Shown in pieces: positions 1 through 64,000 of a stretch of 64,000 bases of DNA (position 1 is its first letter; each line of letters starts with the position of its first letter). Origin of the DNA: Methylotenera sp. (GTDB lineage: Bacteria; Pseudomonadota; Gammaproteobacteria; Burkholderiales; Methylophilaceae). The position numbers and the translations under genes are program-made. The stretch spans positions 1-64,000 of the forward strand of contig JABFSF010000026.1 of the NCBI GenBank assembly GCA_013140755.1. The letters run 5' to 3'. The notes below the pieces were generated by a model, which saw only the letters and a list, made by a program, of their open reading frames with translations, did no database searches and had not been told where the DNA came from.

Positions 1-136
1 ATACTATATAAAAACTTTAGCTTTGTCATCAATAATTTTCATTATATATTTCAATAAGAATTAAATTTGAAAAAATAAATTACACAGTAAATAATTTACG
101 TTAAAATTTACGGTAGTTGTTACTTAAGAGGCTTCC

Positions 137-520
137 ATGCAAACCCCCACAAACTTACTTTATAGTCCTCAACATTTGTGGATGAAAGCCTTAGAAAATA
201 ATCTGTGGGAAGCGGGAATTACAGATTATGCGCAAGATTTATTGGGTGATATTGTATTTGTAGATGCCCCAGTTATAGGTGCTGTTTTATATGCAGGCAA
301 AGCATGTGGGCTGGTAGAGTCAGTAAAAACAGGGTCAGATTTACATGCTTTGGTGGATGGCGTGGTGACTGAGGTGAATCAAGAAGCCATTAATTCCCCT
401 GAGTTAATCAACGATAAACCATACCAAACTTGGATTTTTAGATTTAAATCTGCTAAACCAGATGTTGCTGAGGAGCTATTGTCAGCGAGTGATTATCAGG
501 GATTGATTAACGCGCTCTAG
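137..520 (+). CDS. gcvH: Glycine cleavage system H protein
   Basis: 127 aa; lipoyl-attachment context GLVESVKTGSDLHALVDGVVTEVN typical of GcvH. Confidence 0.93.
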   Translation: MQTPTNLLYSPQHLWMKALENNLWEAGITDYAQDLLGDIVFVDAPVIGAVLYAGKACGLVESVKTGSDLHALVDGVVTEVNQEAINSPELINDKPYQTWIFRFKSAKPDVAEELLSASDYQGLINAL

Positions 521-2073
521 AGCATTTTTCTTAAATTTGCGGGTGCAATGTTGAGCGATTCGCGGTATTTAGCAATCGTGCGGCGGGCAACAACGATTCC
601 TTGCTGTGCTAGTAAGTCTGTAATCTGATTATCTGAATAGGGTTTTTGAGGGTTCTCTTGTTCTACTAATTGTTTGATAAGTGCGCGTATTGCCGTGGCC
701 GAGCATGTGCCGCCAGTGTCGGTTGCCACTGAGCTACCAAAAAAGTATTTGAGCTCAAATATGCCACGCGGAGTGAGCATGTACTTACTTGTAGTCACCC
801 GCGAAATCGTGGACTCATGTAAATCTAATTCTTCTGCAATTTCCCTGAGTACCAGCGGGCGCATGGCAACTTCACCATACTCTAAGAAGTTGCGCTGGCG
901 ATCAACAATTGCTTGAGATACCCGTAAAATGGTTGAAAAGCGTTGTTGGATATTTTTAATCATCCATTTAGCTTCTTGCATTTGGCTTTGTAGATATTGG
1001 CTAGAGCTATCACGGTTGCGTTTTAAAATGCCAGCATATAATTGATTAATTTTTAATTTCGGAATCACACTATCATTGAGGCTTGCAATCCAAATACCTT
1101 TTACTTTTTTAACAATGACTTCATGCTGAATATAATGCTCTGATCCAATCACGCTAAATGCACTGCCAGGTCTGGGATTTAGACTGGTAATCAATTGCTG
1201 CACACTTTTGAGTGTTGCGTCATTGCAGTTGAGTTCTTTGCGTAGCTTAATAAAGTCACGTGCAGCTAATAATGGTAGATGCTGTTTAACAACTAAGGTG
1301 GCTACAGTTAAATGAGGCGTGTCGTTAGGTAGTGTTTCCAGTTGTAACAATAAACATTCACTTAAGTTTCTAGCACCCACGCCTGATGGGTCTAGGTGCT
1401 GGATGTGGTGCAATGCGGTTTGTAGCTCTTCTACCTCAATTGCGAGTTCAAGTGGCATTTGCATCGCAATGTCTTCAAGCGACTCCTCCAAGTAACCATC
1501 GTCATTGATACTATCAACCAGCAATTGCATTAAAGCTTGATCGCGTGTTGAAAGGGGCATAAATTTTAATTGCGTGAGCAAATGCTCACGTAGGCTAATT
1601 TGTGGGGTTTCTTGGGTTTTGAACTCTGCATCATCTTCTGATGAAGTGTTGCCTTCATCCCAAAGACTACCATTAGAAAACTCATCAAACTCATCTGAAA
1701 ACTCTACAGTAAACGACTCAGAAAAATCTGTCGACTCCACCTCATTGATTGGTTCTTGTGCAACACTGAGTTCAGCAGCTGAAAATTCTACCTCTCTGGC
1801 TAATAACTCTTTGTCAAATACTGCCGTTTCAGCAGTCGAGTCTTCTCCATAGAGTTCTGTTGCATGTAAGGGGGCATCAACATTTAACTCCTCAGCATTA
1901 CCATATTCATCTTCACCTTCTTCGCCTCTTTCTAGCAGGGGATTGGTTTGCATCAAGGCATCAATTTCTTGATTCAACTCCAACGATGACAATTGCAACA
2001 AGCGAATAGATTGCTGTAATTGTGGCGTGAGAGATAAATTCTGAGAGAATTTAAGTTGTAAACCTTGTTTCAT
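517..2073 (-). CDS. rpoN: RNA polymerase sigma-54 factor
   Basis: N-terminal [27 protein letters not shown] and RpoN-box [14 protein letters not shown]; located after lptB. Confidence 0.97.
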
Positions 2074-2792
2074 AGACGAAAATCTTTGCCCAAATAAATT
2101 TCTCTCACACCTTCATTTGCAACAATTTCACTCGGGATGCCAGAAGCATAAACATGTCCTTGGTTCACAATGTATGCACGATCACATATCCCCAGTGTTT
2201 CACGTACATTGTGGTCAGTAATCAGAACGCCAATATTACGCGCACTTAAAAACCGAATAATTTGCTGAATATCAATCACCGCAATGGGATCAATGCCTGC
2301 AAAAGGCTCATCTAATAAAACAAAGCTAGGGTCTGAGGCCAAGCAACGTGCAATTTCTACGCGTCTGCGCTCACCCCCAGATAAACTCACCGCCGAATTT
2401 TTGCGGATATGGGTAATATGTAAATCTTCCAATAATGCTTCTAGCTTTGCTTGCATTGCTTCTTCGGAGAGCTCTTGTAGCTGTAAGATGGCTAAGATAT
2501 TCTCCTCAACGGTAAGTTTGCGAAAAATAGAAGGCTCTTGGGGTAAGTACGCGATGCCTTTTCTCGCACGCAGATGAATTGGCATGTGACTCAAATCTTG
2601 ACCATCTAAGGTAATGCGCCCAGCATCTAAATGCACCAAGCCTACAATCATATAAAAGCTGGTGGTTTTTCCCGCGCCATTTGGGCCAAGTAAGCCGACA
2701 ACCTCTCCACTTTTAATGGTGAGTGAAATATCCTGCACCACCGTACGCGATTGGTAAGACTTACGTAAATTTTCAACAATCAATTCGCTCAT
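2070..2792 (-). CDS. lptB: LPS export ABC transporter ATP-binding protein
   Basis: Walker [10 protein letters not shown], signature [27 protein letters not shown]; lpt cluster. Confidence 0.96.
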
Positions 2793-2801
2793 GATGACTC
2801 T

Positions 2802-3512
2802 TTATTTAGATTGAGGACTGACTTCTAGCGTGCGGCTAAAGCGCATACTTTTAACCGCAGTGGCATTCAGCTCTGGGTTGGGTTTTAACCCTTTAGTCTC
2901 TGCTGGTTTATCAGTAGCAGGGTCAGGTGCTTTTTTATTTTTTGGCTGAATAATTGCACGTACACGACCACTCCCAGGGTTTGCAACAGAAGGTGTTCCA
3001 CCAATGACTTCAGCGTATTCAGCATTGGCATCATACATAATGTAATCACCATGCACGATGTCTTCACCGCGTTTAACCCAAGCTTTGGTATAAAGTTGTA
3101 CTTTATCCATACGCCCATTGTACTCAATGCGTTGTGCACTACCTTCCATGTATTCATTTTTCCCCTCACGTTTTTGTTTAAACGTGGTTGGGTTGCCTAA
3201 TGACGTGCTGTGCTGAAAACCTTCACTGTCTTCACGTACAATTAATTTATCTGCACGAATTAGCAGTGTGCCTTGGGTTAGTATCACATTGCCAGAATAG
3301 GTGCTGGTTTGTTTAGCATCATCCACTTTAACGGTATCCGCTTCTAAATCAATCGGTTTATCGCGATCAGCAGCTTCTGCATTAACATGCTGCGAAAAGC
3401 CTAGCAATATCAGCCCAAACATGAGGCTCAAAGTGGCAAGTTCAATGAGAGGAAAGTATTTTGCAAATGCAAAAATTGGCTGCTTATTCATAGCGTCTCC
3501 GAATGCGCGCAT
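2802..3512 (-). CDS. lptA: LPS transport periplasmic protein LptA
   Basis: Signal peptide then DKPIDLEADTVKVDDAKQTSTYSGNVILTQGTLLIRAD; lpt cluster position. Confidence 0.93.
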   Translation of the reverse strand: MRAFGDAMNKQPIFAFAKYFPLIELATLSLMFGLILLGFSQHVNAEAADRDKPIDLEADTVKVDDAKQTSTYSGNVILTQGTLLIRADKLIVREDSEGFQHSTSLGNPTTFKQKREGKNEYMEGSAQRIEYNGRMDKVQLYTKAWVKRGEDIVHGDYIMYDANAEYAEVIGGTPSVANPGSGRVRAIIQPKNKKAPDPATDKPAETKGLKPNPELNATAVKSMRFSRTLEVSPQSK

Positions 3513-4200
3513 TGTCAGTGTTGGGTGAAGGATTGGTTGTTGGCACGGCTGTTTGTTTTGTTTTTAATGAGGGCTTGTTACTTAATGCGTCTGCTACAAG
3601 AGTAGATTTTTTAGGTTTTTCATAATGCGCACGTACTTTATTTAATAAAGTCACCGTGCGGGTTTTTTTATCATAAATCATGCCAGTTGCATAAACAACG
3701 GTATTAGGTGCTTGCTTAATCACCACTGGGCTTTGCGTTGATACTAACTCATCGTTAGGGCGTATGTTAAGGTAATCAGTCTCTACGGTCATTTCGCCTT
3801 TGTCAGCAAACGCTTGGCGGGTAATTTTAACATCATCCACCAACTCTATTTCTTCACCATTGCTTGAAACATAGCCACGCAAGCCCTCAACGCTTGTATA
3901 AGGTTTTTGAACCGCAAATTGTGTGTAGCGTGGTCTTTGTAATTGTGTTGTATCGTCATCAGGATAGTGCACCATTTCTGCTGCCGTTAATTTGTAACGC
4001 AACTGACCATTAACATCGGTTTGCGTGGTAACAAAATTATGCATCATATAATCAGGGTCATGACGGCTACTACCATCGATTTTTGGCTTTGGTGTTTGCA
4101 CGGCTTTGTTAATCCAAAAAGTAACAACAGCCAAAAGCAATAGCAAAACTAAGGGAAAAAACATCACAACACGACGATGTAAATAAGCACTTAATTGCAT
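3484..4200 (-). CDS. lptC: LPS export system protein LptC
   Basis: Single N-terminal TM, LptC-like body, between kdsC and lptA; overlaps lptA start. Confidence 0.88.
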   Translation of the reverse strand: MQLSAYLHRRVVMFFPLVLLLLLAVVTFWINKAVQTPKPKIDGSSRHDPDYMMHNFVTTQTDVNGQLRYKLTAAEMVHYPDDDTTQLQRPRYTQFAVQKPYTSVEGLRGYVSSNGEEIELVDDVKITRQAFADKGEMTVETDYLNIRPNDELVSTQSPVVIKQAPNTVVYATGMIYDKKTRTVTLLNKVRAHYEKPKKSTLVADALSNKPSLKTKQTAVPTTNPSPNTDNARIRRRYE

Positions 4201-4214
4201 CTTAAATCATCACC

Positions 4215-4778
4215 TTAGTTGGCTATTTTAGCTTGCGTTAAAAAAGGTGCCATTTGCGCATCAAATGTCCCTTGTGCCATCATCAGCAACTCACATACTT
4301 CACGTACCGCGCCTTTGCCGCCTGATTTTTTTGTAACGTAGTGCGCGTGTTTTAGCACAAGTGTTGGTGAGGCGGGCACGGCAATTGCCAAGCCGCATTT
4401 GAGCATGGGAGGTAAATCTACCACATCATCGCCCATGAAGGCACATTGTTGCGCTACTAGACCGCTACTTTTAATCAAATCTTCAAAGGCTGCTAATTTA
4501 TCTTCAGCACCTTGGTAAAAATGGCTTACTCCTGTACTCTCAGCGCGTTTTTTGACCACGTTTGAAGTGCGTCCAGTAATAATGGCGGTGGACACGCCTG
4601 AGGCTTTTAGGAGCTTCATCCCTAAGCCATCGTGTGCGTGAAAAGTTTTGTATTCTTGACCATCATCCCCAAGCGTTAAACCGCCATCTGTCATGACACC
4701 ATCCACATCTAACACCAAAAGCTTGATGTTTTTCATGCGTGCGATTAGGTCGTCGCTTAAAACAGGTGAGGAGCTCAA
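4215..4778 (-). CDS. kdsC: 3-deoxy-D-manno-octulosonate 8-phosphate phosphatase
   Basis: HAD motif LLVLDVDGVMTDG, GDDVVDLPPM. Confidence 0.95.
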   Translation of the reverse strand: MSSSPVLSDDLIARMKNIKLLVLDVDGVMTDGGLTLGDDGQEYKTFHAHDGLGMKLLKASGVSTAIITGRTSNVVKKRAESTGVSHFYQGAEDKLAAFEDLIKSSGLVAQQCAFMGDDVVDLPPMLKCGLAIAVPASPTLVLKHAHYVTKKSGGKGAVREVCELLMMAQGTFDAQMAPFLTQAKIAN

Positions 4779-5786
4779 TTAAACCACCTTTGCTAACAAT
4801 AAATCATGCATATTTAATGCGCCAATGAGCGCGCCCTCATCATCAACCACTAATAGACCGTTAATTTTGCGTTGCTCCATCATTTCAACAGCGGTGACGG
4901 CCAACGCATCTTGATGAATGGTTGTTGGGTTTGTGTGCATTACATCGCACATACTGGCTGTTGTAAGATGAACTGATTGCTCAAAAGCACGTCGTAAATC
5001 ACCATCTGTAAAAATACCAATAGGCTTGTTAGCATCATCAACAACAGCCGTGAGCCCTAATCCTTTACGTGACATTTCAAGCAAACCATCGGTTAATTTG
5101 GCATTGGCGGATACTTTTGGAATGCCAAGTTGTGTTCGCATCACATCACTGACATGTATCAATAAACGCCGCCCTAAACTGCCGCCTGGGTGCGAGCGCG
5201 CAAAATCTTCTGCTGTAAACTCGCGCAAATTTAACACACATAAGGCAAGCGCATCGCCCAGTGCCAATGCTGCTGTTGTACTGGCGGTAGGTGCTAAGCC
5301 CAAAGGACACGCCTCTTTACTCACATGTGCGCTCAAATGAATCTCTGCAGCCCGCGCTAAACTGGAATCATCATTCCCCGTAATTGCAATGATGTGTGCA
5401 CCTAACCTTTTAAGTGGTGTAATAATGGCCAAAATCTCATCGCTTTCGCCAGAATTTGAAAGCGCAATGACCACATCCCCTGTTGTAATCATCCCTAAGT
5501 CGCCATGGCTTGCTTCAGCAGGGTGCATAAAAAAAGCAGGAGTGCCTGTGCTGGCAAAGGTAGAGGCAATTTTGCCGCCAATATGCCCAGATTTACCCAT
5601 GCCGCTCACCACAACGCGACCTTTGCATCCCACAATTAAGTTCACTGCATCACTAAAGCGGTTATCTAAACGTTGCGCGAGCGCATTGATTTCGCTCGCT
5701 TCAAGGCGTAAAACCTCTTGTGCTAACGCTAAGGTTTGCTGTGGGTTTGTTAAAGCGATATTTATTTTATTGTTGGGTGATGACAT
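4779..5786 (-). CDS. kdsD: Arabinose-5-phosphate isomerase (SIS + CBS domains)
   Basis: SIS domain GMGKSGHIGGKIASTFASTGTPAFFMHPAEASHGDLG plus CBS pair. Confidence 0.95.
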   Translation of the reverse strand: MSSPNNKINIALTNPQQTLALAQEVLRLEASEINALAQRLDNRFSDAVNLIVGCKGRVVVSGMGKSGHIGGKIASTFASTGTPAFFMHPAEASHGDLGMITTGDVVIALSNSGESDEILAIITPLKRLGAHIIAITGNDDSSLARAAEIHLSAHVSKEACPLGLAPTASTTAALALGDALALCVLNLREFTAEDFARSHPGGSLGRRLLIHVSDVMRTQLGIPKVSANAKLTDGLLEMSRKGLGLTAVVDDANKPIGIFTDGDLRRAFEQSVHLTTASMCDVMHTNPTTIHQDALAVTAVEMMEQRKINGLLVVDDEGALIGALNMHDLLLAKVV

Positions 5787-6067
5787 AACCGTTTAGTGAG
5801 TACACTTAAATCGAAACATGATTGAAACAATTTTCAGTTAGTATAAAAGGGAATGCTTTCGCAATAAAGCCTTTACTGCACGCATTTGATAAAAAAATGA
5901 GATTTCGGCATAGATTTTGCTACAGCTTTGCTTTTATGTGTAAAAATAACTATTTGTAAGCAATCTCTGCCTGTGTGTCAATTCGGTTTGCAGAAGCATC
6001 GTGATAGCCCTTAGAATGACAGCTCATGCAGTATTTTTTAACGCCAGCTTCTTGAATAAACCACCTT

Positions 6068-8053
6068 ATGTTTGACACCTTACCTCTAGTTCTTATCTTA
6101 TTGATTAGCTCAGTGCTAGCGGTAGCATTATTTCGTACATTTCGTTTACCTGCGATGTTGGCCTATTTTTTAGTAGGGTTAGCACTTGGTCCTCATACTT
6201 TTGGCTTGGTGCCAAATACAGAAGCTAATACAGAGCTTGCTGAGTTTGGGATTGTATTTTTAATGTTTAGTATTGGCTTAGAGTTTAGCTTACCGCAACT
6301 TTATGCCATGCGCAAAAAAGTACTTGGCTTAGGTGGTGCACAGGTGCTTATTACCCTGATGGTGACTATGGGGGTTGCTAAATTAGCAGGGCTTAGTTGG
6401 CCAGCTGCGTTTGTGATAGGCACTGCATTGGCGATGTCATCCACGGCCATTGTTTCAAAAATACTGGCTGAGCGCATTGATCTGAACTCACGTCATGGGC
6501 GCTTGAGTATCGGCGTATTGTTATTTCAAGATATTGTTGTTGTGCCAATTTTGGTGATTATTCCAGCACTCGGTGTGGCGAATGCCAACTTACTGGATGT
6601 ATTTGGTCTAGCAATGCTTAAAGCCAGTGCCATGTTGCTGTTTTTATTTACGATAGGTAAGTGGCTAATTAACCCTTGGTTTAATTTAGTGGCTAGCCAA
6701 CGATCGCGTGAATTGTTTGTGATGAATGTGCTGATGATTACGCTATTGTTAGCGTATGCCACCAAGCTGGCAGGCTTATCTTATGCGCTAGGAGCTTTTA
6801 TTGCGGGAATGCTGATTTCAGAAACTAAATATCGCTATCAAGTGGAATCTGATATTTCACCTTTTAGAGATATTTTGCTGGGTTTGTTTTTTATTAGCGT
6901 AGGGATGCTCATCAATTTACAGCAGATTTTTAGCAATATTGGCTGGGTGTTATTGTTGTTAATCACTTTTGTTTTGTTTAAAGCTGCGATTGTTGCGCTA
7001 GTGGTGAGATTTGTAAAATATGAAACAGGCGTTGCTGTGCGTACTGGCGTGATACTTGCACAAGCAGGTGAATTTAGTTTTGTGATTTTAGCATTAGGGG
7101 TTGAGCAACACTTAATTAGTGGCCAAGCTTTGCAATTGATACTGGCAACCGCTTTACTCTCTATGGTGATTGCCCCATTTTTAATTCAATATAATGGACG
7201 CATTGCACGGCGTTTGGTGAGCAGTTATAACCGCAATAGTGGGCAAGTAGTGCAAGACATTGACGATGTGGCTAAGCACATACATGATCATGTGATTATT
7301 TGTGGCTATGGGCGTAGCGGGCAATATCTTGCACGTTTTTTAAGAGAGGAAAATATTCCTTATGTGGCTTTGGATATTGACCCTTCTAGAGTGCTAGAGG
7401 CCGCTGCAGCGGGTGAAAATGTCATGTTTGGCGATGCAGCAAGGCGAGTGGTGCTTGAAGCCGCAGGTGGTGCACGTGCTAAAGCCTTAGTGATTAGTTA
7501 TGCCGACAACCGCGCTGCGATGAAGATTTTGCATATTGTGCAAGAAAGCTATCCGCAATTACCCGTGATTGTGCGTACTGTGGATGACACGAATATGGAG
7601 ATTTTACGTGAAGCAGGTGCGGCAGAAGTTGTGCCTGAAATTTTAGAAGGTAGCTTAATGTTAGCTTCACACGCACTGATGCTACTTGGCGTACCGTTAA
7701 ATCGGGTTGTGAAGCGCATTCGTTTGTTTCGTGAAGAACGTTACAAACTCTTTCAAGGGTATTTTCACGGTATTTCAGATGCTGAAGATGAAGACCTTGC
7801 AAAACAACAAGTGCGTTTACACTCAGTGATTATTTCTGCGGGCGCATTTGCAATTGGCAGGCGTTTAACCGAGATGCAATTAGAAAGCTTTGCCGTTGAA
7901 GTTAAATCTATACGCCGCCCTAATTCAAACGGTGCTATGCTCAACGAAGAAAGTATCTTGGTTGAAGGAGATGTGATTGTGTTGTTAGGTCAGCCAACTG
8001 GTCTAACCAATGCTCAAAACGCTTTGCTCATAGGGCGCGTTGCCATTAAGTAG
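6068..8053 (+). CDS. Monovalent cation:proton antiporter-2 family (Kef-type) with TrkA-N/TrkA-C domains
   Basis: Multi-TM Na+/H+ exchanger domain, then VIICGYGRSGQYLARFL NAD-binding motif and C-terminal TrkA-C-like region. Confidence 0.92.
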   Translation: MFDTLPLVLILLISSVLAVALFRTFRLPAMLAYFLVGLALGPHTFGLVPNTEANTELAEFGIVFLMFSIGLEFSLPQLYAMRKKVLGLGGAQVLITLMVTMGVAKLAGLSWPAAFVIGTALAMSSTAIVSKILAERIDLNSRHGRLSIGVLLFQDIVVVPILVIIPALGVANANLLDVFGLAMLKASAMLLFLFTIGKWLINPWFNLVASQRSRELFVMNVLMITLLLAYATKLAGLSYALGAFIAGMLISETKYRYQVESDISPFRDILLGLFFISVGMLINLQQIFSNIGWVLLLLITFVLFKAAIVALVVRFVKYETGVAVRTGVILAQAGEFSFVILALGVEQHLISGQALQLILATALLSMVIAPFLIQYNGRIARRLVSSYNRNSGQVVQDIDDVAKHIHDHVIICGYGRSGQYLARFLREENIPYVALDIDPSRVLEAAAAGENVMFGDAARRVVLEAAGGARAKALVISYADNRAAMKILHIVQESYPQLPVIVRTVDDTNMEILREAGAAEVVPEILEGSLMLASHALMLLGVPLNRVVKRIRLFREERYKLFQGYFHGISDAEDEDLAKQQVRLHSVIISAGAFAIGRRLTEMQLESFAVEVKSIRRPNSNGAMLNEESILVEGDVIVLLGQPTGLTNAQNALLIGRVAIK

Positions 8054-8070
8054 TAATTAAGACTAAACAA

Positions 8071-9153
8071 ATGACTCAACATATTATGATTGTAGGTGGC
8101 GGCATTGTTGGCTGCATGACCGCGATGGAGCTTGTGAATAAGGGGCATCGCGTTACCATTGTAGAACGCAACCAAATTGCCAGCCAAACTTCAGGTGAAT
8201 CCTCATGGGCGGGGGGTGGCATTATTTTTCCGTTACTGCCATGGGCTTATTCTGAATCTGTGAACGCACTCACCGCACAAAGTGCTGACTTTTATCAGGC
8301 ATTAAGTGAGCGTTTACTTACAGAAACAGGCATAGACGCGCATTTTGAACAATCAGGATTTTTGCTTCTGCCTGAATTTAATGCTACGGCTGCGCAAGCA
8401 TGGTGCGCAACAAATCATGTCCCTGCACACAAGGTGCAAGCCTCTAGCTTTAATGTGCAATCGCTTAGTGGTGAAGACGCACTCTGGTTGCCTACCGTTT
8501 GCCAAATACGGCCGCCTTACCTCATGCAAGCCATGCGCAAATGGCTAGAACAACACCATGTGACAATGCTAGAACATACGCAACTCATGCCTTTGCAAGA
8601 AACCCAGCAACTGCAAGAATGGCAAACAACAACGGGTGAAAAATTGCAGGCAGACCAATTTATCGTGACTTCTGGGGCATGGAGCTTTGAGCTTTTAAAA
8701 GAAACCAGCGCAAAACTCAACATTAAACCCATGCGTGGCCAAATTTTGCTGTACAAACCGATTAATAATCTCGAGCAAATTGTTTATCGAGAAGGTTTTT
8801 ATATGATTCCGCGCCGTGATGGCTATTTATTGGCGGGTAGCACTTTAGAAGATGTGGGGTTTGATACTGGCGTGACAGAAACCGTGCGCGATGAATTAAA
8901 ACGCAAGGCTGAAGCAATTATGCCCACATTGATAGACTCACCCATCATCAAGCATTGGAGCGGCTTGCGCCCAGGTACGCCTGAAAATCTCCCTACCATT
9001 AGCGCACATCCCACCATTAAAAACTTGTTTTTAAACACGGGGCACTTTAGATATGGTCTGACGATGGCACCCGCAAGTGCGCGTTTAATTGCTGCATTGG
9101 TACTTAACGAGCCGCCACACATTGCAACCAAACCCTATAATTGTGTTCAATGA
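8071..9153 (+). CDS. FAD-dependent oxidoreductase, DAO family (glycine oxidase ThiO-like)
   Basis: N-terminal IMIVGGGIVGCMTAMELVNKGHRVTIVER dinucleotide fold; C-terminal HFRYGLTMAPASARLIA. Confidence 0.85.
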   Translation: MTQHIMIVGGGIVGCMTAMELVNKGHRVTIVERNQIASQTSGESSWAGGGIIFPLLPWAYSESVNALTAQSADFYQALSERLLTETGIDAHFEQSGFLLLPEFNATAAQAWCATNHVPAHKVQASSFNVQSLSGEDALWLPTVCQIRPPYLMQAMRKWLEQHHVTMLEHTQLMPLQETQQLQEWQTTTGEKLQADQFIVTSGAWSFELLKETSAKLNIKPMRGQILLYKPINNLEQIVYREGFYMIPRRDGYLLAGSTLEDVGFDTGVTETVRDELKRKAEAIMPTLIDSPIIKHWSGLRPGTPENLPTISAHPTIKNLFLNTGHFRYGLTMAPASARLIAALVLNEPPHIATKPYNCVQ

Positions 9154-9237
9154 TACAAAGAGATGCTAAAAATCATTGTGTTATCACACGCGAGCTTGTT
9201 ATTATTAAAAAGAACTTACTATCCATTTTAGGCATTC

Positions 9238-11802
9238 ATGTCCAAACTACTTATTGTTGAATCACCCTCTAAAGCTAAAACGCTCAAAAAATATCTTGGT
9301 AGCGATTTTGAAGTGCTCGCATCGTTTGGTCATGTGCGCGACTTAATCCCAAAAAATGGCGCGGTAGATACTGCCAATGATTTTGCCATGAAATACGACA
9401 TCATTGAGCGCAATGCTAAACATGTAGATGCCATCGCCAAGGCAGTTAAAAGTGCTGATAGCATTTATTTGGCAACCGACCCAGACCGCGAAGGTGAGGC
9501 GATTTCATGGCATATTGCTGAGATTTTAAAAGCTAAAAATCTACTTAAAAATAAACTCATGAAGCGCGTGGTGTTTCATGAAATTACCAAAAATGCAGTG
9601 CAACACGCCATTGATGAGCCACGTGATATTTCTATGCCCATGGTCAATGCGCAACAAGCACGTCGCGCGTTAGATTACTTAGTCGGCTTTAATTTATCAC
9701 CACTATTGTGGAAAAAAATTCGGCGTGGGCTTTCAGCTGGCCGCGTGCAAAGCCCTGCATTGCGCTTAATTGTAGAGCGCGAGCTTGAGATTGAAGCATT
9801 TAAAAGCCAAGAGTATTGGTCTATCCATTTAGATGCGCTCAAACACAGCCACGGCTTTAGTGCTAAATTGGTGCAACTCAATAACCAAAAGGTAGAGCAA
9901 TTTACCGTTATTAACCACGACCAGCAATCTGACATTGTAGGCAAGTTATTGCTTGCAAGTGCTGGTAAAACCACGGTTTCTCGCGTGGAGAAAAAACAAC
10001 GTAGTCGCAGCCCTGCTGCACCCTTTACCACTTCAACGCTGCAACAAGAGGCGGTGCGTAAATTAGGCTTTACTACCAGCCGCGCCATGCGGATTGCGCA
10101 ACAATTATACGAAGGTGTTGATGTTGGTGGTGGGACAGTAGGCTTAATTACTTATATGCGTACTGACTCTTTTAGCTTAGCGGCCGAGGCAATTGGGCAA
10201 ATACGCGATTATGTGAAAAAGAATTTTGACGCAGACTATTTGCCAAAAACCGCCAATGTATATAAAACCAAATCAAAAAGCGCACAAGAAGCCCATGAGG
10301 CTATTCGCCCTACCGATATTTCACGTACGCCAACCAGTGTGCGCCAGTACTTAACAGACGAGCAATTTAAACTCTATGAAATGATTTGGAAGCGTGCTGT
10401 GGCCTGCCAAATGTCACCTGCTAAATTTGACGCCGTCAGTGTAGATTTAAGCGTAGGCAGTGACGCCAATTTGTTCCGCGCCACAGGGCAAACCATGGTG
10501 TTTGCGGGCTTTATTGCGGTGTATATGGAAGGCACTGATGATGAGGAAGAAGAAACTGAGGCCAAACTACCTCATTTAGAAACAGGCGAAGTGCTGACGG
10601 TAGAAAAAATTTATGGTGACCAACACTTTACCGAGCCGCCACCGCGCTACGGTGAAGCCAGTTTAGTTAAAATTTTAGAAGAATATGGCATTGGTCGCCC
10701 ATCTACTTACGCTAGCATTATCAGCACGCTACAAGACCGTGAATACGTGGTGCTAGACAAAAAACGCTTCACGCCCACCGATGTAGGCCGTGTGGTGAAC
10801 AAGTTTTTAACCGAGCACTTCACTAAGTATGTAGATTACGACTTTACCGCCAACCTTGAAAACGAGCTAGATGAAATTGCTGAAGGCACACGCGAGTGGA
10901 TACCCGTGATGGATGAGTTTTGGCAAGGCTTTAACCAGCAGCTCACCAGCAAGGCTGATGTTGACCGCCCTGGCAATGAACTAATAGGTGAAGCTTGCCC
11001 AAAATGCGGCAAACCTTTGCAAAAACAATTGAGCCGTTACGGCAGCTTTATTGGCTGCACAGGCTATAACGACACGCCAAAATGTGACTACAAACGCAGC
11101 CTAGATGGCGCATCCCAAGTGAGTAGCGATCCGATTATCATTGGTACAGATACCGAATCAGGTAAAGAAATACTGCTCATGAATGGTCCGTACGGCCCGT
11201 ATTTACAGCTAGGTGTGGCGGTAGAAGGTGAAAAGAAAAAACCAAAACGCGTTAGCGTGCCTAAAGAAATTCCGCTCAGTGACATGAGCTTAGAAACCGC
11301 GCAAATGGTGCTATCACTACCGCGTGATTTAGGTTTGCATCCAGAAACAGGTAAAAAAATTGTCGCCAATATTGGCCGTTTTGGCCCATACATTAACCAT
11401 GATGCTAAGTTTAAATCTATCCCCAAAACACAAAGTGTGTTTGAAATAGATTTAGCAGATGCCGTAGCACTATTAGCGGCAGCACACACAGGCCCCGCAC
11501 CATTAGCAACGCTAGGCAACCACCCAACAGAAGATGGCCAAATTGAAGTGTTTGCAGGCCGCTATGGCCCTTATGTACAACACGGTAAAATCCGCGCCAC
11601 CTTGCCAAAAAGCATAGAACCAGAAGCCTTAACGCTGGAAGAAGCACTTACTTTATTAGCCGAAAAAGTAGCAAAAGAGGCACCTGCTAAAAAAACCACC
11701 ACAAAAAAAGTAGCCCCCACAAAAACCACAGCAAAAAAAGCTGCGCCAAAAAAAGCCGTTACTAAATCAGCGGCTAAAAAATCAAGCGTAAAGGCAAAGT
11801 AG
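9238..11802 (+). CDS. topA: DNA topoisomerase I
   Basis: TOPRIM KLLIVESPSKAKTLKKYLG, catalytic YMRTDS, C-terminal zinc-ribbon and repeat modules, Lys/Ala-rich tail. Confidence 0.97.
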   Translation: MSKLLIVESPSKAKTLKKYLGSDFEVLASFGHVRDLIPKNGAVDTANDFAMKYDIIERNAKHVDAIAKAVKSADSIYLATDPDREGEAISWHIAEILKAKNLLKNKLMKRVVFHEITKNAVQHAIDEPRDISMPMVNAQQARRALDYLVGFNLSPLLWKKIRRGLSAGRVQSPALRLIVERELEIEAFKSQEYWSIHLDALKHSHGFSAKLVQLNNQKVEQFTVINHDQQSDIVGKLLLASAGKTTVSRVEKKQRSRSPAAPFTTSTLQQEAVRKLGFTTSRAMRIAQQLYEGVDVGGGTVGLITYMRTDSFSLAAEAIGQIRDYVKKNFDADYLPKTANVYKTKSKSAQEAHEAIRPTDISRTPTSVRQYLTDEQFKLYEMIWKRAVACQMSPAKFDAVSVDLSVGSDANLFRATGQTMVFAGFIAVYMEGTDDEEEETEAKLPHLETGEVLTVEKIYGDQHFTEPPPRYGEASLVKILEEYGIGRPSTYASIISTLQDREYVVLDKKRFTPTDVGRVVNKFLTEHFTKYVDYDFTANLENELDEIAEGTREWIPVMDEFWQGFNQQLTSKADVDRPGNELIGEACPKCGKPLQKQLSRYGSFIGCTGYNDTPKCDYKRSLDGASQVSSDPIIIGTDTESGKEILLMNGPYGPYLQLGVAVEGEKKKPKRVSVPKEIPLSDMSLETAQMVLSLPRDLGLHPETGKKIVANIGRFGPYINHDAKFKSIPKTQSVFEIDLADAVALLAAAHTGPAPLATLGNHPTEDGQIEVFAGRYGPYVQHGKIRATLPKSIEPEALTLEEALTLLAEKVAKEAPAKKTTTKKVAPTKTTAKKAAPKKAVTKSAAKKSSVKAK

Positions 11803-11834
11803 CGTAGTGCATGTTGGATAGTTAGTTTCTTTCT

Positions 11835-11930
11835 TGGTTACCGATTGCGCAAACAGCGGTGGAAGGGATAACGCTAATGACAGCAGATGGTATAGTTGCA
11901 CAGTACCAGTTAGCGGTGATTAAGGTTTAG
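11835..11930 (+). pseudogene. C-terminal remnant of a VapC-like PIN-domain toxin gene
   Basis: In-frame translation WLPIAQTAVEGITLMTADGIVAQYQLAVIKV* resembles the VapC C-terminus (LLIAQAxxEGLTLVTxDxxFAxY); in-frame stop just upstream, no start. Confidence 0.6.
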
Positions 11931-11933
11931 TTC

Positions 11934-12560
11934 ATGGTTGAAAATATCCATAATGAATTTATTAAAGTCTTGAAAAAAGATATTAGTAATCGTATAAGCC
12001 ATAACGACTTATCCAGAAAGATATTTTTATCTTATAAAACTGCCGTATTTAAGGATGACCAGGAAACTGAATACAAAATAAAGAGTTGTATTCAAGAGAG
12101 AATAAAAACGCCTTTTTCAAGCATTCAAGTTACGGGCTCATCAAAGACTGGCTTTAGCTTTTTTAACAGAACACTATTTACAATTGGAGTTTCAGATTTA
12201 GACGTATCTATAATAAACCTAGATTTGTATAACTCATATCTTGAAGCCGCACATAAAGAAACAAGAGGATTCACTGATTTAACAAAATTCCCATTATTTA
12301 ATCAAGAGCGCACAGATAAGCAATTTTTGAAAAATTTACAAAAGGGTTTTATAAATCCGTTCTATATGCCAGAGTCTCAATTAAAGAAAAATTGGTTAGG
12401 ATTTTTTAGAGAGATTTCAAATAAGTATACGAATAAATTTGGAAGTATTAATGGAGCTATATATGCTTCGGAATACTTTTTTGAACAAAAGCAAGTTGAA
12501 TGCATAGAGGAATTTGAAAGGAATACAAAAGCATATGATTCGTTATCAGGTAAGGTCTAA
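11934..12560 (+). CDS. Putative nucleotidyltransferase-fold protein of unknown function
   Basis: VTGSSKTGFSFF...GVSDLDVSII resembles a Pol-beta-type NTase signature (hGS...SDhDh); AT-rich, in insert between topA and thiC. Confidence 0.6.
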   Translation: MVENIHNEFIKVLKKDISNRISHNDLSRKIFLSYKTAVFKDDQETEYKIKSCIQERIKTPFSSIQVTGSSKTGFSFFNRTLFTIGVSDLDVSIINLDLYNSYLEAAHKETRGFTDLTKFPLFNQERTDKQFLKNLQKGFINPFYMPESQLKKNWLGFFREISNKYTNKFGSINGAIYASEYFFEQKQVECIEEFERNTKAYDSLSGKV

Positions 12561-13590
12561 GGAACTGATTGATTTAGTTAATGAAATTAAATCAAGAAGG
12601 TTAATAATGTCACCATATTTTCAGCGCCATTTAGTTTGGCGATTAGTTCATAAAGTGGATTTTATTAAAACCATACTTATGGGATTACCATTTCCCCAGA
12701 TTTTTATTGCAAAAGGTAGTATTGATTTGGAAAGTATGACCACTACATCTTGCATCGTAGATGGGCAACAAAGGATGTCTGCAATTGTAGATTTTGTTAG
12801 TGGTGTATTTAAAGTAGATAATAAAGCCTTTAAGGAACTTGCACTTGAAAAGCAGGAAGAGTTTTTAAAATATCAAATCCCAATTATTGATTTGGACTTG
12901 TACAACGATGCACCTGAAATTAAGGAAATATTTCAAAGGCTTAACAGAACATTTTATGCGTTAAACGCAATTGAAAAATTATCAACAGAGTATGCCTCAT
13001 CAGAATTTATGCTTTTTGCAAAACACATTACTGGAGAATTAAAGCTTCAAAATGAAGATGATGAGGATGATTCAAACCTATCACTAGACCCCACAATTCC
13101 TACGGAATTTATAGCATGGGCAAAAGATATAGATGCTCCGAACTTTAAAAAATTAATTATTGAAAGCAACGTATTCACCCCTTATGAAATAAGTAGGCAG
13201 ATACATCTTATGTATGCACTAAACCTTATAGCGACATACATAGGCGGTATTTATACTAGAAACGACCTTGTGACAACTTACCTGGATGATTTCAAAGATT
13301 CTTTGGTTGATAAGGATGCTATTTTAGATAGATTTGAAATTACATCTAAAATAATATTAGCGTTAAATCTTCCCTCGAATTCATATTGGTTTAATAAAGC
13401 TAATATGTTCACTTTATTTTCGTTTATCGCTCAAGAAACTGCATCACAACTACCTGTTGATATGAAGGAACGTTTAACATCTTTTGAAAATGAGACTCCT
13501 CTTGACTATAAAATAGCTGCTAAGGAGGGTGTTAATAATATGAAAGAGCGTAAAACTCGACAGGCCTATCTTGAGAGTTTGTTGAGGTGA
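12535..13590 (+). CDS. DUF262 domain-containing protein (ParB-like/GmrS-like)
   Basis: SPYFQRHLVWRLVHKVDFIKTILMGLPFPQIFI...IVDGQQRMSAIVDFV typical of DUF262; ATG at 12535 (ORF track uses TTG at 12514) overlaps the preceding gene by 26 nt; no C-terminal HNH/DUF1524 motif seen. Confidence 0.85.
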   Translation: MIRYQVRSKELIDLVNEIKSRRLIMSPYFQRHLVWRLVHKVDFIKTILMGLPFPQIFIAKGSIDLESMTTTSCIVDGQQRMSAIVDFVSGVFKVDNKAFKELALEKQEEFLKYQIPIIDLDLYNDAPEIKEIFQRLNRTFYALNAIEKLSTEYASSEFMLFAKHITGELKLQNEDDEDDSNLSLDPTIPTEFIAWAKDIDAPNFKKLIIESNVFTPYEISRQIHLMYALNLIATYIGGIYTRNDLVTTYLDDFKDSLVDKDAILDRFEITSKIILALNLPSNSYWFNKANMFTLFSFIAQETASQLPVDMKERLTSFENETPLDYKIAAKEGVNNMKERKTRQAYLESLLR

Positions 13591-13715
13591 TTGAAAAAGT
13601 TAGTGAAGTGCTGGTCTGACGGATTATCATTTTACAAATATAAAGTTAAAGTTTTGGTTTGTAAGATTGTTGTATTCAATAATATAAATCAATCAGCTAT
13701 TAACTGAACATAAAA

Positions 13716-13745
13716 GAAAAGCCAGCTTGAGAGCTGGCTTTCTTA
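13716..13745. terminator. Bidirectional Rho-independent-like terminator
   Basis: aaaGCCAGCTtgagAGCTGGCttt between convergent DUF262 gene and thiC. Confidence 0.8.
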
Positions 13746-13788
13746 CTAAAAATCACTTAAACCATCCGATCAACCATGAAAAAAGTCG

Positions 13789-15799
<2,011 letters not shown>

Positions 15800-16065
15800 C
15801 AATGGTTGAAATATACGCTAAATTCATTATAAAACCAAGTGTTTAAGTCAAGCTTACAGTTTAGCAAGGAAATTTCGCAAGCTTTATGTATCTTTGTTTT
15901 TTGATGATAAGCGCATTTTGCAACCGCTATTTTTAAAGGCAGCGCAAATTAAGCCAAGAATAAATGGTTTAATGCATTTGCAGGTATTGGGATGGCGCAG
16001 ATAAAGGTGTAAACTGATGCCAATATCCATAACATTAGTAGTAATAATTGAAATATTTAACCTCA

Positions 16066-18090
16066 ATGAAACAAGCGCATTATTTGATATTGTTACTTTT
16101 AGGTGTTTCTCACTTTGCTAAAGCCGAAGACATTACTGCAATGTCTTTAGAGCAGTTGCTTGAGGTTGAAATTGTGAGTGCGGTCTCTAAAATGCCGCAA
16201 AAAACCTCTGAAACCCCATCTTCTGTCAGGGTGATTACCGCGCAAGATATTCGCCATTATGGTTGGCAAACGCTAGGTGAGGCACTTAACTCAATCCCAG
16301 GTATTAGCATCATCACTAATCGCTATTATGATTTTATTGGTGCACGCGGGGTGACATTGCCAGATGATTACAACACACGTTATTTAATGGTAATTGATGG
16401 CACGCCGATTAACGATGCTCTACTTGAATCTGCTTTTGTGGGCGATACTTTTCCCATTGATTTAGCCTTGATTGAGCGTATTGAATATGTGCCAGGTGCT
16501 GGCTCGGTGGCTTATGGTGCCAATGCGATGCTAGGTACAATCAATATCACTACGAAATCTGCCAAAAACAAACATTTAACCGAAGCAGAGGCTATTTTTG
16601 ATAGTTTGGGCCGCAAAACATTGCACTTAAGTACTGCACAAGCTTTTGAAAATGGCGCGGCTATTACATTATCTGCCAGTGGCTTGCACCAATCTGGGCG
16701 TGATCAAACTTATCACGATGCGATTGGCGTAAAGGCTGAACGTGATGGTCAATTCACCAAAGATGGTGTGGCGCATAATTTAGACCGTACAAAAAAAGAG
16801 CAAATATTTGCCAAGCTAGAACAAGATGCGCTAAAAGTATCGTTAGTACTAAGCCAACGTATCAATCACCCTTCTACCGCGCCGCATGGCGCTAACTTTG
16901 ATGATGCCGCAATGCGGATTAAAGATCAAAGTTTTGGCTTAACTGCCAACTACACAGCCGAGCTTGCGCAAGATTTATCGCTTTATACGAACCTGACCTA
17001 TATGGGGTATCGTAACACGACCACATCTCCTTATTTTAAACGCTCGCCGCCACAGCAACGGTATATTGGCACGCAGGACTCAGATGCTAAACGCTGGTTT
17101 GCAGAGGCGCGTTTAACCAGCAAGCAGTGGCAAAATCATCAATCGGTAATAGGGGTGGATGTCAGCCAAGAAACGCAAAATGATTTGTTAAGTGAGGATA
17201 GCCTTGGCAATGTGCAATATCACGACAATAATCCCGATGGACGCATTGGGATATATTTACAAGATCAATGGAAATTTACAGACGATTGGCAGTTGCACAC
17301 AGGCTTACGTTTCGATCACTCTGAACAATGGGGCGACCACACCAGTCCGCGTTTAGGGCTTACTTGGCAAGTCAATCATACATTGACTTTAAAAGCGATT
17401 GTTGCCAGAGCGTTTCGCAACCCAAATCCTTTAGAAGCAAGGGCAGGTAAGAATCCTGCATTGGCTAAACCTTTTGGTTTTGAAGCCTTAAGCAATATAC
17501 ACTTACAAGCAGAAAGTGTGAATACGCGTGAACTCATGGCAGAGTGGCGTCCTAACTCATCGTTTGAGCTATCTAGCGGGCTTTATTATCACCAGCTTAA
17601 GCGTTTAATTGGTGCAGCAGTGACCCCAAGTAACAATTTTCAATACCAAAATTTATACAGTCTAGCCGTAACAGGCTTAGAAACAGCCGCCCATTATCAT
17701 TTACCCTCAAATTGGAAAATTAACGCTAGCCTAGCACTAGAACATGCTAAAAGTGAAGAGGGTGGTCGTGCGCCAAATGCTGCGCGATGGATTAGCAAAC
17801 TATCTGCTGATGGTTCAATATGGAATGATCAATTGCTGGCAGCAGTTGAGTTGTATGCAAACGGACCATCCTCACAAATGTGGGAAGGCAAGCCTGTACG
17901 CAATAGTACGGTGATTTTGTCCAACTTAGTGTTTACCGCCAATAAATGGTTGCCCAACACCAGCGTTCAGTTGCGTATCAATAATCTGTTTAATCGTGAC
18001 GATGCTGTGCCTGGTACCGATGATACGCCTGTTGCAAATATGCCGTTGTATGGTCGCAATGCCTCAGTAGGTGTACGCTATGAATTTTAA
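16066..18090 (+). CDS. TonB-dependent outer membrane receptor
   Basis: Signal peptide (MKQAHYLILLLLGVSHFAKAED), plug domain with TPSSVRVITAQDIRHYGWQTLGEALNSIPGI, C-terminal beta-barrel ending in F; ORF track start at 16048. Confidence 0.92.
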   Translation: MKQAHYLILLLLGVSHFAKAEDITAMSLEQLLEVEIVSAVSKMPQKTSETPSSVRVITAQDIRHYGWQTLGEALNSIPGISIITNRYYDFIGARGVTLPDDYNTRYLMVIDGTPINDALLESAFVGDTFPIDLALIERIEYVPGAGSVAYGANAMLGTINITTKSAKNKHLTEAEAIFDSLGRKTLHLSTAQAFENGAAITLSASGLHQSGRDQTYHDAIGVKAERDGQFTKDGVAHNLDRTKKEQIFAKLEQDALKVSLVLSQRINHPSTAPHGANFDDAAMRIKDQSFGLTANYTAELAQDLSLYTNLTYMGYRNTTTSPYFKRSPPQQRYIGTQDSDAKRWFAEARLTSKQWQNHQSVIGVDVSQETQNDLLSEDSLGNVQYHDNNPDGRIGIYLQDQWKFTDDWQLHTGLRFDHSEQWGDHTSPRLGLTWQVNHTLTLKAIVARAFRNPNPLEARAGKNPALAKPFGFEALSNIHLQAESVNTRELMAEWRPNSSFELSSGLYYHQLKRLIGAAVTPSNNFQYQNLYSLAVTGLETAAHYHLPSNWKINASLALEHAKSEEGGRAPNAARWISKLSADGSIWNDQLLAAVELYANGPSSQMWEGKPVRNSTVILSNLVFTANKWLPNTSVQLRINNLFNRDDAVPGTDDTPVANMPLYGRNASVGVRYEF

Positions 18091-18626
18091 ACCGTACATT
18101 TTTCGCTATCTTTTAGTGGGTTATGCTGCATTGTTATGCCTGTTGATTGCGCCTCATGCGTATGCCCTTCAAGCTGAAGAAGATGCGCTTAAAGCGGCGT
18201 TTGTTTATAACTTTTCTTTATTTACAACTTAGGCCGCAACTTAATGACACCATCAATTTTTGTGTGATAGGTGAAGTTGCGCAATTAAGTGCGCTAAAAC
18301 AATATGAGGGACGAAATGTGTCCAATGCATCAGTGCGTGTAAAAAAAGTAGAAACGATAGAAGAGGCGCGTGCCTGTGAGGTTTTATTTATTCAAACTAA
18401 CAATCAAGCGCGTGCAAACGAGCTTTATCAAGCATTGGCAGGGTTTCCTGTACTCACTGTAGCAGAATATAGAGCCTTTGCTCAGCCTGCCGCCATTATT
18501 TTATTTGTGCAAACCAATAATCGTTTGGCTTTTGAAGTCAACCATACTGTGGCTGTAGAGGCGCAACTGAGTTTGAGTTATAAGTTATTAAGACTAGCGC
18601 GTAAAGTGAATATGACCGCCCCATGA
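18080..18626 (+). pseudogene. YfiR/DUF4154-like periplasmic protein, disrupted by a +1 frameshift
   Basis: Frame from ATG 18080 gives signal peptide and EEDALKAAFVYNFSLFTT then TAG at 18230; deleting A18231 restores FTTWPQLNDTINFCVIGEVAQLSAL... through the rest of the 18147-18626 ORF. Confidence 0.8.
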
Positions 18627-20242
18627 AATTTTTGACGCGAATTTTTAATCGTTTATTGGGTATAAAAACCATTCGCCAGCAATTGTTTTGGTTTATTTTT
18701 GTATTAGTTTCGCTTGCCATGGCGATGTTTTACCTTGCTAACTTAGGGCTCACAATTAGTAATGAGTTAGAAGAGGCTAAAACTGAACTGGAAGTTTTAG
18801 CGGAGATTACTAGCCATAATTTAGAGGCTCCTCTTTTATTTCAAGATTTCAAAGGGACACATGATGTGCTCTCCAGCTTGAATAAAAATCCTAGCATTAC
18901 TCAAGCACGTGTTTATAACAACAGTAATCATTTGCTCGCTTCATTGCATCATAAGACGCTAGCTTATGAGCATAATGGGATAGCTGCACTGTTGCAATTG
19001 CCACAAACTTTATCTGTGCAACAGCTGATTAAAACAGGTAATGAGGCAGTTGGTACATTACATGTTCAAGTCAATTTGAATGAAATATGGCAGGTAATTT
19101 TTCAACAGTTTTTGAACTTAGCTCTCGTTATGTTCGCCACCTTGTTATTAGGTGCTTGGATGATTCAAAGAATGTCAAACTTCATTATTGCACCGCTGAC
19201 TCAAGTGGCAGCAACCGCTAAAGAAATCCAACAAAATAGCAATTATGCACTACGCGTATCTGAAGTGCATGATAATGAAATTGGTGAAATGTCGTCCGCA
19301 CTTAATTTAATGCTCTCAGAAATTGAGTCTAAAAACCAAGCCTTACAAATTGCTGCAGTCGCTTTTGAATCGCAAGAAGGCATTTTTATTACTGATGCAA
19401 ATGCGGTTATCTTGCGCGTTAATCAAGCATTTACGCATATTACTGGCTTTAGTCCGCAAGAGGCGATAGGAAAAACACCACGTATTTTAAATTCTGGTAA
19501 GCAAGATAAACCGTTTTATAAAGACATGTGGGCGCAAATCAATAATACGGGTAAATGGCAAGGTGAAATATGGAATCGTCGCAAAGACGGTGAAATTTAT
19601 CCAGAATGGCTCACGATTACCGCAGTCACAACATCAGACAATACCGTAAGCAATTATGTAGCCACCTTAGTGGATATTACAGAACGAAAAAATGCCGAAG
19701 CAGAAATCGCCCAGCTTGCTTTTTACGACCCACTGACGCATTTACCTAACCGTCGCCTTTTTACCGATAGACTATCGCAAAGATTAGCTTCAACCCGCCG
19801 CACTAATTGCACAGGTGCTTTGCTTTTTATTGATTTAGATAACTTCAAAACACTTAACGATACATTAGGACACGATGTAGGCGACCTTTTATTAAAAAAA
19901 GTAGCCGAACGGTTGTTAAGTTGTGTACGTGAAACCGATACTGTGGCACGCTTAGGTGGCGATGAATTTGTGATATTGTTAGATCAATTAAGCAATGAAG
20001 AGAGTGAGGCAATATTGCAAGCAAACAGCATCGGCGAGAAAATTCTGCAAGAGCTTAATCGCCCTTATCAGCTTATTGAAAATCACTTAACTTACAATAC
20101 CCCAAGCATAGGGGTTTGCTTATTTTCTGGTCAGAAATTGAGCTCAGATGAGATTATGAAGCAAGCAGATATTGCTATGTATCAAGCCAAAAATGCGGGG
20201 CGCAATACCCTGCGATTTTTCCCCTCTGAAAGCCTAAACTAA
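18623..20242 (+). CDS. Membrane diguanylate cyclase: periplasmic CHASE-type sensor, HAMP, PAS, GGDEF
   Basis: Two TM segments, HAMP region, PAS domain (FITDANAVILRVNQAFTHITGFSPQEAIGKTPRILNSGKQ), LGGDEFVILLDQ. Confidence 0.93.
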   Translation: MKFLTRIFNRLLGIKTIRQQLFWFIFVLVSLAMAMFYLANLGLTISNELEEAKTELEVLAEITSHNLEAPLLFQDFKGTHDVLSSLNKNPSITQARVYNNSNHLLASLHHKTLAYEHNGIAALLQLPQTLSVQQLIKTGNEAVGTLHVQVNLNEIWQVIFQQFLNLALVMFATLLLGAWMIQRMSNFIIAPLTQVAATAKEIQQNSNYALRVSEVHDNEIGEMSSALNLMLSEIESKNQALQIAAVAFESQEGIFITDANAVILRVNQAFTHITGFSPQEAIGKTPRILNSGKQDKPFYKDMWAQINNTGKWQGEIWNRRKDGEIYPEWLTITAVTTSDNTVSNYVATLVDITERKNAEAEIAQLAFYDPLTHLPNRRLFTDRLSQRLASTRRTNCTGALLFIDLDNFKTLNDTLGHDVGDLLLKKVAERLLSCVRETDTVARLGGDEFVILLDQLSNEESEAILQANSIGEKILQELNRPYQLIENHLTYNTPSIGVCLFSGQKLSSDEIMKQADIAMYQAKNAGRNTLRFFPSESLN

Positions 20243-20321
20243 CAGGTGATTGCCGTTCTTGCAACTTGTTAAGAAAAAGCGTAATTTAACGACTACAAGC
20301 TTATTTGTTTAGGAGTGTGTC

Positions 20322-20540
20322 ATGGATAACAAATACGGATTACATAGCACAAAGTTAGCGACAGAACACCATGAGGCGCACCACAAACCAAGCCTTGCTC
20401 ACGTGGCGCACTGTAAGTTTTGCCAAAGCACGCGATTGGAGCTGTGTCCCACTATGCATGACCATCGTTGCACTGATTGCGGTGAGTGGCAAAATGATAT
20501 TCCGCAAGGCTACTCCACAGGCAGAAGCAGCGATTACTGA
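20322..20540 (+). CDS. Small zinc-ribbon-like protein
   Basis: 72 aa with CKFC...CTDC paired CxxC motifs; GGAG upstream of ATG. Confidence 0.6.
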   Translation: MDNKYGLHSTKLATEHHEAHHKPSLAHVAHCKFCQSTRLELCPTMHDHRCTDCGEWQNDIPQGYSTGRSSDY

Positions 20541-20710
20541 TAAAACCAATTTGCATTAACCCTTCCATAAAAAATTGTGGTACTGATACATCATATTGCA
20601 AATAAATACCTTGATTTAGCTTAAAAATTCACAGTAATTCCCCATAAAAAGTTCTATAATCTCGCCTACAAAATACCCTTTCCATTAAACAACTCCAAAA
20701 GAGAAGATAA

Positions 20711-22222
20711 ATGACTACAAAAAATGCTGATATTGGCCTTGTGGGCCTTGCTGTTATGGGCCAAAATTTGGCTCTCAATATTGCCGATCATGGCTACACC
20801 ATTGCGGTTTACAATCGCGACCCGAAAAAAACACTTAACTTTGTTGAAGAATGCAAAAAAAATGAGCCATCGCACGCCAATGTAGTAGGGCATACGGATT
20901 TAGCTTCTTTTGTATTAAGTATCAAACGCCCACGCAAAATCGTGTTACTCGTTAAAGCAGGTAGTGCTACAGATGTAACAATCAACGCGTTGTTACCTTT
21001 TTTAGAGCAAGGCGACATCATCATTGATGGTGGTAATGCATTGTGGACAGATACGATTCGCCGCGAAAAAGAATTAGCTGCTAAAGGCATTGATTTTATT
21101 GGTTCTGGCGTTTCAGGTGGCGAAACTGGTGCACGTTTTGGCCCAAGCCTCATGCCATCTGGCACACGCAAAGCATGGGCGAGTTTAGAGCCTATTTGGC
21201 GCGATATTGCTGCAAAAGTTGACCCAGTGACGGGTGAGCCTATGGAAGGCGGCAAACCTGGCAAGCCAGTTGTAGGTGGTTTTTCATGTGCTGAATACAT
21301 CGGTCCAGACGGTGCTGGGCATTACGTAAAAATGGTGCATAACGGCATTGAGTACATTGACATGCAATTGATTTGCGAAGCTTATTGGTTAATGAAAAAC
21401 TTGCTCGGTATGCCAGCAGATGAAATTGGCAAAGTATTTGCTGAGTGGAACAAAGGCGAATTATCTAGCTTCTTGATTGAAATTACTGCGGATATTCTGC
21501 AACAAAAAGACCCAGTGACTAAAGGTTTCTTGGTTGACCAAATTTTAGATACTGCTGGCCAAAAAGGTACTGGCCAATGGACGGCAGCCAACGCGCTTGA
21601 ATTGGGCGCACCTGCTAATGCGATTGCGGCTGCGGTTTATGCACGCGCACTTTCAAGCTTAAAAGAAGAGCGTGTTGAAGCCAGCAAAATCTTAAAAGGC
21701 CCAACTCCTGTTAAAGAAACAGACAAAGTGGCCATTATTGAAGCCATTAAAAATGCGCTTTACTGCTCAAAAATTTGCGCTTACGCACAGGGCTTTCAAC
21801 TGATTGATAAAGCACAAGTGGCTTACAACTGGAAGCTTAACTTTGGTGAAATTGCGCAAATTTGGCGTGGAGGTTGTATTATTCGCGCACGTTTCTTGCA
21901 AAAAATTACTGAAGCTTATGCGCATAATTCACGTTTGAAAAACTTGATGTTAGACCCCTACTTCACACAAGCAATGAATGATGGTCAAGCGGGATGGCGT
22001 AAAGTGATTGCTTTAGCTGTTACCAATGGCATTCCTGCGCAAGGTTTTAGCGCGGCAATGGCGTATTACGATGGTTACAGAAGTGCTGACTTGCCAGCTA
22101 ACTTGTTGCAAGGTCAACGTGATTACTTTGGCGCACATACTTATGAGCGTAAAGACCAACCGCGTGGTCAGTTCTACCACCTAGATTGGCCAGAAGCAGG
22201 TCGTCCGCAATTGGAAGTTTAA
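20711..22222 (+). CDS. gnd: 6-phosphogluconate dehydrogenase, decarboxylating
   Basis: [52 protein letters not shown]-terminal [13 protein letters not shown]. Confidence 0.97.
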
Positions 22223-22289
22223 TGGCTGATGAAAGTGTGCTTGTTAGTTTGCACGTTACTTGACTGAGTGGCAAAGACTAACAGTCATA

Positions 22290-22327
22290 AATACGAAAGA
22301 GGCTCTAATTAGAGCCTCTTTCGTATT
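22290..22327. terminator. Perfect 38-bp palindromic terminator downstream of gnd
   Basis: aATACGAAAGAGGCTCTAATTAGAGCCTCTTTCGTATt, fully self-complementary, between convergent gnd and pqqA. Confidence 0.8.
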
Positions 22328-22401
22328 CAATTCCAGCAAGTGTTTCTGTAGCGCGATAAAATTGAAAAAGGCATCATGGTTGAGATAGCAAAGAGTGCAA
22401 T

Positions 22402-22430
22402 AAAAAAGGACACTTAACGTGTCCTTTTTA
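22402..22430. terminator. Rho-independent terminator downstream of pqqA (minus strand)
   Basis: aaaaaaGGACACttaacGTGTCCttttt; the minus strand also reads hairpin plus T-tract. Confidence 0.8.
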
Positions 22431-22468
22431 AAATTCGCCACCTTAAGTAGCGAGGCAATCGTTAAAAA

Positions 22469-22540
22469 TTAACGGTTGCAAACGTACATTGTTACTTCAA
22501 AGCCAAAACGCATTTCAGTAGCTACTGGTGTTGTCCACAT
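22469..22540 (-). CDS. pqqA: Pyrroloquinoline quinone precursor peptide PqqA
   Basis: Minus-strand ATG ORF MWTTPVATEMRFGFEVTMYVCNR* (23 aa) with the conserved E-x3-Y (EVTMY) crosslink motif; GGGAGA upstream; own terminator. Absent from ORF track because of length. Confidence 0.93.
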   Translation of the reverse strand: MWTTPVATEMRFGFEVTMYVCNR

Positions 22541-22663
22541 AATATTCTCCCAAGGTTATTTAATAAGGTACTACGCATTTCATGATTAGCATAATATCTA
22601 AATGCTACGTAAGCAAACACTGTAAAGTGATGAATGAGTGCTCATGATTTTCATTAGATAACA

Positions 22664-23650
22664 CTAATAAGTGACAAGAATACGGTACCCCGCAACCTTT
22701 TCACCTTGTGTTGAAATGCCCAGTTTTATTTTCACTTCAGCATTGGCTTCTAAGCCTAAAGGGATATGCGAGTTACTTGGCAAGTATTCATTAGGCTTAA
22801 AGATTTTACGCAATGATGGGTTGCCTTCAGTATCAGTGAGAGTCAACTCTAAATTTGGGTAGGCTTGATTAAAAGGGGCGTGATTGATAAGCGTGCTAGA
22901 TAAACGTATTAAGCCTTCTATATTAGGGTCTTCTAACATGTCCGAGTCATTAATTTCAAGTAAATCGATTTGCTGAGGCAGATTGATACTACAAGAAAGT
23001 TGTACGCACATTCTTTCAAGTAACGGTTTGGTGTTGGGGTAGTGCAAGGCAATGCTATCACGTAAAAAATACAGGCATTGCGCGGTAACGAGTAACAATA
23101 ACAATAGACTGCCTATTCGCCATATCCAACGGCGAGAATATGCCGCTTTCCGTTTTTTGCCTTCTGCTAAATCAGCAAAATAATTAGCACTGTTATTCGC
23201 AATAGAGGTGAGCTGGGTAATGTTATTTAAGCGTAATATTTCGGCTTGGTCATTGCTTGGTGTATTGCCTATGTCTGGGATACTTGTTTGTGGCTCAATA
23301 GATGTATTGTTGAGTGCAGCTTGCGCTGTATGGGTAGCTGTACTCGCTGATGGTTTTTGCTCCGCTGAGTCATTTTCTAAGAAATCATTATCAATGGCTG
23401 GCCAGCCAGAGGCTTCTTTATTTGTGCTAATCGTAATTTCAGTTGTGACTTCATGAGCAGCTGGTGGAAGATTGCTATTGACTTGAGAAGGGACAGCCTC
23501 TATTGGTGGCTCTGGCGTTATAAACTGTGTTTTAGCATTGAATATATGTAAGCACTGACCGCAACGCACTTTGCCATCGTGCTTATTGAGTTGAACATCC
23601 GTAACAAAAAATTGCGTTTGGCAATTGGGGCAGCGAGTTATGGCGCGCAT
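22664..23650 (-). CDS. Zinc-ribbon / DUF3426 family membrane protein
   Basis: N-terminal MRAITRCPNCQTQFFVTDVQLNKHDGKVRCGQCLHIFNA, central TM; C-terminal DUF3426-like domain. Confidence 0.88.
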   Translation of the reverse strand: MRAITRCPNCQTQFFVTDVQLNKHDGKVRCGQCLHIFNAKTQFITPEPPIEAVPSQVNSNLPPAAHEVTTEITISTNKEASGWPAIDNDFLENDSAEQKPSASTATHTAQAALNNTSIEPQTSIPDIGNTPSNDQAEILRLNNITQLTSIANNSANYFADLAEGKKRKAAYSRRWIWRIGSLLLLLLVTAQCLYFLRDSIALHYPNTKPLLERMCVQLSCSINLPQQIDLLEINDSDMLEDPNIEGLIRLSSTLINHAPFNQAYPNLELTLTDTEGNPSLRKIFKPNEYLPSNSHIPLGLEANAEVKIKLGISTQGEKVAGYRILVTY

Positions 23651-24534
23651 TTTCTAGTGCCAGTTAGTAATACCCAAGCATCTTTGAATTGTGGTGTATC
23701 CATTTCAAACCATTGGGCATAAATTGCCGAAACAGCAGATGCTTGCTCACGTAAAATGCCTGAGAGCGCGATTTTGCCGCCCACTTTGCATGATGTTGCC
23801 AAAGCTGGTGCTAACACACTGAGTGCGCTAGATAAAATATTGGCCACTACAATATCAAAGGCTTGTGATTGATAGTCGTTGGCATGATAAAAATATGCAC
23901 TCACATGATTTTGCTCGGCGTTGTAAAGGCTGGATTGAATGGCTTGCGAATCAATATCTGTACCAACTACATTGCCTGCACCTAATTTTTTAGCAGCAAT
24001 TGCCAAAATACCTGAACCACAGCCGTAATCAAGCACGCTTACATTAGGGCGAACAGTTTGTGTAAGCCATGATAGACAAAGATGTGTAGTTGGATGGCTC
24101 CCTGTACCAAAAGCAAGACCAGGGTCTAAAATGATATTGATGGCATTCGCATCGGGGGCATGATGCCAAGTAGGCACTATCCATAAATGCTCAGTGATTT
24201 TAATTGGGTCGAACTGCGATTGTGTGGCACGCACCCAATCTTGCTCTTGAATAATTTCGGTTGAGTATTGGAGTGGTAACAGCTTAGTTTGGTATTGTAG
24301 TTGCCCCATCACCTCGCTAATGTTGATATCTTCATCAAACAGTGCGCTGACAATATTTTGTTGCCAAATACCTGGTGGTGGGTCGCCTGGTTCGCCAAAA
24401 ATAGGCTGCTCATCAATGGTTTCAGCGTTAGCATCTTCAATAATGGCCGAAAGTGCGCCAAGCTCCATGAGGGTATCGCTGATTAAATCAGCGGTGTTAT
24501 CCTGTGCCTCAATTTTTAAAGAAACCCAACTCAT
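23638..24534 (-). CDS. prmA: Ribosomal protein L11 methyltransferase
   Basis: DPGLAFGTGSHPTTHLCL and VLDYGCGSGILAIAAKKLGA. Confidence 0.96.
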   Translation of the reverse strand: MSWVSLKIEAQDNTADLISDTLMELGALSAIIEDANAETIDEQPIFGEPGDPPPGIWQQNIVSALFDEDINISEVMGQLQYQTKLLPLQYSTEIIQEQDWVRATQSQFDPIKITEHLWIVPTWHHAPDANAINIILDPGLAFGTGSHPTTHLCLSWLTQTVRPNVSVLDYGCGSGILAIAAKKLGAGNVVGTDIDSQAIQSSLYNAEQNHVSAYFYHANDYQSQAFDIVVANILSSALSVLAPALATSCKVGGKIALSGILREQASAVSAIYAQWFEMDTPQFKDAWVLLTGTRKCAP

Positions 24535-24545
24535 ATTGGCTGTAC

Positions 24546-25895
24546 TTACTTATTATAAATACCCAGTTTCTGTTCAAGGTAGTGAATGCTTGTGCCACCA
24601 AGGTGAAATGCGGCATCGGCCATTAGGTCCGCATGTAAGGCAATATTAGTGCTGATACCATCTACCATCATTTCTGAAAGCGCGATGCGCATCCGTGCAA
24701 TAGCCTGATCACGGGTGTCACCGTAAGTAATCAGTTTGCCTATCATTGAATCATAGTGTGGCGGTACGGTATAGCCCGCATAAGCGTGCGTATCAATGCG
24801 CACACCTGGCCCACCTGGCATGTGAAACGTTTTTATTTTTCCTGGAGAAGGCACAAAGCTGTACGGATCTTCAGCATTGAGGCGACACTCAATGGCATGG
24901 CCATGCAATTGAATGTCTTTTTGACGGAATTTGAGTTTTTCACCAGCGGCTACAAAAATTTGTTGTTGCACCAAATCAATGCCTGTAATCATTTCAGTAA
25001 CGGTATGCTCAACTTGTAAGCGCGTGTTCATTTCAATAAAGTAGAACTCACCATTTTCATATAAAAATTCAAACGTACCTGCACCACGGTATTTAATTTT
25101 GCGGCAAGCCTCAGCGCAGCGCTCACCAATTTTGTCACGCAATTTAGGATTTAATAATGGTGCTGGAGCTTCTTCAATAATTTTTTGATGGCGGCGCTGC
25201 ATGGAGCAATCACGTTCACCTAAAAATACTGCATTGCCATGTTGGTCTGCTAATACTTGAATTTCAATATGCCTTGGCTTTTCAAGGTATTTTTCCATAT
25301 AAACCATGGGGTTGCCAAACGCAGCTTGTGCTTCGGCTTTGGTCATGTTGACAGAGGTCAGCAATGCTGCTTCTGTGTGCACCACGCGCATTCCACGCCC
25401 ACCACCGCCGCCAGCGGCTTTAATAATGACAGGGTAGCCAATTTGTTTTGCAGTTTTAATAATTTCGCTGGGGTCATCTGGTAATGCGCCTTCTGAGCCT
25501 GGCACGCACGGTACGCCTGCTTTACGCATAGCTTCTTTGGCAGATACTTTATCGCCCATTAAACGAATAGTTTCTGCACGTGGGCCAATAAACACAAAGC
25601 CGCTTTGTTCTACACGCTCGGCAAAGTCGGCATTTTCTGATAAAAAGCCGTAACCTGGGTGAATTGCTTGTGCATCGGTCACTTCAGCTGCACTAATAAC
25701 CGCAGGCACGTTCAGATAGCTTTGACTAGAAGGTGCGGGACCAATACAAACTGATTCATCTGCTAGCTTCACATATTTAGCTTCACGGTCGGCCTCAGAG
25801 TGGACGGCGACCGTTCTAATGCCGAGTTCGCGACAGGCGCGTTGCACACGCAAGGCGATTTCACCGCGATTTGCGATTAAGATTTTGTCAAACAT
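24546..25895 (-). CDS. accC: Acetyl-CoA carboxylase biotin carboxylase subunit
   Basis: [29 protein letters not shown]-grasp [13 protein letters not shown]; likely start at 25895 within ORF ending 25925. Confidence 0.97.
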
Positions 25896-25927
25896 TGCCA
25901 TAGGTAATTTCCGTTCTTTAAACAATT

Positions 25928-26386
25928 TTAGGCAATAATAAAGAGCGGTTCACCGTATTCCACAGCTTGACCGTTGTCCACCAATATTTTTTTAATCACG
26001 CCTGCTTTATCCGCTTCAATTTCATTGAGTAGCTTCATCGCTTCAATAATGCACAGCGTATCGCCCACAGCAACCGTATCTCCTACTTCAACAAAAGATT
26101 TGGCATCAGGGGAAGGTGAGCGATAGAACGTGCCCACCATCGGTGATTTCACGCTGTGACCTTCATCTGCGGCTGGAGTAGCTGCTACTGGAGTAGCTGA
26201 CGCTGGGGGAGCGGCAACCTGTGGTGTAGCTGCATATTGCATCGGGGCATAGTGCTGCTGCACAGGGGCATTGGCAGTAAAGTTGCGGCTAATACGTACT
26301 TTTTCGCCATCTTCTGTCAATTCAAGCTCAGAAATACCTGATTCTTCTACAAGATCGATTAACTTTTTAAGTTTGCGTAAATCCAT
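25928..26386 (-). CDS. accB: Biotin carboxyl carrier protein
   Basis: C-terminal [14 protein letters not shown] biotinylation motif, Ala/Pro-rich linker. Confidence 0.97.
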
Positions 26387-26424
26387 AAATAACCCCTAAA
26401 AATCTGAAAAAATATAGTTTAATG

Positions 26425-26874
26425 TTAAGAACGATTGAGATGGCTGATGGCGTAATCAAGTGCTAGTGTATAACCTTGCGCACCTAAACCACTAATGACA
26501 CCAACGGCAATGTCAGAAAAGTATGAGTGATGACGAAACGCCTCGCGTGCATAAACGTTTGATAAATGTACTTCAATAAATGGTACTTTTACGGCACTTA
26601 GCGCATCGCGCATGGCAACTGATGTATGCGTGAAAGCCGCTGGATTGATAATCACGAAATCCACTTTTTTTGTAACTAGAGACTGTATTTTAGTCACTAA
26701 ATCACCTTCTGTATTGCTTTGAAAATTTTCTAAAGCGATGTTGACGATATTAGCTTGCCTAGTTAATGCCTCATTAATGCTAGCTAGCGTTGCACTGCCA
26801 TAATGTTCAGGCTCACGCAAACCTAACAAGTTGAGATTTGGACCATGCAACACCAAAACAGACTTAGCTGACAT
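26425..26874 (-). CDS. aroQ: Type II 3-dehydroquinate dehydratase
   Basis: [54 protein letters not shown]. Confidence 0.96.
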
Positions 26875-27033
26875 GGGAAAGCCCCTTTTTGACTAATTTA
26901 TTGCATAAATTGCGATATTTCATACGTGCAAGTTTGCCGAAGTTCGTCGCTTTTGTCTAGCAAATTTAGTAAAATTAAACGAACTTAGCAGTGTATTTGG
27001 GGGTAACTATTTGAAAGTATTGAAATAAACTTT

Positions 27034-27561
27034 TTAATTAAGAAGTAAGGGTTTAATGGCAATTTCAAGCATAGATTGGTTTAATCGTCCCATCACGGTT
27101 TTCACAATCTTGCCATCCGTGTTTACAATCACCGTGTAAGGCAGTAAGCCTTGTGTGTTGCCAAGCTGCGAGCTTAAATCAGATAAATCATTTTCAACAA
27201 AAATGGGGTAGCTCACAGGCGCAGACTTTAGAAAGTCGTTGACTGCTTGCGGTTCATCTTGCGCGATACCCAGCACCACCACATTTTTTGTTTGGTAGGT
27301 ATCATAAAAAGCAGAAAATTCTGGCATCTCTTCACGGCAAGGCGGGCACCACGTAGCCCAAAAATTAAGCACGATAATTTTGCCGCGATATTGTGCCAAA
27401 CTTTGCACTTTGCCAGCAACATCAGGTAAATGGTAGGCGTAAAGGGCATCGCTACTGACGTTGGGAGATGCCGTCACTTTTGCCGAAAAATGTCGCGCAA
27501 CCAAGCTAATGGCGATTAGAAAAAACAAGCCAACTGCAATGGGTACTATTTTTTTTAGCAT
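27034..27561 (-). CDS. TlpA/ResA-family thioredoxin-like protein
   Basis: N-terminal TM and NFWATWCPPCREEMPEF. Confidence 0.92.
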   Translation of the reverse strand: MLKKIVPIAVGLFFLIAISLVARHFSAKVTASPNVSSDALYAYHLPDVAGKVQSLAQYRGKIIVLNFWATWCPPCREEMPEFSAFYDTYQTKNVVVLGIAQDEPQAVNDFLKSAPVSYPIFVENDLSDLSSQLGNTQGLLPYTVIVNTDGKIVKTVMGRLNQSMLEIAIKPLLLN

Positions 27562-27803
27562 ACTGCGACACTTACTTGGTAATGCTGGTGTTGATTAAGT
27601 GTTTTTAAGCTGTTGTTGGTTGTATGCCAGCATGACCGAATGTGACAGATTGTGCTGGCGATAAACAACAAAATCTGTGCAAATTTTTTAAACATAGTAT
27701 CCTTACGATATCAGTTTTTGTGCACCTTGTGCGTTGGCTCATTGCAAAAACTCAAATTTGCCTCATATCACTTGAGAGTTAATGATTTAAAAGGTTCATT
27801 TAA

Positions 27804-28214
27804 ATGCGTTTGTTAATTGGTTTAATTTTACTCGCTTTTCCAATCGCCGAGATATGGTTATTGTTTGTGCTAGGGGCGCAATATGGTGTGTGGCTTTTAC
27901 TTTATTTAGTTGGGGTTGCGCTTTTAGGCGTACAACTTATTCGTGAAGAAAAGCTATTATTTACAGGGCGAATGATGCAAAGCTTGAGTGCTGGTGGTAA
28001 CCCGATGAAAGCCATGTTTGGCAGTGCGCGTAACATTTTTGCGGGCGTGCTCTTGATAATACCAGGGATAATTACTGATGTCATTGCGACCATTTTGTTG
28101 TTGATTCCTATTAAAGATAAACCTTTATTAAATGATCAATCGCTTCATACAAGCCATACCAATCAAGCTGCAAATGATGATGTGATAGAAGGTGAGTTTC
28201 GTCGTGAAGACTAG
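27804..28214 (+). CDS. fxsA: FxsA family membrane protein
   Basis: Multi-TM FxsA-like sequence; FPIAEIWLLFVLGAQYGVW, GARNIFAGVLLIIPGIITDVI. Confidence 0.85.
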   Translation: MRLLIGLILLAFPIAEIWLLFVLGAQYGVWLLLYLVGVALLGVQLIREEKLLFTGRMMQSLSAGGNPMKAMFGSARNIFAGVLLIIPGIITDVIATILLLIPIKDKPLLNDQSLHTSHTNQAANDDVIEGEFRRED

Positions 28215-28290
28215 CGCAAAGGCTCGTTTGAGCCTTGCATCATCAGCACGTGCATCATGTGGTGTAAATTGATATAATCACCCCCATTAA

Positions 28291-28378
28291 CCGAGGAACG
28301 TTGCGAGGGCTAGTGAAATAAGCCCCTAGGCTCGGTGTTCAAGCGGCTTTAGCTAAGTCCTTCTTGTAACGGCGTTCA
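28291..28378 (+). promoter_or_regulatory. S-adenosylhomocysteine (SAH) riboswitch upstream of ahcY
   Basis: CCGAGGAACGTTGCGAGG...CCCCTAGGCTCGG...AACGGCGTTCAC matches the SAH-element core; P1 GAACG/CGTTC and CCGAG/CTCGG pairing present. Confidence 0.9.
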
Positions 28379-28431
28379 CTTTATTAACCGACTATTTCGG
28401 GTGAGTAAAGTGAAACGCCGTTTTGCTTTTT
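28368..28431 (+). terminator. Riboswitch expression-platform terminator hairpin
   Basis: AACGGCGTTCACTTTA (28368-28383) pairs with TAAAGTGAAACGCCGTT (28406-28422) with one bulged A, followed by TTTTGCTTTTT. Confidence 0.8.
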
Positions 28432-28465
28432 ACGCCCTTAATTGTCATGCACTGATAGGATTTAA

Positions 28466-29890
28466 GTGAATACCATGACTAATTTTAATGATTACATCGT
28501 AGCAGATATCAACCTCGCAGCTTTTGGTCGCAAAGAAATTGCCATTGCCGAAACTGAAATGCCAGGCTTAATGGCCATTCGCCAAGAGTATGCCAAAGCG
28601 CAACCACTGAAAGGTGCGCGTATTACTGGGTCATTACACATGACGATTCAAACCGCTGTGTTGATTGAAACATTGAAAGATTTGGGCGCAGAAGTGCGCT
28701 GGGCATCTTGCAATATTTACTCCACACAAGATCACGCTGCAGCGGCCATTGCGGCTGGCGGTACGCCGGTATTTGCCATTAAAGGTGAAACCCTGACTGA
28801 GTATTGGGATTACACCCACCGTATTTTTGAGTGGGCAGACGGCGAGGATGGTAATAAAAAGTATAGCAACATGATTTTAGATGATGGTGGCGATGCAACC
28901 TTGTTGTTACATCTCGGCACGCGCGCAGAAAAAGATTTATCTGTGGTTGCAAAACCAACCTCAGAAGAAGAAATCTGTTTGTTTGATGCGATTAAAGCCA
29001 AGCTCAAAACAGACCCCACTTGGTACTCAACACGTTTGGCAAAAATTATTGGCGTAACGGAAGAAACTACTACTGGCGTACATCGTTTGTATCAAATGCA
29101 CAAAGAGGGTAAATTAGCCTTCCCAGCCATTAACGTGAACGACTCTGTAACCAAATCAAAATTTGATAATTTATACGGTTGCCGTGAAAGCTTGGTTGAT
29201 GCGATTAAACGCGCGACAGACGTGATGATTGCAGGAAAAATCGCCATAGTGGCGGGGTATGGTGATGTGGGTAAAGGTTCAGCACAAGCTTTGCGTGCGC
29301 TTTCTGCGCAAGTTTGGGTAACAGAAATTGACCCGATTTGCGCACTGCAAGCGGCAATGGAGGGTTACCGTGTGGTGACGATGGATTATGCTTGTGAACA
29401 TGGCGATATATTTGTCACTGCGACAGGTAATTACCACGTAATTACCCATGACCATATGGCTAAAATGAAAGACCAAGCCATCGTATGTAACATTGGCCAC
29501 TTTGATAACGAGATTGATGTAGCCTCACTGGAAAAATATGAGTGGGATGAAATCAAACCGCAAGTTGACCATGTGATTTTCCCAGATGGCAAAAAAATCA
29601 TCTTGTTGGCAAAAGGTCGTTTGGTGAATTTAGGTTGCGGTACAGGCCACCCAAGTTATGTAATGAGCTCATCTTTTGCAAATCAAACCATTGCGCAAAT
29701 TGAGTTATTTACGCAAACTGCTAATTACCCAGTAGGCGTATATACTTTACCTAAACATTTGGATGAAAAAGTGGCGATTTTGCAATTGAATAAACTTAAT
29801 GCACAATTGACCACATTAACTGATAAACAAGCCGCGTATATTGGGGTTTCAAAATCAGGTCCTTATAAGCCTGATACCTACCGTTATTAA
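28466..29890 (+). CDS. ahcY: Adenosylhomocysteinase
   Basis: [38 protein letters not shown]-terminal [10 protein letters not shown]. Confidence 0.97.
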
Positions 29891-29903
29891 AAAAGGGTGA
29901 CAC

Positions 29904-30248
29904 ATGAAGCTTTTATTAGCATGGATATTAAACGCATTGGCTTTGCTTGGTGTGGCTTATTACGTGCCTGATATTCATGTGTCTAACTTTTTAATTGCAC
30001 TCATTGCTGCCGTGGTAATCGGTTTAGCCAATATGTTGATTAAACCGATTTTTCTGATATTAACGCTACCTGTTACTATCCTTACCTTAGGCTTGTTCAT
30101 TTTTGTGATTAACGGCATCTTGTTTTGGGGTGTGGGTCACTTTTTACAAGGCTTTGAGGTGCTCACGCTAAAAGCAGGCATTATAGGGGCGTTCGCGTAC
30201 AGCATTTCGTCATGGCTATTGAGTGCTATTTTTATTGAAAAAGATTAA
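29904..30248 (+). CDS. Phage holin family 4-like small membrane protein
   Basis: 114 aa, four predicted TM segments; NMLIKPIFLILTLPVTILTLGLFIFVINGILF typical of this family. Confidence 0.82.
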   Translation: MKLLLAWILNALALLGVAYYVPDIHVSNFLIALIAAVVIGLANMLIKPIFLILTLPVTILTLGLFIFVINGILFWGVGHFLQGFEVLTLKAGIIGAFAYSISSWLLSAIFIEKD

Positions 30249-31082
30249 ATGAAAAATCCACCTGTAAGTTTTGAATTTTTCCCGCCTAAAACAGCAGACG
30301 GGATGAGTAAGCTACATGATGCACGTACTCAACTAGCGCAGTTTAGCCCTGAGTTTTTTTCAGTGACTTTTGGCGCAGGCGGCTCAACGCGTGATCGCAC
30401 CATGGATACCGTGCTGGAAATTCAAAATGAAGGGCATCAAGCGGCACCACATATTTCGTGTATTTCATCCAGTAAAGAAGAAATTCTTGAGTTGCTTTAC
30501 GCTTACAAAGCGCAAGGGATTAAGCGTTTAGTGACGCTACGCGGTGATATTCCTTCAGGAGAAGTGAGTGCGGGAGATTTTCGTTATGCTTCTGAACTCG
30601 TTGAGTTTATTCGCGCTAACACGGGAGACCATTTTCATATTGAAGTGGCTGCTTACCCTGAGTTTCATCCAGAAGCCAGAACGCCATCCGCAGACTTGCA
30701 AAACCTAAAGCGCAAAATGGACGCGGGAGCAAACTCTGCCATTACGCAGTATTTTTATAATGCAGATGCTTATTTTCAATTTGTCATGCAGTGTGAATAT
30801 TTAGGCATTACGATGCCCATTGTGCCAGGCATTATGCCAATTTATAACATTACCCAATTGGCGCGTTTTTCAAGCGTTTGTGGTGCTGAAATCCCACGTT
30901 GGTTGAAGTTGCGCCTTGAAGAATATGGTGATGATATGGTGTCATTAAGGGCTTTTGGTATTGATGTCGTCAGTGAGTTGTGCGAAACGCTGATTGCTTG
31001 GGGTGCGCCGAGTTTACATTTTTACACGCTTAACCAAGCAGGCACAATTAGCCAAATTATTCAAAATATCAGTCAGGAGTAA
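30249..31082 (+). CDS. metF: Methylenetetrahydrofolate reductase
   Basis: VSFEFFPPKTADGMSKL, VTFGAGGSTRDRTMD, VPGIMPIYN. Confidence 0.96.
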   Translation: MKNPPVSFEFFPPKTADGMSKLHDARTQLAQFSPEFFSVTFGAGGSTRDRTMDTVLEIQNEGHQAAPHISCISSSKEEILELLYAYKAQGIKRLVTLRGDIPSGEVSAGDFRYASELVEFIRANTGDHFHIEVAAYPEFHPEARTPSADLQNLKRKMDAGANSAITQYFYNADAYFQFVMQCEYLGITMPIVPGIMPIYNITQLARFSSVCGAEIPRWLKLRLEEYGDDMVSLRAFGIDVVSELCETLIAWGAPSLHFYTLNQAGTISQIIQNISQE

Positions 31083-31181
31083 GTGATGACTGACTGATGC
31101 ACGGTCAGCATTTATGCTACTGTCAGTATTTACTCTTGGCATGGTCATCAGGATTCATGAGTACTATTTAAATGTCCTAAA

Positions 31182-32303
31182 CTATACTAATTTTTGATAA
31201 AGTCCACCTGCAAGACTTGCTACTTTACCTTCTAACTCCAGCATCATGAGCATGGCTGATGCTTCGCTTACAGTCATGCCGCTGGTGTGTACAATGGTTT
31301 CAAGTGAAGTGGGTTCAAAACCAATTAAATCAAGTGGATTAGGGTTATCACTAGCGTTGTTGTTTATCGCACTTTGGGTTATTTGTGCGCTTATCTTTTC
31401 TAAACCTAATTCGTCAATAATATCGCGTAAGTCATCGACTAACTTCGCTCCTTGTTTGATGAGCTGGTGGCAGCCTTTTGCCATAGGCGAATGTATGGAG
31501 CCTGGAATGGCAAACACTTCACGCCCTTGCTCAGCACTTAGGCGCGCAGTAATTTGTGAGCCGCTTTGCAGGTTGGCCTCAACGACTAAACAGCCTAAAC
31601 TTAAACCGCTGATAATACGGTTTCGTTTTGGAAAGTTTTGTGGTTTAGAAGGCGTACCAATTGGGAACTCAGAAATAATCAGCCCATTTTTTTCTATGAT
31701 TTGGTGTGCTAAATCGCGATGTTTAGCAGGGTAAACAATATCTAAACCTGTGCCCACCACGGCGATGGTTGCGCCATTTTCTTTAAGTGCGCCACGGTGC
31801 GCTGCACCATCAATGCCAAGTGCTAAGCCACTGACTACACATAAACCATGCTGACATAAGCCCTGGGCAAAAGCTTCTGCATTTTTCTCACCTTGTATGG
31901 AGGCGTTTCGGCTTCCTACAATCGCAATACTAGGTTGATTAAGTAATGCTAAATTGCCTTTGGCATATAAAAAAGGCGGTGGGTCGGTAATTTCTAATAA
32001 GGCTTGAGGGTACTGTGTATCAGCCAGTGTGACTAAGTGGTTATTGGTGAGTGATAACCAATGTAGTGTCGGAGCTAAAGTAGCTTGCTCAACCCCTTTG
32101 GTAATTTCGGTTGCGATTTGTTCAGAAACAATTTCGGTTAATTGACTAAAGCTTGCAGCATAAACGCGTTCTGGATCACCAAAGGCTTTAAGTAGCTGAC
32201 AAAATGTTTGAGAGCCAATACCACGAATGTTGCCTAGGCTCACCCACAGTGATTTTTCTACAAGCGTTGGATTGTTGTAGTCACCTTCACTATGGTTAGC
32301 CAT
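31182..32303 (-). CDS. dprA: DNA processing protein DprA
   Basis: IAIVGSRNASIQGEKNAEAFA, VSGLALGIDGAAHRGAL, FPKRNRIISGLS. Confidence 0.96.
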   Translation of the reverse strand: MANHSEGDYNNPTLVEKSLWVSLGNIRGIGSQTFCQLLKAFGDPERVYAASFSQLTEIVSEQIATEITKGVEQATLAPTLHWLSLTNNHLVTLADTQYPQALLEITDPPPFLYAKGNLALLNQPSIAIVGSRNASIQGEKNAEAFAQGLCQHGLCVVSGLALGIDGAAHRGALKENGATIAVVGTGLDIVYPAKHRDLAHQIIEKNGLIISEFPIGTPSKPQNFPKRNRIISGLSLGCLVVEANLQSGSQITARLSAEQGREVFAIPGSIHSPMAKGCHQLIKQGAKLVDDLRDIIDELGLEKISAQITQSAINNNASDNPNPLDLIGFEPTSLETIVHTSGMTVSEASAMLMMLELEGKVASLAGGLYQKLV

Positions 32304-32315
32304 TGCTTAAGTACG

Positions 32316-33482
32316 TTAAGGCGTGGTCACTACGTCATGTTGATTGATGGGAAGTGATGCTTGCATCACCAAACCATACGAAACATGCTCAAATACTCTA
32401 AACACCATCACTAAACCCACGCGCTCATCAGGTAATTTAATCATGCCTGGCTGAAGAGTTGGTTCACTTGTCACTGCAGGTTCTTTTTTAAAGTTTAGAA
32501 CCGCTTTGCCACTCTCATCTCTTGAAACATCAAAATTGAGTTCTTTCAATTTTGGTTTTTCTTCGGCTTTTGCTAAGCGTTCTTCTTCGGTTTCTTTGGG
32601 AGGTTCAGGGTCTTTAATAATGCGACCAAATCGATTAACAGCAAGTACATGACCCACTTCAATACCTTCTGCTGATCCACGGCTCATAGAAACAATTGAG
32701 TTGGGTCCAGCTTCTGCAAGCCCCCCATAAATACCGATAATACGTCCAGTAATTTGTGCGTCAGGCGCATGGGGCACAAAATTTGTGATGACGTCATCAT
32801 TTCTTGGTACTAATCTATCTTTAACAAAAATTTCTTCTTTTGCTTTTGTCACTTCACCTGAAGCTGGCGCACCATATTTGGTGATTTTTGCATCCCCTAA
32901 GTAAGTTGCTTCAATTCCCAAAATAGCTTTAGTATCAGGGTCAACCAAATCACCTCCAGGGCGATAGATAAACCAAGCCAGTTTATCGCCCTCATCAATT
33001 TGATTGATATAGATGCGCGTGCCTGGGCTTAATACCACACGATTATCTTGCCCAGCAATAATTCTTGGTGAAGTGTTAAGTTGATCTTTTTCAATCACCA
33101 GTGGTTGGCTTAAAAATGGTGCAATGACATTGAGCGGAATAGTGGGGATTGCATCACGAGCTAAAGGCTCTTCAATGACCCCAGGTTGTAATGTGACGGT
33201 TTCGCGTAATAATTTTAACTGAGGCTTACCGCTACTCATATCTAAAAAAACCACGTCGCCAGGGTAAATTAAATGCGGGTTTTTAATCTGCGATTTATTC
33301 AACTTCCATACTTTTGGCCACTGCCATGGATCTTTTAAAAACTTACCTGAAATACCCCATAAAGTATCACCTTTTACCACTACATGACGGTCCGGGTGAT
33401 TGGCTTTAAGCGCAACTTCATCGGCATAAGTTGGCAAGCTTAAGCAAGCAAACAAGACCAGCGTTATAATATGGCGAAACAT
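32316..33482 (-). CDS. LysM peptidoglycan-binding domain protein
   Basis: Signal peptide MFRHIITLVLFACLSLPTYA then HVVVKGDTLWGISGKFLKDPWQWPKVWKLN; start at 33482 preferred over 33545. Confidence 0.88.
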   Translation of the reverse strand: MFRHIITLVLFACLSLPTYADEVALKANHPDRHVVVKGDTLWGISGKFLKDPWQWPKVWKLNKSQIKNPHLIYPGDVVFLDMSSGKPQLKLLRETVTLQPGVIEEPLARDAIPTIPLNVIAPFLSQPLVIEKDQLNTSPRIIAGQDNRVVLSPGTRIYINQIDEGDKLAWFIYRPGGDLVDPDTKAILGIEATYLGDAKITKYGAPASGEVTKAKEEIFVKDRLVPRNDDVITNFVPHAPDAQITGRIIGIYGGLAEAGPNSIVSMSRGSAEGIEVGHVLAVNRFGRIIKDPEPPKETEEERLAKAEEKPKLKELNFDVSRDESGKAVLNFKKEPAVTSEPTLQPGMIKLPDERVGLVMVFRVFEHVSYGLVMQASLPINQHDVVTTP

Positions 33483-33663
33483 AGTGTGATGACCTCGGTC
33501 AAAAAATGCATGAAAATATGCGGTGAATGCCAATATAATGCACATGCATACCGCGAAATTACGTTAAATTTAGCACGTAATTCATTCAACAATCAAGCTT
33601 TTATGGTAAAAGACAGTTATTTTTAATCATTTTTGGTGCTTACAATCGAATTAACGAGTTTCT

Positions 33664-34164
33664 ATGGCTATTCTAAATATACTTAACTATCCAGACCCAC
33701 GATTACATACTGTTGCAAAACCTGTCAAAGAGGTGAATGTCACAATCCGCCGCTTAATTGAAGATATGCGAGATACCATGTACAACGCACCTGGCATTGG
33801 GCTTGCGGCAACACAAGTGAATCAACATATTCAATTGCTGATTATTGACACCAGTGAAACTAAAGATCAACTACAGGTATTCATTAACCCTAAAATTATT
33901 GCTAAAGATGGTGAGCAGATCTATGAAGAGGGTTGTTTATCAGTACCAGGCATTTATGAAAATGTAACGCGAGCAGAAAAAATTGTGGTTGAGGCTTTAA
34001 ATCAAGACGGTGAACCTTTTACTTTAGAGGCACATGGTTTATTAAGTGTCTGCATTCAGCATGAAATGGATCATTTGCAAGGCAAAGTATTCGTAGATTA
34101 TTTATCGCAACTCAAACGTACTCGCATTAAAAACAAAATGCTCAAATTAAAACGAGCCATGTAG
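33664..34164 (+). CDS. def: Peptide deformylase
   Basis: [34 protein letters not shown]. Confidence 0.97.
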
Positions 34165-34230
34165 TTTTTTTGTTCACGAACGACACTAAAAAATTAAAAA
34201 ACTTGGTTTAGTTCGTGGTTTTTCTATCGC

Positions 34231-35208
34231 TTGTGGATAATGATTTTGAGTTTTAAAGGCATTAAATTGAATATTATTTTTGCGGGAACCCCTGAATTTG
34301 CCGTGCCAGCACTTGCTGCGCTGATTAACGCTGGGCATCAAATTGTGATGGTGCTTACGCAGCCAGACCGTCCAGCAGGGCGTGGCATGAAGCTACAAGC
34401 CAGCCCTGTGAAGCAGCTTGCTTTACAACATCAATTACATGTTTTTCAGCCAGAAAAACTCAAACCTGAAGAGGTGCAGGTGCAAATAGCGGCAGCCAAT
34501 GCAGATGTGATGGTTGTGGCGGCTTATGGCTTAATTATTCCAACCAGCGTATTAAACATGCCTAAGTTTGGCTGTTATAACATTCATGCCTCTTTGCTGC
34601 CACGCTGGCGTGGTGCTGCACCGATTCACCGCGCCCTGCTGGCAGGCGATGCGCAAACGGGAGTGACCATCATGGAGGTGGTGCCAGCATTAGATGCGGG
34701 TGCAATGGTGAGTAAAGGTGTTGTGCCGATTACCGAGCAAGATACTACGCAAAGCTTGCACGATGCACTTGCTAACATGGGGGCAGATTTAATGGTGCAA
34801 GCCATGCAGATTTTGGCTAAAGAGGGTGTTTTGCCAAGCACACCGCAAGATGAAAGTTTAGTGACTTATGCGCATAAGCTTGAAAAAAGCGAATCCGCCA
34901 TTGATTGGCAAAAAAGCGCAACCCAGATTTCGCGGCAAGTGCGTGCATTTAATCCTTTTCCTGTTGCCACAGCACAATTTCGTGGAGAAACCTGCCGCAT
35001 TTGGTTTGCCACAGAAGCACAAAACACGCAGAGAACGCGTGAAAATCATGTGCAAGGAGAAATTATCGCGTTGGCAGGTAGCCTCTATGTAGCTTGTGGC
35101 GCAGGCGCGTTGAAGATTGATGAGTTGCAATCACCTGGCGGTAAACGTCAAACCGCACAACAGTTTGTGCAAAGTAAGCAAGTGCATTTAGGTGAGATTT
35201 TTGGCTGA
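34231..35208 (+). CDS. fmt: Methionyl-tRNA formyltransferase
   Basis: IIFAGTPEFAVPALAAL, NIHASLLPRWRGAAPIHRALLAGD; true start probably a few codons downstream of 34231. Confidence 0.96.
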   Translation: MWIMILSFKGIKLNIIFAGTPEFAVPALAALINAGHQIVMVLTQPDRPAGRGMKLQASPVKQLALQHQLHVFQPEKLKPEEVQVQIAAANADVMVVAAYGLIIPTSVLNMPKFGCYNIHASLLPRWRGAAPIHRALLAGDAQTGVTIMEVVPALDAGAMVSKGVVPITEQDTTQSLHDALANMGADLMVQAMQILAKEGVLPSTPQDESLVTYAHKLEKSESAIDWQKSATQISRQVRAFNPFPVATAQFRGETCRIWFATEAQNTQRTRENHVQGEIIALAGSLYVACGAGALKIDELQSPGGKRQTAQQFVQSKQVHLGEIFG

Positions 35209-35209
35209 T

Positions 35210-35638
35210 ATGATGACCTGCCCACTTTGCCAAACATCATCTTATTGCACGTTATGGCAAGATAACTTTTGCCGCGTAGTGCTATTGGGTGATGCTGATT
35301 ACCCAGCTTATTGCCGCGTGGAATTACTCGCTCACGTAAAGGAAATGTCTGACTTACCGCCCCATGAGCGGGCACACATGATGAAAGTGGTATTTGCGGT
35401 TGAAACTGCAATTCGTGGAGTGATTCAGCCCGATAAAATCAACCTTGCGAGCTTAGGCAATAAAACGCCGCATTTGCACTGGCATGTAATTCCGCGTTTT
35501 ACGCATGACAAACATTTTCCGAATTCGCACTGGGGTGAAGCCGTGCGTACAGGGTCACCGCAGGTGCTTGATGAAGCAGTGATACAGTTGCTTACGCAAA
35601 AAATCAACGAACTCATCCATTGCGCGCTAGGGGCTTGA
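35210..35638 (+). CDS. HIT family protein
   Basis: HLHWHVIPRF histidine-triad motif, CPLCQTSS at N-terminus; ATG at 35210 favoured over 35192. Confidence 0.88.
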   Translation: MMTCPLCQTSSYCTLWQDNFCRVVLLGDADYPAYCRVELLAHVKEMSDLPPHERAHMMKVVFAVETAIRGVIQPDKINLASLGNKTPHLHWHVIPRFTHDKHFPNSHWGEAVRTGSPQVLDEAVIQLLTQKINELIHCALGA

Positions 35639-35643
35639 AAAAA

Positions 35644-35955
35644 CTAAACTACTAAGCGCTCCACCACTTTGCCATTGATTAAATGGCTTTGAATAATCTC
35701 ATCGATATCATCATAATCTACAAAGGTGTACCAAACCGCTTGTGGATACACCACCATGAGCGGACCTTGCCCGCACCTATCTAAGCAACCCGCGCGGTTA
35801 ATGCGTATTTTGCCTTCTCCATTTAAACCTAAAGTTTTAATCTGTGCTTTCATGTAATCAAAAGCGGCTTCTGCGCCATGGTTCATGCAACAGGCTTCAT
35901 TGTTTTCACGTTGATTTAAACAAAAAAACACGTGGTGTTGAAAGTAGGTCATCAT
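35644..35955 (-). CDS. (2Fe-2S) ferredoxin domain protein
   Basis: HVFFCLNQRENNEACCMNHGAE, RAGCLDRCGQGPLMVVYP. Confidence 0.9.
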   Translation of the reverse strand: MMTYFQHHVFFCLNQRENNEACCMNHGAEAAFDYMKAQIKTLGLNGEGKIRINRAGCLDRCGQGPLMVVYPQAVWYTFVDYDDIDEIIQSHLINGKVVERLVV

Positions 35956-35964
35956 TGGTTTTGT

Positions 35965-36915
35965 TTATTCTGTGGCAAGGCTGTCTTCTTTGGTAAATGT
36001 CCAAGTGCGCGTGATACTTAGAATATCTACTTCCTTGCGCACATCATCAGGAAAGCGTGCATAAGGTGCGCCTAATTCCACAATATGTCTTGCCGCCTCA
36101 TCTAACACTTTATGACCTGAGCTACGGTTGATTTCAATTGCTTCTACGCTACCATCGGCTTTAATTGAAACAGTCAATTGTAGTTGACCATAAAGCCTCA
36201 AGCTTTTAGCGGCTTCGGGGTAATTTAAATTACCGATTTTTTCTACCTTTTGTCGCCATGATTCTACATACATGGCATAACGGTATTCTTTCGTTCTTGC
36301 CCCAATAAACTTACGTTTAGGTCGTTTTTGATACTCATCTTGCTGTTTGGCAATGAGTGCTTCCAGTTTATCCATCTCTAATGCAGCCGTGGTCAGGTCT
36401 TGCAGGTTAAGCTCTTTATCGGGAGCTTGCTTGTCTTCTTCAGGGGCTTTGGCTGCGGCTTCTTGTAAAGGTTGCGAATCTACGGTTTTGGTCGATTTGA
36501 TTTGTGTCATCAACTCCTGTGCTTTTTTTTCAAGTGCATCTACTTTTTTTTGTGCTTTAATTTCTTGGGATGAAAGTGATGCGGCCTTAGCACTGAGTTG
36601 ATTACTGGCTTCTGGCTTGAGGGTAAATTCTGCTTTTTGTTGCTTGATGGCAGGTAATGCTGTTTTCATTTTGCGATTTAAATCGGTATTGCCACCCCGG
36701 TCTAAATTGGCTTGTGCGTAGGTATCTGCTTTATCTGGCTGAGTCAGTGTTTTTGCATTCACTAATACCACATCTAATACGGGTAAATGGTCGCTGAGTT
36801 TATTAAGTTCAGGTTCAAAATGAATCGCCAATATTGTTGCATGAATGCAAACAGATACCCATAGCGCAAGACTCATCATGCTCATGTTTTGACGCTTTAA
36901 GGTCATGGGCAGCAT
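35965..36915 (-). CDS. TonB-family energy transducer protein
   Basis: N-terminal TM, coiled-coil centre, C-terminal TonB domain YPEAAKSLRLYGQLQLTVSIKADGSVEAIEINRSSGHKVLDEAA; start inside the 37014 ORF. Confidence 0.87.
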   Translation of the reverse strand: MLPMTLKRQNMSMMSLALWVSVCIHATILAIHFEPELNKLSDHLPVLDVVLVNAKTLTQPDKADTYAQANLDRGGNTDLNRKMKTALPAIKQQKAEFTLKPEASNQLSAKAASLSSQEIKAQKKVDALEKKAQELMTQIKSTKTVDSQPLQEAAAKAPEEDKQAPDKELNLQDLTTAALEMDKLEALIAKQQDEYQKRPKRKFIGARTKEYRYAMYVESWRQKVEKIGNLNYPEAAKSLRLYGQLQLTVSIKADGSVEAIEINRSSGHKVLDEAARHIVELGAPYARFPDDVRKEVDILSITRTWTFTKEDSLATE

Positions 36916-36946
36916 GGTCGTTACTTGCTTAGTTTGATGCTTTTGA

Positions 36947-38335
36947 TTAACCAATGGCAGACATTTCAGATAATGCGTTAATGATTTTCTGGTGCACACC
37001 ACCAAATCCGCCATTACTCATCACCAAAATATGGTCACTTGGTTTGGCAGCAGATTGGATGGCTTGTACCAACAAAGCTAAATCATCAAATGTTTTAGCT
37101 TTATTTGCAATAGGCTGGAGTGCTTCTTCAGCACTCCAGCCTAAATTTGCACCATAGCAAAACACTAAATCAGCTTCTTGTAAGCTGTCGGGTAGTGCAT
37201 CTTTCATCACGCCTAGCTTCATGGTGTTAGAGCGAGGCTCCAGTACGGCTAGAATACGCGCGTTGCCAACTTTAGCGCGCAAACCCGCTAAAGTCGTTTC
37301 AATTGCCGTGGGGTGGTGCGCAAAGTCATCGTAAACCGTGATGTCATTCACCACGCCTTTGGTTTCCATACGGCGTTTTACGTTTTTAAATTCACTTAAA
37401 GCGGCAATGCTAGTTTCTACTGCCACGCCTGCATGGCGTGCCGCAGCAATGCAGGCCAGTGCATTCATGCGGTTATGTTCGCCCAATAAATTCCAAGCCA
37501 CGCGCCCTTGCGGCTTTCCCGCAAACAGCACATCAAAGCTGCCGCCACCCTGTGCATTAGCGGCTTGCCAGTTGGCATCTGTGCCAAATTTTTCCACAGT
37601 GCTCCAGCAACCTTTATCAAGCACACGTTGTAAGCTTGCCTCTTTGCCATTGGCAACAATCAAACCCAACTGCGGCACAGTGCGCACTAAGTGATGGAAT
37701 TGTTTTTCAATGGCAGTGAGGTCATCAAAAATATCTGCGTGGTCAAATTCCAGGTTGTTAAGTACGGCTGTGCGTGGACGGTAGTGCACAAATTTTGAGC
37801 GTTTATCAAAAAAAGCGGTGTCGTATTCGTCGGCTTCAATCACAAAAAACGGTGAAATACTTTTAGCATCCTGAACTGGTGTTTGTGGCAACCTCGCCGA
37901 TACACCAAAATTCTCTGGCACACCGCCAATCAAAAACCCAGGTGCCAAACCTGCATACTCTAAAATCCACGCCAGCATCGAACTGGTGGTGGTTTTGCCA
38001 TGCGTACCCGCCACAGCCAATACCCACTTGCCTTGCAGCACATTCTCCGCCAGCCATTGTGGGCCAGAAATATACGGCAAACCGCGATTCAAAATTTCTT
38101 CCATCAACGGATTACCGCGCGTGACCACGTTGCCAATCACGTAAATATCGGGGTTGAGCTTAGTTTGTTCTGGCGAAAAACCTTCAATCAGCTCAATACC
38201 TTGCGCCTCAAGCTGTGTGCTCATGGGCGGGTAAACATTAGCATCGCAACCCGTCACCCGATGCCCTGCCTGCTTCGCCAGCACCGCAATGCCACCCATG
38301 AATGTCCCGCAAATACCTAGAATGTGAATGTGCAT
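36947..38335 (-). CDS. mpl: UDP-N-acetylmuramate:L-alanyl-gamma-D-glutamyl-meso-diaminopimelate ligase
   Basis: MHIHILGICGTFMGGIAVLAKQAGHRVTGCD, VAGTHGKTTTSSMLAW, YDDFAHHPTAI. Confidence 0.96.
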   Translation of the reverse strand: MHIHILGICGTFMGGIAVLAKQAGHRVTGCDANVYPPMSTQLEAQGIELIEGFSPEQTKLNPDIYVIGNVVTRGNPLMEEILNRGLPYISGPQWLAENVLQGKWVLAVAGTHGKTTTSSMLAWILEYAGLAPGFLIGGVPENFGVSARLPQTPVQDAKSISPFFVIEADEYDTAFFDKRSKFVHYRPRTAVLNNLEFDHADIFDDLTAIEKQFHHLVRTVPQLGLIVANGKEASLQRVLDKGCWSTVEKFGTDANWQAANAQGGGSFDVLFAGKPQGRVAWNLLGEHNRMNALACIAAARHAGVAVETSIAALSEFKNVKRRMETKGVVNDITVYDDFAHHPTAIETTLAGLRAKVGNARILAVLEPRSNTMKLGVMKDALPDSLQEADLVFCYGANLGWSAEEALQPIANKAKTFDDLALLVQAIQSAAKPSDHILVMSNGGFGGVHQKIINALSEMSAIG

Positions 38336-39429
38336 TAGTTAGTAACCAAAATTTTATAAAGTGCGGTATTGATAAAATAAATATCGCGTCCTTTTCTTGT
38401 TAATTGAAGAATATTTTTTTCATCTGCAGAAAGTTGTTTAAGATATTTTGTTGCAGTAATTCTTGAAACATTAATGTCTGTTTCTAGAAAAGATATTTTT
38501 GTGTATGGGTATTTAAAAAGATGGTTAATTAAATCCTGACTATAAAAATTATAGTGAGAACGTATATGATGTTTGTATTGCATCATCGCATCACGAATGG
38601 CTAAAATCTTCCCAATAGTAATATTTGCCGTATTCTCAACGGCATCAAGCATATAAAGTATCCAAGGCTCCCATTTTCCATCATCTCGCACGGATTGCAA
38701 TAACCGATAGTACTCTTGCTTATTCTTGTTGATATAAGCACTCAAGTACAAAACGGGTATATTCAGTAAATTTTGCTGAACCAAGTAAAGCACATTAATA
38801 ATTCTGCCAGTGCGTCCATTACCATCATAAAAAGGATGAATTGTTTCAAACTGGTGATGAATTATCGCCATTTTAATTAACGGGTCTAAGGTGATATAAG
38901 ATGCATCGTTGATGAGTTTTTCTAAATCTTGCATCAACAATTCAATCTCTTGCGCTTGTTGTGGAGGGGTATAAACGATATTACCTGTATCCGTTCTGAG
39001 TGTTGTTCCAGATTGCGTGCGAAAGCCAGCATCATTACCTTCTAAAACAGCCTGTATTTCCTTTATGTGGTTAGATGTCATTAACCCAGTGTCGCAGAGC
39101 AAATGATGGCCTCGATGAAGTGCCTCAACGTACCTCTTGACTTCTTTCGCTGCTGGATTTTGTTTGTCAGGAAATATGCCTTGTTGGAAAAGCTCATCAT
39201 GCGTTGTCACAATACTTTCTATCTCAGAACTTTCTTTAGCCTCTTGAATAGACAATGTATCAATTAAAACACCTTGATTCGGAATGCTTGCCACGATGCC
39301 TTTTAATTCGGCAAGTGCTCTATTTGCACTAGCCAACTTCTTCATTATTGGTAGTGTTTCAAAAACCTCTAGCACTAACTCTGTTATTGGACGCACTAAA
39401 AATGTTGGTTGTTTATTTTGTTCACTCAT
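38335..39429 (-). CDS. Fic family protein with C-terminal winged-HTH-like domain
   Basis: Fic motif HPFYDGNGRTGR; inhibitory-helix-like SSEIES near N-terminus; C-terminal DINVSRITATKYLKQLSADEKNILQLTRKGRDIYF. Confidence 0.93.
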   Translation of the reverse strand: MSEQNKQPTFLVRPITELVLEVFETLPIMKKLASANRALAELKGIVASIPNQGVLIDTLSIQEAKESSEIESIVTTHDELFQQGIFPDKQNPAAKEVKRYVEALHRGHHLLCDTGLMTSNHIKEIQAVLEGNDAGFRTQSGTTLRTDTGNIVYTPPQQAQEIELLMQDLEKLINDASYITLDPLIKMAIIHHQFETIHPFYDGNGRTGRIINVLYLVQQNLLNIPVLYLSAYINKNKQEYYRLLQSVRDDGKWEPWILYMLDAVENTANITIGKILAIRDAMMQYKHHIRSHYNFYSQDLINHLFKYPYTKISFLETDINVSRITATKYLKQLSADEKNILQLTRKGRDIYFINTALYKILVTN

Positions 39430-39452
39430 CTGGGTATTGTATATACATTTTA

Positions 39453-39493
39453 TTTTGTTTGTATAAAAAAATAAGTTTTCTATACAAACAAAA
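39453..39493. promoter_or_regulatory. Inverted repeat upstream of fic (candidate operator)
   Basis: TTTTGTTTGTATA (39453-39465) and TATACAAACAAAA (39481-39493), perfect 13-bp arms, 15-nt spacer, 24 bp upstream of fic ATG. Confidence 0.65.
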
Positions 39494-39519
39494 GATGAAA
39501 TGTATAGATAATTTACAAT

Positions 39520-42500
39520 CTACCCCAAATTCGGCGCAAGCCAACGCTCTAAATAAGCCTTATCCAAGTTTCTACGCTTTGCCATATCTTCCAACTGGTC
39601 GTTGCCGATTTTATCTACGCTAAAGTATTTCGCTTGTGGGTGGGCGAGGTAGAAACCTGAAACCGCCGCCGCTGGCATCATGGCGAAGCTGTCGGTGAGT
39701 TGCATGTCAATTTCATCGCATTGCAATAGCTTAAACATATCCGTTTTTACCGTGTGGTCTGGGCAGGCGGGGTAGCCTGGCGCAGGTCTAATCCCTTGAT
39801 ATTGTTCTTTAATCAGCGCGTCAGTATCTAATTTTTCATTCGCCGCATAACCCCATAAATCAGTACGAATGCGTTCATGCATATATTCGGCAAAGGCTTC
39901 TGCTAGTCTATCGGCGAGGGATTTGAACATAATTGCATTGTAATCATCGTGATTTTTTTCAAACTCAGCTAAGCGTTTTTCCATGCCTAAGCCTGCAGTC
40001 ACGGCGAATAGCCCTATGTAGTCATCTGTTGTTTTTGGCGCAATAAAATCTGCCAAGCATTGGTTTGGTCTGGCTACGCCATCAATCACGGGTTTGACCG
40101 TTTGTTGGCGCATACCGTAATAAGTAAACGCAACTTCTTGCCTAGTTTCATCGGTGTAGATTTCAATGTCGTCATCGTTTACGCTATTGGCGGGCATGAG
40201 CGCAATGACGCCGCTGGCAGAAAGCCAACGCCCTTCAATGATTTTTTTCAACATGGCTTGCGCGTCATTGAAAACTTTAGTCGCTGCCTCGCCCACCACG
40301 CTATCGCCCAAAATGCCTGGGTAGCTACCTGCTAAATCCCAAGTTTGGAAGAATGGCGACCAATCAATATATTGCGCGATGAGATTCAAATCAATGTTTT
40401 TGAACACGCGGCGACCAATAAACTTTGGTTTTACAGGCGCATTTTTGCCAGTGAAAGTAAGTTGCGCTTTGTTAGCGCGGGCTTCGGCTAGGCTTAACAT
40501 TGGCACGCCTTTTTTACTGGCATGTTGCGCGCGGGCTTTGGCGTAATCTGCTCGAATTTCAGCAATATAAGCGTCTTTGGTTTCAGGCGTGAGCAAGTTT
40601 TGCATCACTATCACCGAACGCGAAGCATCTGGCACATACACAGTCGGACCATCATAAAATGGGGCAATTTTTACCGCTGTATGGGCGCGTGAGGTGGTCG
40701 CACCACCAATCAACAACGGCGTTTTTAAGCCGCTAAAATGCGGGTCGCGCTGCATTTCTTTGGCTACATAAGCCATTTCCTCTAGTGATGGTGTAATCAA
40801 GCCAGAAAGACCAATAATGTCGGCATTTTCAGCCTTCGCCATCGCCAAAATTTCAGCGGCTGGCACCATCACGCCCATATTGACGACTTCAAAGTTATTG
40901 CATTGCAACACCACGGCAACAATGTTTTTGCCGATGTCATGCACATCGCCCTTCACTGTGGCAATCACCACCTTGCCTTTGGGTTTGGCAACAATACCTG
41001 TACGCTTTTCTTCGGCGGTTTTTTCTTCTTCAATAAATGGAATCAAATGCGCCACGGCTTGCTTCATCACGCGGGCGGATTTCACCACTTGTGGCAAGAA
41101 CATTTTGCCTTGCCCGAATAAATCGCCGACTACGTTCATGCCGTCCATCAGCGGACCTTCAATCACGTGAATCGGTCTGCCTCCCGCCACCATCGCCTGT
41201 TGACGTGCCTCTTCGGTGTCTTCCACAATAAATTCGGTAATGCCATGCACCATGGCGTGCGCTAGGCGTTTTGCCACAGGCACTGGGTTTTCTGGCGTGC
41301 CGCGCCATTCTAGCGTGGCTTCTTCTTTTTTACCGCCTGCTTTTAGTGTGCTGGCAATTTCAATCAAGCGTTCAGTAGGTGCGAGTAAGTTGTTAGGGTC
41401 AATAATGCGGTTCAGCACTACGTCTTCTACACAAACCCTTAATGTGGGGTCTAAATCATCGTAAACCCCCATCATGCCTGCGTTGACAATGCCCATGGTC
41501 ATGCCCGCCTTAATGGCATGATATAAAAACACAGTGTGAATCGCCTCACGTGCGGAGTCGTTACCACGGAAGCTAAAGCTCACGTTAGAAACACCGCCTG
41601 AAATTTTGGCGTAAGGCAGATTTTCTTTAATCCATCGCGTAGCGTTGATAAAATCCACCGCGTAGTTATTATGCTCCTCAATGCCAGTGGCGATGGCAAA
41701 GATATTAGGATCAAAAATAATATCTTCGGGCGGAAAATCTACGGTTTCTACCAGCAAATCATAAGCGCGTTTGCAAATTTCAATCTTACGCTCGTAAGTA
41801 TCCGCCTGACCTTTTTCATCAAACGCCATCACAATCACTGCTGCGCCATAACGGCGGCATAGCTTGGCCTGGCGTAAAAATTCCGCTTCGCCTTCTTTCA
41901 TAGAAATAGAATTAACGATCGCTTTGCCCTGTACGCACTTCAAGCCAGCTTCAATCACATCCCATTTTGATGAGTCAATCATCACTGGCACCCGCGCAAT
42001 ATCTGGCTCAGAGGCTACCAAATTCAAAAAGTGCGTCATAGCTTTGATGGCATCCAACATGCCTTCATCCATGTTAATGTCAATAATCTGTGCGCCGTTT
42101 TCCACCTGCTGACGTGCCACGCTCAAGGCTTCTTCATATTGTTCGTTGATAATCATGCGGGCAAAGGCTTTAGAGCCCGTTACATTGGTGCGCTCACCCA
42201 CGTTTACAAATAGAGAATCATCGTTGATGATAAACGGCTCTAGCCCTGAAAGCCGCGTAAATGCTGGCACTTGGGGCAATTGGCGTGGTGGAATATCTTT
42301 AATCGCGTTATAAATCGCGTTGATGTGCGCAGGGGTTGTGCCGCAGCAACCGCCCGCAATGTTCACAAAGCCACTTTGTGCAAATTCTTTCACCAAGCTT
42401 GCCGTAATATCTGGCGTTTCATCAAAGCCTGTATCGCTCATGGGGTTAGGCAAGCCAGCATTGGGGTAAACGCAGATAAACGTATCAGCGATTTTTGAGA

Positions 42501-43311
42501 TTTCCTCGGCATAAGGGCGCATCAACGTTGCCCCCAATGCGCAGTTTAAGCCAATGGTGAGCGGCTTGGCGTGGCGCACAGAATGCCAAAATGCCGTCAC
42601 CGTTTGCCCAGATAAAATGCGCCCAGAAGCGTCTGTTACCGTGCCAGAAATCATAATCGGCATGGTGTAACCGACTTCTTCAAAGAACGTATCAATCGCA
42701 AACAACGCCGCCTTGCAATTGAGCGTATCAAAGATGGTTTCCACCATCAAAACATCCGCGCCGCCATTCACCAAACCACGCGCTTGCTCAAGGTACGAAG
42801 CCACTAGCTGGTCAAAACTCACGTTACGTGCGGCGGGGTCGTTTACGTCTGGCGAAATCGAAGCCGTTTTAGGCGTAGGCCCAAGCGTGCCCGCCACAAA
42901 GCGCGGTTTATCTGGGGTGCTGTATTTTTGGCAAGCGGCTTTAGCGAGTTTGGCGGCTTCCACGTTCATTTCATAAACGAGATGTGCCATGTGGTAATCA
43001 TCCTGTGCCACGCTGGTTGCACCAAAAGTATTGGTTTCAATAATATCCGCACCCGCCGCGAGATATTTTTCGTGAATCTCTTGAATAATGTGCGGCTGAG
43101 TTAAGGTCAATAACTCATTGTTGCCTTTTACAAATAGCTCGCGCTCACCTGCTGGTGCTTTGAAATCCGCAAAACGCACACCGCGATAATCCGCTTCTGT
43201 CAGCTTATATTGCTGAATCATCGTGCCCATTGCGCCATCTAAAATTAAGATGCGTTGGCTAAGCGTTGCGCGTAGTTGTTTTTCTAAGGGTGAGATAGGC
43301 AGTGAAGACAT
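39520..43311 (-). CDS. metH: Cobalamin-dependent methionine synthase
   Basis: [34 protein letters not shown], cobalamin-binding [13 protein letters not shown]. Confidence 0.97.
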
Positions 43312-43389
43312 AAAAAAAGCTTGTTTAATATAATGTGCAATTGTATCACTTGAGCGATAAAATGCTGAGCAAGGCCTAGTTAGTCAAAC

Positions 43390-45450
43390 TTAAACCTTCA
43401 CCAACTCTTCAGCATGGCTCATCCAGCGTGCTAAATGTTGCTCAACTTCTGCTGGGTGTTGCTTGAGTAAATCATCAGCCAGAGCTTTGGCCGTTTCAAG
43501 TAAATCAACATCGCGTGATAAATCGGCAATTTTGAGCATAGGCACACCGCTCTGGCGTACACCAAGTAGCTCGCCTGGCCCACGAATGTGCAAATCGGCT
43601 TGCGCAATGGCAAAGCCGTCGTTACTTTCATAGATGACTTTTAATCTAGCGCGCGCTGTTTCAGAAAGTTTATTTTGGTAAAGCAAAATACACGTGCTTT
43701 TTACTGCGCCCCGCCCAACGCGGCCGCGCAATTGATGCAATTGTGATAATCCCATACGCTCAGCATGTTCAATGACCATTAAGCTGGCATTCGGCACATC
43801 AACACCTACTTCAATCACCGTGGTGGCGACCAGTAATTGCAGCTCCCCCGCGCTAAATGCGGCCATCACTGCTTGTTTTTCTACAGGTTTCATGCGCCCA
43901 TGCACCAAACCAATGTGTAACTCGGGGAACTCACTTTGTAGCAATGCATAGGTATCATTGGCAGTTACTAGCTGCAAGGCTTCAGACTCTTCAATCAGCG
44001 GGCATACCCAATACGCTTGATTGCCCTGCAAACAGGCCTCTCGTACGCGCTGTAAAATTTCATCGCGCCTGCTATCAGCAACCAACTTGGTGACGATAGG
44101 TGTGCGCCCAGGAGGCAATGCATCAATCACCGAAATATCCAAATCTGCGTAATAACTCATGGAAAGCGTGCGTGGAATGGGCGTGGCACTCATCATGAGT
44201 TGATGCGGATCAGGTTGCCCTTTTTGCCGCAAGGCTAAGCGCTGATGTACACCGAAGCGATGTTGCTCATCAATAATGGCTAACCCTAAATTTTTAAACT
44301 GCACTGCTTCTTGAAACAAAGCATGTGTGCCCACTACCAATTGTGCAGAACCATCAAGAATGATAGCAAGTGCTAACTCACGTTCTTTTTTGCTTTGGCT
44401 ACCCGTGAGCCAAGCAATGCGAATATTGAGCGGAGTGAGCCAAGTGAGCATTTTGCGATAATGCTGCTCAGCCAAGATTTCTGTGGGTGCCATGAGTGCC
44501 ACTTGCCAGCCGTTTTCAATACTTTGCAACGCCGCCATGCACGCCACAATGGTTTTGCCACTACCCACATCGCCTTGTAATAAGCGCTGCATGGGATGCG
44601 GCTGCGTTAAATCGCGCTCAATTTCTAACGCTACCTTTTGCTGTGCGGCGGTGAGTGCAAACGGCAAACTTTTGAGCAACGCCGTGACGAAATGTTGAGA
44701 AGGCGCAAACTGCGGCGCACTCACGCTACGCCGCCTTGCGTAATGTTTGCGCATTGAGAGCTGCTGTGCCAGTAACTCATCAAATGCCAGCCTGCGCCAA
44801 TGCGGCGTAGTTTTTTGTTCTAAAGCTTGCAAATTGACCTCAGGTGGCGGGTTGTGTAAGCTTTGCAAGCTTTGCGCAAAACTTGGCAAATGCAAGGGCG
44901 CATACACACTGGCTGGTAAAGTTTCTGCCAAATCGCCTTGCGCTAGTGCAATACGAATCGCTTTGCGCAGGCTGGGTTGTGAAAGCCCCGCTACGGCAGG
45001 GTAAACAGGCGTGAGCGTTTCAGTCACTTGCGTTTTTTCGCCAACCACCTTACACGTTGGATGCACCATTTCATAGCCGAAAAAACCGTGGCGCACTTCT
45101 CCATAAACACGCAGCTTAGTGCCTACTTTCAGCACCGCAATTTGGCTAGGGTAGAAATGCAAAAAGCGCAGCATGAGCTGCCCACTAGCATCTTCTAGCT
45201 TTGCGATAAGTGCTTTACGCGGCTTATAGCTGACTTCTGCATGGGTAATTTCACCCTCAACTTGGGCAGATTCGCCTAAACGCAAATCGCGGATGGTCGT
45301 GATGTGCGTTTCATCAATATAGCGTAGTGGTAGATGTAAAAGTAAAGCTTGCAGATTAGCAATACCAAGCTTGGTTAAGTTGGTGATTAGCGGCTTAGTA
45401 AAGGTTTTGATGTTTGAAAGTGGAATCACATTGATGACATTAAGGAGCAA
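43390..45450 (-). CDS. recG: ATP-dependent DNA helicase RecG
   Basis: LLQGDVGSGKTIVACMAAL, IIDEQHRFGVHQRL, QLRGRVGRG. Confidence 0.97.
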   Translation of the reverse strand: MLLNVINVIPLSNIKTFTKPLITNLTKLGIANLQALLLHLPLRYIDETHITTIRDLRLGESAQVEGEITHAEVSYKPRKALIAKLEDASGQLMLRFLHFYPSQIAVLKVGTKLRVYGEVRHGFFGYEMVHPTCKVVGEKTQVTETLTPVYPAVAGLSQPSLRKAIRIALAQGDLAETLPASVYAPLHLPSFAQSLQSLHNPPPEVNLQALEQKTTPHWRRLAFDELLAQQLSMRKHYARRRSVSAPQFAPSQHFVTALLKSLPFALTAAQQKVALEIERDLTQPHPMQRLLQGDVGSGKTIVACMAALQSIENGWQVALMAPTEILAEQHYRKMLTWLTPLNIRIAWLTGSQSKKERELALAIILDGSAQLVVGTHALFQEAVQFKNLGLAIIDEQHRFGVHQRLALRQKGQPDPHQLMMSATPIPRTLSMSYYADLDISVIDALPPGRTPIVTKLVADSRRDEILQRVREACLQGNQAYWVCPLIEESEALQLVTANDTYALLQSEFPELHIGLVHGRMKPVEKQAVMAAFSAGELQLLVATTVIEVGVDVPNASLMVIEHAERMGLSQLHQLRGRVGRGAVKSTCILLYQNKLSETARARLKVIYESNDGFAIAQADLHIRGPGELLGVRQSGVPMLKIADLSRDVDLLETAKALADDLLKQHPAEVEQHLARWMSHAEELVKV

Positions 45451-45463
45451 TCATTGCGGTAAA

Positions 45464-46114
45464 TTAACGCGCATTTTGCGATATATTTTCTATAAGCGAG
45501 GCCATTTTTGACGCTTCCAAATCGTCTAATCGCTTTAAGCCTTTGACTACGCCTGTCTGATTTGCTGTGGGTTGATTTTGACTCACTTTCCATTTGCCTA
45601 CCAGTTTAGTGACTGAAATTTCAATGCCAATAATCGCGTTAATCATTTGATTGGTAAACTCAGCAGGTGCGTCTGAAACTGCCCATGGCTTATCAAATGA
45701 GGCTTCATATTGCGTTGTTAGTGACTCAAGCTGATTTTTAATCCAAACGGCGTCATCTATAATGCGCAAGGTACCATAAGCATGAACAACCACATAGTTC
45801 CAAGTGGGCACTACTTTGCCATGTTCGTGTTTTGTTGGGTACCATGATGGGGTGATGTAGTGATTGGTGCCATGAAATATCACCAATGCTTCAACATTGC
45901 TTAGTAAATCAGTCCATATTGGGTTTGCACGTGCAACATGCCCACGTAGCGTTCCGTATTGCCCCAACTCTTGAATCAGCAGCAAAGGCACATGATTCGC
46001 GTTAATACCATCAGAAGACATGGTAATCAGCGTTGCAAGTGGGTGCGTACGCATCAGGTCATGTAGAACCTCGATTCTTGATTCCTCAAAATGCGCTGGA
46101 ATATACATGGGCAT
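45464..46114 (-). CDS. PaiB-like FMN-binding negative transcriptional regulator
   Basis: MYIPAHFEESRIEVLHDLMRTHPLATLIT; YPTKHEHGKVVPTWNYVVVHAYG. Confidence 0.9.
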   Translation of the reverse strand: MPMYIPAHFEESRIEVLHDLMRTHPLATLITMSSDGINANHVPLLLIQELGQYGTLRGHVARANPIWTDLLSNVEALVIFHGTNHYITPSWYPTKHEHGKVVPTWNYVVVHAYGTLRIIDDAVWIKNQLESLTTQYEASFDKPWAVSDAPAEFTNQMINAIIGIEISVTKLVGKWKVSQNQPTANQTGVVKGLKRLDDLEASKMASLIENISQNAR

Positions 46115-46131
46115 TGTTACGCAATATGACT

Positions 46132-46518
46132 TTAAATCACCATCACACCATCCGCTTCAACCAAAGCACCACGTGGTAATGAAGCTACCCCCACTGCTGC
46201 GCGGGCTGGATAAGGCTGGCTAAAGTATTCCGCCATAATGGTGTTCACTAAGGTAAAGTGGCTCAAATCGGTTAAGAAAATATTGAGTTTAACGACATCA
46301 GCCAAGCTACCACCTGCGGCTTCAGCCACAGCTTTTAAGTTGCTAAACACACGATGTACTTGCGCTTCAATACCTTCTACCATTTCCATGGTAGCTGGGT
46401 CTAGGCCAATTTGGCCTGATAAATATACGGTGTTGCCGACTTTTACCGCTTGTGAATACGTGCCAATGGCTGCGGGTGCACCTTGCGTTTGGATGATTTG
46501 TTTGGATTGTGTCGTCAT
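46132..46518 (-). CDS. RidA family protein
   Basis: [59 protein letters not shown]. Confidence 0.95.
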
Positions 46519-46552
46519 GTTGTCGTTACCTAGTGAATAAAAATATATGCCT

Positions 46553-48778
46553 TTACTTTTCTGTGCCTCTTCTGTGCAAATTGCCTTTGGTGCGGTTAAT
46601 CCGCACTACATCTGGTATTTTACGCAAACCGCGCATAAGGTCTGCCAAATGTACGCGGTTTTTCACTTGTACGGTAAAGTATAAATTAGCGTATGCGCTG
46701 CCATCAGATTCTTCCACACTCACGTTATCAATATTTGAATCTGCATCGGCAATACCTGCGGCAATTTTAGCTAGCATACCAGGCTGGTTAGCTACTGTTA
46801 AATTGAGGTTGGTTTTAAATAGGTGCGTGCTTTCTGGCTCCCACTCTACATCTAGCCATTTGTCTGGATCGAGCTTAAATTTACGCACACTTGGGCAATC
46901 ATGGGTATGAATCACTAAACCTTTATCTTTGTTGATGAAACCTAAAATGGGGTCACCTGGAATGGGCCTGCAACATGGCGCAAACTGTACAGCCATGCCC
47001 TCAGTACCTCTAATGGTAATGGTGTCGAGCGAGGCAGTAGGAAGCTTAGTATGCTTTTCTAGGTGGTTATCCGTCATGGCCACTAGTTGGTGTGCAACCA
47101 TTACATTTTGCCGCTTACCTAAGCCAATATCAGATAAAATTTCCGCCTTTGTTTTAATACCATAATCGCGTATCAGTTTTTGCCAGTGCGCCTCGGTAAT
47201 CTGCTTAGGCTCAATATGCAAAGCCCGCAAGGCTTGATTCAGCATACGCTCGCCCAAATGGGCTGATTCTGTCGATTGTTGCGATTTTAAAAAGTGGCGA
47301 ATATGTGCTCTGGCACGACCTGTGATGACATAATTTAGCCACGCAGGGTTAGGTTTTGCCATTGAGCCTGTAATAATTTCTACATGATCACCATTGCGTA
47401 ACTCTGTGCGTAATGGAGCTAACTCTTGGTTAATGCGCACCGCTACACAGCAATTGCCAATGTCTGAATGCACGGCATAAGCAAAATCTACCGCAGTGGC
47501 ACGGCGTGGCAAGGCCATAATTTTACCTTTAGGCGTAAATACATACACCTCATCAGGGAATAAATCAATTTTGAGATGCTCAAGAAAATCCAGTGAATCG
47601 GCACTTTCACTTTGAATGTCTAATAAACGTTGTAACCACTGATGTGTTTGCTGTTGTAATGCGGTAAGCTGTGCATCGCTGGCTTTATATAACCAGTGTG
47701 CCGCCACACCTGCATCTGCAATATTGTGCATATCGGCACTACGAATTTGCACCTCAATGGGGGTGCCAAAAGGACCAAATAACGTGGTATGTAGTGATTG
47801 GTAACCATTGGCTTTAGGGATCGCAATGTAATCTTTAAACTTACTTGGAATCGGCTTGTAAAGCCCGTGTAGCGCACCAAGTGCTAGGTAGCAGTTGGCC
47901 ATATCTTTCACTACCACCCTAAAACCATAAATGTCATACACTTGCGAAAAAGGTGTCGCTTTGCTCGTCATCTTTTTATAAATGCTGTAAAGATTTTTTT
48001 CGCGTCCTGAAATATCCGCCTCAATATTAAAAGCTTTAAGTTGCTGTTTGATGGATTCTAGTATTTTGCTGATGACTTCTTTACGGTTGCCACGCGCGAC
48101 CATGATGGCTTTAGAAATGGCGTTATAGCGCATGGGGTAGAGGTATTTAAAGCTTAAATCCTCTAAACTTTGGTAGATTTCATTGAGCCCCAAGCGGTTA
48201 GCAATGGGTGCATAGATATCTAAGGTTTCTTTGGCAATAAGCTTTTGTTTTTCTGGGCGCATGGCTTCTAGCGTTTGCATATTATGCAAGCGATCAGCTA
48301 GTTTAACCAAAATCACGCGTACATCTTGGCTCATCGCCAAGAGCATTTTGCGAAAATTCTCTGCCTGTGCTTGGCTAGCACTTTGAAATTCAATTTTATC
48401 GAGCTTGGTTACGCCATCAACTAAATCCGCTACTTGTGACCCAAATTTTTCTTTAATATCTAGCGTGGTGATGTCAGTATCTTCTACCACATCGTGCAAC
48501 AAAGCCGCTAAAATGGTGGGGACATCCAAATGCAAATCAGCCAAAATGCACGCGACTGAAACAGGGTGTGTAATGTAGGGTTCGCCTGTTTTGCGCACAA
48601 TGCCATCATGCGCGGCAAAAGCGTAGCGATAAGCCCCCCATACTTGAGCAATATCTTGAGGTTTAAGGTATTGTTTAAGGCGAACGGTTAGTGCAGACTC
48701 CTCCCTGTCAGCAGGCAACAAGGGGTCGGGGCTAGATTTTGATAACCCCGCTTTAAGATTAGATGCGGCTTTAGGCAT
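46553..48778 (-). CDS. spoT: Bifunctional (p)ppGpp synthetase/hydrolase SpoT/RelA
   Basis: HD region [12 protein letters not shown], synthetase domain, TGS and ACT domains; adjacent to rpoZ-gmk. Confidence 0.96.
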
Positions 48779-48807
48779 GGGATTTGCACAACTTTAATAC
48801 TGAATAA

Positions 48808-49020
48808 TTAAATATGCCCGCGTAATAAAATTTCTGTGCCAATTTTACCTGCCGCTATTTCACGTAATGCAATCACGGTAGATTTATCACGTGTGTTTTG
48901 CACATTGACTTGTGGCTCTGCACCATTGTGCAGCTGGCGCGCACGACGTGCTGCCACTAAAGTTAATTCAAAGCGGTTAGGGATTTTTTCTAAACAATCA
49001 TCAACGGTAATGCGTGCCAT
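48808..49020 (-). CDS. rpoZ: RNA polymerase omega subunit
   Basis: [30 protein letters not shown]. Confidence 0.96.
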
Positions 49021-49041
49021 TTTATACTCCAAATTTAAGGG

Positions 49042-49653
49042 TTAAGTGAGTGCTTGAATAAGCGTCTGATAGCGGCTGAGCTGAGTGCTTGCTTTTAGAC
49101 CTTGCGCGCGAATAATCGCCAATAAGTCTTCAAGTGCCACATCAAAATAATCGTTAATTGTAACATAATCAAACTCTACTACATGACGCATTTCATCACG
49201 CGCTGCTGCTAGACGCTTGGCAATCACGGCAGGGCTATCTTGACCACGGTCGTTTAGCCTTTGGGCTAAAGCTTCTATAGAAGGCGGTAGAATAAAAATG
49301 CTAATGGCATCAGGATATTGCTGGCGTACTTGCTGTGCGCCTTGCCAATCTATTTCCAGTAGCACATCTACACCTGCTTGCAGAGATTGCAGCACTTGCG
49401 CTTGCGATGTGCCATAGCGTGCATCATGCACGTGCGCAGACTCTAAAAACTCGCCACGTCCTAACATTGCAACAAATTGCGCATCGCTTAAAAAATGATA
49501 ATGCACACCATTTTCTTCGTTTGGTCGTGCTGGGCGCGTGGTATGAGAAACTGAGAGCTTTAACTCAGGTTTTTTTGCTAATAATGCTTTAACCAAGCTG
49601 GTTTTGCCCGTACCTGAAGCCGCAGAAATAATAAATAAATGTCCGTATGCCAT
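49042..49653 (-). CDS. gmk: Guanylate kinase
   Basis: FIISAASGTGKTSLVKALL, SVSHTTRPARPNEENGVHYHF. Confidence 0.97.
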   Translation of the reverse strand: MAYGHLFIISAASGTGKTSLVKALLAKKPELKLSVSHTTRPARPNEENGVHYHFLSDAQFVAMLGRGEFLESAHVHDARYGTSQAQVLQSLQAGVDVLLEIDWQGAQQVRQQYPDAISIFILPPSIEALAQRLNDRGQDSPAVIAKRLAAARDEMRHVVEFDYVTINDYFDVALEDLLAIIRAQGLKASTQLSRYQTLIQALT

Positions 49654-49656
49654 GCA

Positions 49657-50391
49657 TTAACACCAGTCTGGGCTTGGCAGTGCTGAGAATACTTTTTTCA
49701 AACCATCGCCCCAGCCTTTTCTAATTTCCGCAAAATAGGGGTCGTTTTCAGTAATACGCTCTTTGCAATCTGCATGTAAGCTATCGGTGCGATACAGTAG
49801 CATATCAATCGGTGCAGCCACCGAAACATTGCTACGAATCGTTGAATCAAACGAAATAAGTAAACACTTTACCGCATCCATCATGTCTGTGTGATATTTG
49901 ACTACGCGGTCAATAATTGGTTTGCCATACTTGGTTTCACCAATTTGAAAGTACGGGGTTTCTGCGCAGGTTTCGATAAAATTACCTGCCGCATACACAT
50001 TAAATAAGCGCGGTGCTTCCCCTTTAATTTGTCCGCCTAGCAAAATGCTCGCATTAAAATCAATACTGTGGTTTTTAAGGGCTTTTGCATCACGCTCAAA
50101 TGCTGCGCGTAGTTCTGCCCCCACTAAGCCTGCTGCTTCAAATAAGCTATCCACATTATGTAAATGCTTACTTTCGCTGTCTGCCTTAGTAATTGCGGCT
50201 CTCAAGTGGCTGACCACAGACTGTGTAATGGCTAAATTGCCAGCGGTCATTAGCACAATCACGCGATCATCTTTAATTTCAAAAATATGCATTTTGGGTG
50301 AAATCGCAACTTGATCTACCCCAGCGTTGGTGCGGGTGTCTGAGGCGAATACCAAACCTTGTTCTAGCAATAAACCTACGCAATACGTCAT
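49657..50391 (-). CDS. Anbu-type proteasome-like peptidase
   Basis: MTYCVGLLLEQGLVFASDTRTNAGVDQVAISPKMHIF is the Anbu/BPH N-terminus with Thr2 nucleophile; start at 50391. Confidence 0.9.
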   Translation of the reverse strand: MTYCVGLLLEQGLVFASDTRTNAGVDQVAISPKMHIFEIKDDRVIVLMTAGNLAITQSVVSHLRAAITKADSESKHLHNVDSLFEAAGLVGAELRAAFERDAKALKNHSIDFNASILLGGQIKGEAPRLFNVYAAGNFIETCAETPYFQIGETKYGKPIIDRVVKYHTDMMDAVKCLLISFDSTIRSNVSVAAPIDMLLYRTDSLHADCKERITENDPYFAEIRKGWGDGLKKVFSALPSPDWC

Positions 50392-50494
50392 AGCAAGCTC
50401 TATAAATATGAGTGAAGCAATCAAAGGTAAATCATATCATTAGCGGGTGATTATCTGACATAAAAATGCGGGGTAGTTGTTCAAATTTCTATCT

Positions 50495-51394
50495 TTAGCG
50501 GCCAGAGAATAAAGTTCGTTGTGCCGCCTCACTTATTGCCTTGACGGCAGGGTGGCTAAGTCGGCGCTCTACGGTAATAGCATAATAATAATCTACCACT
50601 TCATCAGCCTGCCCCAATGAGACTACGCCGAATTGCCTTTCAATTTCAGTGGCAATGACCGAAGGTCCAGTAAAAATACCCGCACCTGCTTGCCCAAATG
50701 CTTTTTTTAATGCGCTATCATCAAATTCGCCAACAATTCGGGGCGTTAATTTATGTGAAGCCAGCCAGCGCATGAGTCGTCCGCGTATCGCAGTTTCTGC
50801 ACTGGGGAGCAATAATGGCGCGTTGTTAAGATTAGCAGGGAAATTTTTTCCATAACGTTCAGCAAGGGCTACGGTGGCAAAAAAACTCACACCACATTCG
50901 CCTAGTTTAGTGCTATAGCCTTTTACATCCATTTCAGGCGGCATGGGTTTGTCTGACAACACCAAATCTAGGCGATGTGTGGCCAGTTCACCAAGCAAAC
51001 GCGTTAATTTATCTTCACGGCAAATAATCTTAATCGGCTCAGCTAACGACATCGCAGGGGCTAACAAATTATAAACAATTGATTTTGCCATGACATCTGC
51101 AATCCCAACGCGAAATTGCATGGTGCGCTGGATGACTCCGCCACTTAACACTTGCTCTAGCTCCGCACCAATTTCAAAAATCTCATCCGCGTATGAGAGC
51201 GCAAGTCGCCCAGCTTCTGTGAGCTCTAGTCCACGTCCAACGCGTCTAAATAAAGTTGCCTCTAATGCAGATTCTAACAAGCCTATTTGTCCGCTTAAGG
51301 TTTGTGGTGTGAGATCAAGTTGCTTACTGGCGCGCGCAATACTCCCTGCGCGTGCAACCTGCCAAAAATAATGCAGTTGTTTGTAGTTAATCAT
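50495..51394 (-). CDS. nhaR: LysR-family regulator, NhaR-like
   Basis: INYKQLHYFWQVARAGSIARASKQLDLTPQTLSGQIGLLE; NhaR-like throughout. Confidence 0.82.
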   Translation of the reverse strand: MINYKQLHYFWQVARAGSIARASKQLDLTPQTLSGQIGLLESALEATLFRRVGRGLELTEAGRLALSYADEIFEIGAELEQVLSGGVIQRTMQFRVGIADVMAKSIVYNLLAPAMSLAEPIKIICREDKLTRLLGELATHRLDLVLSDKPMPPEMDVKGYSTKLGECGVSFFATVALAERYGKNFPANLNNAPLLLPSAETAIRGRLMRWLASHKLTPRIVGEFDDSALKKAFGQAGAGIFTGPSVIATEIERQFGVVSLGQADEVVDYYYAITVERRLSHPAVKAISEAAQRTLFSGR

Positions 51395-51500
51395 CATAAC
51401 CATCAGTTTTTTACGAATATTTAATCAGTATATTCTATATTTTTACGATATGTTAAATCATTTATGATGCGCACATACATAATACAAGAGGAAGTAAATA

Positions 51501-51677
51501 ATGCATCCTACAGTGAAAAATAAAGTGCTACTTGAAACATTGCGCGTTTACTCAGCAAGACAGTTGCAATTTGCGATTAGGTTGCGAATGCTACCAACAC
51601 CAGACAAATTAAAAAACATTTTGAAAAGAAAGTCTGGCTCAGAAAACGATGTGCAGTTGTTGATTAAAAGTTTATAA
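51501..51677 (+). CDS. Small basic protein of unknown function (58 aa)
   Basis: ATG preceded by AAGAGGAAG; MHPTVKNKVLLETLRVYSARQLQFAIRLRMLPTPDKLKNILKRKSGSENDVQLLIKSL*; not in ORF track. Confidence 0.5.
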   Translation: MHPTVKNKVLLETLRVYSARQLQFAIRLRMLPTPDKLKNILKRKSGSENDVQLLIKSL

Positions 51678-51735
51678 GACATGAAGTGTTAAAAAACGAT
51701 TCACCTTTGGATACTTCATATTTTCACTTACCTTT

Positions 51736-52095
51736 TTGGAGAACACGATGCAATTGGATATTCAAACAAATGGTTTTTCGCTCACAGAAGGCATAAGAGA
51801 TTACACAATACGGCGTTTGCAATTTGCCTTGGATAGAAACGATCAGCAGATTACTCGGGTGCAAGTGCGGCTAGCCGATATTAATGGTCCTCGTGGTGGT
51901 GTAGATAAGCGTTGCCAAATTGATTTAACGCTGGCTGGGCAAGGCGATATTGTGATTGAGGATGTTGAAACGAATCTTTATGTAGCAATAGACCGCGCCA
52001 GCGACCGTTGCGCACGCACGCTAACAAGGCGGTTAGAGCGGTCACGTGAATTTTCACATGAAAAGGTGCCTTTTTTTATTAAAGAATCGCCATAA
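51736..52095 (+). CDS. HPF/RaiA-like ribosome-associated protein
   Basis: MQLDIQTNGFSLTEGIRDYTIRRLQFALDRNDQQITRVQVRLADINGPRGGVDKRCQIDL. Confidence 0.85.
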   Translation: MENTMQLDIQTNGFSLTEGIRDYTIRRLQFALDRNDQQITRVQVRLADINGPRGGVDKRCQIDLTLAGQGDIVIEDVETNLYVAIDRASDRCARTLTRRLERSREFSHEKVPFFIKESP

Positions 52096-52186
52096 AAATC
52101 GTTGAATGTTTTTGGCATGAGCCAGCCAAAATGCACATAAGATTGGCTCAAAACAACTTAAATTATCAATTATTTTAAAGGATTAA

Positions 52187-52747
52187 ATGATGAGGTCTCT
52201 CTATTTATCTCTCACAGGTCTTGCATTAGCAGGCTTCACAATGACAGCCTCAGCGACCACTGTGGTTAATCAAGCTATCACTGAATCTGAAGTTGCTGGT
52301 GCGCAAAAAGCGTGGTGCCAAGCTTTGGTTGATATTAGCAGCACTTACGCTAAAGACGGCCAACCTGCAGCCAAAGCACTCGCTGAAAAAGTGATTGATA
52401 GTGCTTACGGCTATCAGATGGGTGCAGTGCTGTTCAAACCTACGCTTACTGTTGCCCCACAAACTTTCCGCACTACTCGTGCTGGAGCACTCGCCTATTT
52501 TGTTGGTGGTGACCCTGCTTATCCGCAAGATAAAGGCTTTGCACTCAAAGGTTGGACGAATTGTGAAGCGCAAAACGCTGGTGTTTTTATTACGGGTGAC
52601 TCAGCAACCAGTATGGGTAATGTAATGGTGACGAATAAAGATGGTAAAGTCACTACCGTTGACAAGACTTGGACTTACGTCAAAGACGATACTGGCAACT
52701 TACGCATTGTGGTACACCACTCTTCACTGCCATACACTGGCAAATAA
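52187..52747 (+). CDS. Exported hypothetical protein, possibly NTF2/SnoaL-like
   Basis: Signal peptide MMRSLYLSLTGLALAGFTMTASATT; C-terminal strand-rich TVDKTWTYVKDDTGNLRIVVHHSSLPY. Confidence 0.7.
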   Translation: MMRSLYLSLTGLALAGFTMTASATTVVNQAITESEVAGAQKAWCQALVDISSTYAKDGQPAAKALAEKVIDSAYGYQMGAVLFKPTLTVAPQTFRTTRAGALAYFVGGDPAYPQDKGFALKGWTNCEAQNAGVFITGDSATSMGNVMVTNKDGKVTTVDKTWTYVKDDTGNLRIVVHHSSLPYTGK

Positions 52748-52772
52748 TTGGTAAACTGTCAAAATGACTTAA

Positions 52773-52806
52773 CTAGCCACCCCATGCAGGGGGCGGCTAG
52801 ATTTTA
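52773..52806 (+). terminator. Strong hairpin terminator
   Basis: CTAGCCaCCCCatgcaGGGGgcGGCTAGatttt. Confidence 0.75.
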
Positions 52807-52818
52807 CTGGGGATTTTA

Positions 52819-53694
52819 ATGAAACGTATTTTCTATTTTTTAGCGACTAACCTTGCCATTATGTTGGTGCTTTCAGTCACCATGCGCCTATTGGGCGTTG
52901 AGCCTTATCTCAATGCTAATGGCTTAGATTTGAAAAACCTACTCGCTTTCGCCGCCATTATGGGCTTTGGCGGTGCGTTTATTTCATTGGCAATGTCTAA
53001 ATGGTCTGCCAAACGCATGTCTGGCGCGGTAGTGATTGAAGAAGCCAAAACGCCCACTGAAATTTGGCTGCTTAAAACAGTGCGATCCCAAGCCGATATG
53101 GTCGGCATTAAAATGCCTGAAGTGGCGATATTTGATTCCCCTGAAGTGAATGCCTTCGCCACGGGTATGACTAAAAATAGCTCATTAGTCGCGGTATCAA
53201 CTGGCTTACTCAATAAAATGAGTAAAGATGAAGCCGAAGCAGTGCTGGCGCATGAGGTATCACATATTGCCAATGGTGATATGGTGACGCTCACGCTAAT
53301 TCAAGGTGTAGTGAATACCTTTGTTATGTTCCTGTCACGTGTGATTGGTTATGCGGTAGATAAAATTATTTTCAAAACCGAAAAAGGCACAGGTCCTGCT
53401 TTCTTTGTTACGATGATTATTGCAGAGCTAGTATTGGGGGTTTTAGCTTCTATTGTTGTGATGTGGTTTTCACGTCAACGTGAATTTCGCGCAGATGCAG
53501 GTGCCGCTAAATTATCAAGCAGTAAAAAGATGATTGCGGCATTAGAGCGATTGCAAGCAGAGCATGAGCCCTCAGCTTTACCTAAACAAATGGCGGCTTC
53601 TGGCATTTCTGGGGGCGGAGCGAGCGGCTTGAAAAAATTGTTTATGACGCACCCGAGCTTAGATGAGCGTATTGCTGCGCTTAAAGCGCAGTAA
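52819..53694 (+). CDS. htpX: Protease HtpX
   Basis: Zn-protease [27 protein letters not shown], four TM segments. Confidence 0.96.
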
Positions 53695-53712
53695 GGTCTC
53701 TAAACCTAATAT

Positions 53713-54270
53713 TTGAAAGTACTGAAAAAAATGAAAATGAAACGCGTTGAGCTATTTTTAGAGCACTTTATGTTTGGCAGTCGTTGGTTATTAGTACCGT
53801 TTTATATTGGCTTAATTGCGTCAATTGCTCTATTACTCGTTAAATTTGCTAAAGCATTTATGGCTTTGCTACCTGTGATATTCAACGGTGATGGTGGCGC
53901 AGCTTTGTTGGGAATTCTCACATTAGTTGATATTACTTTAGTGGCCAACTTACTACTGATTATCATTTTTGCTGGGTATGAAAACTTTGTATCAAAAATC
54001 GATACGGGTGATAATGAAGACCGCCCAGATTGGATGGGACATGTTGGTTTTTCTGATCTAAAACTCAAGTTAATTGGCTCTATCGTTGCTATTTCTGGCA
54101 TTGAGTTACTTAAGTATTTTATTAACGTAAAAGAAGTATTGGCTGAACCTAACGGCAATTACCAACTCGCTTGGCTGGTTGGCATACATTTCACACTGGT
54201 TGTTTCTGGCGTGATGTTTGCCTTGATGGACAAAATTGCGGCTAGCAGTCATACCAGCAAAGCAAAGTAA
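53713..54270 (+). CDS. YqhA family membrane protein (TIGR00645)
   Basis: FEHFMFGSRWLLVPFYIGL-like N-terminus (here LEHFMFGSRWLLVPFYIGLIASIALLLVKF). Confidence 0.9.
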   Translation: MKVLKKMKMKRVELFLEHFMFGSRWLLVPFYIGLIASIALLLVKFAKAFMALLPVIFNGDGGAALLGILTLVDITLVANLLLIIIFAGYENFVSKIDTGDNEDRPDWMGHVGFSDLKLKLIGSIVAISGIELLKYFINVKEVLAEPNGNYQLAWLVGIHFTLVVSGVMFALMDKIAASSHTSKAK

Positions 54271-55343
54271 TGATGCTTACGAATAGCCCAGTGAGCAGAC
54301 GCATCGTGCCATGGCTTGCCTTAGTAGGCTTGATGCTGTTAGTTTTTATGGTGGTGACGCCATTTTTGGTACCTATCGCTTGGGCAGGCATATTAGCTTA
54401 TGCTTCTTGGCCAGTGGCGATGCGAATTCGTCGCTGGTGCAAAAATCGTGACACTCTAGCGGCAAGCCTCACCACACTGCTCGCGGCTTTAACGTTATTG
54501 ATGCCGCTACTTTGGTTAATCTGGTTGGCGCAGCAAGAGTTAAGGCAAGTTTATCCTGCTCTGCAATCGTTGTTAGCCAATCCGCCACCTTTACCAGAGC
54601 CTTTAAAAACGTTGCCTTGGTTGGGCGAGTGGCTTACACAACAGCACGCGCAATTGATAGCGCATCCACAAGAGCTAGGTGCAGCACTCAAAACATGGAT
54701 TTCTACAAATGGTCATGATTTAGCCTCCATCGCTGGTGATGTTGGCAAAAATCTAATCAAACTAATTTTTGTGATTGTGATTTTGTTTTTCTTTTATCGC
54801 GATGGCACTCGCATTGTGGCTGAACTACGTCAGGTATTAGCGCGCTTCATCGGTGTACAAGTGCATGATTATTTACATGCGGCTGGTACCACCACACGTG
54901 CAGTTGTTTATGGGGTTTTGCTTACAGCCTTTGTTCAAGGCATAGTGGCAGGTTTAGGCTATTGGGTTGCAGGCTTAAACTCCCCCGTACTATTTGGGGT
55001 ACTCACCATGATATTAGCCCTTATTCCATTTTGCACACCTTTGGCATGGGGCTCTGCTGGTTTATGGCTATTATTACAAGGCGAAACTGGCGCGGCGATT
55101 GGTGTGTGGCTATGGGGAGCATTGGTAGTGAGTCAGTTAGATAACTTTTTGCGCCCCTTATTTATCAGTAGCGTTAGCCCTGTGCCTTTTTTATTAGTAT
55201 TATTTGGCGTATTAGGTGGGTTGTTAGCTTTTGGTTTGGTTGGGCTTTTTATTGGTCCGATTGTACTCACTGTGGCATGGGCGGTTTGGCGTGAGTGGAC
55301 GGTGCATTTAGATGATGATCGCACGCAAGTTTTAGGTGATTAA
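54270..55343 (+). CDS. AI-2E family transporter (YdiK-like)
   Basis: Multi-TM; GVLGGLLAFGLVGLFIGPIVLTVAW conserved C-terminus. Confidence 0.88.
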   Translation: MMLTNSPVSRRIVPWLALVGLMLLVFMVVTPFLVPIAWAGILAYASWPVAMRIRRWCKNRDTLAASLTTLLAALTLLMPLLWLIWLAQQELRQVYPALQSLLANPPPLPEPLKTLPWLGEWLTQQHAQLIAHPQELGAALKTWISTNGHDLASIAGDVGKNLIKLIFVIVILFFFYRDGTRIVAELRQVLARFIGVQVHDYLHAAGTTTRAVVYGVLLTAFVQGIVAGLGYWVAGLNSPVLFGVLTMILALIPFCTPLAWGSAGLWLLLQGETGAAIGVWLWGALVVSQLDNFLRPLFISSVSPVPFLLVLFGVLGGLLAFGLVGLFIGPIVLTVAWAVWREWTVHLDDDRTQVLGD

Positions 55344-55348
55344 ACAAT

Positions 55349-56596
55349 ATGGCAGTTGATCAATTTTTTCTTTTTTTAGCGGTTATCTTGATTGCAGCAC
55401 GACTTTTTTCTGAAGTCGCTGTGCGCCATGGCATTCCGCCTGTGATTGGAGAATTATTGGCTGGTTTAATGGTGGGACCATCCTTGCTGGGCTGGGTTAC
55501 ACCAGATGAAACCATGAAGTTACTGGCAGAAATTGGCATCATTCTATTATTGTTTGAAGTAGGCATGGACACCGATCTCTATCGTCTTGCGCGTTCAGGT
55601 ACCAAGCCAATTGTCGTTGCAATGGTTGGTTTTGTTGCGCCTTTTGTCTTGGGGTATTTGGTTTGTTATTATCTTTTTGATTTATCCAATATTGTATCTT
55701 TATTTATTGGTGGCACGCTCACTGCCACTAGCATTGGGATTACCGTTAGGGTGCTGGATGACCTCAAGCGTCGCCAAAGTGATGAAGCCCAAATTGTCAT
55801 AGGTGCGGCAGTATTAGATGATATTTTGGGCGTTTTAACCTTGGCATTTCTCTATCAATTTGCAGAGCAAAAGCAAGTTTCACTTGCCGCTACTGGCGAA
55901 GTGGCTATCTACATTATCTTATTCATGGTGCTATCGCCATTTGCTGCAAAGCTAGTGGGGCGAGTGATTGAAAGGTTTAGCCACACAGCGAGTACGCCAG
56001 GCTTGCTACTCACGATGGCACTGTCACTTATTTTGCTGTTTTCATGGTTAGCCCATGCTGTAGGTGCGCCTGTGATTATGGGTGGATTTGCAGCAGGTGT
56101 GGCATTGTCTCAACACTTTCACCTCACCTTTAAAGCGAGTAAATCAGTATTTACTGCGCGTGTTCAACATAAACTCACCGAGTGGTTTGCGCCAAGTTCA
56201 GAATTGCACCATGCATTAGAAACACAGATGCGCCCATTGATTCACACCTTTGCACCCTTGTTTTTTGTCATGGTAGGGGTGTCGCTTAATTTTAACACTG
56301 TGGATTGGAGTTCAGGCTTTGTGTGGCAACTAGGTGGTTTGCTTTTACTCGTGGCCTTTATTGGCAAGTTAGCAGCTGGCTTTTTTATTAAAGAACCACG
56401 TGCGAACCAAATAGCGATTGGCTTAGCAATGATTCCGCGCGGTGAGGTTGGATTGATTTTTGCTCAATTAGGTCTAGCACAAGGCATTTTAGATATCAGC
56501 TTATATGCTGCATTGTTGCTAGTGATTGCGCTCACTACACTCGCACCACCCTTTTTAATGAAGGTATTTTATGTGCGTTATCTGCCTGAGGCATAA
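55349..56596 (+). CDS. Cation:proton antiporter (CPA2, KefB-like)
   Basis: GIPPVIGELLAGLMVGPSLLG, GAAVLDDILGVLTLAF, IGLAMIPRGEVGLIFAQLG. Confidence 0.92.
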   Translation: MAVDQFFLFLAVILIAARLFSEVAVRHGIPPVIGELLAGLMVGPSLLGWVTPDETMKLLAEIGIILLLFEVGMDTDLYRLARSGTKPIVVAMVGFVAPFVLGYLVCYYLFDLSNIVSLFIGGTLTATSIGITVRVLDDLKRRQSDEAQIVIGAAVLDDILGVLTLAFLYQFAEQKQVSLAATGEVAIYIILFMVLSPFAAKLVGRVIERFSHTASTPGLLLTMALSLILLFSWLAHAVGAPVIMGGFAAGVALSQHFHLTFKASKSVFTARVQHKLTEWFAPSSELHHALETQMRPLIHTFAPLFFVMVGVSLNFNTVDWSSGFVWQLGGLLLLVAFIGKLAAGFFIKEPRANQIAIGLAMIPRGEVGLIFAQLGLAQGILDISLYAALLLVIALTTLAPPFLMKVFYVRYLPEA

Positions 56597-56662
56597 CATT
56601 TTTTAACCTAATAGCAAAATCGCTATTGCAACATCAAAGTGAATAAAAAAGTGAAATAAAAT

Positions 56663-57616
56663 ATGAACGAATTACAAACAATAGGTACTTGGTGGATGTG
56701 GGCTGGCTTTGGTTTATTTGTCATCGCTATGTTAGGCGTTGATATGTTTGCGCTTGGGCGTAAAGGAGCACATAAGGTGGGTGCTAAGGAGGCACTGGTA
56801 TGGTCTGCCATTTGGTTTAGTTTGGCGATATTGTTCAGTGCAGTGTTATGGAACTGGCTTGACTATACCTCAGGGCGTGCAATTGCTGATGCCAGAACGA
56901 TGGAGTTTCTGACAGGCTATCTCCTAGAAAAAACCTTGGCGATGGATAACATTTTTGTGTTTGTAATGATTTTCAGCTACTTTGCCGTGCCAATTGAGTA
57001 TCAAAAACGCGTATTGCTTTATGGCGTGCTCGGCGCGATTATTTTACGCGTATTGATGATTTTGCTAGGTGCTTGGCTTATCGCAAAGTTTCACTGGGTA
57101 TTGTATTTATTTGGCGCATTTTTGCTCATTACGGGCGTAAAAATGTTTATTTTTGCCGATAAAGAGCCGAATTTGGCCGAAAACCCTATTCTAAAATGGC
57201 TTAAAAAACATGTACGTATTACCGATGATTACCACGGTGACAAGTTTTGGATTATCAAGAACGGCGTACGCTGGTTTACGCCTATGTTTTTAGTGCTCGT
57301 GCTGATTGAATTTTCAGATGTGATTTTTGCAATGGATAGCATCCCTGCGATTTTTGCCGTCACTAGCGACCCATTTATTGTATTTACCTCTAACATCTTC
57401 GCCATTTTGGGTTTACGCGCTTTGTACTTTTTGCTGGCAGATATGGCAGACCGTTTTCATTTACTTAAATATGGCTTGGCTGTGGTACTAATATTTGTAG
57501 GCACAAAAATGCTCATTGTGGATTGGTTTAAAATCCCCGTGGCAGTATCGCTTGCGGTGGTAATTGCGGTGCTAGGCATCAGTATATTATTGAGCTTAAA
57601 GGCTAGCCGTAAGTAA
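56663..57616 (+). CDS. TerC/Alx family membrane protein
   Basis: LEKTLAMDNIFVFVMIFSYFAVP; LIEFSDVIFAMDSIPAIFAVTSDPFIVFTSNIFAILGLRALYFLL. Confidence 0.95.
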   Translation: MNELQTIGTWWMWAGFGLFVIAMLGVDMFALGRKGAHKVGAKEALVWSAIWFSLAILFSAVLWNWLDYTSGRAIADARTMEFLTGYLLEKTLAMDNIFVFVMIFSYFAVPIEYQKRVLLYGVLGAIILRVLMILLGAWLIAKFHWVLYLFGAFLLITGVKMFIFADKEPNLAENPILKWLKKHVRITDDYHGDKFWIIKNGVRWFTPMFLVLVLIEFSDVIFAMDSIPAIFAVTSDPFIVFTSNIFAILGLRALYFLLADMADRFHLLKYGLAVVLIFVGTKMLIVDWFKIPVAVSLAVVIAVLGISILLSLKASRK

Positions 57617-57643
57617 GCTTAGCCTAACTGACAGAAGTGATTG

Positions 57644-58099
57644 CTAATTTCTATCGCTTAAATCTTGCCGATGGCGGGTAATCACTTCTTGTGAGGCTAA
57701 AATGATTTCTCGTAAAAAGCAAAGTAAGCCAAAAATTAGAGAAAACATGGCGGTAATAAAGGTAATTAACACAAAGCCTGATAAATGAACACTAATTGCC
57801 ACGCCAATAAAAATTGAGGCAATCGCCAACGCTACACATAGGCCTGCAAAAATAAATAAGCCAACTGACCAGCGCATCCAAGTAGTTCTCGCTGCAATAA
57901 TGTCCAATTCCTCTAAAAACTCTTTTCGTTTGTCAACATTTAAAGTATTTAAATTGCGTGCGCGATCAATTGCACGCCCTAGCCGATTGACCAATACACC
58001 CAAGATTGAGCCGATGCCTGTGAGTAAAAATACAGGTGCTACGGCATCGTGAATTGCAGTAGAAATATCGCGAATATCTGAAGGAGAATTAAATATCAT
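57644..58099 (-). CDS. DUF2721 family membrane protein
   Basis: AIHDAVAPVFLLTGIGSILGVLVNRLGRAIDRAR. Confidence 0.85.
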   Translation of the reverse strand: MIFNSPSDIRDISTAIHDAVAPVFLLTGIGSILGVLVNRLGRAIDRARNLNTLNVDKRKEFLEELDIIAARTTWMRWSVGLFIFAGLCVALAIASIFIGVAISVHLSGFVLITFITAMFSLIFGLLCFLREIILASQEVITRHRQDLSDRN

Positions 58100-58111
58100 G
58101 CAGTGATTTTT

Positions 58112-58987
58112 TTATTGTTGCGCTTGCTGTGATTGCCGCATCAGCTCAGCATTTTCCACTAAAGCCGAAGCATCAATGCGCCGTTGCTGATGCTGAGGAG
58201 TCCCTGATTGATTCACAATCACGCTGCTGGCCATGCCTTCCACGCCACCCCCTGAGCGCATTCCAGCCACTGGGCTAGCACTGTTATAATCTAAACCCGT
58301 GGCCAAACGCACATGTGTTTCACTTGCACGGCAGCCGTTAGAGACATCAAAACTTTGCCAACCACCATGATTTAAATGCACATCTGCCCACGCATGGGTT
58401 TGCATCAGGCTGCCATCTTCAGTAAATAAGTAACCACTTACATACCGCGCTGGTAGGCCGATTGCGCGACAACATGCAATAAAGACATGTGCATGGTCTT
58501 GGCAAACGCCTTGACCTAGGACAAACGCCTCAATGGCAGAGGTGGTGACTTGGGTTGCGCCTTTAATGTATTGCACACGCTGCAATAAGGCGTGCATCAT
58601 GTTTTCTAATGCGGCAGATTGTGCATAAGCATCGGTTTTATAAGGAACTGCAAATTGACGAATGGCCTCATCACTCATGGTGAGAGGCGTATCACGTAGG
58701 TAAATGAATAAGGGAAGTGTTTGATGTTGGGTGACTACTTCAACCCCTGTTTCCACCTCACCCGACGCGATGATTAAGATGTCTTGATGTGGAGTATCAA
58801 CCACTAAGGTGTGTGTGGTGTTGCCGTACGCATCTTCTGTGGCATGAAGCTCGCCATTGACTTTAATATCCCAGCGTTTTACGTGTTGCCCGAAGCCATT
58901 TTGCGGGGTGAGGCGTAGTTGCTGTATAGTGTAATTCACATCATCGCTGTAGGCGTAGCGTGTGTGATGTTCAATATTGAGTAACAT
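58112..58987 (-). CDS. Transglutaminase-like family protein
   Basis: N-terminal bacterial transglutaminase-like region and VLGQGVCQDHAHVFIACCRAIGLPARYVSGY catalytic Cys motif. Confidence 0.93.
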   Translation of the reverse strand: MLLNIEHHTRYAYSDDVNYTIQQLRLTPQNGFGQHVKRWDIKVNGELHATEDAYGNTTHTLVVDTPHQDILIIASGEVETGVEVVTQHQTLPLFIYLRDTPLTMSDEAIRQFAVPYKTDAYAQSAALENMMHALLQRVQYIKGATQVTTSAIEAFVLGQGVCQDHAHVFIACCRAIGLPARYVSGYLFTEDGSLMQTHAWADVHLNHGGWQSFDVSNGCRASETHVRLATGLDYNSASPVAGMRSGGGVEGMASSVIVNQSGTPQHQQRRIDASALVENAELMRQSQQAQQ

Positions 58988-58990
58988 GGA

Positions 58991-59935
58991 TTAAGTCGCA
59001 ATGCTAAAAAAAGTCTTATGTATTTCTACACCAAGTTTATTATTGGATTGCACAAAATCACTTAAAAACTCATGTAAGCCATGTTGAAAAATATCTTTCA
59101 TTTTTCCATAACGCAATTTGGAATGCAGTTCACCTGCTAAGCGTTTGCATTCGGTGTGGCGCGTACCAGAAAGCAACTCTAAAATAGGGGTGATTTCATC
59201 AAAGCACGCATGTAATGAGCGCGGCATATCGCGTCTTAATACCAATAATTCTGCCACGCGCCATGGTTCTATCGTGTCGCTATAAATTTTTTGATACGCT
59301 TGGAAGGAAGAAACAGATCGTAATACAGCACTCCATTCGTAGTAATCTACTGCGCCACCAATCTCCTCTTGCTTGGGTAGTAATAGATGATATTTCACAT
59401 CTAATAGCCGCGCTGTGTTATCGGCACGTTCAATAAATGTACCTAAACGCACAAAGCTAAAGGCATCATCACGTAACATGGTGCCATAACACACACCTCT
59501 AAATAAATGTGAACGCGCCTTCACCCAATCACAAAATTCGCGTAAGCCACTTTTAGCTAAGTCTTGCCCAACAAACTGCCCAAACTCTAACCACAAGGCG
59601 TTAATATTTTCCCATGTTTCAGTGGTCATTGCTACGCGCACGGCATGGGCATTTTCACGCGCACTGCGCAAAGTGCTGTAAATACTAGAAGGGTTATTCA
59701 TATCTAACGCTAAGTAGTGAATTACGTTACTTGCGGTATAGGCATCATACGTATCTGCGTATGCTTCTACATTACCTGAAATTTCTAAGGCAGGTAACCA
59801 TAAAGCGGCCTCAGATTCTGCCGCATTTGGGACGAGTGACATGTTATAAGTCACATCCAACACACGCGCCATGTTTTCTGCACGCTCAATATAGCGCGCC
59901 ATCCAGTAGAGATGATCTGCGGTTCTGCTTAACAT
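58991..59935 (-). CDS. Alpha-E domain-containing protein
   Basis: MLSRTADHLYWMARYIERAENMARVLDVTYNM. Confidence 0.94.
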   Translation of the reverse strand: MLSRTADHLYWMARYIERAENMARVLDVTYNMSLVPNAAESEAALWLPALEISGNVEAYADTYDAYTASNVIHYLALDMNNPSSIYSTLRSARENAHAVRVAMTTETWENINALWLEFGQFVGQDLAKSGLREFCDWVKARSHLFRGVCYGTMLRDDAFSFVRLGTFIERADNTARLLDVKYHLLLPKQEEIGGAVDYYEWSAVLRSVSSFQAYQKIYSDTIEPWRVAELLVLRRDMPRSLHACFDEITPILELLSGTRHTECKRLAGELHSKLRYGKMKDIFQHGLHEFLSDFVQSNNKLGVEIHKTFFSIAT

Positions 59936-61419
59936 GAGAGCTCCTCAACTTTTTCTGCTTGCTGTGTTGTTGGGGTTTCAATGGCTTCTTCTAGCACCCA
60001 TGTGTCTTTTGTGCCACCACCTTGCGATGAATTCACCACGAGCGAACCTTCTTTCATGGCAACACGACACAATGCGCCTGGCACTAGGGTGACCGTTTTA
60101 CCTGATAATACAAAGGGTCGTAAATCCACATGGCGAGGTGCAATGCCTGCCTCTACCAAGGTTGGGCAAGTTGAAAGAGCCAAGGTGGGCTGGGCGATAT
60201 AATTAGCTGGTTTTGAGAGAATGCGAATACGAAACTCCTCGAGCTCTTGCTTGCTTGCCGCAGGTCCTACCAACATGCCATAGCCACCTGAGCCTTGTAC
60301 TTCTTTTACCACTAACTCATCTAGGTGCGCCAAGGTATAGGCCAAATCATCCGATTTGCTTAACTCATAAGTAGGCACATTTTCTAAAATAGGCTCCTCA
60401 TCTAAATAAAACTTAATCATGGCGGGCACATGAATATACGTCGCTTTATCATCAGCTACCCCTGTTCCTACGGCATTGGCTAACGTCACGCCACCATTGC
60501 GATACACCGAGAGTAAACCTGGCACACCTAACATAGAGTTTGCATTAAAAACAAGCGGGTCTAGGTAATCATCATCAATTCTTCGGTAAATGACATCGAT
60601 GCGCTGTGGGCCTTGTGTTGTGCGCATATACACAGCATTATTGCGCACAAATAAGTCCTGCCCTTCAACCAACTCAACACCCATTTGTTGCGCCAAAAAG
60701 GCATGCTCAAAATACGCGCTGTTATAGGCTCCTGGTGATAACACTACCACCGTAGGTTCATGCACGCCTGATTGTGCAACTGCACGTAAGTTTTTGAGTA
60801 ACACTTGTGGGTAATGATCCACTGGAGCTACCGAATAGCGACGGAATAACTCAGGGAAAAGCCGCATCATCATTTTGCGGTCTTCCAACATATAAGACAC
60901 ACCTGAGGGTGTGCGAAGATTATCTTCTAGCACATAAAACTGCGATTCACTGGTGCGTACTAAATCAATGCCTGCAATATGGGCATAAATTTGTTGCGGC
61001 ACATTTACACCAAACATTTCAGGGCGATACTGCGCGTTGGTTAGCACACTTGCAGGGACTACTCCCGCCTTTATAATGTGCTGCTCATGGTAAATATCAT
61101 GCAAAAACATGTTCAATGCACGCACGCGTTGAATTGCGCCCGCTGACAAATGCGCCCACTCTTTTGCATCTAAGATACGCGGTACCACGTCAAACGGAAT
61201 TAAGCGCTCCGCACCATCGTCATTGCCATACACATTGAAGGTAATGCCAACTCGCCTAAATAGTACTTCAGCTTCTTGGCGTTTGCTATCTAATAAATCC
61301 TTTGGAATACTTTTTAACCAATGTTGATATGCATTATAGATTTCACGCACATTCAAAGTATCCGTATTTGCAATATTGATTTGCATTTCGTCAAAAAAAG
61401 TTGGGAGTGAGTTCGTCAT
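59929..61419 (-). CDS. Circularly permuted ATP-grasp protein
   Basis: YVLEDNLRTPSGVSYMLEDRKMM, VKEVQGSGGYGMLVGPAAS; overlaps alpha-E gene by 7 nt (ATGTTAA). Confidence 0.95.
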   Translation of the reverse strand: MTNSLPTFFDEMQINIANTDTLNVREIYNAYQHWLKSIPKDLLDSKRQEAEVLFRRVGITFNVYGNDDGAERLIPFDVVPRILDAKEWAHLSAGAIQRVRALNMFLHDIYHEQHIIKAGVVPASVLTNAQYRPEMFGVNVPQQIYAHIAGIDLVRTSESQFYVLEDNLRTPSGVSYMLEDRKMMMRLFPELFRRYSVAPVDHYPQVLLKNLRAVAQSGVHEPTVVVLSPGAYNSAYFEHAFLAQQMGVELVEGQDLFVRNNAVYMRTTQGPQRIDVIYRRIDDDYLDPLVFNANSMLGVPGLLSVYRNGGVTLANAVGTGVADDKATYIHVPAMIKFYLDEEPILENVPTYELSKSDDLAYTLAHLDELVVKEVQGSGGYGMLVGPAASKQELEEFRIRILSKPANYIAQPTLALSTCPTLVEAGIAPRHVDLRPFVLSGKTVTLVPGALCRVAMKEGSLVVNSSQGGGTKDTWVLEEAIETPTTQQAEKVEELSC

Positions 61420-61691
61420 GATTAAGGCTTTCTTTTATATCAAAAGCTTAAGCAAATAGTGTGCCAATTTATTTTTATATAAAAATCAATAGGTTGAGAA
61501 ATTTTTTATAAAGCGCACATCAATAATGCACTTTTTTTGTGCGTAAAAAAACAAGTTAAGATTTAATGTGCGAATGGAGTGCATGCTGTAAGCACTCTCT
61601 CCAAATATACAAAGCAGTGTGTACACCAGTTTAAAGTGTGTTCCAAAGATATGGCGTAGAATGAGTCTATGGTTAAGAAGGGAGAAATAAG

Positions 61692-62417
61692 ATGTCTGTT
61701 TTGCATGATCCACACTTAAATCATTTGTTAGATGCGCTACTAGTCGCAGATTATGATCGCTTATTTCCAAATCTTGAGTTAATCGAATTACCTCTTGGTA
61801 AAGTGCTGTGTGAATCTGGCGAAAAACTAAAGCATGTTTATTTTCCAACAACCTCTATCATCTCGTTACTTTATGTGATGGAAGACGGCGCATCCGCAGA
61901 AATTGCAGTGGTTGGCAATGAAGGCATGTTGGGGGTGCCGATTTTATTGGGTGGCGATACTACTCCCAGCCGCGCCGTGGTACAAAGTGCGGGTCATGGC
62001 TATCGTATGAAAGCGCATGTATTAAAAAATGAGTTTAATCAGGCTGGACCATTCCAACGCTTATTATTACGTTACACCCAAGCGTTAATCACACAGATGT
62101 CGCAAACCGCCGTATGTAATCGACACCACTCGGTAGAGCAACAACTGTGTCGCTGGCTTTTATTGAGTATAGACCGTTTATCTGGCGATGAGCTCAATAT
62201 GACGCAAGAACTCATTGCTAATATGTTAGGCGTACGGCGTGAAGGGGTGACCGAAGCGGCGGGCAAGTTGCAATATGCAGGTCTAATCCATTATAGCCGA
62301 GGGCATATTAAGGTCATTGATAGAAAAGGCTTGGAAGCTAAATGCTGCGAATGTTATCAAGTGGTAAAAGATGAGTTTGATCGGCTGTTGCCTGCTTTTC
62401 ATGGTATTGCGCAATAA
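61692..62417 (+). CDS. Crp/Fnr family transcriptional regulator
   Basis: Cyclic-nucleotide-binding-like N-terminus and C-terminal HTH ELIANMLGVRREGVTEAAGKLQYAGLIHYSRGHIKV. Confidence 0.9.
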   Translation: MSVLHDPHLNHLLDALLVADYDRLFPNLELIELPLGKVLCESGEKLKHVYFPTTSIISLLYVMEDGASAEIAVVGNEGMLGVPILLGGDTTPSRAVVQSAGHGYRMKAHVLKNEFNQAGPFQRLLLRYTQALITQMSQTAVCNRHHSVEQQLCRWLLLSIDRLSGDELNMTQELIANMLGVRREGVTEAAGKLQYAGLIHYSRGHIKVIDRKGLEAKCCECYQVVKDEFDRLLPAFHGIAQ

Positions 62418-62488
62418 TGCGTATCTAGGTAGCACATAAAAAAGTAACTTGTATCACAATAACTGGCAACAAGTAAGCACTCACTTAA

Positions 62489-63679
62489 TCAGCGTGCAAT
62501 GGAAAGCCCCAAGCGAATTTGTGTGTCACTACTTTTGTTGTAATCCAACAGTGTTTCACCATAACCCGAAAGCAATTGCAGGTGTATAAAAGCACCAGTG
62601 CGTGCAAAAATACGGTCACTTAACGGGTACGAAATATCCAGCTGATTAGTGCTGTAACCACCTGTACCTAAACGATAAAGATTGCTTAATATAAGACCAT
62701 CTTCACGTCCATACCGCAGCTGCCAATCTATATAACCACGATAGCGCGCAATATCTGCATTGTCATTTTTGTTTAAGTATTGCTGAAATTTAGGAGAAAA
62801 GATGAGTTGTCGACCATTGGCTAAATCAAAGTTCCAGCTTGGGCGTACATAAAAAGTATTTAATGAGCGAGAGTTAGTGCCTGCCTGACCATTAGATTCA
62901 TGTTCAGCACCAGCACGCCATGTATCGGGTAATAGACCTCTACCACTGCCCGCCCAGCGATAAAAAACACTTGGACGGTAACTGGTATCACGAAAAGGGC
63001 TAGAATTATCGCCAAAATCCCATAATGTGGTTTGTGTATAGGCAAAGTAGAGGTTACTAAAAAATGGTGCAAAGTTAGAAACAGAACCTGCTGGATCAAA
63101 TGGGCGGTACTTAAAACTGAGCTGAAATCTTGAATCGGATCCATGTTTAGCGTCTTTACCCACCACAAAATACATGGGTTCGTTAGCGGAAAGCGTAGGT
63201 TCATCGCTGGGGCTTGCAATGACCACTACTGTGGCAGTACTTTTAGTAGCAAGGAGGTTGTGACTATGGTCGTCTAAATTTGTTGGATTAGGTGTTTCAT
63301 CTATTTGTGTAGAACCCGCGTATTCATTTAAGGCGAGCAATATCAAGCGATTAGAAGATTCCCCCATAAGCTCAGCGCGAACTACACCAACATATTTCTT
63401 GCTAGCAACGCCAATATACGTGCGTCGAAGTGTACTGGAGCTAAAATACTTAGTAGGAGAAAGTAATACTGCTTCGCTCACCCCATTACCAAATAGCTTC
63501 ATTGTGAAAGTTTTTGGCCAATTACTTAGCGGTTCTGCTTTGGCAATATCAATGCTAATGGTTTGCCCTAAGTTAATTGATTCGCTTTGACTTGCAATGA
63601 GCCACGTATCCGCTGCCCAGCCATTCATGGATAGCAGACTCACAGCCAGTGCTATGCAATATAGTTTAGTTTGATTCAT
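62489..63679 (-). CDS. pldA: Outer-membrane phospholipase A
   Basis: C-terminal barrel with HESNGQAGTNSRSLNTFYVRPSWNFDL (PldA HxSNG... motif). Confidence 0.92.
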   Translation of the reverse strand: MNQTKLYCIALAVSLLSMNGWAADTWLIASQSESINLGQTISIDIAKAEPLSNWPKTFTMKLFGNGVSEAVLLSPTKYFSSSTLRRTYIGVASKKYVGVVRAELMGESSNRLILLALNEYAGSTQIDETPNPTNLDDHSHNLLATKSTATVVVIASPSDEPTLSANEPMYFVVGKDAKHGSDSRFQLSFKYRPFDPAGSVSNFAPFFSNLYFAYTQTTLWDFGDNSSPFRDTSYRPSVFYRWAGSGRGLLPDTWRAGAEHESNGQAGTNSRSLNTFYVRPSWNFDLANGRQLIFSPKFQQYLNKNDNADIARYRGYIDWQLRYGREDGLILSNLYRLGTGGYSTNQLDISYPLSDRIFARTGAFIHLQLLSGYGETLLDYNKSSDTQIRLGLSIAR

Positions 63680-63729
63680 TTACTTTTAACTTGGTTTTTT
63701 TAATGCATCTTCTTCTGTTTAATTAGTCC

Positions 63730-64000
63730 TTATATTTTCGTCTTAAATACACTTGAATGTTTCATTGTTGGTTTAGACTTACGATTAAGTGCATCTCTAG
63801 ACTTGTTTCTATTGGCTCTTGCGGTTGCAATGCAAGCATTGTTATCACCTGAAAGTGCATCACACCGTTCAACGGCGGCATCATATTCTTTCATAATGTT
63901 ATCTTCAAAAAATTTATACTCATATTGAGTCATGGGGTCAGCCATTGCGCTAACGCTTATGGTGAGCCCAAACACGAGGGCAATGCAGTAAATGTTTGTT
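63730..64000 (-). CDS. Small exported protein, 5' end truncated by window edge
   Basis: Frame remains open to the window end (TNIYCIALVFGLTISVSAMADPMTQYEY...), with an apparent signal peptide ending SAMA and CDALSGDNNACIATARA. Confidence 0.6.
   Translation of the reverse strand, partial: TNIYCIALVFGLTISVSAMADPMTQYEYKFFEDNIMKEYDAAVERCDALSGDNNACIATARANRNKSRDALNRKSKPTMKHSSVFKTKI

Follow-up and report, generated by a model that had tools for sequence, protein, structure and literature searches.

A mobile pair of a nucleotidyltransferase-like gene and a DUF262 gene, probably an overlooked anti-phage system

How do DUF262 proteins that lack a nuclease work? Proteins of this family are common in defence, and their pairing with a nucleotidyltransferase (NTase)-like protein bears on that question. 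Such a pair lies in a 64,000-nucleotide stretch of Methylotenera sp. contig JABFSF010000026.1 (the window), where an earlier note, made from the sequence alone, had singled out two genes as a possible anti-phage or toxin-antitoxin-like module. The new analysis indicates, from sequence comparison, that the gene pair is probably an overlooked anti-phage system.

The gene pair and its insertion site

11842–11931, forward strand: C-terminal remnant (30 codons) of a VapC/PIN toxin gene, the left-hand insertion scar, from blastn to intact vapC
11932–13616, no strand: inserted segment with the two-gene cassette, limits inferred from the VapC stop at 11931 and from thiC-flank similarity starting at 13617
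11934–12560, forward strand: ORF1, NTase-like partner, 208 aa, belonging to a new family
12135–12158, forward strand: G68-S69-S-K71-T-G73-F-S75 of ORF1, the NTase GS motif, from alignment invariance
12192–12203, forward strand: S87-D88-L-D90 of ORF1, a putative metal-binding DxD, invariant in alignments A2 and A3
12535–13590, forward strand: ORF2, a DUF262 (GmrSD_N, ParB/Srx-fold) protein, 351 aa, PF03235 E 1.5e-18
12760–12774, forward strand: D76-G-Q-Q-R80 of ORF2, the predicted NTP-binding motif of DUF262, invariant in alignment A4
13718–13741, no strand: bidirectional terminator-like hairpin of the ancestral thiC 3' flank, from its inverted repeat

On recount, the two co-oriented ORFs overlap by exactly 26 nt, as the earlier note had said, and the module is AT-rich, with a GC content of 31.7% against 43.2% for the window, which places it among the window's most AT-rich 1.66-kb stretches. 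The strings that had been quoted, VTGSSKTGF...GVSDLDVSII from ORF1 and IVDGQQRMSAIVDFV from the DUF262 protein, are both found in the translations. The length of 208 aa for the first ORF holds, and the second, given earlier as 352 aa, measures 351 aa from the ATG behind the RBS-like GAAAGGAA.

The cassette appears to be a recent insertion; that it is inserted had been proposed, but its site is not the space between topA and thiC but that between the VapC remnant and the thiC 3' flank. On the left, the remnant frame reads LPIAQTAVEGITLMTADGIVAQYQLAVIKV*, with its stop at 11931, and matches the intact vapC next to thiC in the same-genus loci L093 (blastn E 2e-8) and L095; intact vapBC adjoins thiC in the same-genus genomes G047 and G011. 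In L095, thiC is 138 bp away from the VapC stop; in the window, the distance is 1858 bp. On the right, same-genus genomes without the module carry a thiC flank that matches the window from 13617 rightwards, and in both L104 and L105 (genomes G050 and G018) the similarity starts at precisely this position. The end of the remnant at 11931 and the start of the flank at 13617 thus delimit the inserted DNA to about 11932–13616, essentially only the two genes. The supposed bidirectional terminator of the module is indeed an inverted repeat (AAAGCCAGCT-TGAG-AGCTGGCTTT, 13718–13741), but it is assigned to the thiC 3' flank, because module-less same-genus thiC flanks share the stretch (13717–13748 recurs in those of L111 and L116).

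In none of the 29 relatives with thiC loci examined does topA lie within 1.5 kb of thiC, and other genes come after topA in the relatives with a readable topA flank. The topA–thiC arrangement was therefore dropped as the ancestral empty site; since the two genes lie apart in the relatives checked, their proximity is peculiar to this genome or assembly. What relatives carry 3' of thiC varies (vapBC, a DoxX-like gene and others), and the place may be an integration spot.

Among 187 genomes from the host's family, a profile HMM of ORF1 found the gene in one, the host's own. Matches to an ORF1 sequence pattern, in turn, span Cyanobacteria, Bacteroidota, Actinomycetota, Bacillota, Poribacteria and one Lokiarchaeota MAG. 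The Cronobacter carrier is a small plasmid, and the Pseudoalteromonas replicon pTHAF3_a also bears the pair; in two viral contigs it adjoins tail-type genes of a P2-like phage (tail genes named by eye), and in E. coli ETEC1738 an IS element flanks it on one side and late genes of lambdoid type on the other. Of 5426 E. coli genomes, 3 carry the pair in a lambdoid prophage; a homologous prophage pair occupies 8005–9650 of L090. With its occurrence on plasmids, in prophages and in phage-like contigs, the distribution is accessory, in line with what the earlier note had envisaged, and mobile.

Two protein families that travel together

The first relatives came from protein searches, which yielded pairs on the Cronobacter plasmid pA84-3, on pTHAF3_a and in two more Pseudomonadota genomes, all with the NTase-like gene directly 5' of DUF262. 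The family is too diverged for single-protein scans, which recovered nothing from genome contigs or from viral contigs. Later relatives were found with a degenerate DNA pattern for GSAKxG[FY]S-13aa-SDxD, a codon-level motif chosen because alignment A2 (ORF1-family sequences found without the pattern) holds no sufficiently conserved stretch; built from ORF1 relatives alone, the pattern carries zero DUF262 information. It matched in 52 genome and 4 viral contigs, and all 56 matches are in-frame family members. A DUF262 gene follows directly 3' on the same strand in 38 of the 46 genome loci with at least 600 bp downstream, at gaps of −157 to +36 and usually overlapping; in all four viral contigs, too, it lies directly downstream. 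The eight genome exceptions comprise L080 (a truncated gene) and L048 (cut at the 5' end by the locus boundary); the others belong to two further subfamilies, which have partners of another kind. Because NTase and DUF262 sequence distances correlate strongly (Mantel r 0.85, 42 pairs, 0/10000 permutations), the two genes are seen to travel together, with shared species history possibly adding to the correlation. Homologous co-oriented pairs thus recur in dozens of species, beyond chance, which substantiates the conserved pairing for which a survey had been proposed.

The identification of ORF2 as a DUF262 protein is firm, with a PF03235 score of 68.1 bits (cut-off 33.2; E 1.5e-18). Its best PADLOC match is NsnA (2e-19), followed by PD-T4-2_A (5.5e-12, residues 12–90, partial coverage), and all 33 aligned DUF262 partners match both models. 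Q30-R31, D76-R80 (DGQQR) and F133 and N137 (FxxxN) are invariant in alignment A4, and for DGQQR a role in NTP binding is predicted on the basis of PMC10952713 and PMC12137116. The AF2 model of ORF2 (pLDDT 87.8) has BrxU (Foldseek probability 1.00), ParB-N and sulfiredoxin as top structural matches, in agreement with the ParB/Srx-type fold that had been predicted; a BFVD search gave no useful match. The window copy groups with L027 (support 100/100) on a long branch of the DUF262 tree. As to whether NTase-linked DUF262 proteins form one clade with a single origin, the best tree has three changes, and one is also compatible. A Cytobacillus locus (L087, 40–6959) carries three DUF262 genes close to one another (617, 445 and 349 aa), the last of them paired with an NTase gene.

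ORF1 is recognised by none of the Pfam, NCBIfam and PADLOC models, HEPN models do not match it, and the PDB sequences hold no match of weight. The match to 7mcd, a designed protein (E 1e-4), was set aside as chance, with no stretch passing alone, and those to PF18659 CelTOS and DUF6559 fall below the cut-off. What defines the family is an invariant signature, GS..K.G..SD.D, that is, the pol-beta G[S/G] motif followed by DxD: G68, S69, S87, D88 and D90 are invariant already in A2, and alignment A3, whose conservation is largely imposed by the pattern, adds K71 and G73. Below-threshold matches to PF01909 occur in 11 of 42 family members (best 0.0058) and to Polbeta in 7 of 42. In the AF2 model (pLDDT 88, pTM 0.83), which is not an all-helical bundle, GS stands behind one strand and DxD opens the next. 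Against the PDB, none of the Foldseek matches is significant (E of at least 1, probability at most 0.2); of the 50 matches listed, 30 are pol-beta NTases (Cid1, CutA, TUT4, PAP, cGAS and CCA enzymes); hhalign to MNTs covers 25 columns, the GS..DxD motif only. No further conserved acid that could serve as third catalytic carboxylate appears in the family alignment; ORF1 has F143 in a column that is acidic in 71% of the family. The earlier expectation of an NTase fold with intact catalytic carboxylates therefore survives in part: GS and D.D are invariant and the fold has moderate support, but the third carboxylate is not conserved. With moderate confidence, motif and model point to a divergent pol-beta-type NTase fold with putative catalysis.

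The ORF1 family also occurs in other settings. In L030 (2250–3504), L038 (3436–4687) and L047 (5485–6736), from Aliarcobacter and Bacteroidales, a family member overlaps the gene upstream of it, which is GT51 transglycosylase-like (PF00912 E 1.6e-31 in L038); DUF262 is absent from this second conserved pairing. At L073 (1–5907), a 265-aa relative has on one side an ORF whose TDPPYY motif is methyltransferase-like, overlapping it by 4 nt, and on the other a DUF499 ATPase (PF04465, 1e-11); this relative is possibly an extra component of DUF499 BREX-related systems (PMC12839542). Similarly long relatives are found at L041 (near HsdM), L078 and L089. Profile matches in Cas3-like ORFs (L028, L029) are false positives; the ORF of L029 (955–3333, host contig C149) is a Cas3-like helicase related to one in G351 and suggests that the host genome has a type I CRISPR system at another site.

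DUF262 partners and known systems

As the earlier note had observed, neither ORF matches the DUF1524 HNH nuclease. DUF262 systems without DUF1524 that are already in print are PD-T4-2, Menshen and Dazbog, and in Menshen and Dazbog defence was lost when the DUF262 gene was deleted or mutated, according to PMC10952713, which also attributes NTPase activity and DNA sensing to GmrSD, BrxU and SspE. PD-T4-2 (DUF262 plus HEPN) shares the two-gene layout and the PD-T4-2_A-type DUF262, but its HEPN partner, which lies 3' of DUF262 in the loci examined, is replaced in the window by an NTase-like gene on the 5' side, so the pair is not a PD-T4-2 member. Menshen (NsnABC; DUF262 plus a predicted OLD nuclease) supplies the best PADLOC model for ORF2, yet the window has two genes only, with neither DUF3696/OLD nor a third gene, and the pair likewise falls outside that system. 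The type IV enzymes GmrSD, BrxU and SspE share QR, DGQQR and FxxxN with ORF2; GmrSD membership was rejected in view of a DUF1524 HNH that is neither fused nor adjacent, the neighbouring genes being topA and thiC, and the output would fall to ORF1 instead. With MNT/HEPN and MenAT, ORF1 shares the GS..DxD pol-beta signature and the setting of an NTase in a two-gene module, but the partner is DUF262 rather than HEPN, which excludes HEPN-MNT membership, the third acid is unconserved and the sequence similarity, measured against MNTs, spans 25 columns. A DUF262–NTase pairing was not found described in a full-text literature search that mostly excluded subscription papers and preprints, and its novelty is provisional.

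Elsewhere, DUF262-only proteins have HEPN, DUF3696/OLD, protein kinase or EcoRI-type methyltransferase partners; because the paired genes differ, the DUF262 partner behaves like an exchangeable effector. Two Asticcacaulis plasmids (L020, 3001–6216; L165, 2465–5471) carry a DUF262–kinase pair followed by an opposite-strand gene of the phosphoadenosine phosphosulfate reductase family, and on Pseudarthrobacter and Pediococcus plasmids (L166, 1209–3577; L167, 1224–3574) an EcoRI-family adenine methyltransferase gene has a 4-nt overlap with DUF262. At L007 (1093–3200), DUF262 overlaps an upstream 352-aa ORF that is SIR2-like by eye and has no Pfam match. Within the pair loci, one DUF262 clade (L043, L057, L060, L077 and L082; support 100/100) stands out with an N6/N4 DNA methyltransferase close to 5 of 5 members, belonging to PF01555 in L043 and L057 and varying in position and orientation; none was found near the pair at the other pair loci, including the window. 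Because this clade always has the methyltransferase, the sequences suggest that DUF262 reads DNA modification, with the NTase as output.

Proposed function and rival explanations

The locus is best explained as a variation on the layout in which DUF262 is combined with a partner, HEPN in PD-T4-2 and OLD in Menshen. Specifically, we give about an even chance to a mobile two-gene anti-phage module in which a DUF262 sensor and switch controls an NTase effector, with sensing, catalysis, effector role and defence all inferred. ORF2, a ParB/Srx-type NTPase, would recognise invading, probably modification-marked, DNA and as a switch would gate ORF1; the latter, as a divergent pol-beta-type NTase, would be the effector and would most likely halt infection through nucleotidylation of a molecule of the host or the phage, be it a tRNA, the nucleotide pool or a protein. 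Several points speak against this effector model. The NTase reading of ORF1 draws on a motif and a weak structural likeness (Foldseek E of about 1), and the third acid is not conserved; HEPN-MNT, the closest analogy in the literature, uses its NTase as antitoxin (PMC3710099), MNT being proposed to nucleotidylate HEPN toxins; and the methyltransferase association is confined to one clade that does not include the window. The stronger proposal, a distinct modification-sensing defence class with a DUF262 sensor, an optional self-marking methyltransferase and a new NTase family as effector that nucleotidylates instead of cleaving, is possible, but we lean against it.

The roles could also be reversed, with ORF1 as antitoxin or regulator (for instance by nucleotidylating ORF2) and DUF262 as toxic nuclease or NTPase. 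This is unlikely in our estimate, even if the NTase gene almost always comes first, usually overlapping DUF262, an order typical of antitoxin-toxin and MNT-HEPN pairs (PMC3710099), ParB/Srx members can nick DNA (PMC12839542), and the cassette has replaced or interrupted a vapC locus: the likeness of ORF1 to MNTs is confined to GS..DxD, the DUF262 two-gene layout persists with effector-looking partners (HEPN, DUF3696, kinase), and the DNA methyltransferase of one clade better fits restriction-type logic. Just as improbable is a catalytically dead NTase fold that binds nucleotides or nucleic acids as a recognition or specificity subunit and leaves the effector role, through NTP depletion or nicking, to DUF262. 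The unconserved third carboxylate, the weak fold similarity and the ORF1 relatives in restriction-like loci without DUF262 (the TDPPYY ORF and DUF499 ATPase of L073; HsdM at L041) are consistent with such a subunit, but even very divergent members, pattern-independent ones among them, all keep G68, S69, D88 and D90, whereas one would expect the metal-binding DxD to disappear from a dead fold.

Least probable of all is a role outside defence, as a mobile-element maintenance or host-regulatory pair carried as cargo. Small plasmids and prophages as carriers would suit it; against it stand the sequence kinship of DUF262 to tested defence proteins and a survey of 80 neighbouring proteins, made without a control set, that turned up AbiEii, a CBASS cyclase, a type IV REase and five methyltransferases, with PADLOC models (MTase_II among them) matching some of these neighbours.

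Taken together, the NTase pairing, found in many bacterial phyla, a Lokiarchaeota MAG, prophages and plasmids, widens the range of exchangeable DUF262 partners to HEPN, OLD, kinase and NTase. The methyltransferase clade points to a way, open to experiment, in which the sensing of DNA modification could lead to nucleotidyl transfer, and the intact prophage copies in E. coli make the pair testable in laboratory strains. If the proposed mechanism is true, these modules would form a distinct class, restriction-like in recognition, in which the outcome would be nucleotidylation rather than DNA cleavage.
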